Position numbers and translations under genes: made by a program. Shown here piece by piece: positions 1 to 64,000 of a stretch of DNA of 64,000 nt. The notes beneath the pieces were generated by a model that saw only the letters and a list, made by a program, of their open reading frames with translations, had not been told where the DNA came from and made no database searches. Where the stretch lies: NCBI GenBank assembly GCA_016871675.1, contig VHCN01000001.1:1-64000 (forward strand). The letters are read 5' to 3'. The DNA comes from Verrucomicrobiota bacterium (GTDB taxonomy: Bacteria > Verrucomicrobiota > Verrucomicrobiia > Limisphaerales > VHCN01). The stretch's first letter is position 1, and every line of letters begins with the position of its first letter.

Positions 1-149
1 CGAAAGGGATGCTCGCGCCCGGCATGCTCGCGGACTTTGTGATGCTCGACCGCAACCTCTTCACCGTGCCGCCCGACGAACTCCAGCATGCGCGGGTCGC
101 CCTCACGGTCATGGACGGCCGCGTCGTCTACGAAGCGAAGTCCCGCTGA
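1..149 (+). CDS. Amidohydrolase family protein, C-terminal end (partial)
   Basis: The reading frame is open from base 3 to the TGA at 147-149 and gives 48 residues ending a protein that begins upstream of the window. The sequence contains PGMLADFVMLDRNLFTVPP followed by a VMDGRVVY stretch. This is the typical end of the amidohydrolase superfamily (YtcJ-like/imidazolonepropionase-like), where the chain returns to the small composite beta-sandwich domain. The metal-binding histidines and the TIM barrel lie outside the window, so substrate and activity cannot be judged. The next gene is a tRNA 88 bp downstream. Confidence 0.75.
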   Translation, partial: KGMLAPGMLADFVMLDRNLFTVPPDELQHARVALTVMDGRVVYEAKSR

Positions 150-190
150 CCGACCAGGGCGAACCGTGGCCGGGCGCGCCGGATTTCAAG

Positions 191-220
191 TTGAACTCGC
201 GGAGCGGCAAGGCGTAGATT
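191..220 (+). promoter_or_regulatory. Candidate sigma-70 promoter of tRNA-Ser
   Basis: TTGAAC at 191-196 and TAGATT at 215-220 are 18 bp apart, and the tRNA starts 17 bp after the -10 box. The -35 matches five of six consensus bases and the -10 four of six. Placement is right for a tRNA gene, but this is inference from spacing alone. Confidence 0.45.
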
Positions 221-237
221 GCGCCCGCATTCCGGCC

Positions 238-327
238 GGAGAGATGGCTGAGTGGCCTAAAGCGCAGGTTTGCTAAACCTGTGAACGGGTTTCCGTTCCG
301 AGGGTTCGAATCCCTCTCTCTCCGCCA
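238..327 (+). tRNA. tRNA-Ser(GCT)
   Basis: A full cloverleaf can be drawn. The acceptor stem GGAGAGA pairs with TCTCTCC, the anticodon stem-loop has loop TTGCTAA with anticodon GCT, and the T-arm is GAGGG-TTCGAAT-CCCTC. A long variable arm is present, as expected for a class II serine tRNA. The discriminator G is at 324 and the 3' CCA (325-327) is encoded in the DNA. It reads AGC/AGU codons. Confidence 0.97.
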
Positions 328-433
328 CCTTCCAAGATGCTTCGTTCCGGTCGCGCCCCCGTCCAACATTTGGATTGCCTGACTGCACACGGCGGCCTAT
401 CACCTTGTCCAACCTCTCAACCAGGGATTGATC

Positions 434-1843
434 ATGAATCGCCCCAAGACGTCACGTCGGCGTTTCCTCCAGGCCGGTGGCCTTGGCGTCCTGAATCTCG
501 CCGTGCCCGGCGTGGTGGTCGGGAAGGACAAGTTCGATGCGTCGGGCAAGGCCGTGCCCTCGAAGAAGTGCTGCATCTTCCTGCTCCTGTGCGGCGGCCC
601 GAGCCACATCGACACGTGGGATTTGAAGCCGGACGCGCCGTCCGAGATTCGCGGCCCATACAAGCCGGTCTCCACCAAGGTGCCGGGCATGCAGTTGAGC
701 GAACTGCACCCGATGCTCGCGAAGGTGACGGACCAGTTCTGCTTGATCCGCTCGATGACGCATCCGCGGCCGATCAACAACCACTTCGACGCGATGCACA
801 ACCTGCTGTGCGGCCAGGTCGTCGAGCGGGTGCGCGAGGGCGTGCCCGATGAGTTGCCCTACATCGGCTCGGTGGTGGCGAAGAATCTCTCCAACGATCG
901 CAACCTGATTTCCAACGCGTGGCTCATCAAGTGCGTGGGCCCGCCGGTTTTCTGCGCGCCGAACATCGGCTCGGGCGGCTATCTCGGGTCGGCCTACGCG
1001 CCGGTGTTCATTGGCTCGGCGGACAACCATCCGGCGATGCCGAAGTTCAGGTTGCCGGAGATTTACGACATGGCCGATCCCGCCCGATTGCAGCAGCGGC
1101 GAAAGTTGCTCGACGCGCTGGAGTCTGATCGCCTCGGCGGAACTGCGCAGGCGAAGGACTGGGATGAACTCCGCGAACTGGCCTACGACGCGATGACCCG
1201 GCCCGAAGGCCGGCAGGCATTCGATCTCAGCCGCGAATCGGCGACCGTTCGCGAGCGCTACGGCATGCATCCGCTCGGCCAGAACCTGTTGCTTGCGCGG
1301 CGGATGGTGGAGGCCGGCGTGCGCTTCGTGACCGTCAATGGCTGGGTTGGTCCCGCGCCCGGCGAGACCGGTGGCGGACCTCCCAGTTCCAGTTGGGACA
1401 TGCACGGCGGCAACATGGGGATGGGCAACGCGTTCAGCACGGGTTCTTATGGCATGGGTTTTTGCCTGCCGCGGCTGGACCAGGCGCTCTCCGCGCTGCT
1501 CACGGATTTGAAGGATCGCGGGATGCTGGACGACACGCTCGTCGTGGCCGTCGGCGAATTCGGGCGCACGCCGGTCATCCTCACGCAGGGGCCGCCCGGC
1601 CGCCAGCACTGGCCGCAGTGCTTCTCGGCGATCATCGCGGGCTGCGGCATTCGCGGCGGGGCAATTTACGGCGAGTCCGACAAGACTGCGTCCTACCCGG
1701 TGAGCAATCCCGTCACGCCGCAGGACCTTCACGCCACCGTGTTGCACGCGCTTGGGGTCCCGTTGAATGATCTCGGAAAGAACACCGGCATCATTCGTCC
1801 GCCCTTCTCCACCGGCAAACCGGTCACGGCGCTGTTCGGATAA
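434..1843 (+). CDS. DUF1501 domain-containing protein, Tat-exported
   Basis: 470 residues starting at ATG 434; an AGGGA seven bases upstream could act as ribosome binding site. The N-terminus has a twin-arginine signal (SRRRFLQAGGLGVLNLAVPG), so export of a folded protein to the periplasm is expected. The body matches DUF1501, an alkaline-phosphatase-fold family abundant in Planctomycetota and Verrucomicrobiota: a GGPSHIDTWDLKP block near residue 55, the GEFGRTP block near residue 375, and a terminal DLHATVLHALG segment. Members usually sit beside PSD1/DUF1553 cytochrome proteins and are linked to polysaccharide catabolism. No such partner is adjacent here, so it may be a stand-alone copy. 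The substrate is unknown. Confidence 0.9.
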   Translation: MNRPKTSRRRFLQAGGLGVLNLAVPGVVVGKDKFDASGKAVPSKKCCIFLLLCGGPSHIDTWDLKPDAPSEIRGPYKPVSTKVPGMQLSELHPMLAKVTDQFCLIRSMTHPRPINNHFDAMHNLLCGQVVERVREGVPDELPYIGSVVAKNLSNDRNLISNAWLIKCVGPPVFCAPNIGSGGYLGSAYAPVFIGSADNHPAMPKFRLPEIYDMADPARLQQRRKLLDALESDRLGGTAQAKDWDELRELAYDAMTRPEGRQAFDLSRESATVRERYGMHPLGQNLLLARRMVEAGVRFVTVNGWVGPAPGETGGGPPSSSWDMHGGNMGMGNAFSTGSYGMGFCLPRLDQALSALLTDLKDRGMLDDTLVVAVGEFGRTPVILTQGPPGRQHWPQCFSAIIAGCGIRGGAIYGESDKTASYPVSNPVTPQDLHATVLHALGVPLNDLGKNTGIIRPPFSTGKPVTALFG

Positions 1844-1857
1844 AACGGCGGGAGGGC

Positions 1858-1879
1858 CACACCGGGTTCACCCGGCGTG
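1858..1879. terminator. Possible bidirectional hairpin between convergent genes
   Basis: An imperfect inverted repeat (CACACCGGGT...ACCCGGCGTG, one mismatch) lies in the 40-bp gap between the convergent genes ending at 1843 and 1884. There is no T-tract, so intrinsic termination is uncertain. The position is the main support. Confidence 0.3.
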
Positions 1880-1883
1880 CATC

Positions 1884-2423
1884 TCACTCCGTTTCCGGCT
1901 CGTCCGACTTCTTCGCCTGAAGCAATTCCTCATACGCCGCCTCACCCTGCTCGACAGCTTGCGCGGGGTTCATGCGGGCGAACGTCACCGCCATGAGCGC
2001 CGGGAAAAAGCCGTCCACGACCGTGCACGCGGAGAAGAGCCAGCAGGCGAGTTGGCCCTCGGTCGGCGGGGTTTCGACGATTTCCGCGGACATGCGCAGC
2101 GACACCTCGCCGTCCGAGTAATCGAGCAGGAAGCGGGCGTTGCGGAGGATGAAGTTGACGCGCATGAGGAACTCGACGACGGCGGCGCGGCGCGCGGGCG
2201 GGATGCTCACGGGAACGCGGCAGATCAGCTCGAGCAATTCGCGCGGCTGCGTGACCTGATAGAAGAGGTTCACCGTGACATGGCTGAGAACCATCCGGAC
2301 CGACAGGGCCTCGCCGCCACCCTCGACGTGGTGGATAAGCGACGAGCCGGCGAGGAACTGGCGGACCGTTTCGAGCGTTGGATTGAGGACGGCGGGTGCG
2401 GTGGCGGGGGTTGGATTTGTCAT
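1884..2423 (-). CDS. YbjN domain-containing protein
   Basis: 179 residues, no signal peptide and no membrane segment. The central part (RFLLDYSDGEVSLRMSAEI, then a run of hydrophobic positions ending VDGFFPALMAVTF) fits the YbjN family. This is a small alpha/beta fold related to type III secretion chaperones, found as cytosolic proteins of poorly defined regulatory role. The C-terminus is acidic. It is convergent with the DUF1501 gene and divergent from the Sel1 gene at 2522. Function is not known; the assignment rests on the shape of the core motif. Confidence 0.65.
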   Translation of the reverse strand: MTNPTPATAPAVLNPTLETVRQFLAGSSLIHHVEGGGEALSVRMVLSHVTVNLFYQVTQPRELLELICRVPVSIPPARRAAVVEFLMRVNFILRNARFLLDYSDGEVSLRMSAEIVETPPTEGQLACWLFSACTVVDGFFPALMAVTFARMNPAQAVEQGEAAYEELLQAKKSDEPETE

Positions 2424-2521
2424 GCGGGGAGACTACGCCCCCACGTCGGACAACGGCGGTCGCACGGCGCCGCGCCGAAATCCACTTGCCTGCCGGACGT
2501 CCGCGGATAGTGTTTGCCACG

Positions 2522-3154
2522 ATGAATCCCGCGGCGGCCATTCGCATCTTGCTGCTCGCCTCCGTGCTGCCCGTCCCGGCGTTCGGTCAGGTCGCGGCGA
2601 CCATCAACGTCAACACCACGGTGGTGCCCACGCGCGCGGCGGTGCTCAGTGGCGGGCGGTGGAACAACTCCTTCCTTCCGCGCCAGCCGGTGCTCTCCCA
2701 TCCAATGGGTGGTCCCGCGCTCGGGCCGAACTATGCCGCCGCGGGCCGGAACGCCTCCGGGCTCGTGACCGTGGCGCCCGCGCCCGGCGCTCCCGCAGCG
2801 CTGGCGACGCGGGTGCCGCAGCCGGTTGTCCCCGCGCGTCCCGCGGCTGCGACTCCCGCGCCCGGTTCGAAGCTGCCGCCGCTTGCACAGGTGCTTGCAC
2901 CGCCCGCGCCCGCGCCTGCGCCGCGCCAGGCATCCCAAAGCGCGCAAGTCGCGCGCCGGGTCGTCGAGGTGCAGAAGGCCCGGGCGAAGGAAGGTTCGCC
3001 GGAGGCGCAATTCGACCTCGGCGTCCGTTACATGAACGGCGACGGCGTGCTGCCGGACCTCGAACGCGCGCGTCATTGGCTCACGGAAGCCGCGCTCAGC
3101 GGCCACGCCGCCGCCGCGCGAAAACTCGCGGAACTCGACGCGTTGCCGCGCTGA
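2522..3154 (+). CDS. Secreted Sel1-repeat protein with Ala/Pro-rich linker
   Basis: 210 residues from ATG 2522; a signal peptide ends near the PAFGQ site around residue 23. A low-complexity Ala/Pro-rich stretch covers roughly residues 70-150. One Sel1-like repeat follows (GSPEAQFDLGVRYMNGDGV, then ARHWLTEAALSGHAAAARKL). Sel1 repeats are TPR-like protein interaction modules, so a periplasmic or surface adaptor role is plausible. An in-frame extension upstream to 2396 lacks protein-like character, and the signal peptide decides the start. It is convergent with the LAB_N gene. Confidence 0.7.
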   Translation: MNPAAAIRILLLASVLPVPAFGQVAATINVNTTVVPTRAAVLSGGRWNNSFLPRQPVLSHPMGGPALGPNYAAAGRNASGLVTVAPAPGAPAALATRVPQPVVPARPAAATPAPGSKLPPLAQVLAPPAPAPAPRQASQSAQVARRVVEVQKARAKEGSPEAQFDLGVRYMNGDGVLPDLERARHWLTEAALSGHAAAARKLAELDALPR

Positions 3155-3211
3155 GTTGTCCGGCGGGAGCGGGCCCGTCCGACCTCCCGGCCCGCCCAAA
3201 CACCGCTCCGC

Positions 3212-3610
3212 TCACCCACGCTTCACGTTCGCGCCGCAGTGGGCGCAGAAGTTCGCCGAGGGCGGGCAGTCCGTGCCGCAGTTCGCGCAGGCCACGTGCT
3301 CGTCGAGGTGCCGGTGATGGATGACGAGGTTGCGCACGTAGGGAATCCACGTGAACGCGTAGGCGAAGATGAACACCGAGTCGCGCTTGCCGACGAGCGC
3401 ATAGAGGAAGAGCAGCAGCGAACCCACGAGGCTCAGCCACCAAAACGCGACCGGCACCACCACCTGCTTTTTCTTTTCCGTCGCGCGCCATTGCACGAAG
3501 AAGCGCGCCGCAAAGACCGCGTTGCCGAGCCACCCCACGACCTTCCACACCGACCACGTGATGCCGAGGAACTTCCCGTCGAAGAACACCAGGTCGTGCA
3601 GCCAGTCCAT
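3212..3610 (-). CDS. LAB_N (lipid A biosynthesis N-terminal) membrane protein with zinc ribbon
   Basis: 132 residues. The first ~100 match the LAB_N domain, three to four membrane helices with FFVQWRATEKKK, FWWLSLVGS and YVRNL motifs, seen in small membrane proteins associated with lipid A modification. The tail has two CxxC pairs (CANCG...CAHCG) forming a short zinc ribbon facing the cytoplasm. The ribbon is not a usual part of LAB_N proteins, so this looks like a domain fusion. A glycosyltransferase partner is often found next to LAB_N genes but is absent here. Confidence 0.7.
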   Translation of the reverse strand: MDWLHDLVFFDGKFLGITWSVWKVVGWLGNAVFAARFFVQWRATEKKKQVVVPVAFWWLSLVGSLLLFLYALVGKRDSVFIFAYAFTWIPYVRNLVIHHRHLDEHVACANCGTDCPPSANFCAHCGANVKRG

Positions 3611-3725
3611 GCGCGGAGGATGGTCGCGGCGCGGGAAAAAGGGAAGTGTTCAGCTGCCGCGCCCTCATGGGAACGGACGCAAACATATCGTCGCCAGCCC
3701 CCGCGCGCGGGTGCTATAAACCGCC

Positions 3726-5165
3726 ATGCTCACGCGCCGCACTTTGCCTCAAGTCATCGCCACCCTTGCCGTCGTCGTTCTCGGCTGTGCCGCGCAGGGC
3801 GTCGCCGCGGACGCCGGCGCGCGCTGGTTCAAGGGCAATCTGCACACGCACTCGTTCTGGAGCGATGGCGATGACTTCCCGGAAATGATCGCCGACTGGT
3901 ATCGGACGCACGGCTACGACTTCCTCGCGATCTCCGACCACAACACGTTCCAGGACACGAACCGGTTCCGCGAGATCACCGGCAACCGCCTTTACGAGGC
4001 GGCGCTCGAGAAATACCAGCGGCGCTTCGGCGACTGGGTCGAAACGGAGGTGCGCAGCCGCATCGTGTTCGCGCGGCTGAAGACCTTTGACGAGTTCCGG
4101 AAAAAGGTCGAGGAGCCGGGCAAGTTCCTGCTCATCCGCGCCGAGGAGATCACCGATTCATCGAAGCTCCCGCCCGCGCCGGTGCACATCAACGGCATCA
4201 ACCTGCGCAAGCTCATCAAGCCGCTCGGCGGCTCGAACATCGTCGAGATCATGCAGAACAACTTCGACGCCGTGGACGAGCAGCGGCGCGCGACGGGCGT
4301 GCCGATGTTCGCGCACTTGAACCATCCGAACTTCGGCTTCGCGATCACCGCGGAGGAATTCATGCAGGTGCGCGGGCAGCGGTTCTTCGAGGTCTACAAC
4401 GGGCACAATCGCGTTTACAACTTCGGCCACACAAACGCCACGCCGGGCATGGACCGCTTCTGGGACATCGTGCTCACGTGGCGCCTCGGCGTGCTCGGGC
4501 TCGGCGTCGTCTACGGCGTGGGCACCGACGATTCGCACCACTACCACGACATCGCGCTCTACAAGGGCATCGATGCCGCGAAGAAAGCCGCCGCACCAAA
4601 GAAGGAGGCCGAGTCCAAGAAACCCAAGGAAACCGCGCCGGCTGTCACCCCAAAAACCGTCGCCGACGACGCCGCGGCCGCACGCGACCCGAACCGCGAC
4701 CTCGTGACCAAGACCTACTCCGGCCGCGGCTGGGTGGTTGTCCGCGCGCCGAGCCTCGCGCCCGAGTCCATCGTCGCCGCGATGGAGGCCGGGGATTTCT
4801 ACGCGAGCAACGGCGTGAAACTGCGCGACGTCCGCCGCGGCCCCGGCGAATACCGCGTCGAGATCGAACCCGAGGCGGGCGTGAGTTACACCACGCAATT
4901 CATCGGCACGCGGAAGGGCTTCAACCGCGACAACCAGCCGGTCCGCAACGCCGCCGGCGAGCGGCTCCGCAAGACGCACACCTACAGCGCCGACGTCGGC
5001 GCCATCCTCGCCGAGGTGAAGGGCCCGGTTGCGAGCTACCGCCTCAAGGGCGACGAGATTTACGTCCGCGCCCGCGTCATCTCCACGAAGACCAAGCAGA
5101 ACCCGTCCGAACTCGGCGAGGTCGAGCAGGCGTGGGCGCAGCCGCTCGTGACCGGCGTGAAGTGA
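3726..5165 (+). CDS. Secreted PHP-domain metallohydrolase
   Basis: 479 residues with a signal peptide ending near GVAAD (residue ~30). The PHP/CehA-McbA-type metal ligands are visible: GNLHTHSFWSDG near residue 38, ISDHNTF near residue 64, HLNHPNFGF near residue 200 and GTDDSHHYH near residue 270. A Lys/Ala-rich insertion (~285-325) separates this from a C-terminal beta-rich domain. PHP enzymes hydrolyse phosphoesters or carbamate-like bonds with two or three metal ions; the substrate here is unknown. The ligand set looks complete, so activity is likely. A TATAAA at 3715-3720, six bases before the ATG, may be part of a promoter. Confidence 0.8.
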   Translation: MLTRRTLPQVIATLAVVVLGCAAQGVAADAGARWFKGNLHTHSFWSDGDDFPEMIADWYRTHGYDFLAISDHNTFQDTNRFREITGNRLYEAALEKYQRRFGDWVETEVRSRIVFARLKTFDEFRKKVEEPGKFLLIRAEEITDSSKLPPAPVHINGINLRKLIKPLGGSNIVEIMQNNFDAVDEQRRATGVPMFAHLNHPNFGFAITAEEFMQVRGQRFFEVYNGHNRVYNFGHTNATPGMDRFWDIVLTWRLGVLGLGVVYGVGTDDSHHYHDIALYKGIDAAKKAAAPKKEAESKKPKETAPAVTPKTVADDAAAARDPNRDLVTKTYSGRGWVVVRAPSLAPESIVAAMEAGDFYASNGVKLRDVRRGPGEYRVEIEPEAGVSYTTQFIGTRKGFNRDNQPVRNAAGERLRKTHTYSADVGAILAEVKGPVASYRLKGDEIYVRARVISTKTKQNPSELGEVEQAWAQPLVTGVK

Positions 5166-5222
5166 TCGCGTCGGCGGAGTTTCTCCTTCACGCATTCGCG
5201 GGGCGTCCTTACGCTGCGCGCC

Positions 5223-6374
5223 ATGGGAAACACGATTCGGATCGCCGCGCTTGCGGGCGACGGCATCGGGCCGGAAGTGATGCGCGAGGCGGTCAGGGTC
5301 CTGCGCGCGGTCGAGAAGCGATTCCAACTCGACTTCCTCATCAGCGCGGCGCCCGTCGGCTGGGCGGGGATCGACGCGGCGGGGCAGGCGCTGCCCGACG
5401 CGACGCTTGAGCTGTGCCGCAAGTCGCACGCGATTCTCTTCGGCTCCGTCGGCCTGCCGGACCGCGACCCCACCCTCCCGAAGGAAGAGCGCCCCGAGCG
5501 CGCCGCGCTGCTGCGGCTGCGGAAGGAATTCGGCCTCTACGCGAACTTGCGGCCCGTCAAGCTCCCGAAGGCGCTCGCGCACGCGTGCCCGTTGCGCCCG
5601 GAGCGGCAGGGCGACGGCATCGACATCCTCGTGGTGCGCGAATTGACCGGCGGACTTTACTTCGGCCAGCCCAAGAAGACCGAGGAATACGAGACGCGCG
5701 ACGCGCAGCCGGGACGCGAGCAGACGGTGGTGCTGCGCCGGCACCAGCGCGCGGTGGACACGATGGTCTACACGACGCCCGAGATCGAGCGCATCGCGCA
5801 CGTCGCGTTCAAGGCCGCGCAACTGAGGCGGCGGAAGCTGTGCAGCATCGACAAGGCGAACGTGCTCGAGAACGGCGTGCTCTGGCGCGAGGTCGTCACG
5901 CGCGTCGCCAAGGATTACGCCGACGTGGCGCTCGATCACATGTTCGTGGACAACGCCGCGATGCAACTCCTGCTGCGCCCGGCGCAGTTTGACGTGCTGC
6001 TGTGCGAAAACCTGTTCGGCGACATCCTCAGCGACGAGGCCGCGGCGCTCGCGGGTTCGCTCGGGATGCTGCCGAGCGCGAGCCTCGGCGCGACGACCGG
6101 TGGGTGGACGTTTGGTTTTTACGAGCCCGCGGGCGGCACCGCGCCGGACATCGCGGGCAAGGACCTCGCCAATCCCATCGCGCAGATCCTCTCCGCGGCG
6201 CTGATGCTGCGCCACAGCTTCGGGCTCGACGACGCGGCGAAATCCATCGAGGCCGCGGTCGCGAAGGTCATCGCCGACGGGTTGCGCACGGGGGATATTT
6301 ACACCGCGACGGACGCGGGCGCGCGGAAGGCCGGCACCCGCGAGATGGGCGGCGCGATTGCCGCGGCGGTCTGA
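5223..6374 (+). CDS. leuB: 3-isopropylmalate dehydrogenase
   Basis: 383 residues, slightly longer than the usual ~360. It oxidatively decarboxylates 3-isopropylmalate to 2-oxoisocaproate with NAD+ in leucine synthesis, in the cytoplasm. Seen: the N-terminal GDGIGPEV motif, [16 protein letters not shown], the [10 protein letters not shown] loop, the catalytic Lys in [12 protein letters not shown], the DNAAMQLLL helix and the metal-binding Asp motif [19 protein letters not shown]. These favour LeuB over tartrate or isocitrate dehydrogenase. leuC and leuD are not in the window. It is 57 bp after the PHP gene and convergent with the FMN reductase. Confidence 0.95.
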
Positions 6375-6395
6375 GTTCGCCGTGGCGCGCGCCGG

Positions 6396-6986
6396 TCACT
6401 TCCGCAGCCGCGCCATGAAACCCGGCTCGGTTCCCGCGAGGTCGGCGCGGCGCTGTTCCGCGAGCAGGGTGCCGTAGGTCTTCGTGTCGCGCACGAGCAT
6501 CGCGAGGCGTTCCTTCAAGCCGTCGCTCACGATTTCGCCCTCCTTCGAGACGTCCTCCTTCTCCATGAACGCCACGCCGTAGGGGAGCGACCACGCGTAG
6601 CATTGCCGCGCCACGGTGCGGAGCTGGTCGGTGACGGTCAGGCCCTTTTCGTGCGAGGCGACGACCGTGGCAAAGAGCCGCCCGGCAAACTCGTGCCAGA
6701 AATGATCGAGGAAATTCTTCAGCGTGGAGCTGATGCTGCCGTGGTAATCCGGCGTGCCGAGCACGAAAACGTCCGCGGCGTCCACACGGGCTTTGAGCGC
6801 GGGGAAATGCGGCGCGGCGAACGTCTCGTCGGGATTGAATGGCGGCAGCGGTTCCTGCGCGAGGTCGAGCACGTCCACGGAACAGCCCGCGGCGCGAAGC
6901 TGCCCGGCAACGTGCAGCACCACGGCGCGCGTGACCGACTTCCCGTGCAGGCTGCCGACGACGGCGAGGACTTGGAGCGACGACAT
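6396..6986 (-). CDS. NAD(P)H-dependent FMN reductase / flavodoxin-fold oxidoreductase
   Basis: 196 residues from ATG 6986, chosen because the flavodoxin-like beta-strand (LQVLAVVGSLHGKSVTRAVV) starts at once and an AGGAG lies just before it. The FMN phosphate loop GSLHGKS, the LDLAQEPLPPFNPDE block and the GTPDYHGSISSTLKNFLDH segment are characteristic of NADPH-dependent FMN reductases (ArsH/ChrR/SsuE-like). It likely reduces FMN or quinones in the cytoplasm; the physiological acceptor is unknown. It is transcribed away from rph, with a pair of heptamer arrays in between. Confidence 0.85.
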   Translation of the reverse strand: MSSLQVLAVVGSLHGKSVTRAVVLHVAGQLRAAGCSVDVLDLAQEPLPPFNPDETFAAPHFPALKARVDAADVFVLGTPDYHGSISSTLKNFLDHFWHEFAGRLFATVVASHEKGLTVTDQLRTVARQCYAWSLPYGVAFMEKEDVSKEGEIVSDGLKERLAMLVRDTKTYGTLLAEQRRADLAGTEPGFMARLRK

Positions 6987-7010
6987 GACTCCTTTTCGCG
7001 GAGTGAGTGC

Positions 7011-7068
7011 AAAGTTCAAAGTTCAATCTTCACCGTCGAACCCGGAACTTGAAACTTGGAACTTGAAT
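7011..7068. repeat. Divergent pair of heptamer arrays between FMN reductase and rph
   Basis: Left arm (7011-7031): three 7-bp units of the form AAAGTTC. Right arm (7044-7064, fading to 7068): units GGAACTT, GAAACTT, GGAACTT, the inverse of the left arm. Each arm presents TTGNAA on the strand of the gene it faces. For rph, TTGGAA at 7056-7061 is 18 bp before TACCAT at 7080-7085, an acceptable promoter layout. The units recur at 36006 and 45165. Confidence 0.7.
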
Positions 7069-7095
7069 CGCCGCCGCCCTACCATCCGCGCGCTT

Positions 7096-7863
7096 ATGGA
7101 TAACGCCTCCGCGCCCGCCAATGCCGGTGCCGCCCTCGAACGCGCCGACGGGCGTCATCCCGGCGAGTTGCGTCCGCTGCGGTTCCAAAACCACATCGCC
7201 CCGCACGCCTCCGGCTCGACGCTTGTCGAGTGGGGCAACACGCGCGTCATCTGCGCCGTGATGATCGAGGAAACCGTGCCGCGCTGGATGAAGGAACAAA
7301 ACGTCACCGGCGGCTGGCTGACCGCGGAGTATTCGATGCTGCCTTACTCGACCCTCACGCGGAAAGCCCGCGACAGCGCGAAGGGCAAGGTGGACGGCCG
7401 CTCGACGGAAATCCAGCGGCTCATCGGGCGCGCGATGCGCTCCGCCGTGGACCTCGAGAAAGTCGGCGCGCGCACGCTGTGGGTGGATTGCGATGTGTTG
7501 CAGGCGGACGGCGGGACGCGCACGGCCGCCATCACGGGCGCGTTTGTCGCGCTGTCGCTCGCGGTAAGGAGATTGCAGACCGAGGGGAAGCTCGCGGCCG
7601 ACCCGATCGCGAACAGCGTCGCCGCCGTGAGCGTGGGCGTGGTGAATGGCGTGCCGCTGCTCGACCTCTGCTACACGGAGGACGCCGCGGCCGAGGTGGA
7701 CATGAACCTGGTGATGACGGGCAGGGGCGAGTTCATCGAGTTGCAGGGCACGGGCGAAGAGGCGACTTTCGGCGACGCGCACCTCGCGGCGATGCTCGAA
7801 CTGGGGAAGGCCGGCATCCGGCAGTTGCTCGCGGCGCAGCAGGAGGCGATCCGGGAAGGATGA
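7096..7863 (+). CDS. rph: Ribonuclease PH
   Basis: 255 residues from ATG 7096. RNase PH is a phosphate-dependent 3'-5' exoribonuclease that trims tRNA 3' ends. Family features seen: RADGRHPGELRPLRF at the N-terminus, GSTLVEWGNTRVICAV, GWLTAEYSMLPYST, the RSTEIQRLIGRAMRSAVDL block, DCDVLQADGGTRTAAITGA and the DLCYTEDAAAEVDMNLVM segment with catalytic acidic residues. Length equals the usual ~240-260. The frame is open upstream to 6754 but carries no family similarity. The heptamer array upstream may provide its -35 box. Confidence 0.95.
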   Translation: MDNASAPANAGAALERADGRHPGELRPLRFQNHIAPHASGSTLVEWGNTRVICAVMIEETVPRWMKEQNVTGGWLTAEYSMLPYSTLTRKARDSAKGKVDGRSTEIQRLIGRAMRSAVDLEKVGARTLWVDCDVLQADGGTRTAAITGAFVALSLAVRRLQTEGKLAADPIANSVAAVSVGVVNGVPLLDLCYTEDAAAEVDMNLVMTGRGEFIELQGTGEEATFGDAHLAAMLELGKAGIRQLLAAQQEAIREG

Positions 7864-7969
7864 CAAGGTCAGGGTCCAACGTTCCGTGGAGGATCGGTTG
7901 ACTCGACTTTCGCATCACGATTGTTGGGCGTCATCGACCGTCCACCCTTCCCGCAGCCCGTTGTTCCCG

Positions 7970-8590
7970 ATGGAATCACCGACCCGACTTTATCTCCTGC
8001 GCCACGGCGAGGTGGAGGCGCGCTACCACCGCATCTTCGGCGGGCGGATCGACATGGAGCTGTCGCCGCGCGGCCATGAGCAGGCGAAGGCGCTCGCGGG
8101 CTGGTTGCGCGCGGTGCACTTCAACGCCATCTACTCCAGCCCGATGAAGCGCGCGCAACAGACGCTCGCGCCGCTGGCCGCGCATTCGCCCGCGGCGCCG
8201 CGGACGATGGATGACTTGCGGGAAGTGGACTTCGGCGCGTGGACGGGGCTGAGCTGGCAGCAAGTGCACGAGCAGTTCAACGTGAGCGCGTTCGACTGGC
8301 TGCACATGCTCGAGGAAGGCGCGATTCCCGGCGCCGAATCCGCCGCGAACCTGCGCGCGCGGGTCGAGCCGTGCCTGCGGAGGATTCTCACCGAGTGCCG
8401 CGGCCAGACGGCGGCGATCGTCTGCCACGGCGGCGTGATCCGGATGCTGCTCGCGGTGCTGTTGCAACTGCCGGTGCCGAAGCTCGCGCACTTCGACATC
8501 GAATACGCAAGCGCGACGGTGGTGGAGTGTTTGCCGCGGCGCGCCGAGGTGGAGTTGCTCAACTTCACGCCGTGGCGCGACGTGCCATGA
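7970..8590 (+). CDS. Histidine phosphatase family protein
   Basis: 206 residues from ATG 7970. The phosphohistidine motif LLRHGEVEARYHRIFGG is at residues 8-24, followed by LSPRGHEQAKALA and YSSPMKRAQQT, with the second catalytic histidine in IVCHGGVIRMLL near residue 150. This is the phosphoglycerate mutase-like/alpha-ribazole phosphatase branch, a cytosolic phosphomonoesterase. No cobalamin genes are nearby, so CobC function is not supported. The stop overlaps the start of prmA by ATGA, indicating translational coupling. Confidence 0.88.
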   Translation: MESPTRLYLLRHGEVEARYHRIFGGRIDMELSPRGHEQAKALAGWLRAVHFNAIYSSPMKRAQQTLAPLAAHSPAAPRTMDDLREVDFGAWTGLSWQQVHEQFNVSAFDWLHMLEEGAIPGAESAANLRARVEPCLRRILTECRGQTAAIVCHGGVIRMLLAVLLQLPVPKLAHFDIEYASATVVECLPRRAEVELLNFTPWRDVP

Positions 8591-9513
8591 GCGCGAGTCG
8601 AGCCACGAAGCGGACTGGCGGGACGCTCCTGTGCGTGTCCGTCGCGACGCGCGAGGCCGCGGCGGAAGCCATCGGCGAACGGCTTGGGGAGGTGCTCGGC
8701 TGCGGGACGGCGATTTGCACGAACGCGCAAACACGGCGCACTGAAGTCACGGCCTGCCTCGACCGCCGCGGCGGGCTGAGCGCCGTGGAGCGGGGGCGGA
8801 TCCGGTCCGCATGGGCGGAACTTCGCACCGCCGGGTTCGACGCCGGTTCGGGCCGGATTCAGACGCGCCGGCTGCGGCGCGAGGATTGGGCGGAGTCGTG
8901 GAAGCGGCACTTCAAGCCCGTCGAAATCAGCCGGGTGCTGCTGCTGAAGCCGAGTTGGAGCCGCCGCAGGCCGCGCCGTGGCCAGGTCGTGGTGGTGCTC
9001 GATCCCGGGCTGAGCTTCGGCACGGGGCAGCATGCGACCACGCGCTTCTGCCTCGAACAGCTCGCCACCGAGCGCGTGCCGGGGCGGGCGCAGTCGTTCC
9101 TCGACATCGGGACGGGATCGGGAATCCTCGCCATCGCCGCGGCGAAGCTCGGCTACAGGCCCGTGGCGGCACTCGATTTCGACCCCGAATCGGTCCGGGT
9201 GGCGCGCGAGAACGCCCGCACAAACGACGTCCTGCGGTCGATCCGACTCGTCCAGGCGGATTTGCGCGCGCTCCCATGGCGGGCGCGGGAGACGTTCGAC
9301 GTGATCGCCGCGAACCTTACAAGCGACCTGCTGATCGGGGAACGTCGGCGCATCCTCGCGCGGTTGAAACCGGGTGGGGCGTTGGTGCTTGCCGGGATCC
9401 TGCGGCGGCAGTTTGCGGGGGTGAAAAAAGAAATGGCCCGCGGCGGGATGAAACTGGCAGTCAAGGACATCGAAGGGGAGTGGTCATCGGGTTTGTTCCG
9501 GCGCAGGGCGTGA
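8587..9513 (+). CDS. prmA: Ribosomal protein L11 methyltransferase-like (PrmA)
   Basis: 308 residues from ATG 8587, overlapping the phosphatase stop by 4 bp. The PrmA signature is clear: WAESWKRHFKPVEI, DPGLSFGTGQHATTRFCLEQL, the SAM-binding loop FLDIGTGSGILAIAAAKLG, the acidic end of the next strand (ALDFDPESV) and IAANLTSDLL, the NPPY-type motif. PrmA trimethylates Lys and N-terminal residues of L11. The N-terminal L11-recognition domain is divergent, so a related protein methyltransferase is possible. The gene is read toward the SPFH cluster, which has its own candidate promoter. Confidence 0.85.
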   Translation: MSASRATKRTGGTLLCVSVATREAAAEAIGERLGEVLGCGTAICTNAQTRRTEVTACLDRRGGLSAVERGRIRSAWAELRTAGFDAGSGRIQTRRLRREDWAESWKRHFKPVEISRVLLLKPSWSRRRPRRGQVVVVLDPGLSFGTGQHATTRFCLEQLATERVPGRAQSFLDIGTGSGILAIAAAKLGYRPVAALDFDPESVRVARENARTNDVLRSIRLVQADLRALPWRARETFDVIAANLTSDLLIGERRRILARLKPGGALVLAGILRRQFAGVKKEMARGGMKLAVKDIEGEWSSGLFRRRA

Positions 9514-9578
9514 AGTTTGCCGGCGCGGACGGCCCGTTTGAACCGCCCCTCGGGCCCGCGGTCGAACGGGGGAAACTA

Positions 9579-9606
9579 TTGCAATGAACTTGGTCGCCCG
9601 TATCAT
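9579..9606 (+). promoter_or_regulatory. Candidate promoter of the SPFH/P-type ATPase/ABC cluster
   Basis: TTGCAA (9579-9584) and TATCAT (9601-9606) are 16 bp apart, in the 116-bp gap before the first gene of the cluster at 9630. The predicted leader is about 17 nt. No operator-like palindrome is evident next to it. Confidence 0.45.
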
Positions 9607-9629
9607 CCGCCGCCAACCGAACGAACCCA

Positions 9630-10613
9630 ATGCGCCAGTTTTGGACCATCGCCCTCAACGCCTTCATGGAACTGGTGCGCCAGCCGGTCTTCCTGCTGCT
9701 GATGACGTGTTCGGCGCTGTTCATCGTGTTCATCGCCGCCGTGCCTTATTTCGGCTTCGGCGACGACCCCAAACTGGTCAAGGACGGCTCGCTCGCGGTG
9801 ATGCTGGTCAGCGGATTGGTCGCGGCGGTCCTGAGCGCGTCGTCCTCGGTCGCGCACGAAATCCGCTCCGGCACCGCGCTGGCGGTTCTGGCCAAGCCGG
9901 TCGGCCGGGTGCAGTTCCTCCTGGCCAAGTATCTCGGGCTGGCGGGCGCATTGACGGTGATGACCTACGTGAACGCGCTGGCGTCGCTGCTGGCCAGCCG
10001 GATGGCGTTCGATGCCTACGGGGACGCGGACCTGGCCGGGACGTCCATTTTCTACGGGTCGGTGGCGTTGGCGTTTCTGCTGGGCGGGTTCACGAACTAC
10101 TTCCTGCGGCGGCCGTTCGTGCCGGATGCGACGCGGTTCGTTGTGGTGATGACGACGGTGGCGTTCGTGATCATCGTCAACTTCGTGAAGCTGTACCGGC
10201 CCGGCATCGGGAATCCGGAGGTGGACTACCGGCTCCTGCCCGCGACGGTGCTGGTGCTTTACGCGCTGTGGATCATTGCCGGGCTTGCGCTCGCCTGTTC
10301 GACTCGTTTTGAAGTCGTCCCGACCCTTGCGATATGCACGGCATTGTTTTTGCTTGGCCTGATGAGCGATTACCTCTTCGGGAACCTCGCGGACTCCAAG
10401 TCCGCGTGGCGTCATGTGGGCGAAGCCCTTTATGCGGCGGTGCCAAACTGGCAGTTGTTCTGGATTGCCGACGCGATCGAGGGCTCGAAAGCCATTGAGG
10501 GCGTGTGGACCTACGTCGCCAAGGCGCTGGGCTACGTGGTGTTTTACCTCGCCGCCTCGCTGGCGCTGGCGCTGGTGCTGTTTGAAGATCGCGAACTCGG
10601 CGGCACGCAATGA
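9630..10613 (+). CDS. ABC-2 type transporter permease
   Basis: 327 residues with about six hydrophobic helices, beginning FWTIALNAFMELVRQPVFLLL, the usual first helix of ABC-2 permeases. The cytoplasmic segment SSSVAHEIRSGTALAVLAKPVGR, with the charged E-I-xx-GT-xx-VLA-KP element, is the region that contacts the ATPase. It should act with the ATP-binding protein at 17155 and the permease at 18485, although these are separated by four SPFH/ATPase genes. The substrate is unknown. It is the first gene of the cluster, and the next start is 29 bp downstream. Confidence 0.85.
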   Translation: MRQFWTIALNAFMELVRQPVFLLLMTCSALFIVFIAAVPYFGFGDDPKLVKDGSLAVMLVSGLVAAVLSASSSVAHEIRSGTALAVLAKPVGRVQFLLAKYLGLAGALTVMTYVNALASLLASRMAFDAYGDADLAGTSIFYGSVALAFLLGGFTNYFLRRPFVPDATRFVVVMTTVAFVIIVNFVKLYRPGIGNPEVDYRLLPATVLVLYALWIIAGLALACSTRFEVVPTLAICTALFLLGLMSDYLFGNLADSKSAWRHVGEALYAAVPNWQLFWIADAIEGSKAIEGVWTYVAKALGYVVFYLAASLALALVLFEDRELGGTQ

Positions 10614-10642
10614 ACCGGGAGTAACACCCCAACGGAATTGAA

Positions 10643-12529
10643 ATGGAACGCAACGTCCAACGCAAAGGCCTGACCAACCTCCTGCTGCTCTTCGTGGCGG
10701 CGGTCGTCTCGGGATTCCTCTCCAAATTCTCGAGTTCGCTGTGCGACGAGGTCGCCACGGTTTTCCTGTGGCTCGGCTTCCTGGTGTCCGCGATGAGCTA
10801 CTTCCAGATGCGGCTCGAAGCCCGCGAGTCGCTTGAAAAGCTCGAGATGGAGGAACTCGCCCGCACCGCCCATCGCACGTCCATCTTTGAGACGGCCGAT
10901 GCCGAGAGCTTCCCCGCCCGGCGCGCGCGGGACCAGTTCGAGAAGTGGCTCGTCCCCGCCTTCACGGTGCTGCTGCTCATCCTGCAATCCGTCGCGGCAT
11001 GGGCGCTATGGCGGCGCGTGCTCAACCCGCCCGTCGCCGACGTCTACGCCCCGGGGGTCGCCATCGCCGCGATCTTCGTCGGGAGCTTCCTGATGCTGTT
11101 CATCGCCGGCCGGTTCGCCGCGAGCTTCGCACGGCTCGAAGACCAGCGGTTGCTGCGGCCCAGCGCCAGCTACATGCTCCTGGGCGCCTACTTGACGATC
11201 GTCTCGGCGGCCGGGATCTCGCTGGTCTACTTCCACTACGAGCGGGTGGACCTCTACGCCGCGCGCGTGTTGTGCGCGATTCTCACGCTTGCCGCGGCAG
11301 AAACGCTCATCAACCTCATCCTCGAGGTCTACCGGCCGCGCGTCCGCGGCAAGTCGGCGCGGCTGCTCTACGACAGCCGGCTCGTGGGCTTGCTCGGGCA
11401 ACCGGAGGGGCTCTTCACCACCGCCGCGCAGGCCATTGACTATCAGTTCGGATTCAAGGTGTCGGAAACGTGGTTCTACAAGTTCCTCGAGCGCTCGCTG
11501 TCGTGGCTCATCCTCGTGCAAGTCGGCGTGCTGATGCTCTCCACGTGCGTGGTGTTCATCGAGCCGCACGAGGAGGCGTTGCTCGAGCGCTTCGGCAAAC
11601 CCGTCGCCGGCCGCGAAGTGCTCAAGCCCGGGCTCGCGCTCACGTATCCGTGGCCAATTGACCGCGTGCACCGATTCCAGACACAGCAGATCAAGACCTT
11701 CAGCGTCGGCTACATCCCCGACCCCGAGAAGGAAAAGGAAACCGTCGTCCTTTGGACCGTCAGTCACACAAAGGAGGAATACAACCTGATCGTCGCCAGC
11801 CGGGAGCGCGAAGTCAGCACCAACGCATCCGGCTCGCAAGCCGTCCCCGTCAGCCTCCTGACCGTCAGCATCCCCGTCCAATACCGCATCAAGGACATCG
11901 TGCAGTGGGCCCGCGGGCACACCGACGGCGCGAGCCTGCTCGAGAAAATCGCCAGCCGCGAAGTCAACCGCCACCTCGTCAGCGTGGACCTCCTCGAAAT
12001 CATGTCCACCGGCCGCGAAGCCGCCGCCGCCGTGTTGCGCTCGCGCATCCAGAAACTCGCCGACGACCGCAAGCTCGGCATTGAAGTCACCTACGTCGGC
12101 CTGCGCGACATTCACCCGCCCATCGGCGTCGAGACCGTGAAGGTCGCCGAGGCCTTCGAATCCGTCGTCGGCGCCGAGCAACAGCGGGCCGCGCAAATCC
12201 TCCTGGGCGAGGGCATCGCCGCGAAGACCAACGCCCTGGCGACCGCCGAGGCCACGCGCATCCGCGAGGATGCCGCTGCCTACAGTCTCCGCCGCACCAA
12301 CTCGGCCACCGCGTCCGCCGAGCAATTCCGCGACCAGATCAAGGCCTTCGACGCCGCGCCCGTCATTTATCCCGAGCGATTCTACCTGCAGACCGTCGCC
12401 CGCGCGATGCAGGGTCCGCGCAAGTATATCCTCGCCGTCACCAACGCCCACGAGGTCTTCCAACTCAACCTCGAAACCAAGATTCGCAACGATCTGCTCG
12501 ACGTCCCCGTTCCGCCGCCCAAGAAGTAA
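10643..12529 (+). CDS. HflK-like SPFH protein with polytopic N-terminal membrane domain
   Basis: 628 residues. Hydrophobic helices at about 11-27, 37-53, 103-123, 136-157, 176-196, 206-229 and 284-306 precede an SPFH/band 7 domain (from ~305; ALLERFGKPV, LTYPWPIDRVHRF, VPVSLLTVSIPVQYRI). A coiled-coil region (~500-590) rich in Ala, Glu and Arg follows. HflK/HflC are membrane-anchored cage proteins that control the FtsH protease. Normal HflK has one anchor helix, so the seven-helix N-terminus is unusual. It is one of three SPFH proteins in a row; together they could form a mixed cage. No ftsH is in the window. Confidence 0.85.
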   Translation: MERNVQRKGLTNLLLLFVAAVVSGFLSKFSSSLCDEVATVFLWLGFLVSAMSYFQMRLEARESLEKLEMEELARTAHRTSIFETADAESFPARRARDQFEKWLVPAFTVLLLILQSVAAWALWRRVLNPPVADVYAPGVAIAAIFVGSFLMLFIAGRFAASFARLEDQRLLRPSASYMLLGAYLTIVSAAGISLVYFHYERVDLYAARVLCAILTLAAAETLINLILEVYRPRVRGKSARLLYDSRLVGLLGQPEGLFTTAAQAIDYQFGFKVSETWFYKFLERSLSWLILVQVGVLMLSTCVVFIEPHEEALLERFGKPVAGREVLKPGLALTYPWPIDRVHRFQTQQIKTFSVGYIPDPEKEKETVVLWTVSHTKEEYNLIVASREREVSTNASGSQAVPVSLLTVSIPVQYRIKDIVQWARGHTDGASLLEKIASREVNRHLVSVDLLEIMSTGREAAAAVLRSRIQKLADDRKLGIEVTYVGLRDIHPPIGVETVKVAEAFESVVGAEQQRAAQILLGEGIAAKTNALATAEATRIREDAAAYSLRRTNSATASAEQFRDQIKAFDAAPVIYPERFYLQTVARAMQGPRKYILAVTNAHEVFQLNLETKIRNDLLDVPVPPPKK

Positions 12530-12569
12530 CCCGCCCGCCATCACCATCTCAACACACACACTTGATACC

Positions 12570-13472
12570 ATGAAGGGAAACAAACTCGCCGTCACCATTG
12601 GCATGCTGCTGCTGGTCCTGTTCGTCCTGCTGCTCTTTTTCTTCCAGGTCCGACAGAGCGAAGTGGCCTTCGTCTCCACGTTCGGAAACCCCACCGCGGG
12701 CTCGGTGTCGCCCGGCCTGCACTTCAAGCTCCCGTGGCCCATCCAGAAGGTGCACAAATTCGACGCCCGCGTGCAGTCCTTCGAGGGCAAGTTCGAGGAA
12801 GCCCTCACGAGCGACGGCAAGCCGCTCATGGTGCAGGTCTACCTCGGCTGGAAGATCGTCAACCCGCAGCTCTTCTACAGCAGCTTCGGCGGCTCGACCA
12901 ACGACGCCACGCGCAACCTCGACGGCCTCGTCGGCAGCGCCAAGAACGCCGTCGTCGGCAAGCACCCCTTCAACCACTACGTCTCCACCGACCCCGCGCA
13001 ACTCAAGTTCGACGACATCGAGAAGGAGATGCTCGCCTACATCAAGAGCGAGGCGCAGGCGAAATACGGCGTGAACATCGAGTTCCTCGGCATCAAGCGC
13101 CTCGGCATCCCCGAGACCATCACCCAGAGCGTCTTCGCCCGCATGAAGGCCGAACGCGAGCGCCTCGTGCAACAATACCAGGCCGAGGGGCAGGCCCGCG
13201 CCATCGAGATCACCGCCGAGGCCAACCGCAAGCGCGACGAAATCCTCGCCAAGGCCGACGCCGAGGCCACCCGCGTCCGCGGCCAGGCCGAGGCCGATTC
13301 GCAGGAAGCCTACCGCATCCTCGAGCGCAACCCCGAGCTCGCCACCTTCCTCATGCGGATCAAGGCGCTCGAGGACAGCCTCAAGGACCGCGCCACGCTG
13401 ATTGTCGATACCCGGACGCCGCCCTTCGACTACTTGCGCGGCGTGAACACGACCACCAAGACCAACAAGTGA
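12570..13472 (+). CDS. HflC-like SPFH protein
   Basis: 300 residues from ATG 12570; a single anchor helix (8-26, rich in Leu/Val/Phe), then the band 7 domain (SEVAFVSTFGNP, LHFKLPWPIQKVHKFDARVQ, VQVYLGWKIVNPQLFY). A coiled coil follows, with the HflC-like block GIKRLGIPETITQSVFARMKAERE and repeated A-E-A segments. The C-terminal YLRG element resembles the end of HflC. Expected location is the inner membrane with the SPFH domain outside, in complex with the neighbouring HflK-like proteins. The leader is A/C-rich without a Shine-Dalgarno sequence. The next start is 7 bp downstream. Confidence 0.88.
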   Translation: MKGNKLAVTIGMLLLVLFVLLLFFFQVRQSEVAFVSTFGNPTAGSVSPGLHFKLPWPIQKVHKFDARVQSFEGKFEEALTSDGKPLMVQVYLGWKIVNPQLFYSSFGGSTNDATRNLDGLVGSAKNAVVGKHPFNHYVSTDPAQLKFDDIEKEMLAYIKSEAQAKYGVNIEFLGIKRLGIPETITQSVFARMKAERERLVQQYQAEGQARAIEITAEANRKRDEILAKADAEATRVRGQAEADSQEAYRILERNPELATFLMRIKALEDSLKDRATLIVDTRTPPFDYLRGVNTTTKTNK

Positions 13473-13479
13473 TCGCGCC

Positions 13480-14673
13480 ATGAGCCAGCCTCACGACCAC
13501 GACCACGACCACGGCCCCGGCGGACATTCGCACGGGCCCGAAGGCCACACCCACGGCCCCGGCGGTCACGACCACGGGCCCGCCAATCCCAGGCCCGCGC
13601 CCCCACCCGATCCACAGCCCGTGATCGTCGAGGACGCCGGCTCGCGCGCGCTCGAGGAGGCGTTGAGCAGCAGCTTCGTGCTCGTGAAGGCCCTGATGGT
13701 CGCACTGCTCATCGTCTTCGTCTGCTCCGGCATGTTCATCGTGGACCAGAACCAAGTCGCCGTGAAACTGCGCTTCGGCAAACTCGTCGCGACCGGCGAC
13801 GGCCAGCTCTACCTCCCCGGATGGCATTGGGCGTGGCCGTATCCCATCGACGAGGTCGTGAAGATTCCGCGGCACCTCCAGCATTCCGTCCGCTCCACCG
13901 TCGGCTGGTATGCCGTCACCCGCGAACAGGAACTCGCCGGCAAGGAACCCGACATGACCGGCTCGCTCAATCCCGCTTCCGACGGCTATGCAATCTCCGG
14001 CGACGGCAACATCATGCACGCCCGCGCCGTGGTGCGTTACCGGATCAGCGACCCGGTCAACTACGCGTTCAACTTCACCGTCACCTCAAACCTCGTCGAG
14101 AACGCGGTCAACAACGCCATCCACGCTGTCGCGGCGCGGTTCAATGTCGACGGCGCCACCCGCACGAACGTCGCGGCCTTCCGCAACGACGTGTTGCGCC
14201 GCACGAGCGATCTGGTATCGCGCCACGCGCTCGGCGTCGAGGTGGACGAGGCCAATTCCACCGTCGAGACGAAGGTCCCGCGGCAGGTCGGCGACGCCTT
14301 CCGCGAAGTCTCCATCGCCGAGGCTGCGCGCAGCACCGCCATCAACGAGGCCAAAGGCAAGGCGAACAACCTCGTGGCCACCGCGAGCGGCGAGGCCGCG
14401 GACATCTTGAGCAAGGCCAACGGCAACGCCAGCAAGCTCCGCGCATCCGCGCTCGCCGATGCCGAGTCCTTCACCAAGCAATTCCCCGCCTACCGCGCCA
14501 ACCCCACGCTCTTCCGCGAACGCCTCTTCACCGAGGCCATCGGGCGAATCCTGACGAACAAGGCGGACCTCTTCCTCCTTCCCGAATCCGCCTCCGGCCG
14601 GCCGGAAATCCGCCTGCTCCTCAACCCGGAACCGCCCAAGTCCTCGACCAACGCCCCCGGACAGCCCCACTAA
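13480..14673 (+). CDS. HflK-like SPFH protein with His-rich N-terminal tail
   Basis: 397 residues. The first ~35 are a His/Gly/Pro-rich tail with repeated H-D and G-H-x-H-G elements, able to bind divalent metal. A membrane helix (~68-88) is followed by the SPFH domain (QNQVAVKLRFGKLV, LPGWHWAWPYPIDEVVKIPR, ARAVVRYRISDPVNYAFN) and an Ala-rich helical region (~275-350). The tail lies in the cytoplasm if the orientation is that of HflK. It resembles the tail of the P-type ATPase encoded 1 bp after its stop codon, suggesting that both proteins handle the same metal. Function in FtsH control is inferred from family only. Confidence 0.87.
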   Translation: MSQPHDHDHDHGPGGHSHGPEGHTHGPGGHDHGPANPRPAPPPDPQPVIVEDAGSRALEEALSSSFVLVKALMVALLIVFVCSGMFIVDQNQVAVKLRFGKLVATGDGQLYLPGWHWAWPYPIDEVVKIPRHLQHSVRSTVGWYAVTREQELAGKEPDMTGSLNPASDGYAISGDGNIMHARAVVRYRISDPVNYAFNFTVTSNLVENAVNNAIHAVAARFNVDGATRTNVAAFRNDVLRRTSDLVSRHALGVEVDEANSTVETKVPRQVGDAFREVSIAEAARSTAINEAKGKANNLVATASGEAADILSKANGNASKLRASALADAESFTKQFPAYRANPTLFRERLFTEAIGRILTNKADLFLLPESASGRPEIRLLLNPEPPKSSTNAPGQPH

Positions 14674-14674
14674 C

Positions 14675-16741
14675 ATGCAAACCTCAAGGTTCGCCACGGA
14701 CGAACACGTCCACCAACACCCGCACGACCACGACCATCACGATGGCGCGGATTGCCAGAGCTGCGGCCACGACCACGAGCACACGCAGATCAAGCTCGGC
14801 CAGACCCTCGTCGGCCTGATCTTCATCATCAACTCGTTCATCGTGGACTGGTTCTTCACCAGTGGCCGCGTCGTCTCCGAACTCAGCGCCATGATCGGCG
14901 CCATCATCCTCGGTTACCCGATCGTCTGGACGTCCATCAAGGACCTTCGCCGCGGCATCCTCTCCATCAACGAACTCGTCGGCCTGGCCGTCCTCGCGGC
15001 ATTCGCGGGCGGGGCATTCGGAGCCACGGGCGAGGCGGGCGGATACCAGACCGCGGGCATCGTCGCGTTCTTCATGCTCCTCGGTGAAATCATCGAGACC
15101 CGCACCGCCGCCGGCGCGCGCCAGTCCATCGAATCACTCATCCGCCTCACGCCCACCAAGGCCCGCCGGCTCAAGGACGGCTCCGAAACCGAGGTCGCCG
15201 TTCATGAACTCGCCGTCGGCGACGTCATCCGCGTGCGTCCCGGCGACAACGTCGCGGCCGACGGGCAGATTCTCTCCGGCGAAGGCTCCATCAACCAGGC
15301 CAACATCACCGGCGAGTCGCTGCCCATTGACAAGAAGCCCGGCGACTCCGTCTTCGCCGGCACCATCAACCTCACCGGCGTCCTCGAGATCAAAGTCACC
15401 CGCGCCGGACGGGACACCACGCTTGGCAAGGTCCGCGACCTCATCCTCGCCGCCGAGAAAACCAAGCTCCCGATGCAAAAGATCGTGGATCAATACATGG
15501 GCTTCTACACGCCGCTCGTGCTCGTCATCGGCGCGCTCGTGTGGACCTTCACGCAGGACCTGTCGCGCGTCATCGCCGTCCTCGTCGTCGCCTGCCCGTG
15601 CGCGTTCATCCTCGCCACGCCCACGGCGATGGTCGCCGCGCTCTCTGCCGCGGCGCGCCTCGGCATCCTCATCAAGAACGTCGCCGACATCGAACTTGCC
15701 GCGAAGATCAACGCGTTCGTCTTCGACAAGACTGGCACGCTCACCACCGGCAAGCTCGCCGTCAGCCGCCTCGCGCCCGCGGCGGGCGTCACGCCGTCCG
15801 ACCTGCTCAAGACCGCGGCGAGCGCGGAGAAATACAGCAACCACCCCACCGCCAAGGCGCTCGCCGAGCTCGCCGCCGAAGCCGGCGTGCAGTTGCCCGA
15901 GCCGAAGAACTTCGCCGAGACCGCCGGCCGCGGCGTGAAAGCCAACGTGGACGGCACCGTGGTCCTCGTCGGCCGGTCCGCGTGGCTCACGGACAACGGC
16001 GTCACCGGTGAATTCCTCAAGAGCGTGGACATCAACGAAACCGAGGGCTTCAGCCTGCTCTTCGTCGCCCGCAACGGCCAGTGCATCGGCTGGGTCGGCT
16101 TGCAGGACGAAACCCGCCACGAAGCCAAGGACTCCCTCGTCGAGCTCAAGGCCGTCGGCGTGCGCCGCATCGCGATGGTCAGCGGCGACCGCCAGCCCGT
16201 CGCCGCCCGCGTCGCCCGCGACATCGGCTGCGAGGAAGTCCTCGCCGAGTGCCTCCCGCAGAACAAGGTCGAGTTCGTCAAGGCCACGCGCGCCCGCGGC
16301 TACAAGGTGGCCGTGGTCGGCGACGGCGTGAACGACGCGCCCGCGCTCGCCGCCGGCGACCTCGGCATCGCCATGGGCGCCGCCGGCAGCGAGGTGGCCA
16401 TCCACAGCGCGACCATCGCGCTCATGAACAACGACCTTCGCCGCCTGCCCTTCCTCGTGAAGCTCTCGCGCATGACCCGCTCCGTCATCAACCAGAACTT
16501 TCTCTTCGGCATCTTCTTCATCATCGGCGGTCTTACCGCGGCGGCGTTCGGCTACCTGAGCCCGATCATCGCGGCCATCATGCACAACGCCGGTTCGCTC
16601 ATCGTCGTCTTCAACAGCGCGCGCCTCGTGCGGCAGGGCGAGGAACTCGAACCCTTCCAGCACGCGCCCGCGCCCGAACCACCCGGCGCCGACGCCGGCA
16701 AGCACGCCGCAGCGGGCCAGTTGCAGCCGAAGATGGCGTGA
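14675..16741 (+). CDS. Heavy-metal translocating P1B-type ATPase with His-rich N-terminus
   Basis: 688 residues. ATP-driven export of a soft metal ion across the inner membrane is expected. Seen: an N-terminal His/Cys-rich tail (residues 8-37, with CQSC) in place of an HMA domain, the TGES actuator loop, the membrane CPC metal site at residues 307-309, the phosphorylated Asp in DKTGTLTTG (D351), the HP motif in YSNHPTAKALAEL and GDGVNDAPAL near residue 550. The last helices carry HNAGSLIVVFNSARL, which is neither the copper-type (MSxS) nor the cobalt-type (HEGGT) motif, so the metal cannot be assigned. It follows the SPFH gene by 1 bp. Confidence 0.93.
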   Translation: MQTSRFATDEHVHQHPHDHDHHDGADCQSCGHDHEHTQIKLGQTLVGLIFIINSFIVDWFFTSGRVVSELSAMIGAIILGYPIVWTSIKDLRRGILSINELVGLAVLAAFAGGAFGATGEAGGYQTAGIVAFFMLLGEIIETRTAAGARQSIESLIRLTPTKARRLKDGSETEVAVHELAVGDVIRVRPGDNVAADGQILSGEGSINQANITGESLPIDKKPGDSVFAGTINLTGVLEIKVTRAGRDTTLGKVRDLILAAEKTKLPMQKIVDQYMGFYTPLVLVIGALVWTFTQDLSRVIAVLVVACPCAFILATPTAMVAALSAAARLGILIKNVADIELAAKINAFVFDKTGTLTTGKLAVSRLAPAAGVTPSDLLKTAASAEKYSNHPTAKALAELAAEAGVQLPEPKNFAETAGRGVKANVDGTVVLVGRSAWLTDNGVTGEFLKSVDINETEGFSLLFVARNGQCIGWVGLQDETRHEAKDSLVELKAVGVRRIAMVSGDRQPVAARVARDIGCEEVLAECLPQNKVEFVKATRARGYKVAVVGDGVNDAPALAAGDLGIAMGAAGSEVAIHSATIALMNNDLRRLPFLVKLSRMTRSVINQNFLFGIFFIIGGLTAAAFGYLSPIIAAIMHNAGSLIVVFNSARLVRQGEELEPFQHAPAPEPPGADAGKHAAAGQLQPKMA

Positions 16742-16769
16742 GTTTTTCAGACCGTAACCGCCGCGCCCG

Positions 16770-17158
16770 ATGAAATGCTTCAATCATCGTGAAATGGACG
16801 CCACCGCGGTGTGCAAGCATTCCGGGCGGGCGCTGTGCTCAAATGGCGCGGCGGAGGTCGGTCTGGCGACGGCGTGCAAGGGACGGGGCGAGGCTGCTGC
16901 CGGAGCCATCGCGTCCGAAGTGGAATTGCGCAGGCGCCATCCAGAGTTACAGGCACCAACCTATAACACGCTGGCTTGGTTTTGCTTCTTGCCGGGGGTG
17001 TCTTGGCCGGGTTCGGAATTTATCCCCTCTTTATCATGTCAGGGGAATGGCGCGTGTCCCCGTTGCCGATTCTGTTTGGTCTCGTTGTGTTTTTTCCCGG
17101 TTTCGGATTCCAACGCCATGCACGCGAGTTGAAACCACGAGCAGCAAGAACTTCATGA
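16770..17158 (+). pseudogene. Degenerate B-box-type zinc-finger membrane protein (frameshifted)
   Basis: The first frame from ATG 16770 begins MKCFNHREMDATAVCKHSGR, like small proteins with a B-box-type zinc finger followed by a membrane helix. Three expected zinc cysteines are replaced (CKHS, SNG, KGRG). Around 16967-16990 the sense shifts to another frame, which continues as a hydrophobic segment (LVLLLAGGVLAGFGIYP) and ends at 17158. Neither frame alone makes a whole protein. Loss of ligands plus a frameshift argues for decay rather than a sequencing error alone. Its end overlaps the ABC ATPase start by 4 bp. Confidence 0.6.
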
Positions 17159-18366
17159 CGTCCCTCGACAATCCGCAATCGGAAATCGAAAATCGGCAAT
17201 CCTCCGAGACCGTCGTCGCCGTGCGCGGGCTCACGAAGATTTTCAACGACTTCTGGGGCCGGCCCAAAGCCAAGGCCGTGGACAACGTGGACTTCGAAAT
17301 CCGCCGCGGCGAGGTCTTCGGGTTGCTCGGGCCCAACGGCTCCGGCAAGTCCACCACGATCAAGATGCTCCTTGGCCTGCTCTACCCGACCCGCGGCCAT
17401 ATCGAGGTCTTCGGCCACTCGCCGCGCCACGTGAAAACCAAGGCGCGCCTCGGCTACCTGCCCGAGGAGTCCTACCTCTACCGCTACCTGAATTCCCGCG
17501 AGACGCTCGAGTTCTTCGGCAACCTCTTCGAACTCGCGCCCAACGACCGGCGCTACCGCGCCGAGCAACTCCTCGAGATGGTCGGCCTCAACCAGGTCCG
17601 CTCCCGCACCGTCGGCGAATTCTCCAAGGGCATGCAACGCCGCATCGGCCTCGCGCAGGCGCTCATCAACGACCCCGACCTCGTCATCCTCGACGAACCC
17701 ACCGCCGGCCTCGACCCCATCGGCTGCCGCGAGGTCAAGGACCTCATCCTCACCCTCGCGCGCCGCGGCAAGACCATCATCCTCTCCAGCCACCTGCTCG
17801 CCGACGTGGAGGATGTGTGCGACCGCGTGGTCATCTACTACGGCGGCAAGATTCACGCGCAAGGCACACTCAACGAACTGCTCAGCGAGCGCGACACCGT
17901 GCGCATCACGTCGCCCGCGCTGCCCCGCGAGACGATGCAGAAGGTTCTCGACACCATCCGCGCGGACGTCGCCGGGGACAAGGTCACCGTGGACAACCCG
18001 ACGCAGAACCTCGAGAGCTACTTCCTCGGCGTGGTCGAGAGAGCGCGCGCGGGCGAGCAGCAGACGTCCGGCGCGTTGTCCGGGTCGCAAGTGGCCGCCT
18101 ACCTGCGCACCGGCGCGGTCGACGCCTCCGGCACGGACAAGTTGCTTGAACGCTTCACCGCGCCCGCCGCCGTCACGCCCGCCGCCGCGCCGCAGGTCGT
18201 CGTGGCCGACGAGCAGGAGTCCGCGAGCCGCAAGAAGCTCGACGCGCTCGCGAAGTCCGCGCCCGCGGCCGCGCCCGCGCCACCGAGGGTCGCCGTGGCC
18301 GATGCGGGCAAGACCGCCGACACCAAGGCCGACGACAAGCTCTCATCCCTGCTCAGAAAGAAGTGA
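17155..18366 (+). CDS. ABC transporter ATP-binding protein with Ala/Pro-rich C-terminal tail
   Basis: 403 residues from ATG 17155. The nucleotide-binding domain is complete: Walker A GPNGSGKST, Q-loop region LGYLPEES, signature EFSKGMQRR, Walker B LVILDEPTAGLDP and the switch His in IILSSH. It is the DrrA/CcmA-like class that pairs with ABC-2 permeases, here those at 18485 and probably 9630. After ~310 comes a long Ala/Pro/Lys-rich tail ending SSLLRKK, unusual for the family. Residues 6-17 are encoded by a five-unit heptamer array. The start was chosen because the upstream open frame is not protein-like. Confidence 0.9.
   Translation: MTSLDNPQSEIENRQSSETVVAVRGLTKIFNDFWGRPKAKAVDNVDFEIRRGEVFGLLGPNGSGKSTTIKMLLGLLYPTRGHIEVFGHSPRHVKTKARLGYLPEESYLYRYLNSRETLEFFGNLFELAPNDRRYRAEQLLEMVGLNQVRSRTVGEFSKGMQRRIGLAQALINDPDLVILDEPTAGLDPIGCREVKDLILTLARRGKTIILSSHLLADVEDVCDRVVIYYGGKIHAQGTLNELLSERDTVRITSPALPRETMQKVLDTIRADVAGDKVTVDNPTQNLESYFLGVVERARAGEQQTSGALSGSQVAAYLRTGAVDASGTDKLLERFTAPAAVTPAAAPQVVVADEQESASRKKLDALAKSAPAAAPAPPRVAVADAGKTADTKADDKLSSLLRKK
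17170..17204 (+). repeat. Heptamer array within the ABC ATPase start region
   Basis: Five consecutive 7-bp units beginning AAT (AATCCGC, AATCGGA, AATCGAA, AATCGGC, AATCCTC). The array lies 15 bp inside the coding sequence and encodes a Gln/Asn/Ser/Glu-rich stretch. Gain or loss of one unit would shift the reading frame. The AAYCGGC unit type recurs at 48599. Confidence 0.7.
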
Positions 18367-18484
18367 CTGCACCCCCCCATCATGGGCGGCGGATGAACCT
18401 CGAAGGCGCAACGGACACAGAGGGGGCCCCGCGCGCGCGCGAGGCGCATCTGCGCCGCCTGACTCGCATTGCACCGACGCCACT

Positions 18485-20281
18485 GTGAACACCTACGAAA
18501 TCTACACGCATCCGTTGCGCGGCAGCGCGGCGGTGAAGCGCGGCTTCTCGTGGCCCGGGTTCCTGTTCAACTGGATCTGGGCGCTCGTAAAGCGCGTGTG
18601 GATCGCCGGGTTGGTCCTCACACTCGCGGCGGCGGCGATCGGCCACCTCTTCTTCGAATTGCGCCAGTCCAACCTGCTCTTCGTGCTCGCCGTCAAGCTG
18701 GTCTACTGCGCGATCGCGGGCTTTCGCGGGAACACATGGCTCGCGGCGTCCATCGAGGCCCGGGGCTACAGCTTCCGCGGCATCGTGCCGGCGCGGACGC
18801 CCGCGGAGGCGCTCGCCAAGGTCGCCACCGTCGGCAACGAGTGGCCTGCGGATTGGAGCCAATCGCCGCCGCCGCTGTGGTTCACGCTGGTGCCCCGCGA
18901 ATGGCAGCAGGTCGTCGCCGTCGCCGGGCTCACGTATCGCGCGGCGTGGCGATTCAAGCTCGTGCCCGTGCTCACGACGCTCCTCCTCACCATCGTCATC
19001 GGCCTTCCACTGCTCGTGAAGACCGACGGCTCGGCGCGCGGGCTCACGCAGATCATCATCACGTATTCGCTGAGCCTCATCACCTTCATCCTCGGCATGG
19101 CCACGCTGTGGCTCGCGTGCGGCACGCTGGCCAAGGACGTGGAGGATTGCCAGATGCAGGTCGTCGCCGTGAAACCCGTTCCGCGGTGGCAAATCTGGCT
19201 CGGCAAATGGTCCGGCATCATGCTGCTCAACGCGCTCCTGCTCACCCTCGCGGGCGTGTCCGTCTACGGCCTCATCCAGGTCCGCGCCTCGAACCTCCCG
19301 GAGGCGCAGCGGAAAATCCTGCGCGAGGAACTGCTCGTGGCCCGCGGTTCCGCCCGCGAGGAAAAGATCGACGTCGAGAAGGACGTCGAGACCATCCTGA
19401 GCGAGAAGACCAAAGGCGAGGACCTGACCGTCTTGGACCTGGAGGCGATGCGCAAGGAGCTCCGCGAGATGCTCAAGGCCGAGTTCCAAATCGTGCTTCC
19501 CGCCTACCGTCGGCGATGGACGCTGGAGACCGGGATGCCCGCGTCCGCGCTGATGGGCCAGCCGCTGCACATCCGGATCAAGTTCAATTCCTCGCGCATG
19601 CATGGCTCGCCGCAGCCGTATCCGACGGCGTGGGAAGTCGGGCCGCCCGAGTCCAACGCGCGCCAGCGCATCCTGAAGACGCTCACGACCGACACCTTCC
19701 ACGAAATCGCCATCGAGCCGCGCCAGCTCACTCCCGACGGCAAGCTGATCGTCGATTACATCAACGCCAACGACATCCCGATGGTGATGGTGCCCGAGAA
19801 CTGCATGGAGTTGCTTTACCGCGAAGGCGGCTTCGGCGTGAACCTGTTGCGCGGGCTGCTCATCATCTTCTTCTGGCTCGGCCTGCTCGCGGCGCTCGGG
19901 CTGGCAGCGGCGAGCTGCCTGTCCTTCCCGGTGGCCGCGTTCGTCGCGCTCACGGTGCTGACGATCGGCCTCTCGACAGGCACGATCGCCACGGTCGTCT
20001 CCGAAGGCTCGTTGATGGGCGGCAACGTCGCGCGCATCTCGGGCGACATCAACCTGCTCGACCGCATCTTCCTCCCCATCCTCGGCGGCATGCTCAACGT
20101 GGTGAACCTCGTGCTCGACTTCTCGCCGATCGACGCGTTGAGCACGGGCCGCAGCGTCCCGTGGAAGCAGGTCGGACTCGCCTTCGCGCAAATCTGGCTG
20201 CTCGTCGGTGGCGTCGTCTCCGCCGCGGGCATCACATTCTTCACGCGTCGCGAACTCGCCACCGCGCAATCCCAGCAGTGA
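18485..20281 (+). CDS. DUF2628 domain fused to ABC-2 type permease
   Basis: 598 residues; GTG 18485 is chosen since the DUF2628 pattern begins at once (TYEIYTHPLRG, VKRGFSWPGFLFNWIWALVK). That domain, normally a stand-alone small membrane protein, covers ~1-115. From ~145 an ABC-2 permease follows: first helix after LTYRAAWRFKLVP, the coupling segment TLAKDVEDCQMQVVAVKPVPRWQ, a large extracytoplasmic loop (~265-450) with a helical acidic part and a beta-rich part, then four to five terminal helices. It should form the membrane channel with the ATPase encoded upstream. The 117-bp gap before it holds no recognisable signal. Confidence 0.82.
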   Translation: MNTYEIYTHPLRGSAAVKRGFSWPGFLFNWIWALVKRVWIAGLVLTLAAAAIGHLFFELRQSNLLFVLAVKLVYCAIAGFRGNTWLAASIEARGYSFRGIVPARTPAEALAKVATVGNEWPADWSQSPPPLWFTLVPREWQQVVAVAGLTYRAAWRFKLVPVLTTLLLTIVIGLPLLVKTDGSARGLTQIIITYSLSLITFILGMATLWLACGTLAKDVEDCQMQVVAVKPVPRWQIWLGKWSGIMLLNALLLTLAGVSVYGLIQVRASNLPEAQRKILREELLVARGSAREEKIDVEKDVETILSEKTKGEDLTVLDLEAMRKELREMLKAEFQIVLPAYRRRWTLETGMPASALMGQPLHIRIKFNSSRMHGSPQPYPTAWEVGPPESNARQRILKTLTTDTFHEIAIEPRQLTPDGKLIVDYINANDIPMVMVPENCMELLYREGGFGVNLLRGLLIIFFWLGLLAALGLAAASCLSFPVAAFVALTVLTIGLSTGTIATVVSEGSLMGGNVARISGDINLLDRIFLPILGGMLNVVNLVLDFSPIDALSTGRSVPWKQVGLAFAQIWLLVGGVVSAAGITFFTRRELATAQSQQ

Positions 20282-20282
20282 C

Positions 20283-22214
20283 ATGAAACCGCGCAAGCTT
20301 TTCAAGGTGATGCTCGTGCTCCTCGCGTTGGCGATGCTCGCGGGCGCGGGAGTCGTGCAATCCTCGCTCAACGCCGACCGCACGCGCCTGAAGCTCACGC
20401 GGCTCCCGCCCGTCGAGAACATGCCGCCGGTGCTCACGTTCACCACCGTCGCGCTCGGCGGTTTCCGCGGCCTCATCGCCAACGTGCTGTGGATTCGCGC
20501 GAACGACCTGCAGCAGGACGAGAAGTTCTTCGAGGCCGTGCAGCTTGCCGACTGGATTACCAAGCTCCAGCCGCACTTCGTGAGCGTGTGGGTCCACCAG
20601 GCGTGGAACATGGGCTACAACATCTCCGTGAAGTTCCCGGACCCGAGGGATCGCTGGCTCTGGGTGCAGCGCGCCATCGAGTTGCTGCGCGACGAAGGGC
20701 GCATCTACAACCCGCAGGAGGCGCTCATCTACCGCGAGCTCGCGTGGCACTTCCAGCACAAGATGGGCAACAACCTCGACGCCGCCCACATGACTTACAA
20801 GATGCAGTGGGCATCCGAGATGCAGGCCGTCCTGGGCGGCGACCGGCCGAACTTCGACGAACTCGCGAACCCGCAGACCGACGACGCCCGGGCCCGCGCC
20901 AGGACCCTGGTCGAGAAATACAAGATGGACCCCGCCTTCATGAAGAAGGTGGATGCCGAGCATGGCCCGCTGGAATGGCGCCTGCCCGAGGCCCACGCGA
21001 TATACTGGGCGGCGCTCGGACTCGTGAAGGCCAAGCCCGACAACCAGATCGCCCCCAAGCCCGAGGACCAGATCACCCTCCGGCGCGTCATCTACCAGGG
21101 CATCTCGCTCGCCGCCGTCCGCGGGCGGCTCGTCTTCAACCCGGGGGACAAGTTCATCGAGTTTGGCCCGAACCTTGCGCTCATCCCCAAGGCCAACGAT
21201 GCCTATGAAAAGATGATCCATGACGACGTGAAGTTCCGGGACAACATCCTCAACGCCCACAAGAACTTTTTGAAGCAGGCCGTCAACGACCTCTACATCC
21301 ACGGCCGTGAAGCCGAGGCCGCGCGGCTCTACACCTATGCGAAGGCGCGCTACCACGACTATTATTACTTCTTACCGCCCGACGTCCATGCCTACGCAAT
21401 GGCGCGGACCTACGAACTCGTCGCCGACGGCGGCGGGGGACGCGACAAGCTCGAGGGCATCGTCGAGGCGTTTCTGTTTCAGTCCTTCCGCTATCAGGCG
21501 CTCGGCGAGGATGATCGCGCGTTCGGCTATGTGCGGCGCGCGCAACAGGTCTGGTCGTATCACATGACCAAGATTTCCGTGGCCGATCCCGGCCGGCTGG
21601 AGCTCAAGCCCATGACCTTCTACTACACGAACCTTCTTCACCGCGTCCTTTCCGAGCCGCCGCCGCGCGGCTTCAGCGACGGGCTCAAGGCCATGCTCCG
21701 CACTGCGCGCGGAATGCCGCGTGAGGCCAACGCCCCGGTGCTCCTCGCTTCGTTGACGAACATGCCCCCCGAGCCGCCGCTCGTGCTCAACTTCAACTCG
21801 CCATCGGAACGCGACAAGCGGGATGGCGAGAAGTTCCTCGCCGACAACCGCCTCAAAGCCGGCGTGCTCACCACTCCGAGCGGGCTCCAATACCGCGTCG
21901 TCGCCGAGGGCAAGAAGGACGGCCGGACACCCAAGCTCACCGACAAGGTCGTCGTCCACTATCGCGGACGCCTGCTCAACGGCGCGGAATTCGACAGCTC
22001 ATTCAAGAAGGGCAAGCCGATGGAGTTCGACGTGAGCGGCGTCGTCAAGGGCTGGACCGAGGCGCTGCGTCTGATGAAGGAAGGCGCGAAGTGGGAACTC
22101 TACATCCCGCCCGGGCTCGGCTACGGCGTCGCCGGCTCATGGGAAGGCGGCATCCCGCCGCACGCCTTGCTCATCTTCGAAGTCGAACTCATCGAGGTCA
22201 AGCCGGGGACTTGA
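20283..22214 (+). CDS. FKBP-type peptidyl-prolyl isomerase fused to a helical envelope domain
   Basis: 643 residues from ATG 20283, one base after the permease stop. An N-terminal signal anchor (residues 7-26) exports the protein. A long Trp/Tyr-rich helical domain (~60-490; RGLIANVLWIRANDLQQDEKF, WHFQHKMGNNLDAAH) follows, resembling TPR-like envelope proteins of this phylum. The FKBP domain occupies ~535-640 (SGLQYRVVAEG, DKVVVHYRGRLLNGAEFDSS, IPPGLGYGVAG). FKBPs catalyse prolyl isomerisation or chaperone periplasmic proteins. Tight coupling to the ABC permease suggests it assists assembly or substrate folding for that system. Confidence 0.85.
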   Translation: MKPRKLFKVMLVLLALAMLAGAGVVQSSLNADRTRLKLTRLPPVENMPPVLTFTTVALGGFRGLIANVLWIRANDLQQDEKFFEAVQLADWITKLQPHFVSVWVHQAWNMGYNISVKFPDPRDRWLWVQRAIELLRDEGRIYNPQEALIYRELAWHFQHKMGNNLDAAHMTYKMQWASEMQAVLGGDRPNFDELANPQTDDARARARTLVEKYKMDPAFMKKVDAEHGPLEWRLPEAHAIYWAALGLVKAKPDNQIAPKPEDQITLRRVIYQGISLAAVRGRLVFNPGDKFIEFGPNLALIPKANDAYEKMIHDDVKFRDNILNAHKNFLKQAVNDLYIHGREAEAARLYTYAKARYHDYYYFLPPDVHAYAMARTYELVADGGGGRDKLEGIVEAFLFQSFRYQALGEDDRAFGYVRRAQQVWSYHMTKISVADPGRLELKPMTFYYTNLLHRVLSEPPPRGFSDGLKAMLRTARGMPREANAPVLLASLTNMPPEPPLVLNFNSPSERDKRDGEKFLADNRLKAGVLTTPSGLQYRVVAEGKKDGRTPKLTDKVVVHYRGRLLNGAEFDSSFKKGKPMEFDVSGVVKGWTEALRLMKEGAKWELYIPPGLGYGVAGSWEGGIPPHALLIFEVELIEVKPGT

Positions 22215-22244
22215 TCCCTCGGGATTCTGCGGCCACCGCTGGCC

Positions 22245-23312
22245 TTAGTGGATTGGCTCACCGCCCTTGCTGTTCCGGCCGTCACGTTTCCGAAGCAGGT
22301 AGTGTGACACGAACCACTCTTCGCCGCCGCGCCAGCCCCACAGTTCGGCGCAAGCCATGAAGAACACCCTCCAGCGCACAAGCCACCGCGTTGCGTCCGT
22401 CGCCCCGTAGGTTTCTGCAAACAACGCCCGCACCTCGGGCGCGTGCGCGTCCATGTTCCGCAGCCACGCCTCCGACGTGCGCGAATAATGCGACCCGTTC
22501 ACCGCCCATTGCTCCGCCACTTCCATGTCGCGACCGAACTCGCGCAACACCTCCGCGGACGGCATCACGCCGCCGGTGAAGAAATGCCGGGCCATCCAGT
22601 CCGACGCGTCCCGCGCGACGAACGGATACGTGAACTCCCCGTGCGTGAAGATGTGGATGAACAACCGGCCCTCCGGCGCGAGCCACCGCGCGATGTTCGA
22701 CAGCAGCAATTCCCAGTTGCGCATGTGCTCGAACATCTCGACCGACATCACGCGGTCAAAACGCGCGCCGGGTTCGAAGCGGTTCATGTCGCACGTGACA
22801 ATCGCCACGTTCTTCAACCCGCGCCGCGCCGCCTCCGCGTCGATGAACTCCTTCTGGGTGCGCGAGTTTGAAACAGCCGTGATGCGCGCCCCGGGGAATT
22901 GCTCCGCCATCCACAACGAGAGCGAACCCCAGCCGCAGCCGAGTTCGAGGATGGACATGCCGTCGCCCAGTTGCGCGCGCGAGCACGTGAGCCGCAACAT
23001 CGCTTCCTCCGCGTCGGCGAGCGTGGAGGCGTCGTGCTCGAAAAGGCCGCTGCTGTATTTGAGCCGCGGGCCGAGGCAGAGCTGGTAGAAGCGCGTCGGG
23101 ACCTCGTAGTGCTGCTCGTTCGCGGCGCGCGTCTCGATCGCGATCGGGCCGCGGCGCATCTCCGCGAGGAACGCCGCCGCGCGCGACCGTCGCTCGTCCT
23201 CCGTCCCCGCGGATTCGTCGCGGATTCTTTGCGCGAGCAACCGGCGGATGCCCGCGCGGATGATCGCGTCGGGCACGAGGTTGGTTTCGAGGAGCGCTTC
23301 AGCCCAGTTCAT
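22245..23312 (-). CDS. Cyclopropane-fatty-acyl-phospholipid synthase family methyltransferase
   Basis: 355 residues. The SAM-binding motif [20 protein letters not shown] is near residue 120, preceded by [25 protein letters not shown] and followed by the [13 protein letters not shown] block with the family's acidic/His positions. The family includes cyclopropane fatty acid synthase and the plant coclaurine N-methyltransferase-like group; the shortened N-terminus fits the latter. Whether it modifies lipids or a small amine is unclear. The DUF1295 gene lies upstream on the same strand and probably forms an operon with it, a pairing seen with lipid-modifying enzymes. Confidence 0.85.
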
Positions 23313-23396
23313 GAACGGTTGAATTGAGAGGCAGTAAGTTGACTCGGGGGAAATCGGTCCGCCTGCTTCGCGTCGCCCAGTCGCTGTGTCCCCGCG

Positions 23397-24185
23397 TCAT
23401 TCTCTTGGGAACCACGGCAGGAACTTGTTGGTCGTCTCCTGATAGCGGCGGTAAGCCTCGCCCTTGCTGCGGATCGCCTGCTCCTCGGTTGCGGGAATCC
23501 CCGTGAGCTTCGTGAGGAAGTGCCACATGAGCAGCGGCGCAAAGATCATCGCCAGCCCCCCCCACCCCGTGAGCCCGGTGATGAACCAGCCGACCCACAC
23601 CATCAGTTCGAAGAAGTAATTCGGGTGGCGCGAGAATCGCCACAATCCCTCGCGGCAGATCCGGCCGTGGTGGTCCGGGTCCGACTTGAATTGCGAGAGC
23701 TGCCAGTCTGCGACCGTCTCGCCAACGAATGCCCCCAGCCACACAATGAAGCCCGCCCACTCGATCAGCTTCAGGGGCGTGGTTCCGTTCGTGCAGATGA
23801 CAAGGAATGGAATGGAGAGCACCGTCTGCAACACGCCTTGCAGGAGAAAGAACGAGAACATCTTCCGGTTGGCGTCCGGGCCCCACTTCTCGCGGAGCCG
23901 TGTGTAGCGCGCGTCCTCCCGCGGGCTTCCTGTCACGCGGAAGTAGAGGTGCGTCGCCAGCCGGAGGCTCCACAGCGAAACCATGAAGGCGATCAGCAGC
24001 CGGCGGGACGGATCCCCGCCCGCGAAGAATGCGTAGACCCCCACGAGCGGGAAAAAGCCGCCCGCCCAAAACACGTCGACGATTCCCGCGTTCTTCATCC
24101 GACGCGACATCACCCACGCCACCAGCATCAGCGCAAGGGACAACGCGAGGCCGGCGGGCAGCAGGATGGAAATGTCGCGGAGCAT
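23397..24185 (-). CDS. DUF1295 domain membrane protein (steroid 5-alpha reductase-like)
   Basis: 262 residues from ATG 24185; six or seven membrane helices. The C-terminal signature GLWRFSRHPNYFFELMVWVGWF and the tail YRRYQETTNKFLPWFP match DUF1295, whose fold is that of NADPH-dependent steroid reductases and ICMT-type enzymes. It likely reduces or alkylates a lipid in the inner membrane. It precedes the cyclopropane synthase-like gene by about 85 bp on the same strand, so a shared lipid-modification role is plausible. A longer upstream frame to 24395 is not protein-like and was not used. Confidence 0.87.
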   Translation of the reverse strand: MLRDISILLPAGLALSLALMLVAWVMSRRMKNAGIVDVFWAGGFFPLVGVYAFFAGGDPSRRLLIAFMVSLWSLRLATHLYFRVTGSPREDARYTRLREKWGPDANRKMFSFFLLQGVLQTVLSIPFLVICTNGTTPLKLIEWAGFIVWLGAFVGETVADWQLSQFKSDPDHHGRICREGLWRFSRHPNYFFELMVWVGWFITGLTGWGGLAMIFAPLLMWHFLTKLTGIPATEEQAIRSKGEAYRRYQETTNKFLPWFPRE

Positions 24186-24431
24186 GGGGCCGGTTTCTTC
24201 GTGCGTGAGTCGTTCGGGCGTCGTCTCGAGGCTTTCCGTGTTTGCGCAACAGGAGCGCGTCCGCGGGCGCGCCGGGCGGCAGCCGCCGGAGACGCAGCAA
24301 GGTGTATCCGGCCATCGCGATGTTGCCGAGCAGCAAAATCGCCACGAGCCGGGCGGCGCGGGCGGGCGCGGCGCGCTGCTTGCAGCCCTCCACACACAGA
24401 ATGCGATGGAGCCAGAGCAGGCGGCGGGGTG
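24186..24431 (-). other. Gap of 246 bp with no confident gene
   Basis: The minus strand has a readable stretch with one hydrophobic helix (RLVAILLLGNIAMAGYTLL). It has no ATG, and its frame runs on without a stop deep into the DUF1295 gene. It may be a remnant of a small membrane protein. No terminator or promoter is obvious. Confidence 0.3.
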
Positions 24432-26393
24432 TCAGGGCAGGATCGAGTAGTTCACGTAACCGATGAACATCTCGTCATTCGTCTGCTCGCCAAAGGTCAC
24501 GGTAACGGCGGGGTTTGGGTTCCGGCGGTTTTGCGGCGAGTTGTCGAAGGCGCCCGTGCAGACGATGCGCGTTCCGGCTGGGAGGCGCTTGGGCGTGGTG
24601 AGACGATACAGCGTCTGCCACTCGAAGTCGTAACGCGGCACATTCAGCAGCACTTCGCGCGAGTTGTCCGGATACACAGCCTCATACTTGAAACGCGACC
24701 CGCGGAAATGCATGTGCGGGCTCAGTTCGTAGAGCAGCACGTCCTTCGTCGTGGACGGCGTCAGTTGCGCTGTAATGGCGGGATGGTCCGCCGCGCCGGG
24801 TGGGATCGAGTAGAAGAGTCCGCCGAAGAACGAGAGCGCGTCAAACGCGGACTTCGTCTGCAACTCGGCCGCGGGCGGCGCCGGCGAAAGATAGAGGCCA
24901 AGCTCGGTCTGGTCCGACTCCGTCTCGCCCGTCGCGGTGTAGTGCATCTGGAACCTGAACAGCGTGCCCGACGGGACCAACTTCCCGGTGCCTTCGGGAT
25001 ACGGCACCTGTTCCGCGCCCGGCACGTAGCCGGCGAAGAAACCGTCGAGGCCCATGAGCGTGCTGTTCGTGCCGAAGTAGACGAGGACGTGATGCACCAC
25101 GCGCCGGTTGATCGGCCTCACGACGGCGGCGCGGAGCCACACATTGGTCGTGAACGGCGTGGGCACGTCGAAGTAGCGATACGCGATCGGTCCCGTTGCC
25201 GGGATCGACTGCAACGGGATGCGCACGATGGCGTCCGGCGTGCCGAGGGGCCAGTCGGGAACGGGCGCGGGCGGATTGTCCGCAAGCGGGTCCGGGCCGG
25301 AGCCGCGCGGCGCGCCGCCATTGAGCCACTGCACGAGCGTGTTGAGTTGATCCGCGGTGAGCGAGGTATCGTTGGTGAAGCTCCCGTATTGAGGGTCCGC
25401 GTGCCACGGCGGCATGCGTCGCGACAAGACTTCGTAGCGGATGCTCGCGGCCAGATTGCTGACCACGGAGTAGTTCGTCATCGCGAACGTGCCGATGTTC
25501 CCCGGCGTGTGGCAGCGCACGCACTTGGACTGGAGAATCGGCGCGATGTTCGTCGCGTAGGAGATGTTTGCGAATGCGGGCGGCTCGACGGCGCAGCCCT
25601 GCGCGGGTGTGCGGCTCGGCGTGACCGTCTGCCCGGCGATGAACTGCGCGAGCGCGTTGGAGAGGTAGCTTTGCGTGAACCCGGTGGGCGGCTGGTTGAA
25701 GTCCAGCCGGTCGTCGAGCGCGCCGCGGTAGAATTGGGTCCAGTTCGTCGTGCTGAACGCGAAGCACTCGGTCGTGGCGACCGCGCCGAGCGCTCGCGCC
25801 GCGAGCAGGCCGGGGTCGTGCAGCACGGGCAGGTCCACGGTGTGGTTCGTCGCCCAGTGAAAGAGATTCGTGCGGCTCGGAGTGTTGTCGGCGCCGACGA
25901 GGTGGAACACCACGCCCTGCGGGCCGAACCGGTCGCGCAGCGCCTTGATCGACGGCACGCTCGCCGCGGAGTTGGTGCACGTGGTGCCGATGAGAATGAG
26001 CACGACGGCGCGCTTGTGCGACGGATAGAGCAACGGCTGCGAGCGGTCGAGGTGATCGACGAGGTTGAGGTCCGGCGCGTAGAACGGCGCCCGGGGCGCG
26101 CCCGGCCGCACGAGCCGGTAGAATCGACGCGGGACGATCTGCGACGCGCTGTCGAACCAGCCGTGGTCGGCGGTGTTCGTCACGGTGAACGTCAGCAGGT
26201 CGGTCCAGCTTCCCGGCGTGCCCGGGGTCGTGGTGGATTGGAGGATGTGCTCCATTCCATGCGCCCCGCGCAGACTCAGGCGCTTCGGCCCCCCGGTCGG
26301 CGTGATGGCGACGTCCGTGATTTGCGCGTGCGAGGTCCATGTCGCGGCGGCGAGCGCAGCAGCCGCGAGCAGAGCAGGCAGGCGGGGGTTCAT
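24432..26393 (-). CDS. Secreted redoxin-cytochrome c-copper monooxygenase-like protein
   Basis: 653 residues from ATG 26393 with a signal peptide (cleavage near SHAQ). Domains in order: a beta-rich region (~35-95); a thioredoxin-fold redoxin-like domain (~110-260; AVVLILIGTTCTNSAASV) whose usual CxxC is reduced to one Cys; a c-type heme site CVRCH at 291-295; then a domain with His motifs HHVLVYF, QMHYTATG and ELSPHMHFRG, as in copper type II ascorbate-dependent monooxygenases. It is probably a periplasmic redox protein. Similar fusions occur in Planctomycetota and Verrucomicrobiota, but the reaction is unknown. The frame is open upstream to 26576, but the signal peptide fixes the start. Confidence 0.8.
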   Translation of the reverse strand: MNPRLPALLAAAALAAATWTSHAQITDVAITPTGGPKRLSLRGAHGMEHILQSTTTPGTPGSWTDLLTFTVTNTADHGWFDSASQIVPRRFYRLVRPGAPRAPFYAPDLNLVDHLDRSQPLLYPSHKRAVVLILIGTTCTNSAASVPSIKALRDRFGPQGVVFHLVGADNTPSRTNLFHWATNHTVDLPVLHDPGLLAARALGAVATTECFAFSTTNWTQFYRGALDDRLDFNQPPTGFTQSYLSNALAQFIAGQTVTPSRTPAQGCAVEPPAFANISYATNIAPILQSKCVRCHTPGNIGTFAMTNYSVVSNLAASIRYEVLSRRMPPWHADPQYGSFTNDTSLTADQLNTLVQWLNGGAPRGSGPDPLADNPPAPVPDWPLGTPDAIVRIPLQSIPATGPIAYRYFDVPTPFTTNVWLRAAVVRPINRRVVHHVLVYFGTNSTLMGLDGFFAGYVPGAEQVPYPEGTGKLVPSGTLFRFQMHYTATGETESDQTELGLYLSPAPPAAELQTKSAFDALSFFGGLFYSIPPGAADHPAITAQLTPSTTKDVLLYELSPHMHFRGSRFKYEAVYPDNSREVLLNVPRYDFEWQTLYRLTTPKRLPAGTRIVCTGAFDNSPQNRRNPNPAVTVTFGEQTNDEMFIGYVNYSILP

Positions 26394-26574
26394 GGTGCGT
26401 GAACAGGATGCACGGCCGCGAACGCCGGGCAATTCGAATCTCCAGCCGCGTCGCGCCTCCCGACACGCAATCGTGCCGAACTTCGGCTTGTTTCCGCGGC
26501 GGCACGGACCTAGTGTCGGCGCGTGTCCGGACAGCGGGTCGGAGCCGTCTGAAGGCAACTGCACGCACCGTCGC

Positions 26575-27240
26575 ATGATTGAGCTGGTTCAATTCCCGTG
26601 GAGCCCCTTCTGCATTGTTCAGCGGCGCATCCTTGAGTTCGCGAAAGTCCGGTTCAAGGCGAGGAACATTCCCAACGGCGACCGCCAGCTCGTGTGGGAA
26701 CTCACGCGGGGCCGCTGTTATCAGGTGCCCGTGCTGCGCGACGGCCGCTCGGTGCTCTTCGAACTCGACGACGACACGCAGGTGCTCGCCAAGTATCTTG
26801 ACGACAAACTCAGCCTCGGGCTTTTCCCGCGCGAGCTCCGCGGCGTGCAGAACATCGTGTGGCGCTACATCGAACACGCCATCGAGGACCTCACTTTCCG
26901 GCTCAACGACATCTACTGGGAGGAGTTTGTCGAGATGTCCGCGCGCATGGGATTCCTCCGGCACAAGGAGCGCAAGTTCGGCCGGGGCTGCCTCGACCAG
27001 TGGCGCGAACAACAACCCGCGCTGCTCGACCAGCTTGAGAAGCGACTGCTGCCCTTCGAACAGATGCTCCTGGAGGGCCCGTTCCTGCTCGGCAAACGCC
27101 CGCGCTTCGTCGACTTCGACCTCTTCGGCATGCTCGCCAATTTTCTCTACAGCGGCCATTACCAACTCCCGGCGCTTTACCCGCAGCTCGCGGACTGGAA
27201 CACCCGCATGGGCCGCGTGACGCACGGGGACTTCAAGTGA
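26575..27240 (+). CDS. Glutathione S-transferase family protein
   Basis: 221 residues from ATG 26575. The N-terminal thioredoxin fold starts IELVQFPWSPFCIVQRRILEF, with a Ser-Pro-Phe-Cys motif at the site where GSTs hold the glutathione thiol. The cis-Pro element is YQVPVLRDGR and the C-terminal half is all-helical with PRFVDFDLFGMLANF. It is expected in the cytoplasm. The substrate is unknown, and it may be a glutathione- or ergothioneine-type transferase-like protein. It is divergent from the cytochrome gene and followed by phoH after 88 bp. Confidence 0.78.
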   Translation: MIELVQFPWSPFCIVQRRILEFAKVRFKARNIPNGDRQLVWELTRGRCYQVPVLRDGRSVLFELDDDTQVLAKYLDDKLSLGLFPRELRGVQNIVWRYIEHAIEDLTFRLNDIYWEEFVEMSARMGFLRHKERKFGRGCLDQWREQQPALLDQLEKRLLPFEQMLLEGPFLLGKRPRFVDFDLFGMLANFLYSGHYQLPALYPQLADWNTRMGRVTHGDFK

Positions 27241-27328
27241 TGCCACTGATCCGCCCCCGTCCCCGTCCCGGCGCAGCACTCGGTCCTCCGCGGATGCCCG
27301 CGGCGTTCCCGGCGGCGCTCTCACCAAC

Positions 27329-28624
27329 GTGAAAAACTACATCCTCGACACCAACGTCCTCATTCACGACCCCAACTCCCTGGTCAGCTTCCAGGAGAAC
27401 AACGTCCTCATCCCCATCGAAGTCATCGAGGAGATTGACCGCTTCAAGCGCGAGAGCACCGAGCGCGGCCAGAACGCCCGCACCGTCTCGCGCACGCTCG
27501 ACAGCCTCCGCAAGCAGGGCCACCTGAGCGAGGGCGTCGCGCTGCCCAACGGCGGAAAGCTCCGCATCATTTTCAAGGACACCAACGGCAACGGACACGC
27601 CACGAACGTCGACAGCCGCATCATCGCCCTCGCCCTCGGCATTCAGAAGGAATTCCCCAGGACCCGCGCGATCCTCGTCACCAAGGACATCAACCTCCGC
27701 ATCAAGGCCGACGCGCTCGGGTTGACGACCGAGGACTACGAGACCGATCACGTGCGGTTGCAGGATCTCTACTCGGGCATGTTCGAGCGCACGGTCAGTT
27801 CGGCGACCGTTGCGAAGTTCCGCGCCAACGAGGAGCTCCCCGTCGAGACCGGCCGCCGATGCTTCCCGAACGAATACTGCTCGCTCATCGAGGAGGCGAA
27901 CCCCAGGCGCGCCGCGCTCGCGAAAGTGGACGCGACCGGCGCCAAGCTCGTGCCCATCCTCGACGTGCGCGAGGGCGTGTGGGGCATCAAGCCGCGCAAC
28001 CGCGAGCAGCACTTCGCCTTCGACGCGCTGCTCGACGACCGGGTGAAGCTCGTCACCCTCATGGGCAAGGCCGGCACGGGCAAGACGCTGCTCGCGATGG
28101 CCGCGGGCTTGAAACGCACCGTGATGGACCGCGAGTTCCGCCGCCTCGTCGTCGCGCGCCCGACCATCTCGATGGGCAAGGAACTCGGGTTTCTTCCCGG
28201 CACGCTCGAGGAAAAACTCAGCCCGTGGATGCAGCCCATCCACGACGCGCTCGAACTGCTCAGCGATTTGAACATGGGCCACGACCACCGGCGCAGCGGC
28301 GACCTGTTGCGCTCGGGCACGATCGTCGTCGAGGCGCTCAGCTACATCCGCGGTCGCTCCATCGCCAACCAGTTCATGGTCATTGACGAGGCGCAGAATC
28401 TCACGCCGCTCGAGGTCAAGACCATCGTCACGCGCGTCGGTAACGGCACGAAGATCATCTTCACCGGCGACCCCTACCAGATCGACAATCCCTACGTGGA
28501 CTCGGCGAGCAACGGATTCAACTACATCGTCAGCAAGTTCCGCGAACACGCCATCGCCGCGCACATCGAGCTGCAGAAGGGAGAGCGCTCCGAATTGGCG
28601 GAACTTGCCGCCAACATCATGTGA
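27329..28624 (+). CDS. PIN-PhoH protein (PhoH-like ATPase)
   Basis: 431 residues, GTG start at 27329 because MKNYILDTNVLIHDP is the classic PIN beginning. The PIN RNase domain (~1-145) keeps acidic residues (DTN, EEIDRFK, DSRIIALAL, TKDINLR). The PhoH ATPase domain (~190-430) has Walker A GKAGTGKT, Walker B FMVIDEAQNLTP and FTGDPYQIDNPYVD. PIN-PhoH proteins couple an RNA helicase-like ATPase to an RNase; this is a known two-domain architecture. It is followed by a hairpin/T-tract terminator, so it is probably transcribed alone or with the GST. Confidence 0.92.
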   Translation: MKNYILDTNVLIHDPNSLVSFQENNVLIPIEVIEEIDRFKRESTERGQNARTVSRTLDSLRKQGHLSEGVALPNGGKLRIIFKDTNGNGHATNVDSRIIALALGIQKEFPRTRAILVTKDINLRIKADALGLTTEDYETDHVRLQDLYSGMFERTVSSATVAKFRANEELPVETGRRCFPNEYCSLIEEANPRRAALAKVDATGAKLVPILDVREGVWGIKPRNREQHFAFDALLDDRVKLVTLMGKAGTGKTLLAMAAGLKRTVMDREFRRLVVARPTISMGKELGFLPGTLEEKLSPWMQPIHDALELLSDLNMGHDHRRSGDLLRSGTIVVEALSYIRGRSIANQFMVIDEAQNLTPLEVKTIVTRVGNGTKIIFTGDPYQIDNPYVDSASNGFNYIVSKFREHAIAAHIELQKGERSELAELAANIM

Positions 28625-28627
28625 CAA

Positions 28628-28671
28628 ACGGGAGTGAGCGTCCGGTGTCCGCCGTGCTCCCGTGAATTTTT
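28628..28671 (+). terminator. Candidate rho-independent terminator after phoH
   Basis: The inverted repeat ACGGGAG (28628-28634) / CTCCCGT (28657-28663) is followed by GAATTTTT. The loop is long (22 nt) but can fold further. It lies 4 bp past the phoH stop and before the speA promoter. Confidence 0.5.
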
Positions 28672-28683
28672 CGCACGCGCCTA

Positions 28684-28711
28684 TTGTATTCCCATTTCTC
28701 GTTCGTATAGT
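28684..28711 (+). promoter_or_regulatory. Candidate speA promoter
   Basis: TTGTAT (28684-28689) and TATAGT (28706-28711) are 16 bp apart; the speA ATG is at 28750. The region is AT-rich compared with its surroundings, which supports the call. Confidence 0.5.
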
Positions 28712-28749
28712 GCGCGCCGAATTCGGCGCAGCGAGTTGCGCCACGCGAA

Positions 28750-30696
28750 ATGAGCGACACCACCGAAGGCTGCCCGCGGCCGTGGTCCCTCCACGACGCC
28801 CGCGCCCTCTACAACATTGACCGCTGGGGCGCCCGGTATTTCGACATCAACGACTCCGGCCGGGTCGTGGCCCGCCCGCTCCACGAGGCCGGGGCTTCCG
28901 TCGAACTCACAGACGTCGTCGAGGAAGCCCGCGCGCGCGGCCTCAAGTTCCCGCTCCTCATCCGGTTCCAAGACATCCTCCGGCATCGAGTCGAGGCGTT
29001 GAACCACGCCTTCGCATCCTCGATCGCCGAGTTCAACTATCAGGGCAGATACCGCGGCGTGTTCCCCATCAAGGTCAACCAGCTTCGCGAGGTCGTGGAG
29101 GAAATCCTCGACGCCGGCAGGCCGTTCAACTTCGGCCTCGAGGTGGGCAGCAAGCCCGAGCTCTTCGCCGGGCTCGCGCTGCAGAACCACCCGGGCGCGC
29201 TCATCATCTGCAACGGCTACAAGGACTCGCAGTTCATCCGCATGGCGCTCATGGGCATCAAGCTCGGCAAGCGCGTCATCATGGTCGTCGAGAAGCTCGA
29301 GGAACTCCGTCAGATCATCGCCGTGTCGCGCGCCGTCGGCGTCGAGCCGATCATCGGCATCCGCGCGCGGCTGCTCGCCAAGGGCGCGGGCAAGTGGGCC
29401 GAGAGCGGCGGCGAGAACGCGAAGTTCGGCCTGAGCACCGCCGAGATTCTCGCCGCCACCGAAATCCTCCGCGCCGAAAAGCTCGAACATTGCCTCAAGC
29501 TCCTCCACTTCCACATCGGTTCGCAGGTGCCCGACATCCTCACCGTCAAGAAGGCCGTGCAGGAAGCCGCGCGCTTCTTCGCCAAGCTCCACAAGATGGG
29601 CTTCCCCATCGAGCACGTGGATGTGGGCGGCGGCCTTGGCGTGGACTACGACGGATCGCGCAGCGCGTTTGATTCCTCCACCAACTACTCGCTGCAGGAA
29701 TACACCAACGACATCGTTTACTACCTCGCCGACGTCTGCAACGCGGAGAAAGTCCCGCACCCCGACATCATCAGCGAGAGCGGGCGCGCGCTGGTCGCGC
29801 ACCACAGCGTGCTCGTCGTCGAAGTCTTTGGCTCCATCGTCAAGACCCGCCCGTGGGACAGCCTCTTTCCCAACGGCGACCCCGAGCACCCCCTCGTGCG
29901 CGAGATGCTCGACATCCGCAAGAACCTCGCCAAGCTCAACAAACTCGAGGCCTACCACGACGCCGAGGAACGCAAGGATGACGCCCACAACATGTTCACC
30001 CTCGGCCTGCTCGACCTCCCCGACAAGGCCCGCATCGAAACCCTCTACTGGCAAATCTCCACCGAAGTCGTCGAGAGCTTCCGCGGCCAGGCCTACGTGC
30101 CCGCCGAGATTCGCAAGCTCGAGGACGCCCTCGGCGACCAGTATCTCTGCAACTTTTCCGTCTTCCAATCCCTCCTGGACCACTGGGCCCTCGGCCAGCT
30201 CTTCCCCATCATGCCCCTCGCGCGCCTCGACGAACGGCCCTCGCGCGAGGCCACGCTCGTGGACATCACCTGTGACTCGGACGGCGCCATCAACAAATTC
30301 ATCGGCCTGCGCGACGTGCGCGACACCCTGCCCCTGCACGCGCTGCGGCCGCTCAACGGCAACGGCACCGAACCCTACTACCTGGGCTTCTTCCTCATGG
30401 GGGCGTATCAGGACATCATGGGCGACCTGCACAACCTCTTCGGCCGCGTCAACGAGGTCCACGTCTTCCTCGAACCCGACGAACCCACCGGCTACTACAT
30501 CGAGGAAATCATCGAAGGCAACACCATCGTCCAATCTCTCGCCGCCGTGCAATACGACGAGAAGGAACTCGAACGCCTGATGAAGGCGCAGGTGGACGAC
30601 GCCATCAAGGCCGACAAGATGAAGCCCAGCGAGGGCATGCGCCTGCTCGACGACTACGAGCGCGGGCTGAAGGAATACACCTACCTCACGTTTTAG
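28750..30696 (+). CDS. speA: Biosynthetic arginine decarboxylase
   Basis: 648 residues, the normal size for SpeA (fold III PLP enzyme). It decarboxylates arginine to agmatine, the first step of putrescine/spermidine synthesis, in the cytoplasm. Seen: WSLHDARALYNIDRWGARYF at the N-terminus, the PLP Lys in GVFPIKVNQLREVVEE (K108), the phosphate-binding region VDVGGGLGVDYDGS, the HFHIGSQ motif and, in the C-terminal half, VDITCDSDGAI with the catalytic Cys. speB (agmatinase) is not nearby. It is preceded by its own promoter-like boxes and a terminator of phoH. Confidence 0.96.
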   Translation: MSDTTEGCPRPWSLHDARALYNIDRWGARYFDINDSGRVVARPLHEAGASVELTDVVEEARARGLKFPLLIRFQDILRHRVEALNHAFASSIAEFNYQGRYRGVFPIKVNQLREVVEEILDAGRPFNFGLEVGSKPELFAGLALQNHPGALIICNGYKDSQFIRMALMGIKLGKRVIMVVEKLEELRQIIAVSRAVGVEPIIGIRARLLAKGAGKWAESGGENAKFGLSTAEILAATEILRAEKLEHCLKLLHFHIGSQVPDILTVKKAVQEAARFFAKLHKMGFPIEHVDVGGGLGVDYDGSRSAFDSSTNYSLQEYTNDIVYYLADVCNAEKVPHPDIISESGRALVAHHSVLVVEVFGSIVKTRPWDSLFPNGDPEHPLVREMLDIRKNLAKLNKLEAYHDAEERKDDAHNMFTLGLLDLPDKARIETLYWQISTEVVESFRGQAYVPAEIRKLEDALGDQYLCNFSVFQSLLDHWALGQLFPIMPLARLDERPSREATLVDITCDSDGAINKFIGLRDVRDTLPLHALRPLNGNGTEPYYLGFFLMGAYQDIMGDLHNLFGRVNEVHVFLEPDEPTGYYIEEIIEGNTIVQSLAAVQYDEKELERLMKAQVDDAIKADKMKPSEGMRLLDDYERGLKEYTYLTF

Positions 30697-30825
30697 TGCG
30701 TCTTACGCGCAACCTTGTGGCTGCATGGTCGCAACGGCCGCCGTCGTCCCGGAGGGCGTCAAGCGTGAAGCCCGGCAGGATTCCGCTTTCTCACGCGGCT
30801 TTCATCCTCCATCCTCGCCGCGCCC

Positions 30826-31512
30826 ATGGCCGCGCCCGCGCCCAATCCCGAGTTGCTGCCGTCACTGCGCCACCTGGTGCGCGGGTTGTCCGTGCTGTTT
30901 TGGGGTCTGCCCTTCGCGCTGCTCTCGTGCGCTCACGTCGCCACGTGGGAGTGGCTCCGCACCGTCGGCGCAGTTCCCGCGGTGCTTGGCACGGGGATGC
31001 TCTTTTACGGACTCGCGGAGATCGGGCATTTCCAACGGCAGGAGCGCATCTGGCAATCGGCGGTCGAGCGCGCGAAGGTGCCGGCGTTCATCAACGTCGG
31101 GCTCTCGCCGTTCGTGTATTGGTATAACAAGGTGAACAGCGAACTCACGTTCCAGCTCGCGGTTGGGCTGCTGGCCTTGGCGGGGGTGGTCTTCCTGTTC
31201 AACTTGAACCTCGTCCTCCAGCGACTCGCCGCGATGCTGCCGGACGAAACGATGCGCGGGGACGTGCGATTGTTCTCGTCGCTCAACACCGGCCTGCTGC
31301 TCGGCGTGCTGGGCGTGGCCACGGCGTTCTTCGGGCTGCAGGAGGTGAACACGCTGCCGCGCGCGATGATCGCCGTGCTCGAGGTGATCCGCGAGTCGCG
31401 CGGGCCCATCGCATTGGGACTCATCCTGCCGCCCGTGGCGCTGACGATGAGCCTGTTGTGGAAGATGAAGGAGGTCGTCGTGGCGAGCGTGTTCGAGCCG
31501 GAGCGCCACTGA
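30826..31512 (+). CDS. Five-helix membrane protein of unknown function
   Basis: 228 residues from ATG 30826. About five hydrophobic helices: ~18-38, ~43-65, ~103-128, ~147-167 and ~188-208. Loops carry charged residues (RQERIWQSAVERAKV; LPDETMRGDVRLFSSLN). No catalytic motif is recognised. The pattern of codon use and length of helices support a real gene. It is 129 bp after speA on the same strand. No function is proposed. Confidence 0.65.
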   Translation: MAAPAPNPELLPSLRHLVRGLSVLFWGLPFALLSCAHVATWEWLRTVGAVPAVLGTGMLFYGLAEIGHFQRQERIWQSAVERAKVPAFINVGLSPFVYWYNKVNSELTFQLAVGLLALAGVVFLFNLNLVLQRLAAMLPDETMRGDVRLFSSLNTGLLLGVLGVATAFFGLQEVNTLPRAMIAVLEVIRESRGPIALGLILPPVALTMSLLWKMKEVVVASVFEPERH

Positions 31513-31645
31513 CGGGATGAGGAACCGCGCCGGGCGCAGAAACCAGCCGCTCGGTGGCGGGGCTGTAGATCACACGCCGTCTCCGTTTCAGCCGCTTCAG
31601 ACCCGCGAGGTGCCAGAGCAGGTTTGCAGAAGGCGCTGCGGAAAG

Positions 31646-31723
31646 TGGTCGGAGCGACAGGATTTGAACCTGCGACGTCTTGGTCCCAAACCAAGTGCTC
31701 TAGCCAGGCTGAGCTACGCTCCG
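31646..31723 (-). tRNA. tRNA-Pro(TGG)
   Basis: Read on the minus strand: acceptor CGGAGCG pairs with CGCTCCG, the anticodon stem-loop is CTTGG-TTTGGGA-CCAAG with anticodon TGG, and the T-loop is TTCAAAT. The discriminator A (31649) is followed by an encoded CCA (31646-31648). It reads CCA and, by wobble, other proline codons. Confidence 0.97.
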
Positions 31724-31736
31724 CTGAACCGCGCGC

Positions 31737-31766
31737 ACTATGCTACCCCACAAGTCCGCGGAGCAA
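31737..31766 (-). promoter_or_regulatory. Candidate promoter of tRNA-Pro
   Basis: On the minus strand, TTGCTC (31761-31766) and CATAGT (31737-31742) are 18 bp apart, and the tRNA begins 13 bp further. The boxes are weak, and position is the main support. Confidence 0.35.
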
Positions 31767-31830
31767 ACGGAATCTCAAGCGCGCTTGCCGGGGACGGCCA
31801 CGCCTACTGGTGCGAGGCGCGCCGCGTTCC

Positions 31831-33348
31831 TCACGCCACCAGTCCGCGGATCACGTGTCCGTGCACATCGGTCAGCCTTCGATCAATGCCGTTGTGCCGG
31901 AACGTGAGCCGCTCGTGGTCCACGCCGAGCAGGTGCAGCATCGTGGCGTGGATGTCATACACCGTCGTCGGATTGTTTCGGTCCGCGGGCTTGTAGCCCC
32001 ACAGATCGCTCTCGCCGTGTGTCACGCCGGGCTTGATGCCGCCGCCGCACAGCCAGTTCGTGAAGCAAAACGGGTTGTGATCGCGCCCCTTCCCGCCCTG
32101 CGTGCTTGGCATGCGGCCGAACTCCGTCGTCCACAGGACGATCGTGTCGTCGAGCAGTCCGCGCTGCTTCAGGTCGAGGATGAGCGCGGACGCGCCGCGC
32201 GCGAAGCCCGCCGCTAGCGGGCCGTGGTCGCGCTGCACGTCCTCGTGCGAATCCCAGTTGCGGCGCGGGAAGCCGTTGTCGTTGCCGCTCCAGACTTGCA
32301 CGAAGCGCACACCGCGCTCGAGCAGCCGCCGGGCCACGAGGCACTTGCGCCCGAAGCAGTCGCGCTCCTCGCCGGCGTTGATTTCCTTCGGCCAGGTTGG
32401 CGGATATCGCTTCACGCCGTAGAGGTCGAGCATCGCGTCGGGCTCTTTGGAGATATCGAGCGCCTCGGGCGCGGCGAGTTGCATGCGCGCGGCCAGTTCG
32501 TAGCTGCGGATCCGCGCGTCGAGCCGGCCATCGCCCTCGCGGGTCGCGGCGTGGTCGCGATTCAACTTCGCCAGGACCGACTGCGCCGCCGCCTCGCTGT
32601 CGCGCGTGATGAAATCGCCCTTTTTGTGCGCGAACAAATCCGCGATGGGCGTTTCGGCGCCCGGATGAATCACCGTGCCCGAGTAGTGCGACGGCAGAAA
32701 CGCGGCGTCCCAGTTCTTCGAACCGTTGGACGCGAAACCGCGGTGGTCCGGCAGCACAACGAACGTGGGCAGGTTTTCGTTCTCCGTGCCGAGTCCGTAG
32801 CTGACCCAGCAGCCCATGCCGGGGAATCCCGGCAGGTTGAAGCCCGTCGCCTGCAACAGCGTGGCCTGCGAATGCACGCCGGTCTTGCCGACGAGGTCGT
32901 GGACAAAGGCGAGTTCATCCGCGACGCGCCCGAGGTCGGCGACCGGTTCGCTCAACATCCTGCCGGTTTGTCCGTAAGGCTTGAACTCCCACACCGGGCG
33001 CAGCCACGGGCCGAGACCGTTCTGGAACGCCTCGACCGGCTCGCCGAAGTCCGACGGCTCGCCGTGGCGCTTGATCAGCTCGGGCTTGAAGTCGAACAGG
33101 TCAAGGTGGCTCGCCGCGCCGGCCATGAAGAGCTGCACGACGCGCTTCGCCTTCGGCGCGAAATGTGGCGTGCGACATTCAGCATGCGGAGTGGCGGACC
33201 GCGCCTCGGCTGCGGGCAGGTTTTCGCGGCCGAGCAAACTCGCGAGCGCGATGCCTCCGAGCCCGCCGCCGCTGCGCCAGAGGAATTCGCGGCGTGTCCG
33301 TGCGCGTGACTGACGCGGGAGCCGGTGGAATGGCGAGTCGTTCCTCAT
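31831..33348 (-). CDS. DUF1501 domain-containing protein, Tat-exported
   Basis: 505 residues from ATG 33348, with the twin-arginine signal RTRREFLWRSGGGLGGIALA. The DUF1501 core is present: KAKRVVQLFMAGAASHLDLFD, GMGCWVSYGLGTENENLP, the TTEFGRMPSTQGGKGRDHNP block and DIHATMLHLLGVDHERLT. The start lies 2 bp after the stop of the PSD1 gene on the same strand, the usual partnership in this phylum; the pair is thought to act in outer-compartment polysaccharide breakdown. Residues after the signal (SATPHAECRTPHFA) are encoded by a degenerate period-8 stretch around 33168-33206. Confidence 0.92.
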   Translation of the reverse strand: MRNDSPFHRLPRQSRARTRREFLWRSGGGLGGIALASLLGRENLPAAEARSATPHAECRTPHFAPKAKRVVQLFMAGAASHLDLFDFKPELIKRHGEPSDFGEPVEAFQNGLGPWLRPVWEFKPYGQTGRMLSEPVADLGRVADELAFVHDLVGKTGVHSQATLLQATGFNLPGFPGMGCWVSYGLGTENENLPTFVVLPDHRGFASNGSKNWDAAFLPSHYSGTVIHPGAETPIADLFAHKKGDFITRDSEAAAQSVLAKLNRDHAATREGDGRLDARIRSYELAARMQLAAPEALDISKEPDAMLDLYGVKRYPPTWPKEINAGEERDCFGRKCLVARRLLERGVRFVQVWSGNDNGFPRRNWDSHEDVQRDHGPLAAGFARGASALILDLKQRGLLDDTIVLWTTEFGRMPSTQGGKGRDHNPFCFTNWLCGGGIKPGVTHGESDLWGYKPADRNNPTTVYDIHATMLHLLGVDHERLTFRHNGIDRRLTDVHGHVIRGLVA

Positions 33349-33350
33349 GC

Positions 33351-36170
33351 TCAATCCACGAAGGCAAACTCGTTCAAGTTGAACAGCAGGCGACAGGCAT
33401 TCGCGAGGCCGTGCTGGTTGGCGAAGGCGGTGAGGTCGCCGGCTTCCTTCGCACTTGGCGGGCGGCCGAGGGCTTCGGTGAAGGCGCGTTTCACTTGGGT
33501 CGCGGTGTCGCCACCGGCCGTGTTGAGTGTCGCGGCGAAGTGCTTCGACATCGTGACCATCAGGCCGTTGTTCAGCAGCGCGAGGGCTTGCAGCGCGGAG
33601 ACGCTCTCGTTGCGGCGGCTCACGGAGATGGACGGGTCGGCGCAGTCGAGCGTCGTCATGAACGGATGGAGCTGCGAGCGCACGATGAACCGGTAGATCG
33701 AGCGCCGGTGCGAACGCGGGTCGTCCGGGTCGTGCAGGTGATACTCGTAGTGCGGCGAGTGCTCGGGCTTCTCGATGACGAAGTCCTGAAACGCCGGCCC
33801 GCCCATGCGCGGGTCGAGCTTGCCCGCCACGGCCAGCACGCTGTCGCGCACCGACTCCGCGTCGAGCTTGCGGCGGTTCTGGCGCCAAAGGTATCGGTTG
33901 TCGGAATCGATCCAGGCGGCCGCGGGGCCGCGGGGCCGCGGGGCCGCGGGGGAAGCAGCCCGGCGCCGTGTTTCCGCGTCTCCTTGTCCCGGCGTCTCAG
34001 ATGCCTGCCTCCATGTCGCGCTCATCACGATGAGCTTGTGGAGTTTCTTGAACGAACCGCCGCTGTCGCGGAATTCGCACGCAAGCCAGTCGAGCAACTC
34101 CGGATGCGTCGGCCGCGCGCCGTTGCGCCCGAAATCGTTCGGCGTGTCCACGAGCCCGTGCCCGAAGTGGTGCTGCCAGACCCGGTTCACGATGCTGCGC
34201 CAGGCGAGCGGATTGTCCGGCGACGAAAGCCACTTCGCCAGCGCGGCGCGGCGGTCGCCCTCGGCGGCTGACGATGGAATCGAGAAGTGTGAAGGCAACG
34301 CCGAGACGCACGACAGCGCGCCGGGCACGGCCCCTTCTTTCGGTTGCTTCACGTCGCCGCGATGAAGCACGCGAATCTCTCGCGGCTTGCCGCCATCGGG
34401 ACCGGTGCCGCGAAACGACCCGGAGCCGTGGTGCACGGTGCCGGCGTAAACCACCTTGGGCGCGGGCAGCTTGGCGAGTTCGGCGGCGACTTCGTTCGTG
34501 GTTTTCGCGTGCGTGGCGAACTCGGCGAGCAGCGAGGCTTCCGCCACTCGCGCGACGAGGTCCGCGCGCTGCCGTTCGAGGTCGGCGAGCTTCGTCGCGG
34601 GCTGGCCCTTTCCCGCGCCGTAGTAGTAGCCGTCGGTGAGGTTCTTCCGGCTCCACCTCGGCAGCGCCTCGATGGAGTCGGGCGACGTCACGGCAGCGCC
34701 GAGCGCGAGGTTCCTGCCGGATTTGTCGAGCGCCTGCACTTCGGCGAGCGCGAAGATGAAGTCGTTCTGCCGCGGCGCGAGCTTGGTCGCGGTGAAGCGC
34801 AGGAATCGCGCCGTCCTGCCGGCGGCGATGGAACGAGGTGAAACGCCGGGATTGGGCACGTCGGCCTTTGACTGGTCTTCGAGCATCGTCACGCCCTGCT
34901 CGAAGTTCGCGTCGTCTCCCGCCTCGACCTTGAAGCGCACGGGAAATCCGAAGCCCGCGCCGATGTTGTTGAAGTTGTCGTGGCACGCGACATACACAAC
35001 CTGCTCGACCGGCACGGAGGCGCCGAGGTCCACCTGCACCCATTTCACCACCTCCTGTTTCGCGGAAATCTGGCTGTGCCAGCCGAACTCCGGGCGCTCC
35101 TCGGCGGCCGCGCCGGCCTTCGTCTCGCGGATGAGCTTGTCGAGCAGTTCGAGGTCGCGACCGCCCGCGGCGGCAAGCTGCTTGTTGAGGGCGTCCAGCT
35201 TCGGCTTGAGGTCGCGCTGCTTCGCCAGCAAGTCCGCGCGGCGCCGCGCGATGGCGGGATCGGTGTCGTAAGTCTTGTCCGCGCGGTCAAGCGCGGCGAA
35301 GACGGCTTGCAGCGAGTAGTAATCGGCCTGCGGGATGGGGTCGAACTTGTGATCGTGGCATTGCGCGCAGTGCACGGTGAGGCTCGCGAACGTGCTCATC
35401 GTGTTCGCGACCATGTCGTCGCGGTCCAGGTGGCGCGCGATCTTGCCGTCAATCTTCGTCTCCGGCACCTCGGCGTGGCCGATGAGATCCCACGGGCCGG
35501 CCGCGATGAAACCGAGCGCCTCGACACCGTCCTGCGTGCCGGGGAACAGCACGTCACCGGCGATCTGCTCCTGCACGAATCGCGCGTAGGGCTTGTCGCC
35601 GTTGAAGGCGCGGATGACGTAGTCGCGATAAGGCCAGGCGTTTGGGCGCGGCTTGTCCTTGTCGTAACCGTGCGTGTCGCCGTAGTGGACGACATCGAGC
35701 CAGTGCCGCGCCCAGCGCTCGCCGTAGTGGGGAGAGGCAAGGAGCTTGTCCACCAGTGCCTCGATGGCGGCTCGCTCCCTTTCTCCCAATCTCCCTTTGT
35801 CCCTGGCATTGTCCGGGGCGGGCGAGCGGGGGAGCGGGGGAGCCGGGGAGAATTCCTTCACGAACGCCTCCACTTCCTCCGGCTTCGGCGGCAGGCCGAG
35901 CAAGTCGAAGTAAAGCCGGCGCACCAGGGTTCGAGCGTCGGCCTCGGGCGATTGCGCGAACTTCTTCTCCACGAGCTTCGCGACGATGAACGCGTCAACG
36001 GGATTTTGAACGTTGAACTTCGAGCCTTGAATCCTCGGGACGGCAGGCCGGACGAGCGGATGGAGCGACCACCCGTCGTTTGAGTCGGTTTGCTTCCGCG
36101 AGTCCGCGGCCGCAACCACGACCGGCAGAACTGCGGCCGCCAGAATTCCGAGGGCGAGCGATCGGTTCAT
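33351..36170 (-). CDS. PSD1 / DUF1549-DUF1553 planctomycete-type protein with cytochrome-like CxxCH
   Basis: 939 residues from ATG 36170; a signal peptide ends near VVAAAD. The DUF1549 part (~45-290) contains NPVDAFIVAKL, RRLYFDLLGLPP, ASPHYGERWARHWLDVVHYGDT and the heme-type site CAQCH at 268-272. A discoidin-like carbohydrate-binding region (~370-520) follows, then DUF1553 (~650-930; NPLAWRSIVNRVWQHHFG, LHKLIVMSATWRQAS, RRNESVSALQALALLNN). It is a periplasmic protein typical of Planctomycetota/Verrucomicrobiota, paired with DUF1501. Three linkers are encoded by 7- or 8-bp arrays (33915, 35775, 36006) without loss of frame. Confidence 0.92.
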   Translation of the reverse strand: MNRSLALGILAAAVLPVVVAAADSRKQTDSNDGWSLHPLVRPAVPRIQGSKFNVQNPVDAFIVAKLVEKKFAQSPEADARTLVRRLYFDLLGLPPKPEEVEAFVKEFSPAPPLPRSPAPDNARDKGRLGERERAAIEALVDKLLASPHYGERWARHWLDVVHYGDTHGYDKDKPRPNAWPYRDYVIRAFNGDKPYARFVQEQIAGDVLFPGTQDGVEALGFIAAGPWDLIGHAEVPETKIDGKIARHLDRDDMVANTMSTFASLTVHCAQCHDHKFDPIPQADYYSLQAVFAALDRADKTYDTDPAIARRRADLLAKQRDLKPKLDALNKQLAAAGGRDLELLDKLIRETKAGAAAEERPEFGWHSQISAKQEVVKWVQVDLGASVPVEQVVYVACHDNFNNIGAGFGFPVRFKVEAGDDANFEQGVTMLEDQSKADVPNPGVSPRSIAAGRTARFLRFTATKLAPRQNDFIFALAEVQALDKSGRNLALGAAVTSPDSIEALPRWSRKNLTDGYYYGAGKGQPATKLADLERQRADLVARVAEASLLAEFATHAKTTNEVAAELAKLPAPKVVYAGTVHHGSGSFRGTGPDGGKPREIRVLHRGDVKQPKEGAVPGALSCVSALPSHFSIPSSAAEGDRRAALAKWLSSPDNPLAWRSIVNRVWQHHFGHGLVDTPNDFGRNGARPTHPELLDWLACEFRDSGGSFKKLHKLIVMSATWRQASETPGQGDAETRRRAASPAAPRPRGPAAAWIDSDNRYLWRQNRRKLDAESVRDSVLAVAGKLDPRMGGPAFQDFVIEKPEHSPHYEYHLHDPDDPRSHRRSIYRFIVRSQLHPFMTTLDCADPSISVSRRNESVSALQALALLNNGLMVTMSKHFAATLNTAGGDTATQVKRAFTEALGRPPSAKEAGDLTAFANQHGLANACRLLFNLNEFAFVD
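33915..33998 (-). repeat. Two adjacent octamer arrays inside the PSD1 gene
   Basis: 33923-33952 holds nearly four units of CGGGGCCG. 33967-33998 holds four degenerate 8-bp units (CGTGTTTC, CGCGTCTC, CTTGTCCC, GGCGTCTC). They encode a Pro/Arg/Ala-rich insertion between the conserved SATWRQAS and YLWRQNRRKLD segments, where family members normally have a short link. Confidence 0.7.
35775..35852 (-). repeat. Inverted pair of octamer arrays inside the PSD1 gene
   Basis: 35775-35806 has four 8-bp units (CTCCCTTT type) and 35821-35852 four units (GGGGAGCG type). The second arm is largely the reverse complement of the first, with a 14-bp spacer, so a long hairpin can form. It encodes a low-complexity Pro/Ser/Arg/Glu link of about 25 residues; the reading frame stays open. 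Confidence 0.75.
36006..36033 (-). repeat. Heptamer array inside the PSD1 gene
   Basis: Four 7-bp units: TTGAACG, TTGAACT, TCGAGCC, TTGAATC on the plus strand. They encode the stretch IQGSKFNVQN just before the conserved NPVDAFIVAKL. The unit is the same type as in the arrays at 7011-7064 and 45165-45199. Confidence 0.65.
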
Positions 36171-36487
36171 GCGGGCTGTTTCCGGGTCGCGAGCGCAGCT
36201 TGGACCACAGGCAACATTGTTTCGACAAGCATCTGGTGGCCTTTGGGATTCGGGTGGCACTGGTCGGTCGTCCACGAGCCGACGTCGCCGCCCCGGGCCT
36301 CGGCCTCGGTCCAGATTTTGAAGTGGTCCACGAGCGGGACCTTCTGCTCCGCTGCGACGGCGCGGCAAGCCTCGGCGAATTGCTCCAGCTGCACGTTGGG
36401 ATGCTCGCCCGCGCCGTTGGGTTTCGCGGCGCGGCGACCGACGAAGACGCAGAGCGATCCAAGAAGGAGGAGCGACGTGTTCTTCAC
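36167..36487 (-). pseudogene. Truncated SGNH/GDSL hydrolase remnant
   Basis: 106 residues. A short hydrophobic start (TSLLLLGSLCVFVG) is followed directly by the last third of an SGNH hydrolase: VPLVDHFKIWTEA and the block V catalytic Asp-His motif DQCHPNPKGHQMLVE. The N-terminal GDS serine block and blocks II-III are absent, and only 21 bp separate it from the upstream gene, so the catalytic core was lost by deletion. The stop overlaps the PSD1 start (ATGA), so it is still translationally coupled and may be expressed. I read it as an in-frame deletion remnant. Confidence 0.6.
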
Positions 36488-36508
36488 GCGAGGTGAGTCG
36501 CAGTCCGG

Positions 36509-37864
36509 TTAGCGCACGCGTGCGCCGGACGACGGCGTGGATTTCAGCCCGAGGCTGTTCACGGCGATGATGCGATACTCGTGGCGCTTGCCGGGCTTGG
36601 CGGTCACGTCCACGAAGCGCATCGCGGGCAGCGGGCCGTCCTTCGGTTTCTCCGGCGTGTCGTGATAAGACATCGGCTGGAACAGCGCGCGGCCGAAGCG
36701 GCCCACGGGTTTTTCGGGAACTTGCGCGAGGAATTGACCGTCGCGCTGGATGATGAAGGCTTGCAGTCCGCTCTCGAAGTCCGCCTCGGCGTCCCACGCG
36801 AGCTCGACGCCGTCCGCCTTCGCCGTCGCCTTCACCGCGACGGGCGCGGGCGGCGGCGTGGTGTCGCCCGTCGCGCCAGTCTTCACGTATTCGGCCCACG
36901 CCTTCGCGACGGACTCCGTCGGCAGCCAGCTCGCGTCCTTCGGCTCCACAGCGTGCTTCGAGGCCGGAGCGAACGTGTCGCCGGGCAGCGGCGCGAAGTA
37001 GCCGGCGCCGAGGTTCACCGGTTTCAACGTCTGCAGGCTCGTGCCCTTCGCCGGGAGCCGCAGCGCGAGGCACGCGTCGAAAAACGGGATCGCGAGATAG
37101 CGCGAGTCGCCGCATTCGTGGCTTGTGCGCGGGTCGGGCGCGAAGCCCACGGGCGCGCCCTTCGCCCGCCACGCCTTGAACATGTCCATCGAACCGGTCC
37201 ACGCGCCGCTGAAGCGCTTGTCGCCGTTTTCCTTCGCGCCCGGATTCATCATCATCGGGATGCCGTAGGCCGCGGCGGGGATTTCTGGCTTTGGAATGTC
37301 GCCCTTCTCCCACGTGGCGAACGCCGTGCCCGAGCGAAACCAGATGGCAACGATGCGCTCGGGATACATCGTCTGCATGAGGCTCGACCAGAAGCCGCCG
37401 CCCGAGTGGCCCCACAGGCACCACGGCACACGCGCGAGTTCGGCGTGGCCGGACGTGGCGCCGAACTCGGCGAGCGCGCGCAGAAAGGTCTGGTGCGAGC
37501 CGTGGCGCGGGTCGCACCAGAGGCGGCAGTTGTCCTTCTCGCTCTGATGATACGACGGGCCGAGCAGCGCGCAGTCCCATTTCTTGGCGAGCGCCTGCCA
37601 GTGCAAGTCGTAAGCCGCGGTCGCGCCGCCCTTGCACGCGCCTTCGCCGCAGCCGTGCTGATGCACGATGACGCCCCGGAACTTCTGCACGCCGTCCGGC
37701 AGCCACAGGGTGTAAGTCACGCCCAGCACGAGTTCGTTCGTGTTCGGCGAGGGTGGGTAAGTGACCTCCAAGTATCGGCCAGCCGCGCGGGCGGTCGCCG
37801 CGGCGCCGAGCAGGACGGCGAGGGTGGACGTGGCGGCGAGGCTGGAAAACGCGCGGCAGTTCAC
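36509..37864 (-). CDS. Secreted alpha/beta hydrolase with C-terminal FN3-like domain
   Basis: 451 residues from GTG 37864, chosen because a good signal peptide follows (cleavage near ARAAG); TTG 37915 is an alternative start. The hydrolase core has an oxyanion region VIVHQHGCGEG, the nucleophile motif WGHSGGGFWSS and a His-containing HECGDSRYLAIPF segment, fitting the PHB depolymerase/feruloyl-esterase-like group. The last ~110 residues (PPPAPVAVKATAKADGVELA...YRIIAVNSLG) form a fibronectin type III-like domain. It is probably a periplasmic or secreted esterase acting on plant or algal polymers, first gene of the minus-strand PSD1-DUF1501 locus. Confidence 0.8.
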   Translation of the reverse strand: MNCRAFSSLAATSTLAVLLGAAATARAAGRYLEVTYPPSPNTNELVLGVTYTLWLPDGVQKFRGVIVHQHGCGEGACKGGATAAYDLHWQALAKKWDCALLGPSYHQSEKDNCRLWCDPRHGSHQTFLRALAEFGATSGHAELARVPWCLWGHSGGGFWSSLMQTMYPERIVAIWFRSGTAFATWEKGDIPKPEIPAAAYGIPMMMNPGAKENGDKRFSGAWTGSMDMFKAWRAKGAPVGFAPDPRTSHECGDSRYLAIPFFDACLALRLPAKGTSLQTLKPVNLGAGYFAPLPGDTFAPASKHAVEPKDASWLPTESVAKAWAEYVKTGATGDTTPPPAPVAVKATAKADGVELAWDAEADFESGLQAFIIQRDGQFLAQVPEKPVGRFGRALFQPMSYHDTPEKPKDGPLPAMRFVDVTAKPGKRHEYRIIAVNSLGLKSTPSSGARVR

Positions 37865-37945
37865 GGTCTGGACAAGTGAGTTCCCGACGATGCGCGGCGC
37901 GCGGAACTTCAGCAATTCCCGTCGCGACGCAGGCGGCGCGACGGC

Positions 37946-38983
37946 TCAACCCTCGGCCGGTTCTTCACCCGGCGGGACCCCGAGCTTGCGCTCAAGTTCG
38001 GCGACGCGCCGGAGCAGGGCGGGCAGTTTCTGCATCGCGATCAACTGGCGCTTCATCGCGCGGTCGGGTTGCGCGGGTGTGCCGAACCACTTCTCGCCGT
38101 CCGCGATGCCGTGCATCACGCCGGACTGCGCCGCGATGGTCACCTGGCTGCCGATCTTGATGTGTCCCGCAAGGCCGACCTGCCCCGCCAGCACGGTGTA
38201 GTCGCCGATCGTTGTGCTGCCGGAAATGCCCGCCTGCCCGCACAAAATGCAATGCTCGCCAATTTCCACGTTGTGCGCGATCTGGCATAGGTTGTCCACC
38301 TTCGAGCCGCGGCCGATCACGGTCGAGCCGAGCGCGCCACGGTCGATGCTCACGTTCGAACCGATCTCCACGTCGTCATGGATGATGACGTTGCCGACTT
38401 GCGGCACCTTGCGGTGCGCGCCGGCGTCGAGCACGTAGCCGAAGCCGTCCGAGCCGACCACGCTGCCGGCATGGATGCGCACGCGCGCGCCGATGCGGGT
38501 GCGCGCATAAACGACGACGTTCGGGAAAAGTTGCGAATCCTCGCCAATGGACGAGTCGTCGCCGATGTGATTGCCGCCTTGCAACACGGCGCGCGGACCG
38601 AGTGTGACGCGCTCCCCGACGACGCAATGCGGGCCGATGTGCGCCGTGGTGTCCACGTTCGCGGACTTCGCCACGACCGCGCCCGGATGGATGCCCGGCT
38701 CGAACATGGGCTCGGGAAAGAACAGCGGCAGCGCGCGCGCGAATCCGACCCGCGCGTTCTTCACGCGGATGAGCGTCTTGGCGCCGGGCTTCACGTCGCC
38801 CGCGACGAGGATGGCCGAGGCCGCGCTTGCCTCGGCCGCGGCGAGATAGGTCTCGGTCTCGGCAAAGGTCAGGTCGCCTTTCCTGGCCGCAGTCGCCGGC
38901 GCGAAGCCCGTGAGCCGCGTGAGCGGGTCGCCGAGGACTTCGCCATGAACGTGCTTTGCAATTTCGGCGGCGGTGTAGGGCAT
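37946..38983 (-). CDS. lpxD: UDP-3-O-(3-hydroxyacyl)glucosamine N-acyltransferase
   Basis: 345 residues, the usual LpxD length. It adds the second acyl chain to UDP-3-O-acyl-glucosamine in lipid A synthesis, using acyl-ACP, in the cytoplasm. An N-terminal substrate-binding domain (~1-100) is followed by a left-handed beta-helix of hexapeptide repeats (~105-305) with the GSDGFGYV loop and the catalytic His in [17 protein letters not shown]-terminal helix contains [11 protein letters not shown]. Shows that the organism makes lipid A. It is divergent from the oxidoreductase at 39095. Confidence 0.95.
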
Positions 38984-39021
38984 CGTTTCAGTGCTAGGAT
39001 GGGTGTTCGTCGAGTCGCCCG

Positions 39022-39050
39022 TTGACTCAAAAATTGCACCGGACTATAAC
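39022..39050 (+). promoter_or_regulatory. Near-consensus sigma-70 promoter of the Gfo/Idh/MocA gene
   Basis: TTGACT (39022-39027), a 17-bp spacer and TATAAC (39045-39050) make the best promoter in the window. Transcription should start near 39057, giving a ~38-nt leader to ATG 39095. The AT-rich block stands out in GC-rich DNA. A weaker -10-like TATAGT overlaps on the other strand toward lpxD. Confidence 0.8.
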
Positions 39051-39094
39051 GCATCGGTCTTTCCAAACACCAACCTAAATCACCGGGACACACT

Positions 39095-40258
39095 ATGAGC
39101 AGGAAGATTCGTTTCGGCATGGTCGGCGGCGGGCGCGGGGCGTTCATCGGCGCGGTGCACCGCATCTGCGCGGCGATGGACCAGCAGATTGAGCTGGTTT
39201 GCGGCGCGTTCAGCAGCGACCCCGGGCGTTCCAAGGCCAGCGGCGCGGACCTCTTCCTGCCCGCGGACCGCTGCTACGGCACCTTCGACGAGATGATTCG
39301 CAGCGAGGCCGCATTGCCCGCGAGCGAGCGGATGGACTTTGTCGCCATCGTCACGCCGAACCACATGCACTTCCCGCCGGCGAAGCTGGCGCTCGAAAGC
39401 GGCTTCCACGTCCTCTCCGACAAGCCCGCCACCTTCAACCTCGCCGAGGCCAAGGCGCTCGCGGCGCTGGTGAAGAAGACCGGCCTGCTCTACGGCCTCA
39501 CGCACAACTACACCGGCTACCCGCTCGTGAAGGAGGCGCGCGACATGGTCCGCGCCGGCAAGCTTGGCAAGATTCGAAAGGTCGTCGTCGAGTATCCGCA
39601 GGGCTGGCTCGCGACGCGGCTCGAGGCCACCGGCCAGAAACAGGCCGGCTGGCGCACCGACCCCAAGCGCTCCGGCGCGGGCGGCTGCGTCGGCGACATC
39701 GGCACGCACGCGGAAAATCTCGCCGAATACATCACCGGCCTGCAAATCAAGGAACTCGCCGCCGACCTCACGAGCTTCGTGAAGGGCCGCAGGCTCGATG
39801 ACGACGCGAACGTGCTGTTGCGGTTCAACAACGGTGCGAAGGGCGTGCTGCACTGCTCGCAGATCAGCATCGGCGAGGAGAACAACCTGAACATCCGCGT
39901 CTATGGCGAACTCGGCGGCCTCGAGTGGCACCAGCGCTTCCCGAACACGATGATCGTGAAGTGGCCCGACCGCGCGGCCGAGACCTACCGCACCGCCAAC
40001 GGCTACCTCGGCGCGAACGCGAAGGCCGCCACCCGCACGCCGCCCGCGCATCCCGAGGGCTACCTCGAAGCTTTCGCGAACATCTACAAAAACTTCGCCA
40101 ACGCCATCCGCGCCCACGAGGAAGGCCGCAAGCTCGCGCCCGGCGACGTGGCCAACGACTACCCGAAGATCCGCGACGGCGTCCGCGGCATGGCCTTCAT
40201 CGAGGCCGTGGTGAAGTCGTCCAAGGCGAACGCAAAGTGGACGAAGCTGGCCGTGTAG
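39095..40258 (+). CDS. Gfo/Idh/MocA family NAD(P)-dependent oxidoreductase
   Basis: 387 residues. Rossmann fold at the N-terminus (RFGMVGGGRGAFIGAVHRI), VAIVTPNHMHF, and the family's conserved EKP-type motif here as SDKPATFNLAEAKAL. GGCVGDIGTHAENLAEY carries the catalytic Asp/His region. No signal peptide, so cytoplasmic. Members oxidise or epimerise sugars and inositols; a sugar-derivative dehydrogenase is likely but the substrate cannot be read. Strong promoter upstream, A/C-rich leader without a Shine-Dalgarno sequence. Confidence 0.9.
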   Translation: MSRKIRFGMVGGGRGAFIGAVHRICAAMDQQIELVCGAFSSDPGRSKASGADLFLPADRCYGTFDEMIRSEAALPASERMDFVAIVTPNHMHFPPAKLALESGFHVLSDKPATFNLAEAKALAALVKKTGLLYGLTHNYTGYPLVKEARDMVRAGKLGKIRKVVVEYPQGWLATRLEATGQKQAGWRTDPKRSGAGGCVGDIGTHAENLAEYITGLQIKELAADLTSFVKGRRLDDDANVLLRFNNGAKGVLHCSQISIGEENNLNIRVYGELGGLEWHQRFPNTMIVKWPDRAAETYRTANGYLGANAKAATRTPPAHPEGYLEAFANIYKNFANAIRAHEEGRKLAPGDVANDYPKIRDGVRGMAFIEAVVKSSKANAKWTKLAV

Positions 40259-40400
40259 CCGCGCCCGGGCGAGCTGGTGTCATCCGGCGCGGTTCTGCCG
40301 GCACCAGTTTGGACAGCCCGAGTTGTCATCTTTGACGGGACTGCCACGAACAGACCGGGGACTCTTGGTGGCCGTTCCAGCGATCCGCAAGTCGAACCGC

Positions 40401-41906
40401 ATGATTACCGAAACGCCGAAGCCGGCGCCGTCTCCGTTCAAGCGACGGGTCTGGACGCTCCTCGTCCCGCCCGTCGGGCTTGTCCTCGCATGGCGCGCGC
40501 CCGTGACGATCACGAGAAAAGTCCTCGCGACCATTCTGATCGCCATTTACACGCCGGCGTGGTGTGTCGGGGTCATCGCGCTGCTCCTGCTTCTGCGACT
40601 CGCGGAGATCGAATGGAAGGGCGGCACCGGCCCGCGGCTCGTGCATCGGCGGACGCTTCCCAACTTCGACGCGCTCGAAGCCAGCCGGCGCGCGCAAACC
40701 AACGCGCCCCCGGCTTCCCCGGCGGGCGCTTCGACTTACTGGACCGGCTATCGCGGCGCGAATCGCGACGGCCATTACGACGAGCAGCCGATTCTCGCCG
40801 GGTGGCCCGAAGCCGGTCCGAAGCTGCTGTGGAAGCAACCCTGCGGCGGCGGCTACGCGTCCTTCGCCGTCGCGCGGGGGCGCGTCTTCACGCTCGAGCA
40901 ACGGCGCGAGCAGGAGTTCGTCGTGGCCTACGACGCGGCCACGGGGCGCGAGTTGTGGTCGTTCGGCTACGGCGGGAAATTCAACGACGCGTGGGACATG
41001 GGCGGCATCGGACCGCGCTCGACGCCGGCGTGGGATGACGGGCGCGTGTTCGCCATCGGCGCGCAGGGCCGGTTCCACTGTCTTGACGAGGCCAGCGGCA
41101 CGCTGTTGTGGAAACGCGACCTGTTCGCGGACAACGCCTGCCGCAACCTCGACTTCGGCATGTCCGCGTCGCCGCTCGTCGTCGGTGACAAGGTGATCGT
41201 CGTCAACGGCGCGCCCACCGGCGGACAGGGGCGCGGCCTGGCAGCGTATTCGAAATCCACCGGCGAACCCGCGTGGAAATCGCTGGCCGACAAGCAGGCT
41301 TACACGTCGCCGTCGCTCGTCACGCTCGCGGGCGAAGCGCAGGTGCTCACGCTCGCGGGCGTGCGCGCGGTCGCCGTCGCGCCCGTTGATGGCCGGTTGC
41401 TCTGGGAGTTTCCCTGGTCCGTGTCCTACGACAATCACATCGCGCAACCGGTGCTGCTCGGGGGCGACCGGGTTTTCTTCTCGGCCGGCTACGGCGCGGG
41501 CTGCGTTGCGATTCAGGTCACGAAGCAGGGCGGCGCGTTCATGGCGACGGAGCTTTGGCGCAACAAGAACATGAAGAACAAATTCACGAGCTCCGTGTTC
41601 TGGCAGGGGCACATCTACGGGCTCGACGAGGACATCCTCGTCTGCCTCGACGCCGAGACGGGCCGGCGCAAGTGGAAGGACGGCCGTTACGGCTACGGGC
41701 AGGTGCTGCTCGCCAGCGGCCATCTCGTCGTGATGTGCGGCGATGGCGATCTCTCGCTCGTGAAGGCGACGCCAGACGGCCACGATGAAGTCGCGCGGTT
41801 CCCCGCGATCCAGGGCAAGACTTGGAACGTGCCCGCGCTCGCAGACGGCCGGCTCTTTGTCCGCAACGGCGCCGAGATGGCGTGCTTCGATGTGTCGGCG
41901 AAATGA
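40401..41906 (+). CDS. PQQ-binding-like beta-propeller protein, membrane anchored
   Basis: 501 residues from ATG 40401. A hydrophobic region (~15-65, two helices) anchors the protein; the rest is a beta-propeller of PQQ/Trp-docking repeats (YWTGYRGANRDGHY, LWKQPCGGGYASFAVARGRVF, VAYDAATGRELWSFGYGG, ETGRRKWKDGRYGYGQVLLASGHLVVMCG). The family is common in this phylum as outer-compartment proteins near Gfo/Idh/MocA enzymes. Metal and PQQ ligands of true quinoproteins are not evident, so a structural or binding role is as likely as dehydrogenase activity. The 142-bp gap before it holds only a weak imperfect inverted repeat. Confidence 0.85.
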   Translation: MITETPKPAPSPFKRRVWTLLVPPVGLVLAWRAPVTITRKVLATILIAIYTPAWCVGVIALLLLLRLAEIEWKGGTGPRLVHRRTLPNFDALEASRRAQTNAPPASPAGASTYWTGYRGANRDGHYDEQPILAGWPEAGPKLLWKQPCGGGYASFAVARGRVFTLEQRREQEFVVAYDAATGRELWSFGYGGKFNDAWDMGGIGPRSTPAWDDGRVFAIGAQGRFHCLDEASGTLLWKRDLFADNACRNLDFGMSASPLVVGDKVIVVNGAPTGGQGRGLAAYSKSTGEPAWKSLADKQAYTSPSLVTLAGEAQVLTLAGVRAVAVAPVDGRLLWEFPWSVSYDNHIAQPVLLGGDRVFFSAGYGAGCVAIQVTKQGGAFMATELWRNKNMKNKFTSSVFWQGHIYGLDEDILVCLDAETGRRKWKDGRYGYGQVLLASGHLVVMCGDGDLSLVKATPDGHDEVARFPAIQGKTWNVPALADGRLFVRNGAEMACFDVSAK

Positions 41907-41971
41907 CGCGGGCGACGGCCTGCCGCAAAGTCGGGGCGACTTGAGGATCCGGCGATCGTGCCCCGTCCCGC

Positions 41972-43006
41972 TCACACCACCGCATCGAGCGACCAACCGG
42001 GCAGCGTCTCGGCATCGAGGTCCGTGGCGGGAAAGCCCGCGAGGAGTTTCTGCCCGGCGAGGATCCCAATCATCGCGGCGTTGTCCGTGCAAAGCGCCCG
42101 CTCCGCGAGGCGCAGCGTCAGGCCGCGCGGCTCGCACGCCGCCGCCAGCGCTCGACGGAGGCCGCTGTTGCACGTCACGCCGCCGGACGCGGTGACGCAC
42201 CCAACGCCGAGTCGCGCCGCCGCCTTCAGGGTCTTCGTGACGAGGACCTCCACGATCGCGGCCTGCACACTCGCGCACAGGTCGCGGAGTTTCTGCGGAT
42301 CATCGGGCGTCCCGGGATGGTCGCGAAGGAAGTAACGCACCGCCGTCTTGAGCCCGCTGAAGCTGAAGTCATCGTGCGCCTCGCGCAGCATCGGCCGCGG
42401 GAAGTCGTGTGCGCGCGGGTTGCCGGCGGCCGCGAGCCGGTCAAGCCCGGGGCCGCCGGGATACGGGAGGCCGATGAGCTTGCCGGCCTTGTCGAAGCAC
42501 TCGCCTGCGGCGTCGTCCACCGTCGAGCCGAGGACGCGTTGTTTCAGCAATGCCTCGACGTGGACGAGCATCGTGTGCCCGCCGCTGACGATGAGCGAGA
42601 CGTTCGGCTGGAATCGCCCGAAGTCCGCGCGCGGCGGCTCGCCCGAAACCCACGGCGAATACAGATGCGCCTCGTGGTGATGAATGCCGAAGAACGGCCG
42701 GCGCAGCGTGAACGCGATCGCTTGCGCGGCGCGCGCCCCGATCATCAGCGCGTTCGGCAACCCGGGCCCGAGCGTTGCGGCCACGGCATCCACCGCGGCG
42801 GCCGAAATCCCCGCGGCCTGCAGGGCGGCGCGGCCGGCAGTCGGCAGGTTCCGGAGATGCTCGCGCGTGGCGAGTTCGGGGACGACGCCGCCGTATTCGC
42901 CGTGGAGCGCGATCTGCGAGGAAACGATGTTGGACAACACGCAGCCGTCGCGCACAACGGCGACGCTGGTTTCATCACACGACGTTTCGAAGGCGAGGAC
43001 GGTCAT
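41972..43006 (-). CDS. tsaD: tRNA N6-adenosine threonylcarbamoyltransferase
   Basis: 344 residues from ATG 43006, chosen because TsaD proteins begin with the M-x-VLAFETSCDETS motif. A GTG at 43039 that overlaps the upstream stop is an alternative. TsaD transfers threonylcarbamoyl to A37 of ANN-decoding tRNAs. Seen: the metal site GIHHHEAHLYSP, VSGGHTMLV, GECFDKAGKLIGLPYPGGP, DFSFSGLKTAVRYF and the C-terminal CTDNAAMIG. Partners TsaB/TsaE are not in the window. It probably forms an operon with the S41 protease and ispD, all on the minus strand. Confidence 0.95.
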   Translation of the reverse strand: MTVLAFETSCDETSVAVVRDGCVLSNIVSSQIALHGEYGGVVPELATREHLRNLPTAGRAALQAAGISAAAVDAVAATLGPGLPNALMIGARAAQAIAFTLRRPFFGIHHHEAHLYSPWVSGEPPRADFGRFQPNVSLIVSGGHTMLVHVEALLKQRVLGSTVDDAAGECFDKAGKLIGLPYPGGPGLDRLAAAGNPRAHDFPRPMLREAHDDFSFSGLKTAVRYFLRDHPGTPDDPQKLRDLCASVQAAIVEVLVTKTLKAAARLGVGCVTASGGVTCNSGLRRALAAACEPRGLTLRLAERALCTDNAAMIGILAGQKLLAGFPATDLDAETLPGWSLDAVV

Positions 43007-43035
43007 GCCGGAGTCCGCGCCGTCTGCGGGCCGGG

Positions 43036-44394
43036 TCACTTGGCCTTCTGGTCGGCGACCTTCTTCGCGGCCTTCGCGGCGGTTGGGGTTTCCTTCGCGG
43101 GCACCGGGCTCGTGTAGAGCGTGATGCCCTTGAGCAGGTCTGTGGCGCGATCGAGCTGGACGTCGCGCGCGTCGAGCGCGCTCTGGCGCTCGCGCTCGCT
43201 GAGCAGGTCGAGCCCGGTGGGCGAGCGCTTGAGCGCGAGCAACCGCTCCTCCTCGGGCGACATCGGCACGATGCTGTCGGGGGTGATGCCCTTCTCATGA
43301 ATGACCTTGTGGCTCGGCGTGTAATACTTTGCCGTGGTGAGCCGCAGCGCCGTGCCCTCGGGCATGGGCAGGATGCTCTGCACGGAGCCCTTGCCGAACG
43401 TCTGCTCGCCGAGCACGACGGCGCGCTTCAAGTCCTGCAGGCAGCCGGCGACGATCTCGGCCGCGCTCGCGCTGAACCCGTTGACGAGGATGACCATCGG
43501 GTAGTCGGGATGGCGGCTGCGGCCGCTCGCGCGATACTCGGTCTTGTCGCCCGCGCCCGCGCCCTCGGTGGACACGACGAGCTGGTTGCGAGGGAGAAAT
43601 TTCTCGCAGACTTTCACGGCCTGGTCGAGCAAGCCGCCGGGGTTGTCGCGCAGGTCGAGGATCAAGCCCTTCATGCCCTGCGCCTCGAGCTTTTTCAGCG
43701 CCTCCTCGAGCTCGGTCGAGGTTTTCTCGCCGAACGACCGCACGCGCACGTAGCCGATGCCGCCCTCGCCGATGGGGAACTCGCGCCGGCCGCTGAGATC
43801 CTTGACGGAGTCCACCTTGATCACCGCGCGCTCGAGCTTCACGTCCCACTCCTTGCCGTTGGTGGGGCGGAACACGCTGATCTCCACCTCGGTGCCGGGC
43901 TTGCCGCGCAGGCGCTTCACCGCTTCTTCGATGGTGACCTTGTCGGTCGTCTTGCCGCTGATGCGGATGATGCGATCGCCCGAGAGGAGCCCCGCGCGCG
44001 ATGCGGGCGTGTCCTCCATCGGCTCGAGCACGACGAGATGCGTCGAGCCGTTCGCGTTCGTTCGGACGCCGACGAGGATGCCCACGCCGCCGAAATGCCC
44101 CTCCGTGTCGTCCTTCATCGTGACGAACTTGGTCGGTTCCATGAACTCGCTATGCGGGTCGAGCGTGCCCACCATGCCCTTGATCGCGGCGTGGACGAGG
44201 TCCTGGTAGGAGACCTTGGTCTTGTCCACGTAATGCTGCCGGATCGTCTCCATCACGCGCGTGAAGAGCTCGATGTTTGGATACGCGTCGTTCTTGCCCG
44301 AGGCTTCGACGCGGCTCAGGTAGATTTGCGAGCCGAAGAACAGGTTGAGGCCGAGCGCGGCGGCGAGCATGCCGTAGAGAATGCGTTTCTTCAT
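43036..44394 (-). CDS. S41 family C-terminal processing peptidase
   Basis: 452 residues from ATG 44394; signal anchor (residues ~4-25). Order: an N-terminal helical part with YVDKTKVSYQDLVHAAIKGMV, a PDZ domain (~90-175; GGVGILVGV, PASRAGLLSGDRI), then the Ser-Lys protease core with GLILDLRDNPGG, the catalytic Ser in GFSASAAEI and the catalytic Lys in TFGKGSVQ. The tail is Ala/Lys-rich. It trims C-termini of periplasmic or envelope proteins. It is upstream of tsaD in the same direction. All catalytic residues are present. Confidence 0.93.
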   Translation of the reverse strand: MKKRILYGMLAAALGLNLFFGSQIYLSRVEASGKNDAYPNIELFTRVMETIRQHYVDKTKVSYQDLVHAAIKGMVGTLDPHSEFMEPTKFVTMKDDTEGHFGGVGILVGVRTNANGSTHLVVLEPMEDTPASRAGLLSGDRIIRISGKTTDKVTIEEAVKRLRGKPGTEVEISVFRPTNGKEWDVKLERAVIKVDSVKDLSGRREFPIGEGGIGYVRVRSFGEKTSTELEEALKKLEAQGMKGLILDLRDNPGGLLDQAVKVCEKFLPRNQLVVSTEGAGAGDKTEYRASGRSRHPDYPMVILVNGFSASAAEIVAGCLQDLKRAVVLGEQTFGKGSVQSILPMPEGTALRLTTAKYYTPSHKVIHEKGITPDSIVPMSPEEERLLALKRSPTGLDLLSERERQSALDARDVQLDRATDLLKGITLYTSPVPAKETPTAAKAAKKVADQKAK

Positions 44395-44459
44395 AGCGAG
44401 ACCATTGGTTGACGCGGCGACAGTAAGGTCGGTGCGCGGGCTTGGCAAGGAGCGACGCC

Positions 44460-45143
44460 TCACTTCACGCCGGCGAGCAGCATCTCGATGAGCGGGAGGT
44501 CTGCGCGCGTGGTCACCTTGGGATTCGGCGCGGCTCCCTCGACCAATCGCACGGGCTGGCCGATGAGTTCGCAGGCCGCGGTGTCGTCCGTCACCAGCAA
44601 CCCGCGCTCGCGCACGGCGGCGAGCGCCTTGCGGATCACCTCCACGCGAAACGCCTGCGGCGTCTGCACCGACCACAGCCGCGAGCGGTCCACGTTTCGC
44701 ACGATGAGTGTGCTGCCGTCGGATTCCTTGATCGTGTCCGTGATGCGTTGCGCGGCGACGGCGGCTCCGGTTTCAGCCGCGGCGGCGAGTGCCGCCTCGA
44801 TCACCGGCGCGCCCGTGCAGGGGCGCGCGCCGTCCTGGATGGCCACGAGCTTTTCGTCCGGGCCGAGCGCCTCGAGTCCGTTCCACACGGAGTCCTGGCG
44901 CTCCTTGCCGCCACCGACGATCTTGAACGGCTTGCGATATCCGTGCTCCGCGGCGAGACCGCGAAACGCGCCCTCCATGCCCTCGCGCACGACGACGACG
45001 ATTTCCTTGATGAGCGCGATGGAATCGAACCGGCCCCATGTGTGCGCGACCACGGGACGCCCCGCGACTTCGAGGAACAGTTTGTCCACGCCCCGTCCCA
45101 TCCGGGTGCCCTTGCCGGCGGCGACGATGATTGCGGAAGCCAT
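44460..45143 (-). CDS. ispD: 2-C-methyl-D-erythritol 4-phosphate cytidylyltransferase
   Basis: 227 residues, the usual length. IspD makes CDP-methylerythritol from CTP and MEP in the non-mevalonate isoprenoid pathway. The nucleotide loop IIVAAGKGTRMGRGVDK, the RQDSVWNGLEAL segment, IQDGARPC and the VQTPQAFRVEVI block are present. Cytoplasmic. ispF, often adjacent, is not seen. The heptamer array 22 bp upstream places TTGGAA at 45174-45179 on its strand, 17 bp from a weak -10-like box. Confidence 0.93.
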   Translation of the reverse strand: MASAIIVAAGKGTRMGRGVDKLFLEVAGRPVVAHTWGRFDSIALIKEIVVVVREGMEGAFRGLAAEHGYRKPFKIVGGGKERQDSVWNGLEALGPDEKLVAIQDGARPCTGAPVIEAALAAAAETGAAVAAQRITDTIKESDGSTLIVRNVDRSRLWSVQTPQAFRVEVIRKALAAVRERGLLVTDDTAACELIGQPVRLVEGAAPNPKVTTRADLPLIEMLLAGVK

Positions 45144-45164
45144 CGGCGGAAGAGTGTCGGGCGC

Positions 45165-45199
45165 GGTTCAAAGTTCCAAGTTTCAAGTTGCGGGTTCCT
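45165..45199. repeat. Heptamer array upstream of ispD
   Basis: Five units of 7 bp: GGTTCAA, AGTTCCA, AGTTTCA, AGTTGCG, GGTTCCT. On the minus strand they read TTGAAAC/TTGGAAC, facing ispD. The same unit type is found at 7011-7064 and 36006-36033. Confidence 0.7.
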
Positions 45200-45234
45200 G
45201 CTCGAACGCGGGCCAGGAAGTCTTCGGGGCGACG

Positions 45235-46086
45235 TCACTCATGACCCTTCAGCAGCGCGAGCACTTCGGCCCGCACGTGCGCGATGTTTTTGTAGGCCGC
45301 CATGTCGCCGGGCATCGTCCGCAACCCGCGCGAGAGCCCGCGCGCGGCGACCGGGTCGCGCCGCACTTCCGCGAGCGGATGCACCTCGAGGCGGATGCCG
45401 AAGAGCACGCCGCCGCTCGCCGGCAGCGCGACGAGCGCCTGGTTCTCGATGCGCAGGAAGACTTCGTCCGCGCGCAACGGCGGCGCGAGGCGCGGGATGT
45501 TCTGCTCTGGGTGCTGGTTGAGTTCGGCCGATCGGCTCAGGCCCCAGTTGGCGCGCAGGAATGCGGGCCCGGGCTTGAGCTTGGCGAGGAAGCCCGCGAT
45601 GCGCGGCGCGAGCGCGGCGTTGAGTCCCGGCACGGGGCCGTGGATGACGCTGATGCCGTGGCCGACTTTGTCGGTGAGCCGCCATTGCGAGGGAAAGCAG
45701 ACGCAGCCCGCGACGAGCTTCGGCTCGCCGCCGGCGACGCTCAGCAGCGCGAAATCCATTTCCCACGCCACGCCGAGCGCGAGCAACTCGGCCCAGCCGT
45801 CGCCGGTCGCCCCGGCGTCGCGGATCGCCGCATCTCCCTCCGGTGTCAACGATTGCCAGCGTCGCGCGAGCGCGATCGTCTCGCGCACCATCGGCTCCGC
45901 GCCCGGCAGCAGCACGGCGTATCGCGGTGCATCCACGGCGAACCAGTGCCGGCGTTGCGCGACGAGGGCTTCGTGGTCCGGGGAGGGCGCGAAGAACGCC
46001 GCCGCGTCGCCCGGCTTGAGGCCGAAGTGAAATCCGTAATCTTCGTCCGGCAGCAACTCGGCCCAGTCGGCGGCGGCGCGTTTCAT
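45235..46086 (-). CDS. DUF3445 (heme-dependent oxidative N-demethylase-like) protein
   Basis: 283 residues from ATG 46086. The sequence matches the DUF3445 family: DYGFHFGLKPGD near the start, LVAGCVCFPSQWRLTDKVGHGISVIHGPVPGLN in the centre, and FLRANWGLSRSAELNQH, RIENQALVALPASGGVLFGIRLEVHPL and YKNIAHVRAEVLALL toward the end. Bacterial members are described as heme-dependent oxidative N-demethylases (dimethylamine monooxygenase-type subunits). Whether this copy binds heme is unknown. It lies upstream of ispD on the same strand, with an array in the gap. Confidence 0.75.
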   Translation of the reverse strand: MKRAAADWAELLPDEDYGFHFGLKPGDAAAFFAPSPDHEALVAQRRHWFAVDAPRYAVLLPGAEPMVRETIALARRWQSLTPEGDAAIRDAGATGDGWAELLALGVAWEMDFALLSVAGGEPKLVAGCVCFPSQWRLTDKVGHGISVIHGPVPGLNAALAPRIAGFLAKLKPGPAFLRANWGLSRSAELNQHPEQNIPRLAPPLRADEVFLRIENQALVALPASGGVLFGIRLEVHPLAEVRRDPVAARGLSRGLRTMPGDMAAYKNIAHVRAEVLALLKGHE

Positions 46087-46207
46087 CGGCGGCACCGTAG
46101 CCCATGCCGGCGCGGCACGGAAGGACCGTTCAGGCCGGGCGGGGGCGGTGACTTTTTCTGCTGACGCGGGCGTCCATAGCTGACACGTTCCGCCGACCCC
46201 GCCACCC

Positions 46208-46483
46208 ATGAAAACCATTGCCACGCTGCTCACCACGCTCGCCCTCGCCGTCCCGTTCGCGTCCGCCGCGGACAAGAAGGACGACAAGAAGGCGAAGCCT
46301 GTCCCGTATCCTCTGAAGGTCTGCCTGGTGCAGGACGACAAGCTCGACGAGAAGCCGTTCGTCTTCATCTACCAGAACCGCGAGATCAAACTCTGCTGCG
46401 ACGGATGCAAGGACGACTTCGACAAGAATCCCGCCAAGTTCATGAAGAAGCTCGAGGAGGCCGAGAAGAAACAGAAGAAGTAG
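46208..46483 (+). CDS. Small secreted YHS/TRASH-like metal-binding protein
   Basis: 91 residues. A signal peptide (cleavage near ASAAD, residue ~21) is followed by a Lys/Asp-rich linker and a YHS-like core: CLVQDDKLDEKPFVFIYQ then IKLCCDGCKDDFDKNPAKFM. The Cys-x-x-Cys cluster (CCDGC) and upstream Cys fit the TRASH/YHS treble-clef fold that binds copper or other soft metals. The tail is Lys/Glu-rich. A periplasmic metal-binding role is likely but not proven. It is divergent from the DUF3445 gene. Confidence 0.75.
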   Translation: MKTIATLLTTLALAVPFASAADKKDDKKAKPVPYPLKVCLVQDDKLDEKPFVFIYQNREIKLCCDGCKDDFDKNPAKFMKKLEEAEKKQKK

Positions 46484-46601
46484 CCGGGAGCGGCGATGTG
46501 AAGCGGCGGCGCACGGCGCGAGGCGCGGCGTTGTTTCTCTCGTGGACATCGCCGCACGGCGGCCTGTATGCTCCGCCGCGGGTTTTCCGGAGACACACAC
46601 T

Positions 46602-47657
46602 ATGAGCGATACCATCGTGCCCTCAAACATCCAGCCCAACGCACCGGTGAGCGACCGCGACGTCGCGGCGATCGACGAGTTGCGCGAGACTTACGGCAAG
46701 CTGCGCGCGGAGGTCGCGCGCGTCATCATCGGACAGGACCAGGTCGTCGAGCAGTTGCTCATGTGCATCCTCTCCCGCGGCCATGCGCTGCTCATGGGCG
46801 TGCCCGGCCTCGCCAAGACGCTCATGGTCCATTCGCTCGCGGATGTGATGAGCCTCGGCTTCAGCCGCATCCAGTTCACGCCCGACCTCATGCCCAGCGA
46901 CATCACGGGCACGGACATCCTGCAGGAGACCGACCAACCCGGGCGCCGCGCGTTCGTGTTCGTCAAGGGCCCGCTGTTCGCCAACATTGTGCTCGCCGAC
47001 GAAATCAACCGGACACCGCCCAAGACGCAGTCCGCGTTGCTCGAGGCGATGCAGGAGCACAAGGTCACCGCGAGCGGCAAGACCTTCGCGCTGCCGTCGC
47101 CGTTCTTCGTGCTCGCGACGCAGAACCCCATCGAGCAGGAGGGCACCTACCAGCTGCCCGAGGCGCAGCTCGACCGCTTCATGTTTTTCATCCACGTGCA
47201 TTACCCGACACTCGAGGAAGAGCGCCGCATCGCGCGCGAGACCACCGGCGGCGCGCCCGCGAAGCTCGCCAAGCTCCTCACCGGCGAACAGGTGCTGGCC
47301 TTCCAGGAACTTGTCCAGCGCGTGCCCGTGCCCGACCACATCTACGACATCGCGGTCGAACTCGTCCGCCTCACACGCCCCGGCGAGGGCACGGCGCCGG
47401 ACTTCATCAAGAAGCTCGTCACGTGGGGCGCCGGGCCGCGCGCGGTGCAATATCTCATCAAGGGCGCGAAGGCCCACGCCGTCCTGCACGGGAGCTACCT
47501 CGTGCGGATGGAGGACATCGAGGCCGTCGCGCACCCCGTGCTCACGCACCGCATCCTGACGAATTTCCAGGCGCAGAGCGAAGGCATCACCAGCCCGCGC
47601 ATCATCGGGCGCCTGCTCAAGGAGTTGCGCGACGAGAAGATGAAGAAGGCGGCGTAA
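46602..47657 (+). CDS. MoxR family AAA+ ATPase
   Basis: 351 residues from ATG 46602. Walker A GVPGLAKT, FTPDLMPSDITGTDIL, Walker B NIVLADEINRTPPKTQSAL, sensor LATQNPIEQEGTYQLPEAQLDRF and a helical C-terminal lid are all present. MoxR ATPases act as chaperones with the von Willebrand proteins encoded next to them, here DUF58, BatA-like and VWA genes in the same direction at short spacing. This is a widely conserved block that affects envelope and stress functions. The leader has no Shine-Dalgarno sequence. Confidence 0.93.
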   Translation: MSDTIVPSNIQPNAPVSDRDVAAIDELRETYGKLRAEVARVIIGQDQVVEQLLMCILSRGHALLMGVPGLAKTLMVHSLADVMSLGFSRIQFTPDLMPSDITGTDILQETDQPGRRAFVFVKGPLFANIVLADEINRTPPKTQSALLEAMQEHKVTASGKTFALPSPFFVLATQNPIEQEGTYQLPEAQLDRFMFFIHVHYPTLEEERRIARETTGGAPAKLAKLLTGEQVLAFQELVQRVPVPDHIYDIAVELVRLTRPGEGTAPDFIKKLVTWGAGPRAVQYLIKGAKAHAVLHGSYLVRMEDIEAVAHPVLTHRILTNFQAQSEGITSPRIIGRLLKELRDEKMKKAA

Positions 47658-47672
47658 GGCCCGAGGTGGTTG

Positions 47673-48587
47673 ATGTCCGCCGTCGAACCCAAATCGCGCG
47701 AGTTCCTCGAACCCGCCGTGCTCACGCGGTTGATGCACGTGCAACTCGCCGCGCGCCTCCCGATGGTCGGCAGCGTCGCCGGCCATCACAAGAGCCCGCA
47801 CCGCGGATCGAGTGTCGAGTTCGCCGAGTATCGCACCTACGTCCCGGGCGATGACCTGCGCCGCCTCGACTGGCGCGTGCTCGGCCGCACCGACCGCTAC
47901 TACACAAAGGAGACCGAAGCCGACACGAACCTCCGCTGCTACATCGTGCTCGACTGCAGCGCCTCGATGGGCTTCGGCGCGAAGCACGGGACCAAGATGG
48001 CTTTCGCGCGGCGCATCGCGGGCGCGTTCGCCTACTTGAGCGTGCTGCAAGGCGACGCCGCCGGGCTCACATGCGTCGGCGGCAACCAGCTCGCCGAACT
48101 TCCGCCCCGCCGCAATCCCGCGCATCTCCAGCTCGTCTTCGACCACATCGAGCAAGTCGAGGCGCGCGGTGAAACCGGCCTCATCGCGGCGCTGCACGGA
48201 CTCGCCGAACGCGTCCAGCGCCGCGCGCTCGTGGTGGTCATCTCGGATCTGTTTTGCGACGCCGAGGAGGTGCTGCGCGCGTTCCAGCACCTGCGCTTCC
48301 AGAAGCACGACCTCGCCGTGTTCCAGCTCCTCGACCGGCTCGAGCTCGACTTCAACTTCGACCGTCCGATGCGCTTCGTGGACCTCGAGGGGCCCGCGAG
48401 CATCGTGACCGAGCCCGTGGTCATCCGCGACGAATACCTCGACGCGCTCGAACGCCACCGTGCCCGCCTGCGCGACGGCTGCCACGAACTGAACACCGAC
48501 TTCCGCGAAATCATCACCGATCAGGGCTACGAAAAGGTGCTCGCCGACTTCCTGACCGAGCGCGCGCGGATGCACGCAGGAGGCTGA
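47673..48587 (+). CDS. DUF58 domain-containing protein
   Basis: 304 residues from ATG 47673, 15 bp after moxR; a GAGGTGG just upstream may be a ribosome binding site. The DUF58 signature is clear: GSSVEFAEYRTYVPGDDLRRLDW, RVLGRTDRYYTKETE and the von Willebrand-like MIDAS motif LDCSASMGFG. Cytoplasmic or membrane-associated partner of MoxR. It is followed by a 28-bp heptamer array and then the BatA-like gene. Confidence 0.92.
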   Translation: MSAVEPKSREFLEPAVLTRLMHVQLAARLPMVGSVAGHHKSPHRGSSVEFAEYRTYVPGDDLRRLDWRVLGRTDRYYTKETEADTNLRCYIVLDCSASMGFGAKHGTKMAFARRIAGAFAYLSVLQGDAAGLTCVGGNQLAELPPRRNPAHLQLVFDHIEQVEARGETGLIAALHGLAERVQRRALVVVISDLFCDAEEVLRAFQHLRFQKHDLAVFQLLDRLELDFNFDRPMRFVDLEGPASIVTEPVVIRDEYLDALERHRARLRDGCHELNTDFREIITDQGYEKVLADFLTERARMHAGG

Positions 48588-48598
48588 TGAAACACCAA

Positions 48599-48626
48599 CC
48601 GGCAATCGGCAACCGGCAACCGGCAA
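48599..48626 (+). repeat. Heptamer array between DUF58 and BatA-like genes
   Basis: Four units of 7 bp (CCGGCAA, TCGGCAA, CCGGCAA, CCGGCAA) fill the gap and end 5 bp before ATG 48631. The unit matches the AAYCGGC type inside the ABC ATPase gene at 17170. It occupies the site of a ribosome binding site. Confidence 0.75.
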
Positions 48627-48630
48627 TGCC

Positions 48631-50634
48631 ATGACCTTCCTCCAGCCATTCATCCTGTGGGGGCTGCCGCTGATCCTCGTGCCGGTGATCATTCACTTGA
48701 TCAACCGGCTCCGGCACCGCCCGCAGCCGTGGGGGGCCATGATGTTCCTGCTCCAGGCGAACCGCGCGTCCACAAGCCACGCGAAACTGCGCCAACTCCT
48801 CGTGCTGCTCTTTCGCACGCTCGCCGTTGCGGCGCTCGTGCTGTTCGTCGCGCGGCCGCTCGCGGGCGGCTGGCTCGGCTGGGCCCTCTCGCCCGCGCCG
48901 GATGTCATCGTCATTCTGCTCGACCGCTCGGCCAGCATGGAGACGCGTCTCGCAGGGCAGGCCGTCACCCGACGCGAGCAGGCGCTCAAGCTCCTCGCGC
49001 AGTCCGCGCGCGACTTTCAGGAGTCGAGCCACCTTGTGCTGGTGGACAGCGCCACGCGCACTCCCCAGCGCCTCGCCGGTCCCGGCGCGCTGGCGGACCT
49101 GCCCTTCACCGCGCCGACCGACACCGCCGCGGACCTTCCCGCGATGCTCCAGGCCGCGCTGAATTATCTCGTCGAGAACCGCGCCGGCGCGGCGGAATTC
49201 TGGCTCGCCTCCGACCTCCAGCGCAGCGACTGGCACACGGGCGACGACCGTTGGAAATCCGTCACCGCGCAACTCGCCGCGCTCCCGCAGCGCGTCCGCG
49301 TGCGGCTGCTCGCCTTCAACACCGACGGCGAACCGAACGCCTCCATGTCACTCGTCGAGGTGCTGCGCCGCCAGCGCGGCGAGAATGCCGAGCTGAATCT
49401 CGCGCTCGACCTCCAGCGCGAGGGCGGCCCGAGCGGCGCGTTCCCGCTCGGCATCACGCTCGACGGCGCGCGCTCGACAGCCGAACTCGCGATGGACGGA
49501 CAGGCGCTGCGCTGGCGTCACAAGCTCGACCTCGGCCCGAAGAAAACCGGCGGCTGGGGCGCGCTCGAACTGCCCGCCGACGCCAACCCGCGCGACAACG
49601 CGACTTTCTTCGTTTACGGCACCGAGTCGCGCTGGCGCGCAGCCGTCGTCGCCGCAGACGCCAAGGGCGCGCGGTTGCTGCAAGCCTCCACGATGGCCGA
49701 CGCCATCACGCCGCCGACCGCGCTCGAAACCGCCAACTGGGCCGACAAATCGCTCATTGCTTGGACCGGCCCGTTGCCCGACGAAGCCACGACGAAGCGC
49801 CTCAAGACGTTCATCGAAGAAGGCGGCGCCGTGATTTTCTTCCCGCCCGGCCGCACGGACGGCTCGACGTTTCTCGGCGCGGGCTGGGGCGAAATCCAAA
49901 ACGCGGGCGAGGAGAAAACGTTCCGCATCGCGCGCTGGGACGAGCAAGACGGCCCGTTGATGAAGACCGACGAGGGCTTGAGCCTGCCCGTGAACGAACT
50001 CGCGGTCGCGCGCCGCCAGCAAATCACCGGCGAGCGCACGGTGCTCGCGAGCTTCGACGACGGGACGCCACTGCTCGTTCGCCGCGCCGTGGGCAAGGGA
50101 CAGTTCTTCTTCTGCGCCACGCTGCCGCTCGACGAGTGGTCGAGCCTCGGCGACGGCTCGGTGCTCGTGCCGATGATGCAGCGCCTGCTCGCGACCGGGG
50201 CGCGCCGGCTCAACCAGGACACGATGATCGCCGCGGGCGAACTCAGCCCCGCCGACCGCGCCCGCCAGTGGGTGAGCCTCGACACGACGGACAAGCCCAA
50301 GGACATCGCCACACAGGCCGGCGTGTATCGCAGCGGCGACCGCTTGCTCGCGGTGAACCGTCCCGCCGGCGAATCCGAGCGCGAGATGCTCACGGCGGAC
50401 GAGGCGGGCAAGCTGTTCACCGGGCTGACGTTTCAAATGTTGCAGGAGCAGCGCTCGCGCGCGGACGCGTTGCAGGGCGAAATCTGGCGGCTGTTCCTCT
50501 TCGCGATGCTGGCGTTCATGCTCGTCGAGGGCGCGCTGATCCTCCCGCCGAAGCACGAGCAAAAGCACGGCGTCGGCGCCGCGCTCGCGAAGGAATTCGG
50601 CAAGCGAGCCGAAACCGCGGGAGGCGCGGCTTGA
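48631..50634 (+). CDS. BatA-like membrane protein (aerotolerance regulator N-terminal domain)
   Basis: 667 residues. The N-terminal domain has two helices (FLQPFILWGLPLILVPVIIHLI and RQLLVLLFRTLAVAALVLFV) framing the RRHRP-like segment NRLRHRPQPWGAMMFL, diagnostic for BatA. A von Willebrand type A domain begins VIVILLDRSASMETR with the MIDAS Asp-x-Ser-x-Ser. A glutamine-amidotransferase-like region (~370-480; FIEEGGAVIFFPPG) and a last helix (~620-640) follow. Part of the MoxR operon; it likely senses or assembles envelope components. Confidence 0.9.
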   Translation: MTFLQPFILWGLPLILVPVIIHLINRLRHRPQPWGAMMFLLQANRASTSHAKLRQLLVLLFRTLAVAALVLFVARPLAGGWLGWALSPAPDVIVILLDRSASMETRLAGQAVTRREQALKLLAQSARDFQESSHLVLVDSATRTPQRLAGPGALADLPFTAPTDTAADLPAMLQAALNYLVENRAGAAEFWLASDLQRSDWHTGDDRWKSVTAQLAALPQRVRVRLLAFNTDGEPNASMSLVEVLRRQRGENAELNLALDLQREGGPSGAFPLGITLDGARSTAELAMDGQALRWRHKLDLGPKKTGGWGALELPADANPRDNATFFVYGTESRWRAAVVAADAKGARLLQASTMADAITPPTALETANWADKSLIAWTGPLPDEATTKRLKTFIEEGGAVIFFPPGRTDGSTFLGAGWGEIQNAGEEKTFRIARWDEQDGPLMKTDEGLSLPVNELAVARRQQITGERTVLASFDDGTPLLVRRAVGKGQFFFCATLPLDEWSSLGDGSVLVPMMQRLLATGARRLNQDTMIAAGELSPADRARQWVSLDTTDKPKDIATQAGVYRSGDRLLAVNRPAGESEREMLTADEAGKLFTGLTFQMLQEQRSRADALQGEIWRLFLFAMLAFMLVEGALILPPKHEQKHGVGAALAKEFGKRAETAGGAA

Positions 50635-50659
50635 ACACGAGCCGCCCCATTCGCCGCCC

Positions 50660-50687
50660 TCGGCCCCCGGCCACCGGCCACCGCCCC
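50660..50687 (+). repeat. Heptamer array between BatA-like and VWA genes
   Basis: Four 7-bp units: TCGGCCC, CCGGCCA, CCGGCCA, CCGCCCC. It ends 5 bp before ATG 50693, the same placement as the array at 48599 relative to the gene after it. Confidence 0.7.
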
Positions 50688-50692
50688 TTCGC

Positions 50693-52891
50693 ATGAGCCA
50701 CTGGTCCTTCGCCACATCGCTTCCGCTCATCCTGCTCGGCGCCGCCGTGTGGGGCGCGGCGGCGTGGCTGAGCTGGACGAACTGGCGCCGGCGCCGCACG
50801 CGGTCGTCCGCGCTCCTCGAATCGCTGCGCCTCGTCATCGTCACGCTCCTCGGCTTCACGCTGTTGCGGCCGGAGTTCGTGAAGATCATCCAGCGCACCG
50901 AGCAGCCCGAGATCGCCGTGCTGCTCGACGCCTCGGGCAGCATGGTGTCGCGCGACATCAAGCAGGGCAGCAACATCGTCACGCGCGCCGCGTGGCTCGG
51001 GTCGCAGCGCGCCGCGAAGTTCTGGGCGCCGCTCGAGCGCAGCGCGAAGGTGCTCGTCGAGGAGTTCTCCACGCCGCCGAGGGGCTCGAATGTCACCGCC
51101 GCCGCGGTCGCGGACTCGGGCACGGACTTGAACGCCGCGCTCGACGGCGTGTTGCTGCGCTCGAAAAACCTCAAGGCCGTGCTCGTGCTCACGGACGGCG
51201 ACTGGAACGCGGGCAAGTCGCCGCTCGGCACGGCAACGCGCTTCCGCGAGCAGAACGTGCCGGTGTTCGCCGTCGGCGTCGGCGCGGAGCGACCGCTGCC
51301 GGATTTGATCTTGGAGAAGGTCACCGCGCCGAGCTACGGGCTCATCGGCGAGCAGATTTCGATACCATTCAAGATCCAGAACCACCTGCCGCGCGAGATC
51401 AAGACGACGCTCACCATCGCCGAGCCGGATGGCGAGGAGACGAAGCGCGAGGTCACGATTCCGGCGCTCGGCCAGCTTGCAGACGCCGTGGTGTGGTCGC
51501 CGCGGCTCGTGGGTGAGACGACGCTCAAGCTGCGCGTGCCGCCAGAATCGGACGAGGCGCTGACGGACAACAACGAACTGCCCATCCGCATCGCCGTGCG
51601 GTCCGAGACGCTGAAGGTGCTCGTGGTGGACTCGCTGCCGCGCTGGGAATACCGCTACCTCCGCAACGCTCTCGAACGCGACCCCGGCGTGGAGATGCAC
51701 TGCCTGCTGTATCATCCCGGCATGGTCACCGGCGGCGGGCGCGGTTATCTGCCGACGTTTCCGAGCTCGAAGGAGTTGCTGTCCAAATATGACGTGATCT
51801 TCCTTGGCGACGTCGGCATGGGGGACGGCGAGTTGACGGAGAGGGACTGCGAACTCATCCGCGGGCTCGTCGAGCAGCAGTCGAGCGGGCTCGTGTTTCT
51901 GCCGGGACGCCGCGGGCGCGAGCTGACGTTCCTGAAGTCGCCGCTTGCAGAATTGTTTCCGGTGACGCTCGACGAGCGGAAGCCCGAGGGCATCGGATTG
52001 CAGAATGAAGGGCCGCTGATGCTCACCTCGATGGGCAAGGGCCACCTGCTCACGCGCTTCGACGCGGACGAAAACCGCAACGACGAAATCTGGAAGGCAT
52101 TGCCCGGCTTCTACTGGAGCGCGGCCGTTGAAAAGAGCCGGCCCGGCAGCGAAGTGCTCGCAGTGCATTCGTCGCAGCGCAACACGTGGGGCCGCATCCC
52201 GCTGCTCGTCACGCGGTCGGCGGGCAGCGGCAAGGTGCTCTTCATGGGCACGGACTCGGCGTGGCGCTGGCGGCGCGGCGTGGAGGACAAATACCACTAC
52301 CGCTTCTGGAGCCAGGTCGCGCGGTGGATGGCGCACCAGCGGCACTTGAGTGAACGGCCGGGCATCCGGCTCACCTTCAGTCCCGAGACACCACAAGTCG
52401 GCGACACGGTTTTCCTCCAGACCACCGTACTCGACGCGAGCGGCTTCCCGGTGGAGCGAGGTCCGGTCGCGGGCCGCATCACGTCGCCCGGCGGGCGCGT
52501 CGAGCGGCTCGACTTCGGGCATATCGAGGGCGGCTGGGGAGTGTTCAAGTCGCAGTTCGTCGCGCAAGCCGGCGGTGCGCACAAGATTCTTGTCACGGCG
52601 GACACGTTCGGCCGGAGGCTCGAAACCGAAGTCAACATCACGCAACCTGTCCGCGAGAAGGTCGGGCAGCCCGCCAACCATCAAATCCTGCGCGAACTTT
52701 CGGCGCTCACGGGCGGCGCGGTCACCGTGGCGGACGACTTGAAAGGCATCATCGAGAAAATTTCCGCGCTGCCCGAGCCCAAGCCGCTCGAACTGCGCAT
52801 CCGTCTCTGGTCGAATCCGTGGTGGGGCGGGAGCATCCTGTTCCTGCTCGCCGTGTATTGGATCGGCCGCAAGTTCGCGGGCATGCTGTGA
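50693..52891 (+). CDS. VWA-domain membrane protein with glutamine-amidotransferase-like region
   Basis: 732 residues. Two helices at the N-terminus (~9-27 and ~43-62), a von Willebrand A domain with complete MIDAS (AVLLDASGSMVS, later VLVLTDGDWNAG), a beta-rich CARDB-like part (~210-300), a Rossmann-like amidotransferase fold (~305-470; KVLVVDSLPRWEYRYLRNAL, DVIFLGDVGMGDGEL) and a last helix (~712-728). Third member of the MoxR-DUF58-BatA block; it acts in the envelope, exact role unknown. Its stop overlaps a GTG that could start the thioesterase. Confidence 0.88.
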   Translation: MSHWSFATSLPLILLGAAVWGAAAWLSWTNWRRRRTRSSALLESLRLVIVTLLGFTLLRPEFVKIIQRTEQPEIAVLLDASGSMVSRDIKQGSNIVTRAAWLGSQRAAKFWAPLERSAKVLVEEFSTPPRGSNVTAAAVADSGTDLNAALDGVLLRSKNLKAVLVLTDGDWNAGKSPLGTATRFREQNVPVFAVGVGAERPLPDLILEKVTAPSYGLIGEQISIPFKIQNHLPREIKTTLTIAEPDGEETKREVTIPALGQLADAVVWSPRLVGETTLKLRVPPESDEALTDNNELPIRIAVRSETLKVLVVDSLPRWEYRYLRNALERDPGVEMHCLLYHPGMVTGGGRGYLPTFPSSKELLSKYDVIFLGDVGMGDGELTERDCELIRGLVEQQSSGLVFLPGRRGRELTFLKSPLAELFPVTLDERKPEGIGLQNEGPLMLTSMGKGHLLTRFDADENRNDEIWKALPGFYWSAAVEKSRPGSEVLAVHSSQRNTWGRIPLLVTRSAGSGKVLFMGTDSAWRWRRGVEDKYHYRFWSQVARWMAHQRHLSERPGIRLTFSPETPQVGDTVFLQTTVLDASGFPVERGPVAGRITSPGGRVERLDFGHIEGGWGVFKSQFVAQAGGAHKILVTADTFGRRLETEVNITQPVREKVGQPANHQILRELSALTGGAVTVADDLKGIIEKISALPEPKPLELRIRLWSNPWWGGSILFLLAVYWIGRKFAGML

Positions 52892-52896
52892 GCGCG

Positions 52897-53328
52897 ATGC
52901 CTTCGCCATTTCGCCACCGGCACCGGGTCGGATATTCCGAGTGCACGATCGGGAACCACGTCTACTACGCGCGGTATCTGGACATGCTCGAGTCGGCGCG
53001 CGGCGAGTTTTTCCGATCGCTCGGCACGACCTTTGCCGGATGGCAGGAGCGCGATGTGATTTTTCCCGTGGTCGAGGCGCACGTGAAGTATCGCGCGGCC
53101 GCCCGATATGACGATGAGCTGGAGGTCAAGGTTTGGGCGACAGAGATCGCGCGGGTTCGGATTGGATTTGGCTACCGCATCGCCAAGGCCGGCGGGGCGT
53201 TGCTGGTCGAGGCCACGACGGTCCATGTTTGCACTGGAGTCGCGGGCCGGCCGTGCCGGGTGCCGGAGGAACTCGCGGCGCGGCTCCGTTCATTCCTCCA
53301 TGCGGAGTCAAGGGTGGGCGCAAGCTGA
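52897..53328 (+). CDS. Acyl-CoA thioesterase (YbgC/4-hydroxybenzoyl-CoA type)
   Basis: 143 residues from ATG 52897; GTG 52888, which overlaps the upstream stop, would add three residues. The hotdog fold motif HRHRVGYSECTIGNHVYYARYLDMLE holds the catalytic-loop Asp-like position (here Glu-Cys-Thr instead of the usual Asp) and the helix contact. VVEAHVKYRAAARYDDELEVKVW forms the central strands. It probably hydrolyses a short- or aryl-acyl-CoA. The changed YSECTIGN loop (usually Y-x-D-TD-x-x-G) could alter catalysis. Confidence 0.8.
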   Translation: MPSPFRHRHRVGYSECTIGNHVYYARYLDMLESARGEFFRSLGTTFAGWQERDVIFPVVEAHVKYRAAARYDDELEVKVWATEIARVRIGFGYRIAKAGGALLVEATTVHVCTGVAGRPCRVPEELAARLRSFLHAESRVGAS

Positions 53329-53431
53329 GACATGCCCGGAGGCCGGGTGACACACTGGCCCCAGTTTGATCGCCGCGACGATGCCCAGAAACCGCCGTCC
53401 GGATGCATTTTCTCGGGGAATCCGCTGAAAT

Positions 53432-53460
53432 CTTGCGATCTTCGGCCGGGAGAATCCCAT
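53432..53460 (+). promoter_or_regulatory. Possible heat-shock-type promoter of dnaK
   Basis: CTTGCGA (53432-53438) and CCCAT (53456-53460) resemble the sigma-32 pattern (CTTGAAA, CCCCAT) about 60 bp before dnaK. No CIRCE element is present. The match is partial, so this is tentative. Confidence 0.3.
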
Positions 53461-53519
53461 GGCAGTGGCCCTGCTGAGTCATGTATCCGCGGGTTGCGCA
53501 ATCATCAACCACGACATTT

Positions 53520-55457
53520 ATGGCGAAAGTTCTCGGCATCGATCTTGGCACCACGAACTCCTGCATGGCAGTGATGGAGGGTGGCGAGCCATTGGTCCTT
53601 GAGAATTCCGAGGGCAAACGCACGACGCCGTCGGTGGTGGCGTTCACCAAGACCGGCGAGCGGCTCGTCGGAGAGGCCGCGAAGCGTCAGGCCGTGACGA
53701 ACGCGCGCAACACGGTTTACTCGATCAAGCGCTTCATGGGCCGGAAGTTCGATGAAGTGCAGGAAGAGGCCAAGCGAGTCCCTTACAAGGTCGTGCGCGC
53801 GTTCAACGGCGACGTGTGGGTGGAGGTTGAAGTGGACGGCAAGCCCAGGCAGTTCAGCCCGCCGGAAGTTTCGGCGATGATCCTCGCCAAGCTCAAGGCC
53901 GATGCGGAGACGCGACTTGGCGAGGCGGTCACGCAGGCCGTCATCACCGTTCCCGCCTACTTCAACGACTCCCAACGCCAGGCCACGAAGGACGCCGGCC
54001 GCATCGCAGGACTCGAAGTGCTCCGCATCATCAACGAACCGACTGCGGCCTCGCTCGCCTACGGCCTCGACAAGAAAAAGGACGAGAAGATCGCGGTTTA
54101 TGACCTCGGTGGCGGCACGTTCGACATCAGCGTGCTCGAAATCGGCGACGGCGTCTTCGAGGTCAAGGCCACCAACGGCGACACGCACCTCGGCGGCGAC
54201 GACTGGGACAACCGGATCATGGATTGGATCCTCGATGAGTTTCGCAAGAAGGAACGCATCGATCTGCGCAAGCAGCCTGACTCGCTGCAGCGCATCAAGG
54301 AGGAGGCCGAGAAGGCGAAGATCGCCCTTTCGAGCGCGCAACAATACGAGATCAACCTTCCCTTTATCACGGCCGACGCCAGCGGGCCCAAGCACATCAG
54401 CACCAGCCTCTCGCGGTCGAAAATGGAACAACTTTGCGACGAACTGTTCGAGCGCACCATCACACCCACCAAGAACTGCCTGCGCGATGCCGGCCTCAGC
54501 GCCGACCGCATGGATGAACTCGTGCTCGTCGGCGGCATGACCCGCATGCCCCGCGTCGTGGAAACCGCCCGCTCGCTCGTCAACAAGCCCCCGCACCAAG
54601 GCGTGAACCCGGACGAAGTCGTCGCCATCGGCGCAGGCATCCAGGGCGGCGTGCTCAAGGGCGACGTGAAAGACGTCCTCCTGCTCGACGTCACACCCCT
54701 ATCCCTCGGCATCGAGACCCTCGGCGGCGTGTTCACCAAGCTGATCGAGCGCAACACCACCATCCCCACGCGCAAGTCGGAAATCTTCTCCACCGCGAGC
54801 GACAACCAGCCCGGCGTCGAGATTCATGTGTTGCAGGGCGAACGCCCGTTCTCGAAGGACAACAAGACCATCGGCAAGTTCCAGCTCGTGGACATCCCGC
54901 CCGCGCCGCGCGGCGTGCCACAGATCGAAGTCACGTTCGACATCGATGCCAACGGCATTCTCAACGTCAGCGCCAAGGACCTCGGCACCAGCCGCGAACA
55001 GAAGATCACCATCACCGCCTCGAGCGGATTGGGCAAGGACGAGATCGCCAAGATGCAGCGCGACGCCGAGGCCCACGCCGACGAGGACAAGAAGCGCAAG
55101 GAAGAGATCGAGGCGCGGAACGAGTGCGACAGCTCGATCTACCGCTCCGAGAAACTCCTCAAGGAATTCGGCTCCAAAATGTCCGGCGCGGACAAGACGC
55201 AGATCGAGGAAGCCGTGAAGCAGGCCAAGGAAGCCATCAACGGCCCCGACGCCGCGTCCATCCGCTCCGCGACCGAGCGGCTAAATGAAGCGTGGCAAAA
55301 AGTTTCAACTGAGATGTATAAGAATGCCTCCGCGTCCGGCGGCCCCGGCGGCGGGGCGCGACCCGGCGCTGGCCAGGCAGGCGCCGGTGATTCGGCCAAG
55401 AAAGATGAAGGCCCGATCATCGATGCCGAGGTCGTGGACGAAAGGAAAGGCAAGTAG
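53520..55457 (+). CDS. dnaK: Molecular chaperone DnaK (Hsp70)
   Basis: 645 residues from ATG 53520. The ATPase domain starts [20 protein letters not shown], with [59 protein letters not shown] and the [13 protein letters not shown] motif. The substrate domain ([26 protein letters not shown]) and helical lid are complete; the end has a Gly/Ala-rich stretch and DAEVVDE. Cytoplasmic folding chaperone. grpE and dnaJ are not in the window. It is followed by groES-groEL after 158 bp. Confidence 0.97.
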
Positions 55458-55615
55458 CAGCTTTGGCGGCATACCCGCCCGTGATTGCGCGCGGTGCGCG
55501 CGAGCGGCGGAATCGCCCCGGCATGAAAGACGAACAAAGATTTTCCCGCAGCGGGTGCGGCGGGATTTGATTCAGACGCAATCAAACCAACACAACAACC
55601 AACACAACGACACGT

Positions 55616-55909
55616 ATGGCAGTTAACTTCAAACCCCTCGGTGACCGGGTCCTCGTGGAACCCATCGAGGAAAAAGAGACCCGCAAGGGCGGCATCATCA
55701 TCCCCGACACCGCAAAGGAAAAGCCCACTGAAGCGAAGGTGGTCGCCCTCGGCACGGGCAAGACCGACGACAACGGGAAAAAGGTTCCCTTCGAAGTCAA
55801 GGCCGGCGACCGCATCCTCATGAGCAAATACGGCGGCTCCGACATCAAACTTGACGGCAAGGAATACAAGATCCTCAACACCGACGACATCCTTGGCGTC
55901 ATCAACTAG
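55616..55909 (+). CDS. groS: Co-chaperonin GroES
   Basis: 97 residues, standard size. [29 protein letters not shown] contains the mobile loop region that binds GroEL, and [24 protein letters not shown] and DDILGVIN form the core and end. It forms the heptameric lid on GroEL. A 40-bp gap precedes groEL, giving the usual groESL operon. The leader is unusually A/C-rich (repeated CAACA) with no Shine-Dalgarno sequence and no CIRCE element upstream. Confidence 0.97.
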
Positions 55910-55949
55910 CCCGTCACTCCAACCCCAACCCCAAACACAGAACTGAATC

Positions 55950-57584
55950 ATGGCTGCAAAACAACTCCTCTTCGACGAAGCCGCGCGACAGACGCTGCTC
56001 CGCGGCGTGCAAAAGCTCTCGCGCGCCGTTGCCGCCACGCTCGGCCCCAAGGGCCGCAACGTGGTCCTCGACAAAAAGTTCGGCTCCCCCAACGTCACCA
56101 AGGACGGTGTCACGGTGGCCAAGGAGATCGAGCTTCCTTGTCCGTATGAGAACATGGGCGCCCAGATGGTCCGCGAAGTCGCCAGCAAGACGAGCGACGC
56201 CGCGGGCGACGGCACCACCACCGCCACCGTGCTTGCCGAGGCCATCTTTCGCGAGGGCCTCAAGCACGTCACCTCCGGCGCCAACCCCATCAGCCTTCAG
56301 CGCGGCATCCAGAAGGCCGTGGACGCCTCCGTCGCGCACCTGGACAAAATCTCCAAGAAGGTGAAGGACAAGGAAGAGATCAAGCAGGTCGCCACCGTCT
56401 CTGCCAACTGGGACACGCAGATCGGCGAGATCATCGCCGACGCGATGGACAAGGTCGGCAAGGACGGCACCATCACGGTCGAGGAAGCCAAGTCCATCGA
56501 CACCACGCTCGACGTTGTCGAGGGCATGCAATTCGACAAGGGCTACCTGAGCCCCTACATGGTCTCCAACGCCGAGACCATGGAGGCCAAGCTCGAGGAC
56601 GCCTACATCCTCATCTACGAGAAGAAGATCAGCTCCCTCAAGGACCTGCTCCCGCTTCTCGAGAAGGTCGCGCAGAAGGCCAAGCCGATGCTCATCATCG
56701 CCGAGGAAGTCGAGGGAGAAGCCCTTGCCGCACTCGTCGTGAACAAGCTCCGTGGCGTGCTGAACGTCGTCGCCGTCAAGGCGCCCGGCTTCGGCGACCG
56801 CCGCAAGGCCATGTGCGAGGACATCGCCATCCTCACCGGGGGCAAGTTCATCACCGAGGATCTCGGCATCAAACTCGAGAACCTCGGCATCGAGGATCTC
56901 GGCCGCGCGAAGAACATTGTCGTCGACAAGGAAAACACGACCATCGTCGAGGGTGCCGGCAAGAGCTCTGAAATCCAGGGCCGCGTCCAGCAGATCCGCC
57001 GTCAGATCGAGGAGACCACCTCCGATTACGACCGCGAGAAGCTGCAGGAACGCCTCGCCAAGCTCGCCGGTGGAGTCGCCGTCATCAACGTCGGCGCCGC
57101 GACCGAGACCGAGATGAAGGAAAAGAAGGCCCGTGTTGAGGACGCGCTCCACGCGACCCGCGCGGCCGTCGAGGAAGGCATCGTCCCGGGCGGTGGCGTC
57201 GCGCTGCTGCGCACGTTCTCGGCCCTTGAAGCCCTCAAGCTCAAGGACGAGGACGAGCAGACCGGCGTCGAGATCGTCAAGCGCGCCATCGAGAGCCCGC
57301 TTCGCGCGCTCGCGAGCAACGCGGGCGTCGAAGGCTCCGTCATCGTGCAGGAAGTCAAGAAGAGCAAGGGCAACGACGGCTACAACGTCGCCACCGGCAA
57401 TTACGAAGACCTCGTCAAGGCCGGCGTGGTGGACCCGAAGAAGGTCACCCGCACCGCGCTCCAGAACGCCGCGTCCATCGCGGGCCTGATGCTCACCACC
57501 GAGTGCCTCATCACCGAGGTGCCCGAGAAGGAGAAAGCTCCGGCAGGCGGTGACCACCACGGTCCCGGCGGCATGGACATGTAA
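55950..57584 (+). CDS. groL: Chaperonin GroEL
   Basis: 544 residues, typical length. ATP-dependent folding cage. [48 protein letters not shown] (catalytic Asp of the family), the apical domain (~190-370) and [15 protein letters not shown] are present. The tail is [12 protein letters not shown] rather than a long GGM repeat. The N-terminal sequence departs from E. coli GroEL in the first 30 residues, as in other members of this phylum. A strong terminator 32 bp downstream closes the operon. Confidence 0.97.
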
Positions 57585-57615
57585 TCCGCGCCAGACGGAC
57601 TGACTGAACACTCAC

Positions 57616-57649
57616 GCGGGGCCGGCGCAAGCCGGCCCCGCTTTTCTTT
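57616..57649 (+). terminator. Rho-independent terminator of groESL
   Basis: A perfect 11-bp stem (57616-57626 with 57631-57641, GC-only) with a GCAA tetraloop is followed by TTTTCTTT (57642-57649). It begins 31 bp after the groEL stop. The rest of the 244-bp gap to 57829 shows no other clear feature. Confidence 0.92.
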
Positions 57650-57828
57650 GCCGGCAACGTCGTGCGTCGCCCTGCGCGCAGCGGCTCATGACGTAGTTTT
57701 CCTTCGGCCCAGGTTTGAACTTTGCTTGCCCTTCCAATGCAACGGGCTAAAGTCACGCCCAGCAAAGCTGACACGAAGCCCAATCGGGTTCCCGTGCCCG
57801 GCTCCGGGAACGGGGCCAGCCTGCCGAC

Positions 57829-59682
57829 ATGCGCGTCACCAAATTCTATCGCGGCACGGAAGAGGTGAAGACGTATGACCGCGCGGAGATTCTCATCGGC
57901 CGGCTCAGTCCGCTGAGCGCTCCCGACCTGGACTTGGGCGTCGATTCCACGATCTCGCGCAAGCACGCGCGCATCAAGCTCGAGAACGGCCAGTTCTGGG
58001 TTGAGGACCTCAAGAGCACCAACGGCACACTCGTCAACGGCGAGCCGATTCAAAAGGCCCTGCTCGCGCCCGGCTCCGTCATTCTACTCGGCGAAACCAC
58101 CCTCAAACTCGAACTGGCCGGAGCGCCCACGCCCGCGCCCGCGCCCGCAAAACCCGTCGCGGCTTCACCACCCGCCCCCGCCGTCCCGTTACCGGCGAAG
58201 CCCGTTGCCGCGATGCCGAAGGCGCCGGAACTTCCGAAGCCCCTCGCGAAAGGCGGCACAGCGGCACCCGTTCCGGTTCCCGCGCCCGCGCCCGCGCCCG
58301 CGCCCGCCCCGATGCCCGCGCCTGCTCCGTCAACCATTCCGCCGCCGCCCGCGGTTTCACGAGTCGTTGCTCCACCACCCGCGCCCCCGGTTGCCCCGCC
58401 GCCCGCGCCCCTGGCCCCGGTGGTTGCGCCGGCCCCGGCCCCGATTCCTGCGGCTGCGCCATCGGTTCCAGTGCCGCCCGCGCCCGTTGCCCCGCCCGCG
58501 CCTTCGGCCGTCGCGCCCGCGGATCCCGCGGCCGCCGACTTTCGAAAGCGCCTCGCGTCCTTGTTCGAGCTCGCGCTTCAGTTCACGCCCGAGATGCGCA
58601 TCGATGCGATTCTCCAAGACGTCCTGCAACGGCTTGTGCAACTCATGCCGGGCGGCCGCCGAGGCGCGCTCCTGATCCACGACCATGTGAAGGACAAGCT
58701 CGTGTTGCGCGCCACGGTGCCGGCCGCCGATGTGATCGTCAGCGAGAGCCTCGCGCGCCGCGTGATGAGCGAAGGCCACGGCTTCATCCTCCAGCGCAAG
58801 CTCGAGGGCGACGCGGGGCTCGACGCCGCGCTCGTGAAGGTCGAGACCGGCATGTATGCGCCGTTGCTGCTCCGCGAGCGCCCCATCGGCGCAGTGTATG
58901 TTGAGAACCCCGTCACCAAGCAGGCGTTTACCGAGGAGGACATGCAACTGCTCTTGATGGCCGCGCACTATGCCGCAGTCGTGATCCACAACCACCAGTT
59001 GCAGGAGCAACTCCACCACAACGCCACGCTCCTCGAACACATCGCGCCCAAGTTCCCGAAGCGCATCCAAGAGCGCCTGCTCGACCTGATGCGACTCGAC
59101 AAGCTCCGGCCCTCGGGCCGCAGGAGCGAGGTCACCGTGCTCTACGCCGAGTTGCGGGGCTTCGCTTCGGACTCTGTGCAGATGGACCCGAAGGACGTGG
59201 TGGGGATGCTCAACGAATACTACCCGGCGATCCTCGATGCCGTGTTCCGCTACGAAGGGACGGTCGACCGGTTCTCAGGTGAGAAAATCATCGCCGTTTA
59301 CGGCAGTCCCGAATCAGACGCGCAGCACTCGGAGAAGGCCGTGCTCGGCGCGCTCGCCATCGCGGGGGCCGTGAAGGAAGTCAATGCGCACCGCGGCACC
59401 CGGGGCGTTCAGACGTGGGAACTCACCATCGGGCTGCACACCGGCGACATGCTCTGCGGATTCACCGGAGTGCCGGGCCGGATGGTCTACACCCTCATTG
59501 GGGACGTGACGGACCGCGCGTTCAGCAACTGCCGCGGTGCGGGCCACGGCGAAGTCGTCATCTCCCCGGAGCTCTTCCAGAAGGTCTTCAAATACATCGA
59601 GGCCGAACGCATCAACGTCCCGAGCGGCAAGGCCGACGGCAACGAAGTCCCCGCCTACCGCGTCAAGGGCGAGAAGCTCTGA
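57829..59682 (+). CDS. FHA-GAF-adenylate/guanylate cyclase-like protein
   Basis: 617 residues. FHA domain (~1-95; ILIGRLSP, STISRKHARIKLENGQFWVEDLKSTNGTLVNG) binds phosphothreonine. A long Pro/Ala linker (~98-225) leads to a GAF-like domain (~230-400), then a class III cyclase domain (~428-605). In the cyclase, first metal-Asp position is E441 (LYAELRGF), the second E485 (GEKIIAVYG), and the usual N-x-AARL transition-state motif is changed (GDVTDRAFSNC). Activity is doubtful; it may act as a regulatory pseudocyclase. It follows the groESL terminator; no promoter is clear. Confidence 0.85.
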   Translation: MRVTKFYRGTEEVKTYDRAEILIGRLSPLSAPDLDLGVDSTISRKHARIKLENGQFWVEDLKSTNGTLVNGEPIQKALLAPGSVILLGETTLKLELAGAPTPAPAPAKPVAASPPAPAVPLPAKPVAAMPKAPELPKPLAKGGTAAPVPVPAPAPAPAPAPMPAPAPSTIPPPPAVSRVVAPPPAPPVAPPPAPLAPVVAPAPAPIPAAAPSVPVPPAPVAPPAPSAVAPADPAAADFRKRLASLFELALQFTPEMRIDAILQDVLQRLVQLMPGGRRGALLIHDHVKDKLVLRATVPAADVIVSESLARRVMSEGHGFILQRKLEGDAGLDAALVKVETGMYAPLLLRERPIGAVYVENPVTKQAFTEEDMQLLLMAAHYAAVVIHNHQLQEQLHHNATLLEHIAPKFPKRIQERLLDLMRLDKLRPSGRRSEVTVLYAELRGFASDSVQMDPKDVVGMLNEYYPAILDAVFRYEGTVDRFSGEKIIAVYGSPESDAQHSEKAVLGALAIAGAVKEVNAHRGTRGVQTWELTIGLHTGDMLCGFTGVPGRMVYTLIGDVTDRAFSNCRGAGHGEVVISPELFQKVFKYIEAERINVPSGKADGNEVPAYRVKGEKL

Positions 59683-59685
59683 TCG

Positions 59686-59720
59686 AGCCCGAAGCGCGGA
59701 GCCCCGAACCCGAATCTCCG
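59686..59720. repeat. Heptamer array between convergent genes
   Basis: Five 7-bp units (AGCCCGA, AGCGCGG, AGCCCCG, AACCCGA, ATCTCCG) fill the 45-bp gap between the FHA-cyclase stop and the stop of the minus-strand gene. It has no T-tract, so it is not a clear terminator. It shows that the array type is not tied to gene starts. Confidence 0.65.
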
Positions 59721-59727
59721 GCCGCCG

Positions 59728-60087
59728 TTACTTCTTCTTCTTCACCGGCGGCGGAATTGTCGCCGCGACCTTTCCAATCTTGATGCTCACCGCGAGGAGC
59801 TTGTCCGCCTGCGTGAACGTGCTCACCGCCGCCTGCTCGCCGTTCTTGAGCGTGTCGAAGGTGGCCGGATTGCCGTCGCGTGTGATGATCGTCGTTGAGT
59901 CCACGCCCACCGTCTTGCCCGCGATGCTGAACGTCTTGTCAGCCTTGTTGACCGCGGTGATGGCACCGTTGAGCCCGCCTTCGCCCTTCTCGCCCTTCTT
60001 CTTCTGCGCGAGAGCGTCGGGTGGCGTGGAGAGCGCGAACCCAAGGAACAGCGCGAGGGCGGACGAGGAGGCGAGGAGTTTTTTCAT
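59728..60087 (-). CDS. Small secreted protein of unknown function (DUF5666-like)
   Basis: 119 residues. The signal peptide ends near DALAQ (~28), then a Lys/Gly-rich stretch and a small beta-rich domain (GGLNGAITAVNKADKTFSIAGKTVGVDSTTIITRDGNPATFDTLKNGEQAAVST) ending in a Lys-rich tail. The pattern resembles DUF5666-like OB-type repeats that occur in secreted proteins. No catalytic site is visible. It is convergent with the cyclase gene; the aminotransferase gene lies upstream in the opposite direction. Confidence 0.7.
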   Translation of the reverse strand: MKKLLASSSALALFLGFALSTPPDALAQKKKGEKGEGGLNGAITAVNKADKTFSIAGKTVGVDSTTIITRDGNPATFDTLKNGEQAAVSTFTQADKLLAVSIKIGKVAATIPPPVKKKK

Positions 60088-60232
60088 GGGATGATTTCGA
60101 GTGGTTGATCGGAGAACCCGCGCAACCTCTGGCTGGTGCCACGTCGCGCCAACGCAGGCAGACGTGGACGACGACCCAGCGGTTACGAACCCCCACGGCG
60201 GTTTCGGAGTCCCGCGTCACCGCTCAAATTCG

Positions 60233-60260
60233 TTGCGCGCGACGGGGCGCTCCCTATCCT
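60233..60260 (+). promoter_or_regulatory. Candidate promoter of the class V aminotransferase
   Basis: TTGCGC (60233-60238) and TATCCT (60255-60260) are 16 bp apart; ATG 60269 follows after 8 bp, so the transcript would have a very short leader. The layout resembles that at 9579-9606. Confidence 0.4.
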
Positions 60261-60268
60261 CGCGGCCC

Positions 60269-61387
60269 ATGCAAGCGCCCGAAGCCTTTCAGCCACCCCC
60301 CCGGCTCCTCATGGGCCCCGGTCCAAGCCTGTGCGCCCCGTCCGTCCTGCGCGCGATGGCCGCGCCGCTCGTCGGCCACCTCGACCCCGCCTTCGTCAAG
60401 CTCATGGACGAGATCAAGGCGATGCTCCGCGCCGTGATGCTCACGTCCAACGAAACAACCATCCCCGTCAGCGGCACCGGCAGCGCGGGCATGGAGTTCT
60501 GCTTCGCGAACCTCATCGAACCCGGCGACGAAGTCCTCATCGGCGTCAACGGCGTCTTTGGCACGCGGATGTGCGATGTCGCCGCCCGCTGCGGCGCGAA
60601 AGTCTCCAAGGTCGAGGCCGAATGGGGCCGCATCATCGAGCCGTCGCAAGTCGCCGCCGCGCTCAGGCAGATGCCCCGGCCCAAGCTCGTCGCCATCGTC
60701 CACGCCGAGACCAGCACCGGCGCGCTCACGCCGGTCGAGGAAATCTCGAAGCTCGCGCACGGCGCGGGCGCGCTCTTCCTGCTCGACACGGTCACGTCGC
60801 TCGGTGGCTGCCCCGTGCGCGCGGACGACTGGCAGGTGGACGCGCTCTACAGCGGCACGCAAAAGTGCCTGAGCTGTCCGCCGGGCCTCTCGCCTGTGTC
60901 CTTCAGCCCGCGCGCGATGCAGGCCGCCGCGCAGCGCAAGACCAAGGCGCAAAGCTGGTATCTCGACGTGAACCTGCTCGCCAGCTACTGGGGGCAGGAG
61001 CGCGCGTATCACCATACGGCCCCCATCTCCATGAACTTTGCGCTGCACGAGGCGTTGCGGCTTGTGCTCATCGAGGGGATCGAAAACCGCTGGCGCCGGC
61101 ACGAGCAGAATCACTTCCTGCTCAAACGCGGCCTCGCCTCGCTCGGGCTCGACCTCGCCTCGCAGCAAGGCCACCAACTCTGGCAGCTCAACGCCGTCCG
61201 CGTGCCCGAGGGCGTGGATGAACCCGACGTCCGCAGGCGCCTGCTCACCGAGTTCAACATCGAAGTCGGCGCGGGCCTCGGACCGCTCAAGGGAAAAATC
61301 TGGCGCGTGGGACTGATGGGCGAGACGAGCTCGCCGGAAAACGTGGGGACATTCCTCGCCGCGCTGGCGAAGTGCCTCGGCCGGTAG
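60269..61387 (+). CDS. Class V aminotransferase (alanine-glyoxylate type)
   Basis: 372 residues from ATG 60269. PLP enzyme of fold I; PPRLLMGPGPSLCAPSVLRAM at the start, VSGTGSAGMEFCFANLIEPGD for the phosphate-binding loop, HAETSTGALTPVEEI, the Asp in LFLLDTVTSLGGCPV and the Schiff-base Lys in LYSGTQKCLSCPPGLSPVSF. These fit alanine-glyoxylate or serine-glyoxylate aminotransferases, which act in photorespiration-like or C1 metabolism. Substrate preference is not certain. It is convergent with rny. Confidence 0.92.
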   Translation: MQAPEAFQPPPRLLMGPGPSLCAPSVLRAMAAPLVGHLDPAFVKLMDEIKAMLRAVMLTSNETTIPVSGTGSAGMEFCFANLIEPGDEVLIGVNGVFGTRMCDVAARCGAKVSKVEAEWGRIIEPSQVAAALRQMPRPKLVAIVHAETSTGALTPVEEISKLAHGAGALFLLDTVTSLGGCPVRADDWQVDALYSGTQKCLSCPPGLSPVSFSPRAMQAAAQRKTKAQSWYLDVNLLASYWGQERAYHHTAPISMNFALHEALRLVLIEGIENRWRRHEQNHFLLKRGLASLGLDLASQQGHQLWQLNAVRVPEGVDEPDVRRRLLTEFNIEVGAGLGPLKGKIWRVGLMGETSSPENVGTFLAALAKCLGR

Positions 61388-61392
61388 GCGGC

Positions 61393-62958
61393 CTACTTCG
61401 CGAATTCCACCACGCGGGTCTCGCGGATGACCGTGACTCGAATCTGGCCGGGATACTGAAGCTCGTCCTCGATCTTGCGGGTGATGTTGCGCGCGAGCGC
61501 CGCGGCTTGCAGGTCGTTCACGGTGTCGGGTTGCACCATCACGCGCAACTCGCGGCCCGCTTGAACGGCGAAGCACTTCTCCACGCCGGCGAACGAAAGC
61601 CCGATTTTCTCCAGGTTTTCCAGCCGCTTGAGATACGTCGTCATCGTCTCCGACCGCGCGCCGGGACGCGATGCGCTGATGGCGTCGGCCGCGCTCACGA
61701 GGATGCCCCACAGGCACGTGTGTGGAATCTCGTCGTGGTGCGACGCGACGCCGTTGACGACGTCCTCGCTCTCGCCGTGGCGGCGCACGAAGTCCGCGCC
61801 AATGATCGCGTGCGAGCCTTCAACCTCGTGGTTCATCGCCTTGCCGATGTCGTGCAGCAGGCCCGCGCGCCTGCCCGCAGTCGCGTCGAGGCCGAGTTCC
61901 GCGGCCATGAGCCCGACGAGGTGCGCGACTTCGACGGAGTGGTCGAGGATGTTCTGCGCGTAACTTTGGCGGAATCGCAGCCGGCCAAGCACTTTCACGA
62001 TCTCCGGATGCATCGGCGGCAGCCCTGCGCGGAAGACGGCGTTCTCGCCGGCCTTCACGATCGTTTCGTCCATCTCGACGTTGACGCGCATGACGACTTC
62101 CTCGATGCGCGTGGGATGAATGCGGCCGTCAAGGATGAGCCTTTGCATTGCTTCGCGTGCGACCTCCCGGCGCACCGGGTCGAAGCTGGAAAGCACCACG
62201 GCGTTGGGCGTGTCGTCAATCAGCACGGTCACGCCCGTGGCGGCCTCGAACGCGCGGATGTTGCGGCCCTCGCGGCCGATGATGCGGCCTTTGATCTCGT
62301 CGCCCTCGAGCGCGATGGTCGCCGTGGTCGCCTCGAACGTGCTGTCCGCCGCGTAACGCTGGATGGCGATCGTGATGATGCGCGTGGCTTCGGCCTCGGC
62401 GCGCGACTGGGCGTCCTCGACGATGTGGCGCGTGAGATCGTTGGCATCCTGCAATGCCTCGAGCTCGACCTCCTTCATGAACTGCGCGCGCGCCTCGGCC
62501 GCGCTCAGGTGCGCGATGCGCTGGAGCTGTTCCTTGCGCTGGAGCGAGAGTTGCTCGGCCTCGATGCGCGCGCCCTCGAGCGCGGCTTCTTGCTTGCGGA
62601 AGATTTCACCCTGCTGCTCGACGGCCTTGGCTCGCTGGGTGAGCGCGAAGGATTCCTGGCTCAACTGCGATTCGCGCAGGGAGAGCCGCTGTTCGTCGGC
62701 GGTAACTTTCGAGAGCCGATCGGCAAAGCTGGCCTCGGCCTGGCGGCGGAAGCGCTGCATTTCCTCCTCGGCATCGAGGCGGGCCTTGCGGACGTGCGAG
62801 TCGGCTTCGCTGCGGGCCCTTTCGAGGAGGGCTTGTTCCTGAAGCTGGAGCGCCGCGCGGCGGTGGCTCTCCTTCCAGCGGAAGAACGCGTAGCCGAGGG
62901 CCAGCCCGGCCGCGAGCGCAACGCCGTGTTCCCAGGTGATTTGAGCCAGCAAAATCAT
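61393..62958 (-). CDS. rny: Ribonuclease Y
   Basis: 521 residues from ATG 62958. One N-terminal membrane helix (~8-26), a long coiled coil (~30-200), a KH domain (~205-275; GRIIGREGRNIRAFEAATGVTVLIDD), then the HD domain (ILDHSVEVAHL, AGLLHDIGKAMNHEVEGSHA) with the His-Asp metal pair. RNase Y is the membrane-bound endonuclease that starts mRNA turnover in many bacteria without RNase E. It lies 2 bp after the 5-formyl-THF cyclo-ligase stop on the same strand, so the two are co-transcribed. Confidence 0.95.
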   Translation of the reverse strand: MILLAQITWEHGVALAAGLALGYAFFRWKESHRRAALQLQEQALLERARSEADSHVRKARLDAEEEMQRFRRQAEASFADRLSKVTADEQRLSLRESQLSQESFALTQRAKAVEQQGEIFRKQEAALEGARIEAEQLSLQRKEQLQRIAHLSAAEARAQFMKEVELEALQDANDLTRHIVEDAQSRAEAEATRIITIAIQRYAADSTFEATTATIALEGDEIKGRIIGREGRNIRAFEAATGVTVLIDDTPNAVVLSSFDPVRREVAREAMQRLILDGRIHPTRIEEVVMRVNVEMDETIVKAGENAVFRAGLPPMHPEIVKVLGRLRFRQSYAQNILDHSVEVAHLVGLMAAELGLDATAGRRAGLLHDIGKAMNHEVEGSHAIIGADFVRRHGESEDVVNGVASHHDEIPHTCLWGILVSAADAISASRPGARSETMTTYLKRLENLEKIGLSFAGVEKCFAVQAGRELRVMVQPDTVNDLQAAALARNITRKIEDELQYPGQIRVTVIRETRVVEFAK

Positions 62959-62960
62959 GA

Positions 62961-63557
62961 TCAAGCCCCGCGTCTGCCTGTCACCTCGTGCCAGCGCGTC
63001 GGCGTCAGCACGAAATCCACGCGCGCATCGTGTGGTTCCACGGGCACGGCCTCGACAATCTGGCAGTCGAACGCCACGCCCACGCGCACTCCCGAGGCCG
63101 CCGCCAGCAACCGGTCGAACACACCCTTGCCCCGGCCCAGCCGGTGGCCTCGAAGGTCGAAAGCTAGCCCGGGAACGAGCAGCAAGTCCAGTTGGTTCAA
63201 CGCCACGGGCGGACACTCCGCGCGCGGCTCCCGGATGCCGTGCAAGCCGGCCACGAGGTCGCGCTCAAGATCGCGCACGAACCGCGGCGAGTAGTGAACG
63301 CCGTCGCACTCGTGACGGAGCAGGGCGAGCTGCTTGCCGGCGTCGAGCGCTGCGCCAGCGAGCGGCCAGATGTCCGGCTCCGACCGGAGCGGGGCGAAGA
63401 GCAGAAGCGACGTGGTGGATCGCCAGACGGCTTGTTGTTGAAGGCGCAATACGAGCGCGGTCGAAGCCCGCGCCCGTTCCCGTTGAGGAACTGCCGCCAG
63501 CGCTTCGCGGAGGCTCTCGCGCAACCCGCGCTTGTCCGATGAGACTTTCGCCTTCAC
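62961..63557 (-). CDS. 5-formyltetrahydrofolate cyclo-ligase
   Basis: 198 residues starting GTG 63557, overlapping the rarA stop (GTGA). It converts 5-formyl-THF to methenyl-THF with ATP. Seen: the N-terminal basic helix KAKVSSDKRGLRESLREALA, LLLVPGLAFDLRGHRLGRGKGVFDRLLAAA with the family's GRGxGxxDR loop, and GVAFDCQIVEAVPVEPHDARVDFVLTP. No internal ATG exists, so GTG is the only start. Cytoplasmic. It links RarA and RNase Y in one minus-strand operon; gene symbols for this family vary. Confidence 0.92.
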   Translation of the reverse strand: MKAKVSSDKRGLRESLREALAAVPQRERARASTALVLRLQQQAVWRSTTSLLLFAPLRSEPDIWPLAGAALDAGKQLALLRHECDGVHYSPRFVRDLERDLVAGLHGIREPRAECPPVALNQLDLLLVPGLAFDLRGHRLGRGKGVFDRLLAAASGVRVGVAFDCQIVEAVPVEPHDARVDFVLTPTRWHEVTGRRGA

Positions 63558-64000
63558 ACGGATCCGTCAGACGGGGCTTCCATCGGCGCGGATCCCGGCC
63601 TGCCTGCGAACGGGGCTGCGGTCATCGCGCGCCACTTTTCGACGCGCTCCTTGATCTTCTTCTCAACGCCCTGCTCGGTCGGCTCGTAGAAGCGGCGCGC
63701 TTCGCCGAGGTAATCCTGCGGCGCGAAGTGCTCCGGGTTGTCGTGCGAGTAGTCGTAGCCTTCGCCGTGGCCGAGGCGTTTCGCGCCTTTGTAGCTCGCA
63801 TCGCGCAAGGGCGCGGGCACCGCGAGCGTGCGGCCGCTGCGAACGTCCTCGAGCGCGGCGTCGATCGCCTTCACGACGGAGTTGCTCTTGCTCGCCGTCG
63901 CAATGTAGAGCGTGGCCTCGGCGATCGGGATGCGCGCCTCGGGCCAGCCGACGAATTCCGCCGCGTGATGCGCCGCGTCCGCAAGCACCAGTGCCATCGG
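63554..64000 (-). CDS. rarA: Replication-associated recombination protein A, C-terminal part (partial)
   Basis: The last ~149 residues of an AAA+ protein whose start is beyond the window. The visible part, with MALVLADAAHHAAEFVGWPEARIPIAEATLYIATASKSN and YKGAKRLGHGEGYDYSHDNPEHFAPQDYL, is the conserved C-terminal tetramerisation domain of RarA/MgsA (WRNIP1 family), which acts at stalled replication forks. The frame stays open to the window edge (64000). The end carries a Pro/Ser-rich extension before the stop that overlaps the next gene's GTG. Confidence 0.9.
   Translation of the reverse strand, partial: PMALVLADAAHHAAEFVGWPEARIPIAEATLYIATASKSNSVVKAIDAALEDVRSGRTLAVPAPLRDASYKGAKRLGHGEGYDYSHDNPEHFAPQDYLGEARRFYEPTEQGVEKKIKERVEKWRAMTAAPFAGRPGSAPMEAPSDGSV

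Follow-up and report, generated by a model that had tools for sequence, protein, structure and literature searches.

Three loops of PSCyt2-PSD1 proteins as probable recurrent sites of tiny dispersed DNA repeats in Verrucomicrobiota

Small dispersed repeats that enter bacterial protein genes are known from several systems. The palindromic elements of Rickettsia (RPEs): these are small dispersed palindromes that lie in frame in numerous protein genes, where the fold can accommodate them (PMC10969869, PMC3733652); they are about 150 bp long and integrate in unrelated metabolic genes (PMC10969869). The heptameric repeats of cyanobacteria, Xanthomonas and Beggiatoaceae (STRR-type, GGGAATC, TAACTGA): these are dispersed and mainly intergenic, with some in ORFs, and the positions reported within proteins are mostly near the ends (PMC4692102, PMC4679880). 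The GTAG/CGTC REPs and REPINs: these are short inverted-pair palindromes that occur in PVC bacteria, on occasion within ORFs (PMC3733652). Here we report arrays of 7- and 8-nt units at three junctions (A, B and C) between conserved blocks of a PSCyt2-PSD1 protein. We consider it likely that these are in-frame residents drawn from families of very small dispersed repeats, with reuse of the junctions and turnover of their contents. As different repeats keep replacing one another in loops A, B and C, these serve as landing sites for tiny dispersed DNA elements.

The host gene occupies positions 33351-36170, minus strand, of the 64,000-nt stretch of DNA that was analysed (the window). It codes for 939 aa with a PSCyt2 domain (PF07583, E-value 2.3e-77), an F5/8 type C-like region and a PSD1 domain (PF07587, 7e-83), and adjoins a DUF1501 gene with a PF07394 domain within 31831-33348. 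The closest named homologue, from a Limisphaerales bacterium, is 67% identical, so that the window probably belongs to this order. The window genome has 48 PSCyt2 matches (about 48 copies of the family per genome), with the closest paralogue of the host gene 49% identical to it, and its PSD1 paralogues are old. A short ORF at 36167-36487 has a match confined to the C-terminal part of a GDSL lipase domain and is probably a gene remnant.

All arrays of the gene are on its own minus strand. Junction A (36003-36033), flanked by RPAVP and NPVDAFI, holds a degenerate heptamer array of sense GTTCAAN. Its period-7 match of 0.67 (36006-36033), which is equalled by 1.4e-3 of windows, is weak taken alone; the array is supported because the GTTCAAN heptamer is also present at junction A of four paralogues (L003_12, L004_10, L005_7 and L010_9). 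Junction B is formed, in the sense of the gene, by an arm of CTCCCNNN octamers (35821-35852) and an arm of inverted octamers, NNNGGGAG (35775-35806), with CTCCC conserved and NNN variable across the pair. Junction C is likewise an inverted pair (GRGRCnnn / nnnGYCYC): its first arm (33967-33998) has degenerate octamers of sense GRGACNNN, whose period-8 match of 0.62 is equalled by 6e-4 of windows and is weak by itself, and its second (33918-33952) has four near-perfect GGCCGCGG octamers. Tandem Repeats Finder reported arrays at 33918-33951 (GGCCGCGG x4.2, 100% matches, score 68), 35775-35804 and 35818-35850, the last two of period 8. Equally periodic windows in 1.22 Mb of the same genome are rare for the three stronger arrays (1.4e-5 for 33923-33952, 1.5e-4 for 35775-35806, 5e-5 for 35821-35852). 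The four octamer arrays of the window are, then, two inverted pairs: B at 35775-35852 and C at 33918-33998.

A sequence-only reading of the window had proposed these octamer arrays, with the inverted pair at 35775-35852, the heptamer array at 36006-36033, and a similar stretch in the DUF1501 gene. The inverted pair and the 33923-33952 array are borne out by the measures above, and alignment places the arrays at junctions between conserved blocks as claimed; the inverted arrangement at junction C was not part of that reading. The two arrays that are weak alone are retained, that at 33967-33998 as the inverted partner of 33918-33951 and the heptamers by their recurrence in paralogues. The arrays of the PSCyt2-PSD1 gene are thus real, but the N-terminal DUF1501 stretch (33168-33206, minus strand) has no significant array: its period-7 match of 0.44 (3% of windows equal it) and period-8 match of 0.26 rule it out. 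An array is found in a paralogue of the DUF1501 gene (L007, 7330-7366). It had further been claimed that the arrays keep the frame, which holds but is expected of any intact gene. In one homologue (L033, about 3566-3690) the PSD1 frame breaks where a CAACCCTT octamer hairpin sits in junction C, representing a pseudogene, an assembly error or a length-variable switch.

In a structure model of the protein (pLDDT 68), junctions B and C are loops with pLDDT below 50. The junction-B hairpin has a folding z of -1.9. A role as RNA hairpin was considered and set aside: the folding excess is strong in some inserts (z -5.1 and -5.7), but junction C of the window has no extra stability (z +0.9), hence a weak hairpin. 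An Rfam covariance-model search of 31000-38500 matched a single tRNA gene (RF00005; 31649-31723, minus strand) and no RNA family in the PSD1 region.

Arrays of the same kinds recur in the window genome. The survey covered 1.22 of its 3.61 Mb, partly chosen for PSD1 genes, and used a simple gene caller; its HMM admitted two non-PSD1 proteins, both array-free. A 423-kb portion contains 20 four-unit arrays of period 7 and 6 of period 8 at 80% match (triplet shuffles: 0 and 0), and none of periods 10 to 16; among long units a clear excess over shuffles is seen at periods 7 and 8 only. Across the 1.22 Mb there are 67 period-7 arrays versus about 3 in shuffles, together with 8 period-7 and 6 period-8 hairpins built from two inverted arrays, versus none in shuffles. 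Heptamer units from separate loci share a motif, with an aligned information of 4.2 bits versus 2.8-3.2 for permuted units. Scans of the whole genome gave 17 matches to CTCCCNNNCTCCCNNNCTCCC, the pattern of the CTCCC array (reversed control 0), and 50 to TTGAACT arrays (control 7); CTCCC and CTCCGCGT are the genome's own families. An intergenic inverted pair of TTGAACT heptamer arrays at window 7003-7071 belongs to the unit family of junction A. A genome search for the inverted octamer pair, proposed with the sequence-only reading, found it elsewhere, including at the same junctions of other PSD1 paralogues. The repeats are dispersed families, and not a peculiarity of one odd gene.

Further heptamer arrays lie at gene edges or between genes of the window (17165-17204, 45162-45198, 48590-48630 and 50651-50689). 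Other in-frame hosts in the window genome are a 794-aa ORF (C82) and an ORF (C75) containing LLHGVTGSGKTEVYLQAI, which we take from its sequence to be PriA-like. An in-frame octamer array is present in a PriA-like ORF of locus L226 (about 2010-2060), adjoining the motif GVTGSGKT.

Such arrays could be ordinary microsatellites: local 7- and 8-mers slipping in disordered linkers under selection for frame, with no moving element. Heptameric repeats are over-represented in many bacteria, for which slippage has been proposed (PMC4692102); the 21-bp changes of unit number at junction A in a related genus (see below) and the clean tandem expansion of GGCCGCGG x4 at 33918 are compatible with this. Slippage, however, makes neither an inverted partner array nor a unit motif shared genome-wide; nor does it explain dispersed copies of one hairpin family, or one hairpin at one position of eight diverged paralogues. 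Local slippage alone is ruled out by the inverted pairs and the dispersal, and we regard the microsatellite explanation in general as unlikely.

Within genes the arrays are strongly concentrated. The survey counted 21 in 93 kb of PSD1 coding DNA, 31 in about 114 kb of intergenic DNA and 21 (with 4 more at gene edges) in 975 kb of other coding DNA, which amounts to 0.23, about 0.27 and 0.02 arrays per kb, respectively; PSD1 coding DNA is about ten times richer in arrays than other coding DNA. All but two of the 21 PSD1 arrays are at the junctions (9 at A, 6 at B, 4 at C), which together comprise 4.5% of the residues (P about 4e-24 for 19/21, assuming independence). The filled sites are scattered over the paralogue tree, requiring at least 8, 5 and 3 changes at A, B and C, and the units at junction A vary among paralogues (e.g. 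GTTCAAR, TTGCGGA, TGCCGCC and GCAATCG).

Other genera and families use the same junctions. Among 95 homologous loci of Verrucomicrobiota and Planctomycetota (a few represent one species sampled twice), insertions of at least 6 aa are found almost only at A, B and C, and most loci have a short linker, that is, an empty site. Filled homologues carry unrelated repeats at the three junctions, differing between species: octamer hairpins with various units, heptamer arrays, and palindromes, one of them a GTAG palindrome that has heptamers nested in it. Three homologues have inverted pairs of the GTAGCAGCCGACGT(G/A)AGGAGGCTC type (GTAG REP) at junction C, and junction A of L034 contains another in-frame palindrome, GGAGGGACGAGCTCCGCGAGTCCC with a near inverse. 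Alignment of homologues had been named as the check on insertion, the same linker peptides at the same places in distant genera being the result that would speak against it; the other genera and families lack them, a result that favours insertion.

Comparison of ten genomes of one genus, in which the nearest compared alleles are about 80% identical, displays turnover at individual sites. Junction A alleles are either short or about 21 nt longer with one of several heptamers, the unit number changing by 3 x 7 = 21 bp. Junction C is empty in some genomes (SSSVQRAAA); with the same flanks, it is filled in others by an 87-nt heptamer hairpin. With an octamer hairpin, a second heptamer hairpin and a GTAG palindrome that encloses heptamers, this junction has at least four different inserts. 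The empty and filled alleles differ between CAG repeats, which fits a 3-bp duplication or a microhomology deletion; neither a target-site duplication nor a mobilising enzyme was identified, the transposase search covering Y1 only. In two species the 87-nt hairpin has TGG where an in-frame TGA would fall, which is consistent with selection against stops. The spread of small elements proposed by the sequence-only reading is therefore supported and largely right, but its picture of single insertions is off: the sites were reused and turned over repeatedly.

The clearest case of sharing among paralogues comes from a relative, G040, with an octamer family of unit CACTTTCY and head CACCTGC that has 79 arm matches genome-wide and no match in the window genome. 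Eight PSD1 paralogues of G040 have the CACTTTCY hairpin at an identical position of junction B. Among seven of these, insert DNA is 80% identical, compared with 61% (DNA) and 40% (protein) for the flanks; at third codon positions of all eight, identity reaches 0.76 within the insert, against 0.67-0.69 for the best conserved blocks nearby and 0.43 just to its right. As the insert is more alike than its flanks, third positions included, the CACTTTCY insert DNA postdates the gene duplications or is copied between paralogues. Across five genomes, 14 of the 18 distinct head-inward copies are at junction B (11 assigned by script; L230, L235 and L248 by reading flanks), and the head-outward copies sampled in G040 are at other sites. 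We tentatively raise the possibility of an octamer hairpin subtype dedicated to junction B, moving from paralogue to paralogue at one codon position, with the head-inward form rare elsewhere. If so, the PSCyt2-PSD1 paralogous family would be the niche of the element, a site-directed linker cassette with head-outward relatives elsewhere. A second dispersed octamer hairpin family, of unit GGAGTGNT, was found in 8/8 genomes tested (G040, G043 and G038 among them; control 0) and also makes up junction C of L031. A search for an apex conserved among the octamer hairpins of several genomes gave nothing convincing, the shared head (CACCKGC) being confined to the CACTTTCY family.

Alternatively, one ancient linker insertion could have been inherited by all paralogues as a useful peptide or hairpin, its units changing by drift and concerted change. 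The left border of junction B (VREF/VREC codons) recurs in genomes with different units, in octamer as well as heptamer inserts, and certain orthologous hairpins have been retained (L059 and L186). Against this, most of the 95 loci have the short linker, the G040 inserts are more alike than their flanks even at third codon positions, unrelated repeats or none occupy the junctions within a genus, and filled sites are scattered on the paralogue tree. A single ancient insertion is, to our minds, improbable. On a narrower scale, there are hints that an old junction B insert may have had its units replaced by the active family of its genome, because the left border is shared despite the different units; this border fits equally with fresh insertion.

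Under the explanation we favour, residence of small dispersed repeats at reused junctions, the families would comprise heptamer arrays and hairpins of two inverted octamer (or heptamer) arrays, mostly intergenic and within genes mainly in loops A, B and C of PSCyt2-PSD1 paralogues. An element would arrive at a junction either by inserting there or through conversion from a copy elsewhere, and the array would then grow or shrink by whole units. Those would survive that have a length in multiples of three, no stop on the strand that is read, and a peptide that the loop tolerates. Paralogues within one genome would share unit families, and one junction would hold different repeats across species because the circulating families differ between genomes. 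Observed directly are the periodic and inverted build of the arrays, their dispersal, their specificity for the junctions, and the reuse and turnover of these sites; we infer a copying step by targeted insertion or ectopic conversion, enzymes that carry it out, and neutrality for the protein.

Mobilisation of the elements as REP sequences by RAYT (Y1) transposases is very improbable: the GTAG family reaches 129 copies in G017 and 147 in G040, both Y1-encoding, and occurs at junction C of three homologues, yet the window genome (G000) has abundant arrays, themselves without a GTAG palindrome, with one GTAG REP copy and no Y1_Tnp match. Y1 is present in 9/9 relatives tested and has no match in the window genome, so the window arrays are probably independent of RAYTs; on the lack of a match we reject such mobilisation there, and it may apply to the GTAG inserts of relatives.

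Set beside the described systems, the arrays resemble the STRR-type heptamers in having degenerate 7-bp units in tandem at more dispersed loci than chance would give; unlike these, they lie in internal loops, include octamers as well as heptamers and often form inverted pairs. The GTAG REP/REPIN palindrome itself is present at junction C in relatives, in contrast to the window inserts, which are tandem 7- and 8-mers without it. The small dispersed repeats (SDRs) of Nostoc (Elhai 2008) are reportedly very small elements linked to heptamer arrays through nesting, as are the heptamers nested in the GTAG palindrome here, but are single hairpins of 21-27 nt. The open-access papers searched describe neither inverted octamer arrays nor such recurrent occupation of the loops of one paralogous family, an absence that is weak evidence. 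The RPEs, to which the sequence-only reading had likened the arrays, resemble them by description as dispersed palindromic repeats in frame in protein genes. The likeness lies in how the elements work and does not make them one family, with units, length and architecture differing: the arrays are 30-90 bp long, composed of degenerate 7- or 8-mers and often in inverted pairs. Rickettsia, with unrelated host genes, supplies most known cases of small in-frame repeats in bacterial proteins; here such repeats concentrate on three loops of one paralogous family, one kind replacing another. Filled, emptied and refilled across a bacterial order, these loops are a natural replicated experiment in element spread and linker gain, and comparing alleles at fixed sites makes the question of what moves or copies such 7- and 8-nt arrays testable.
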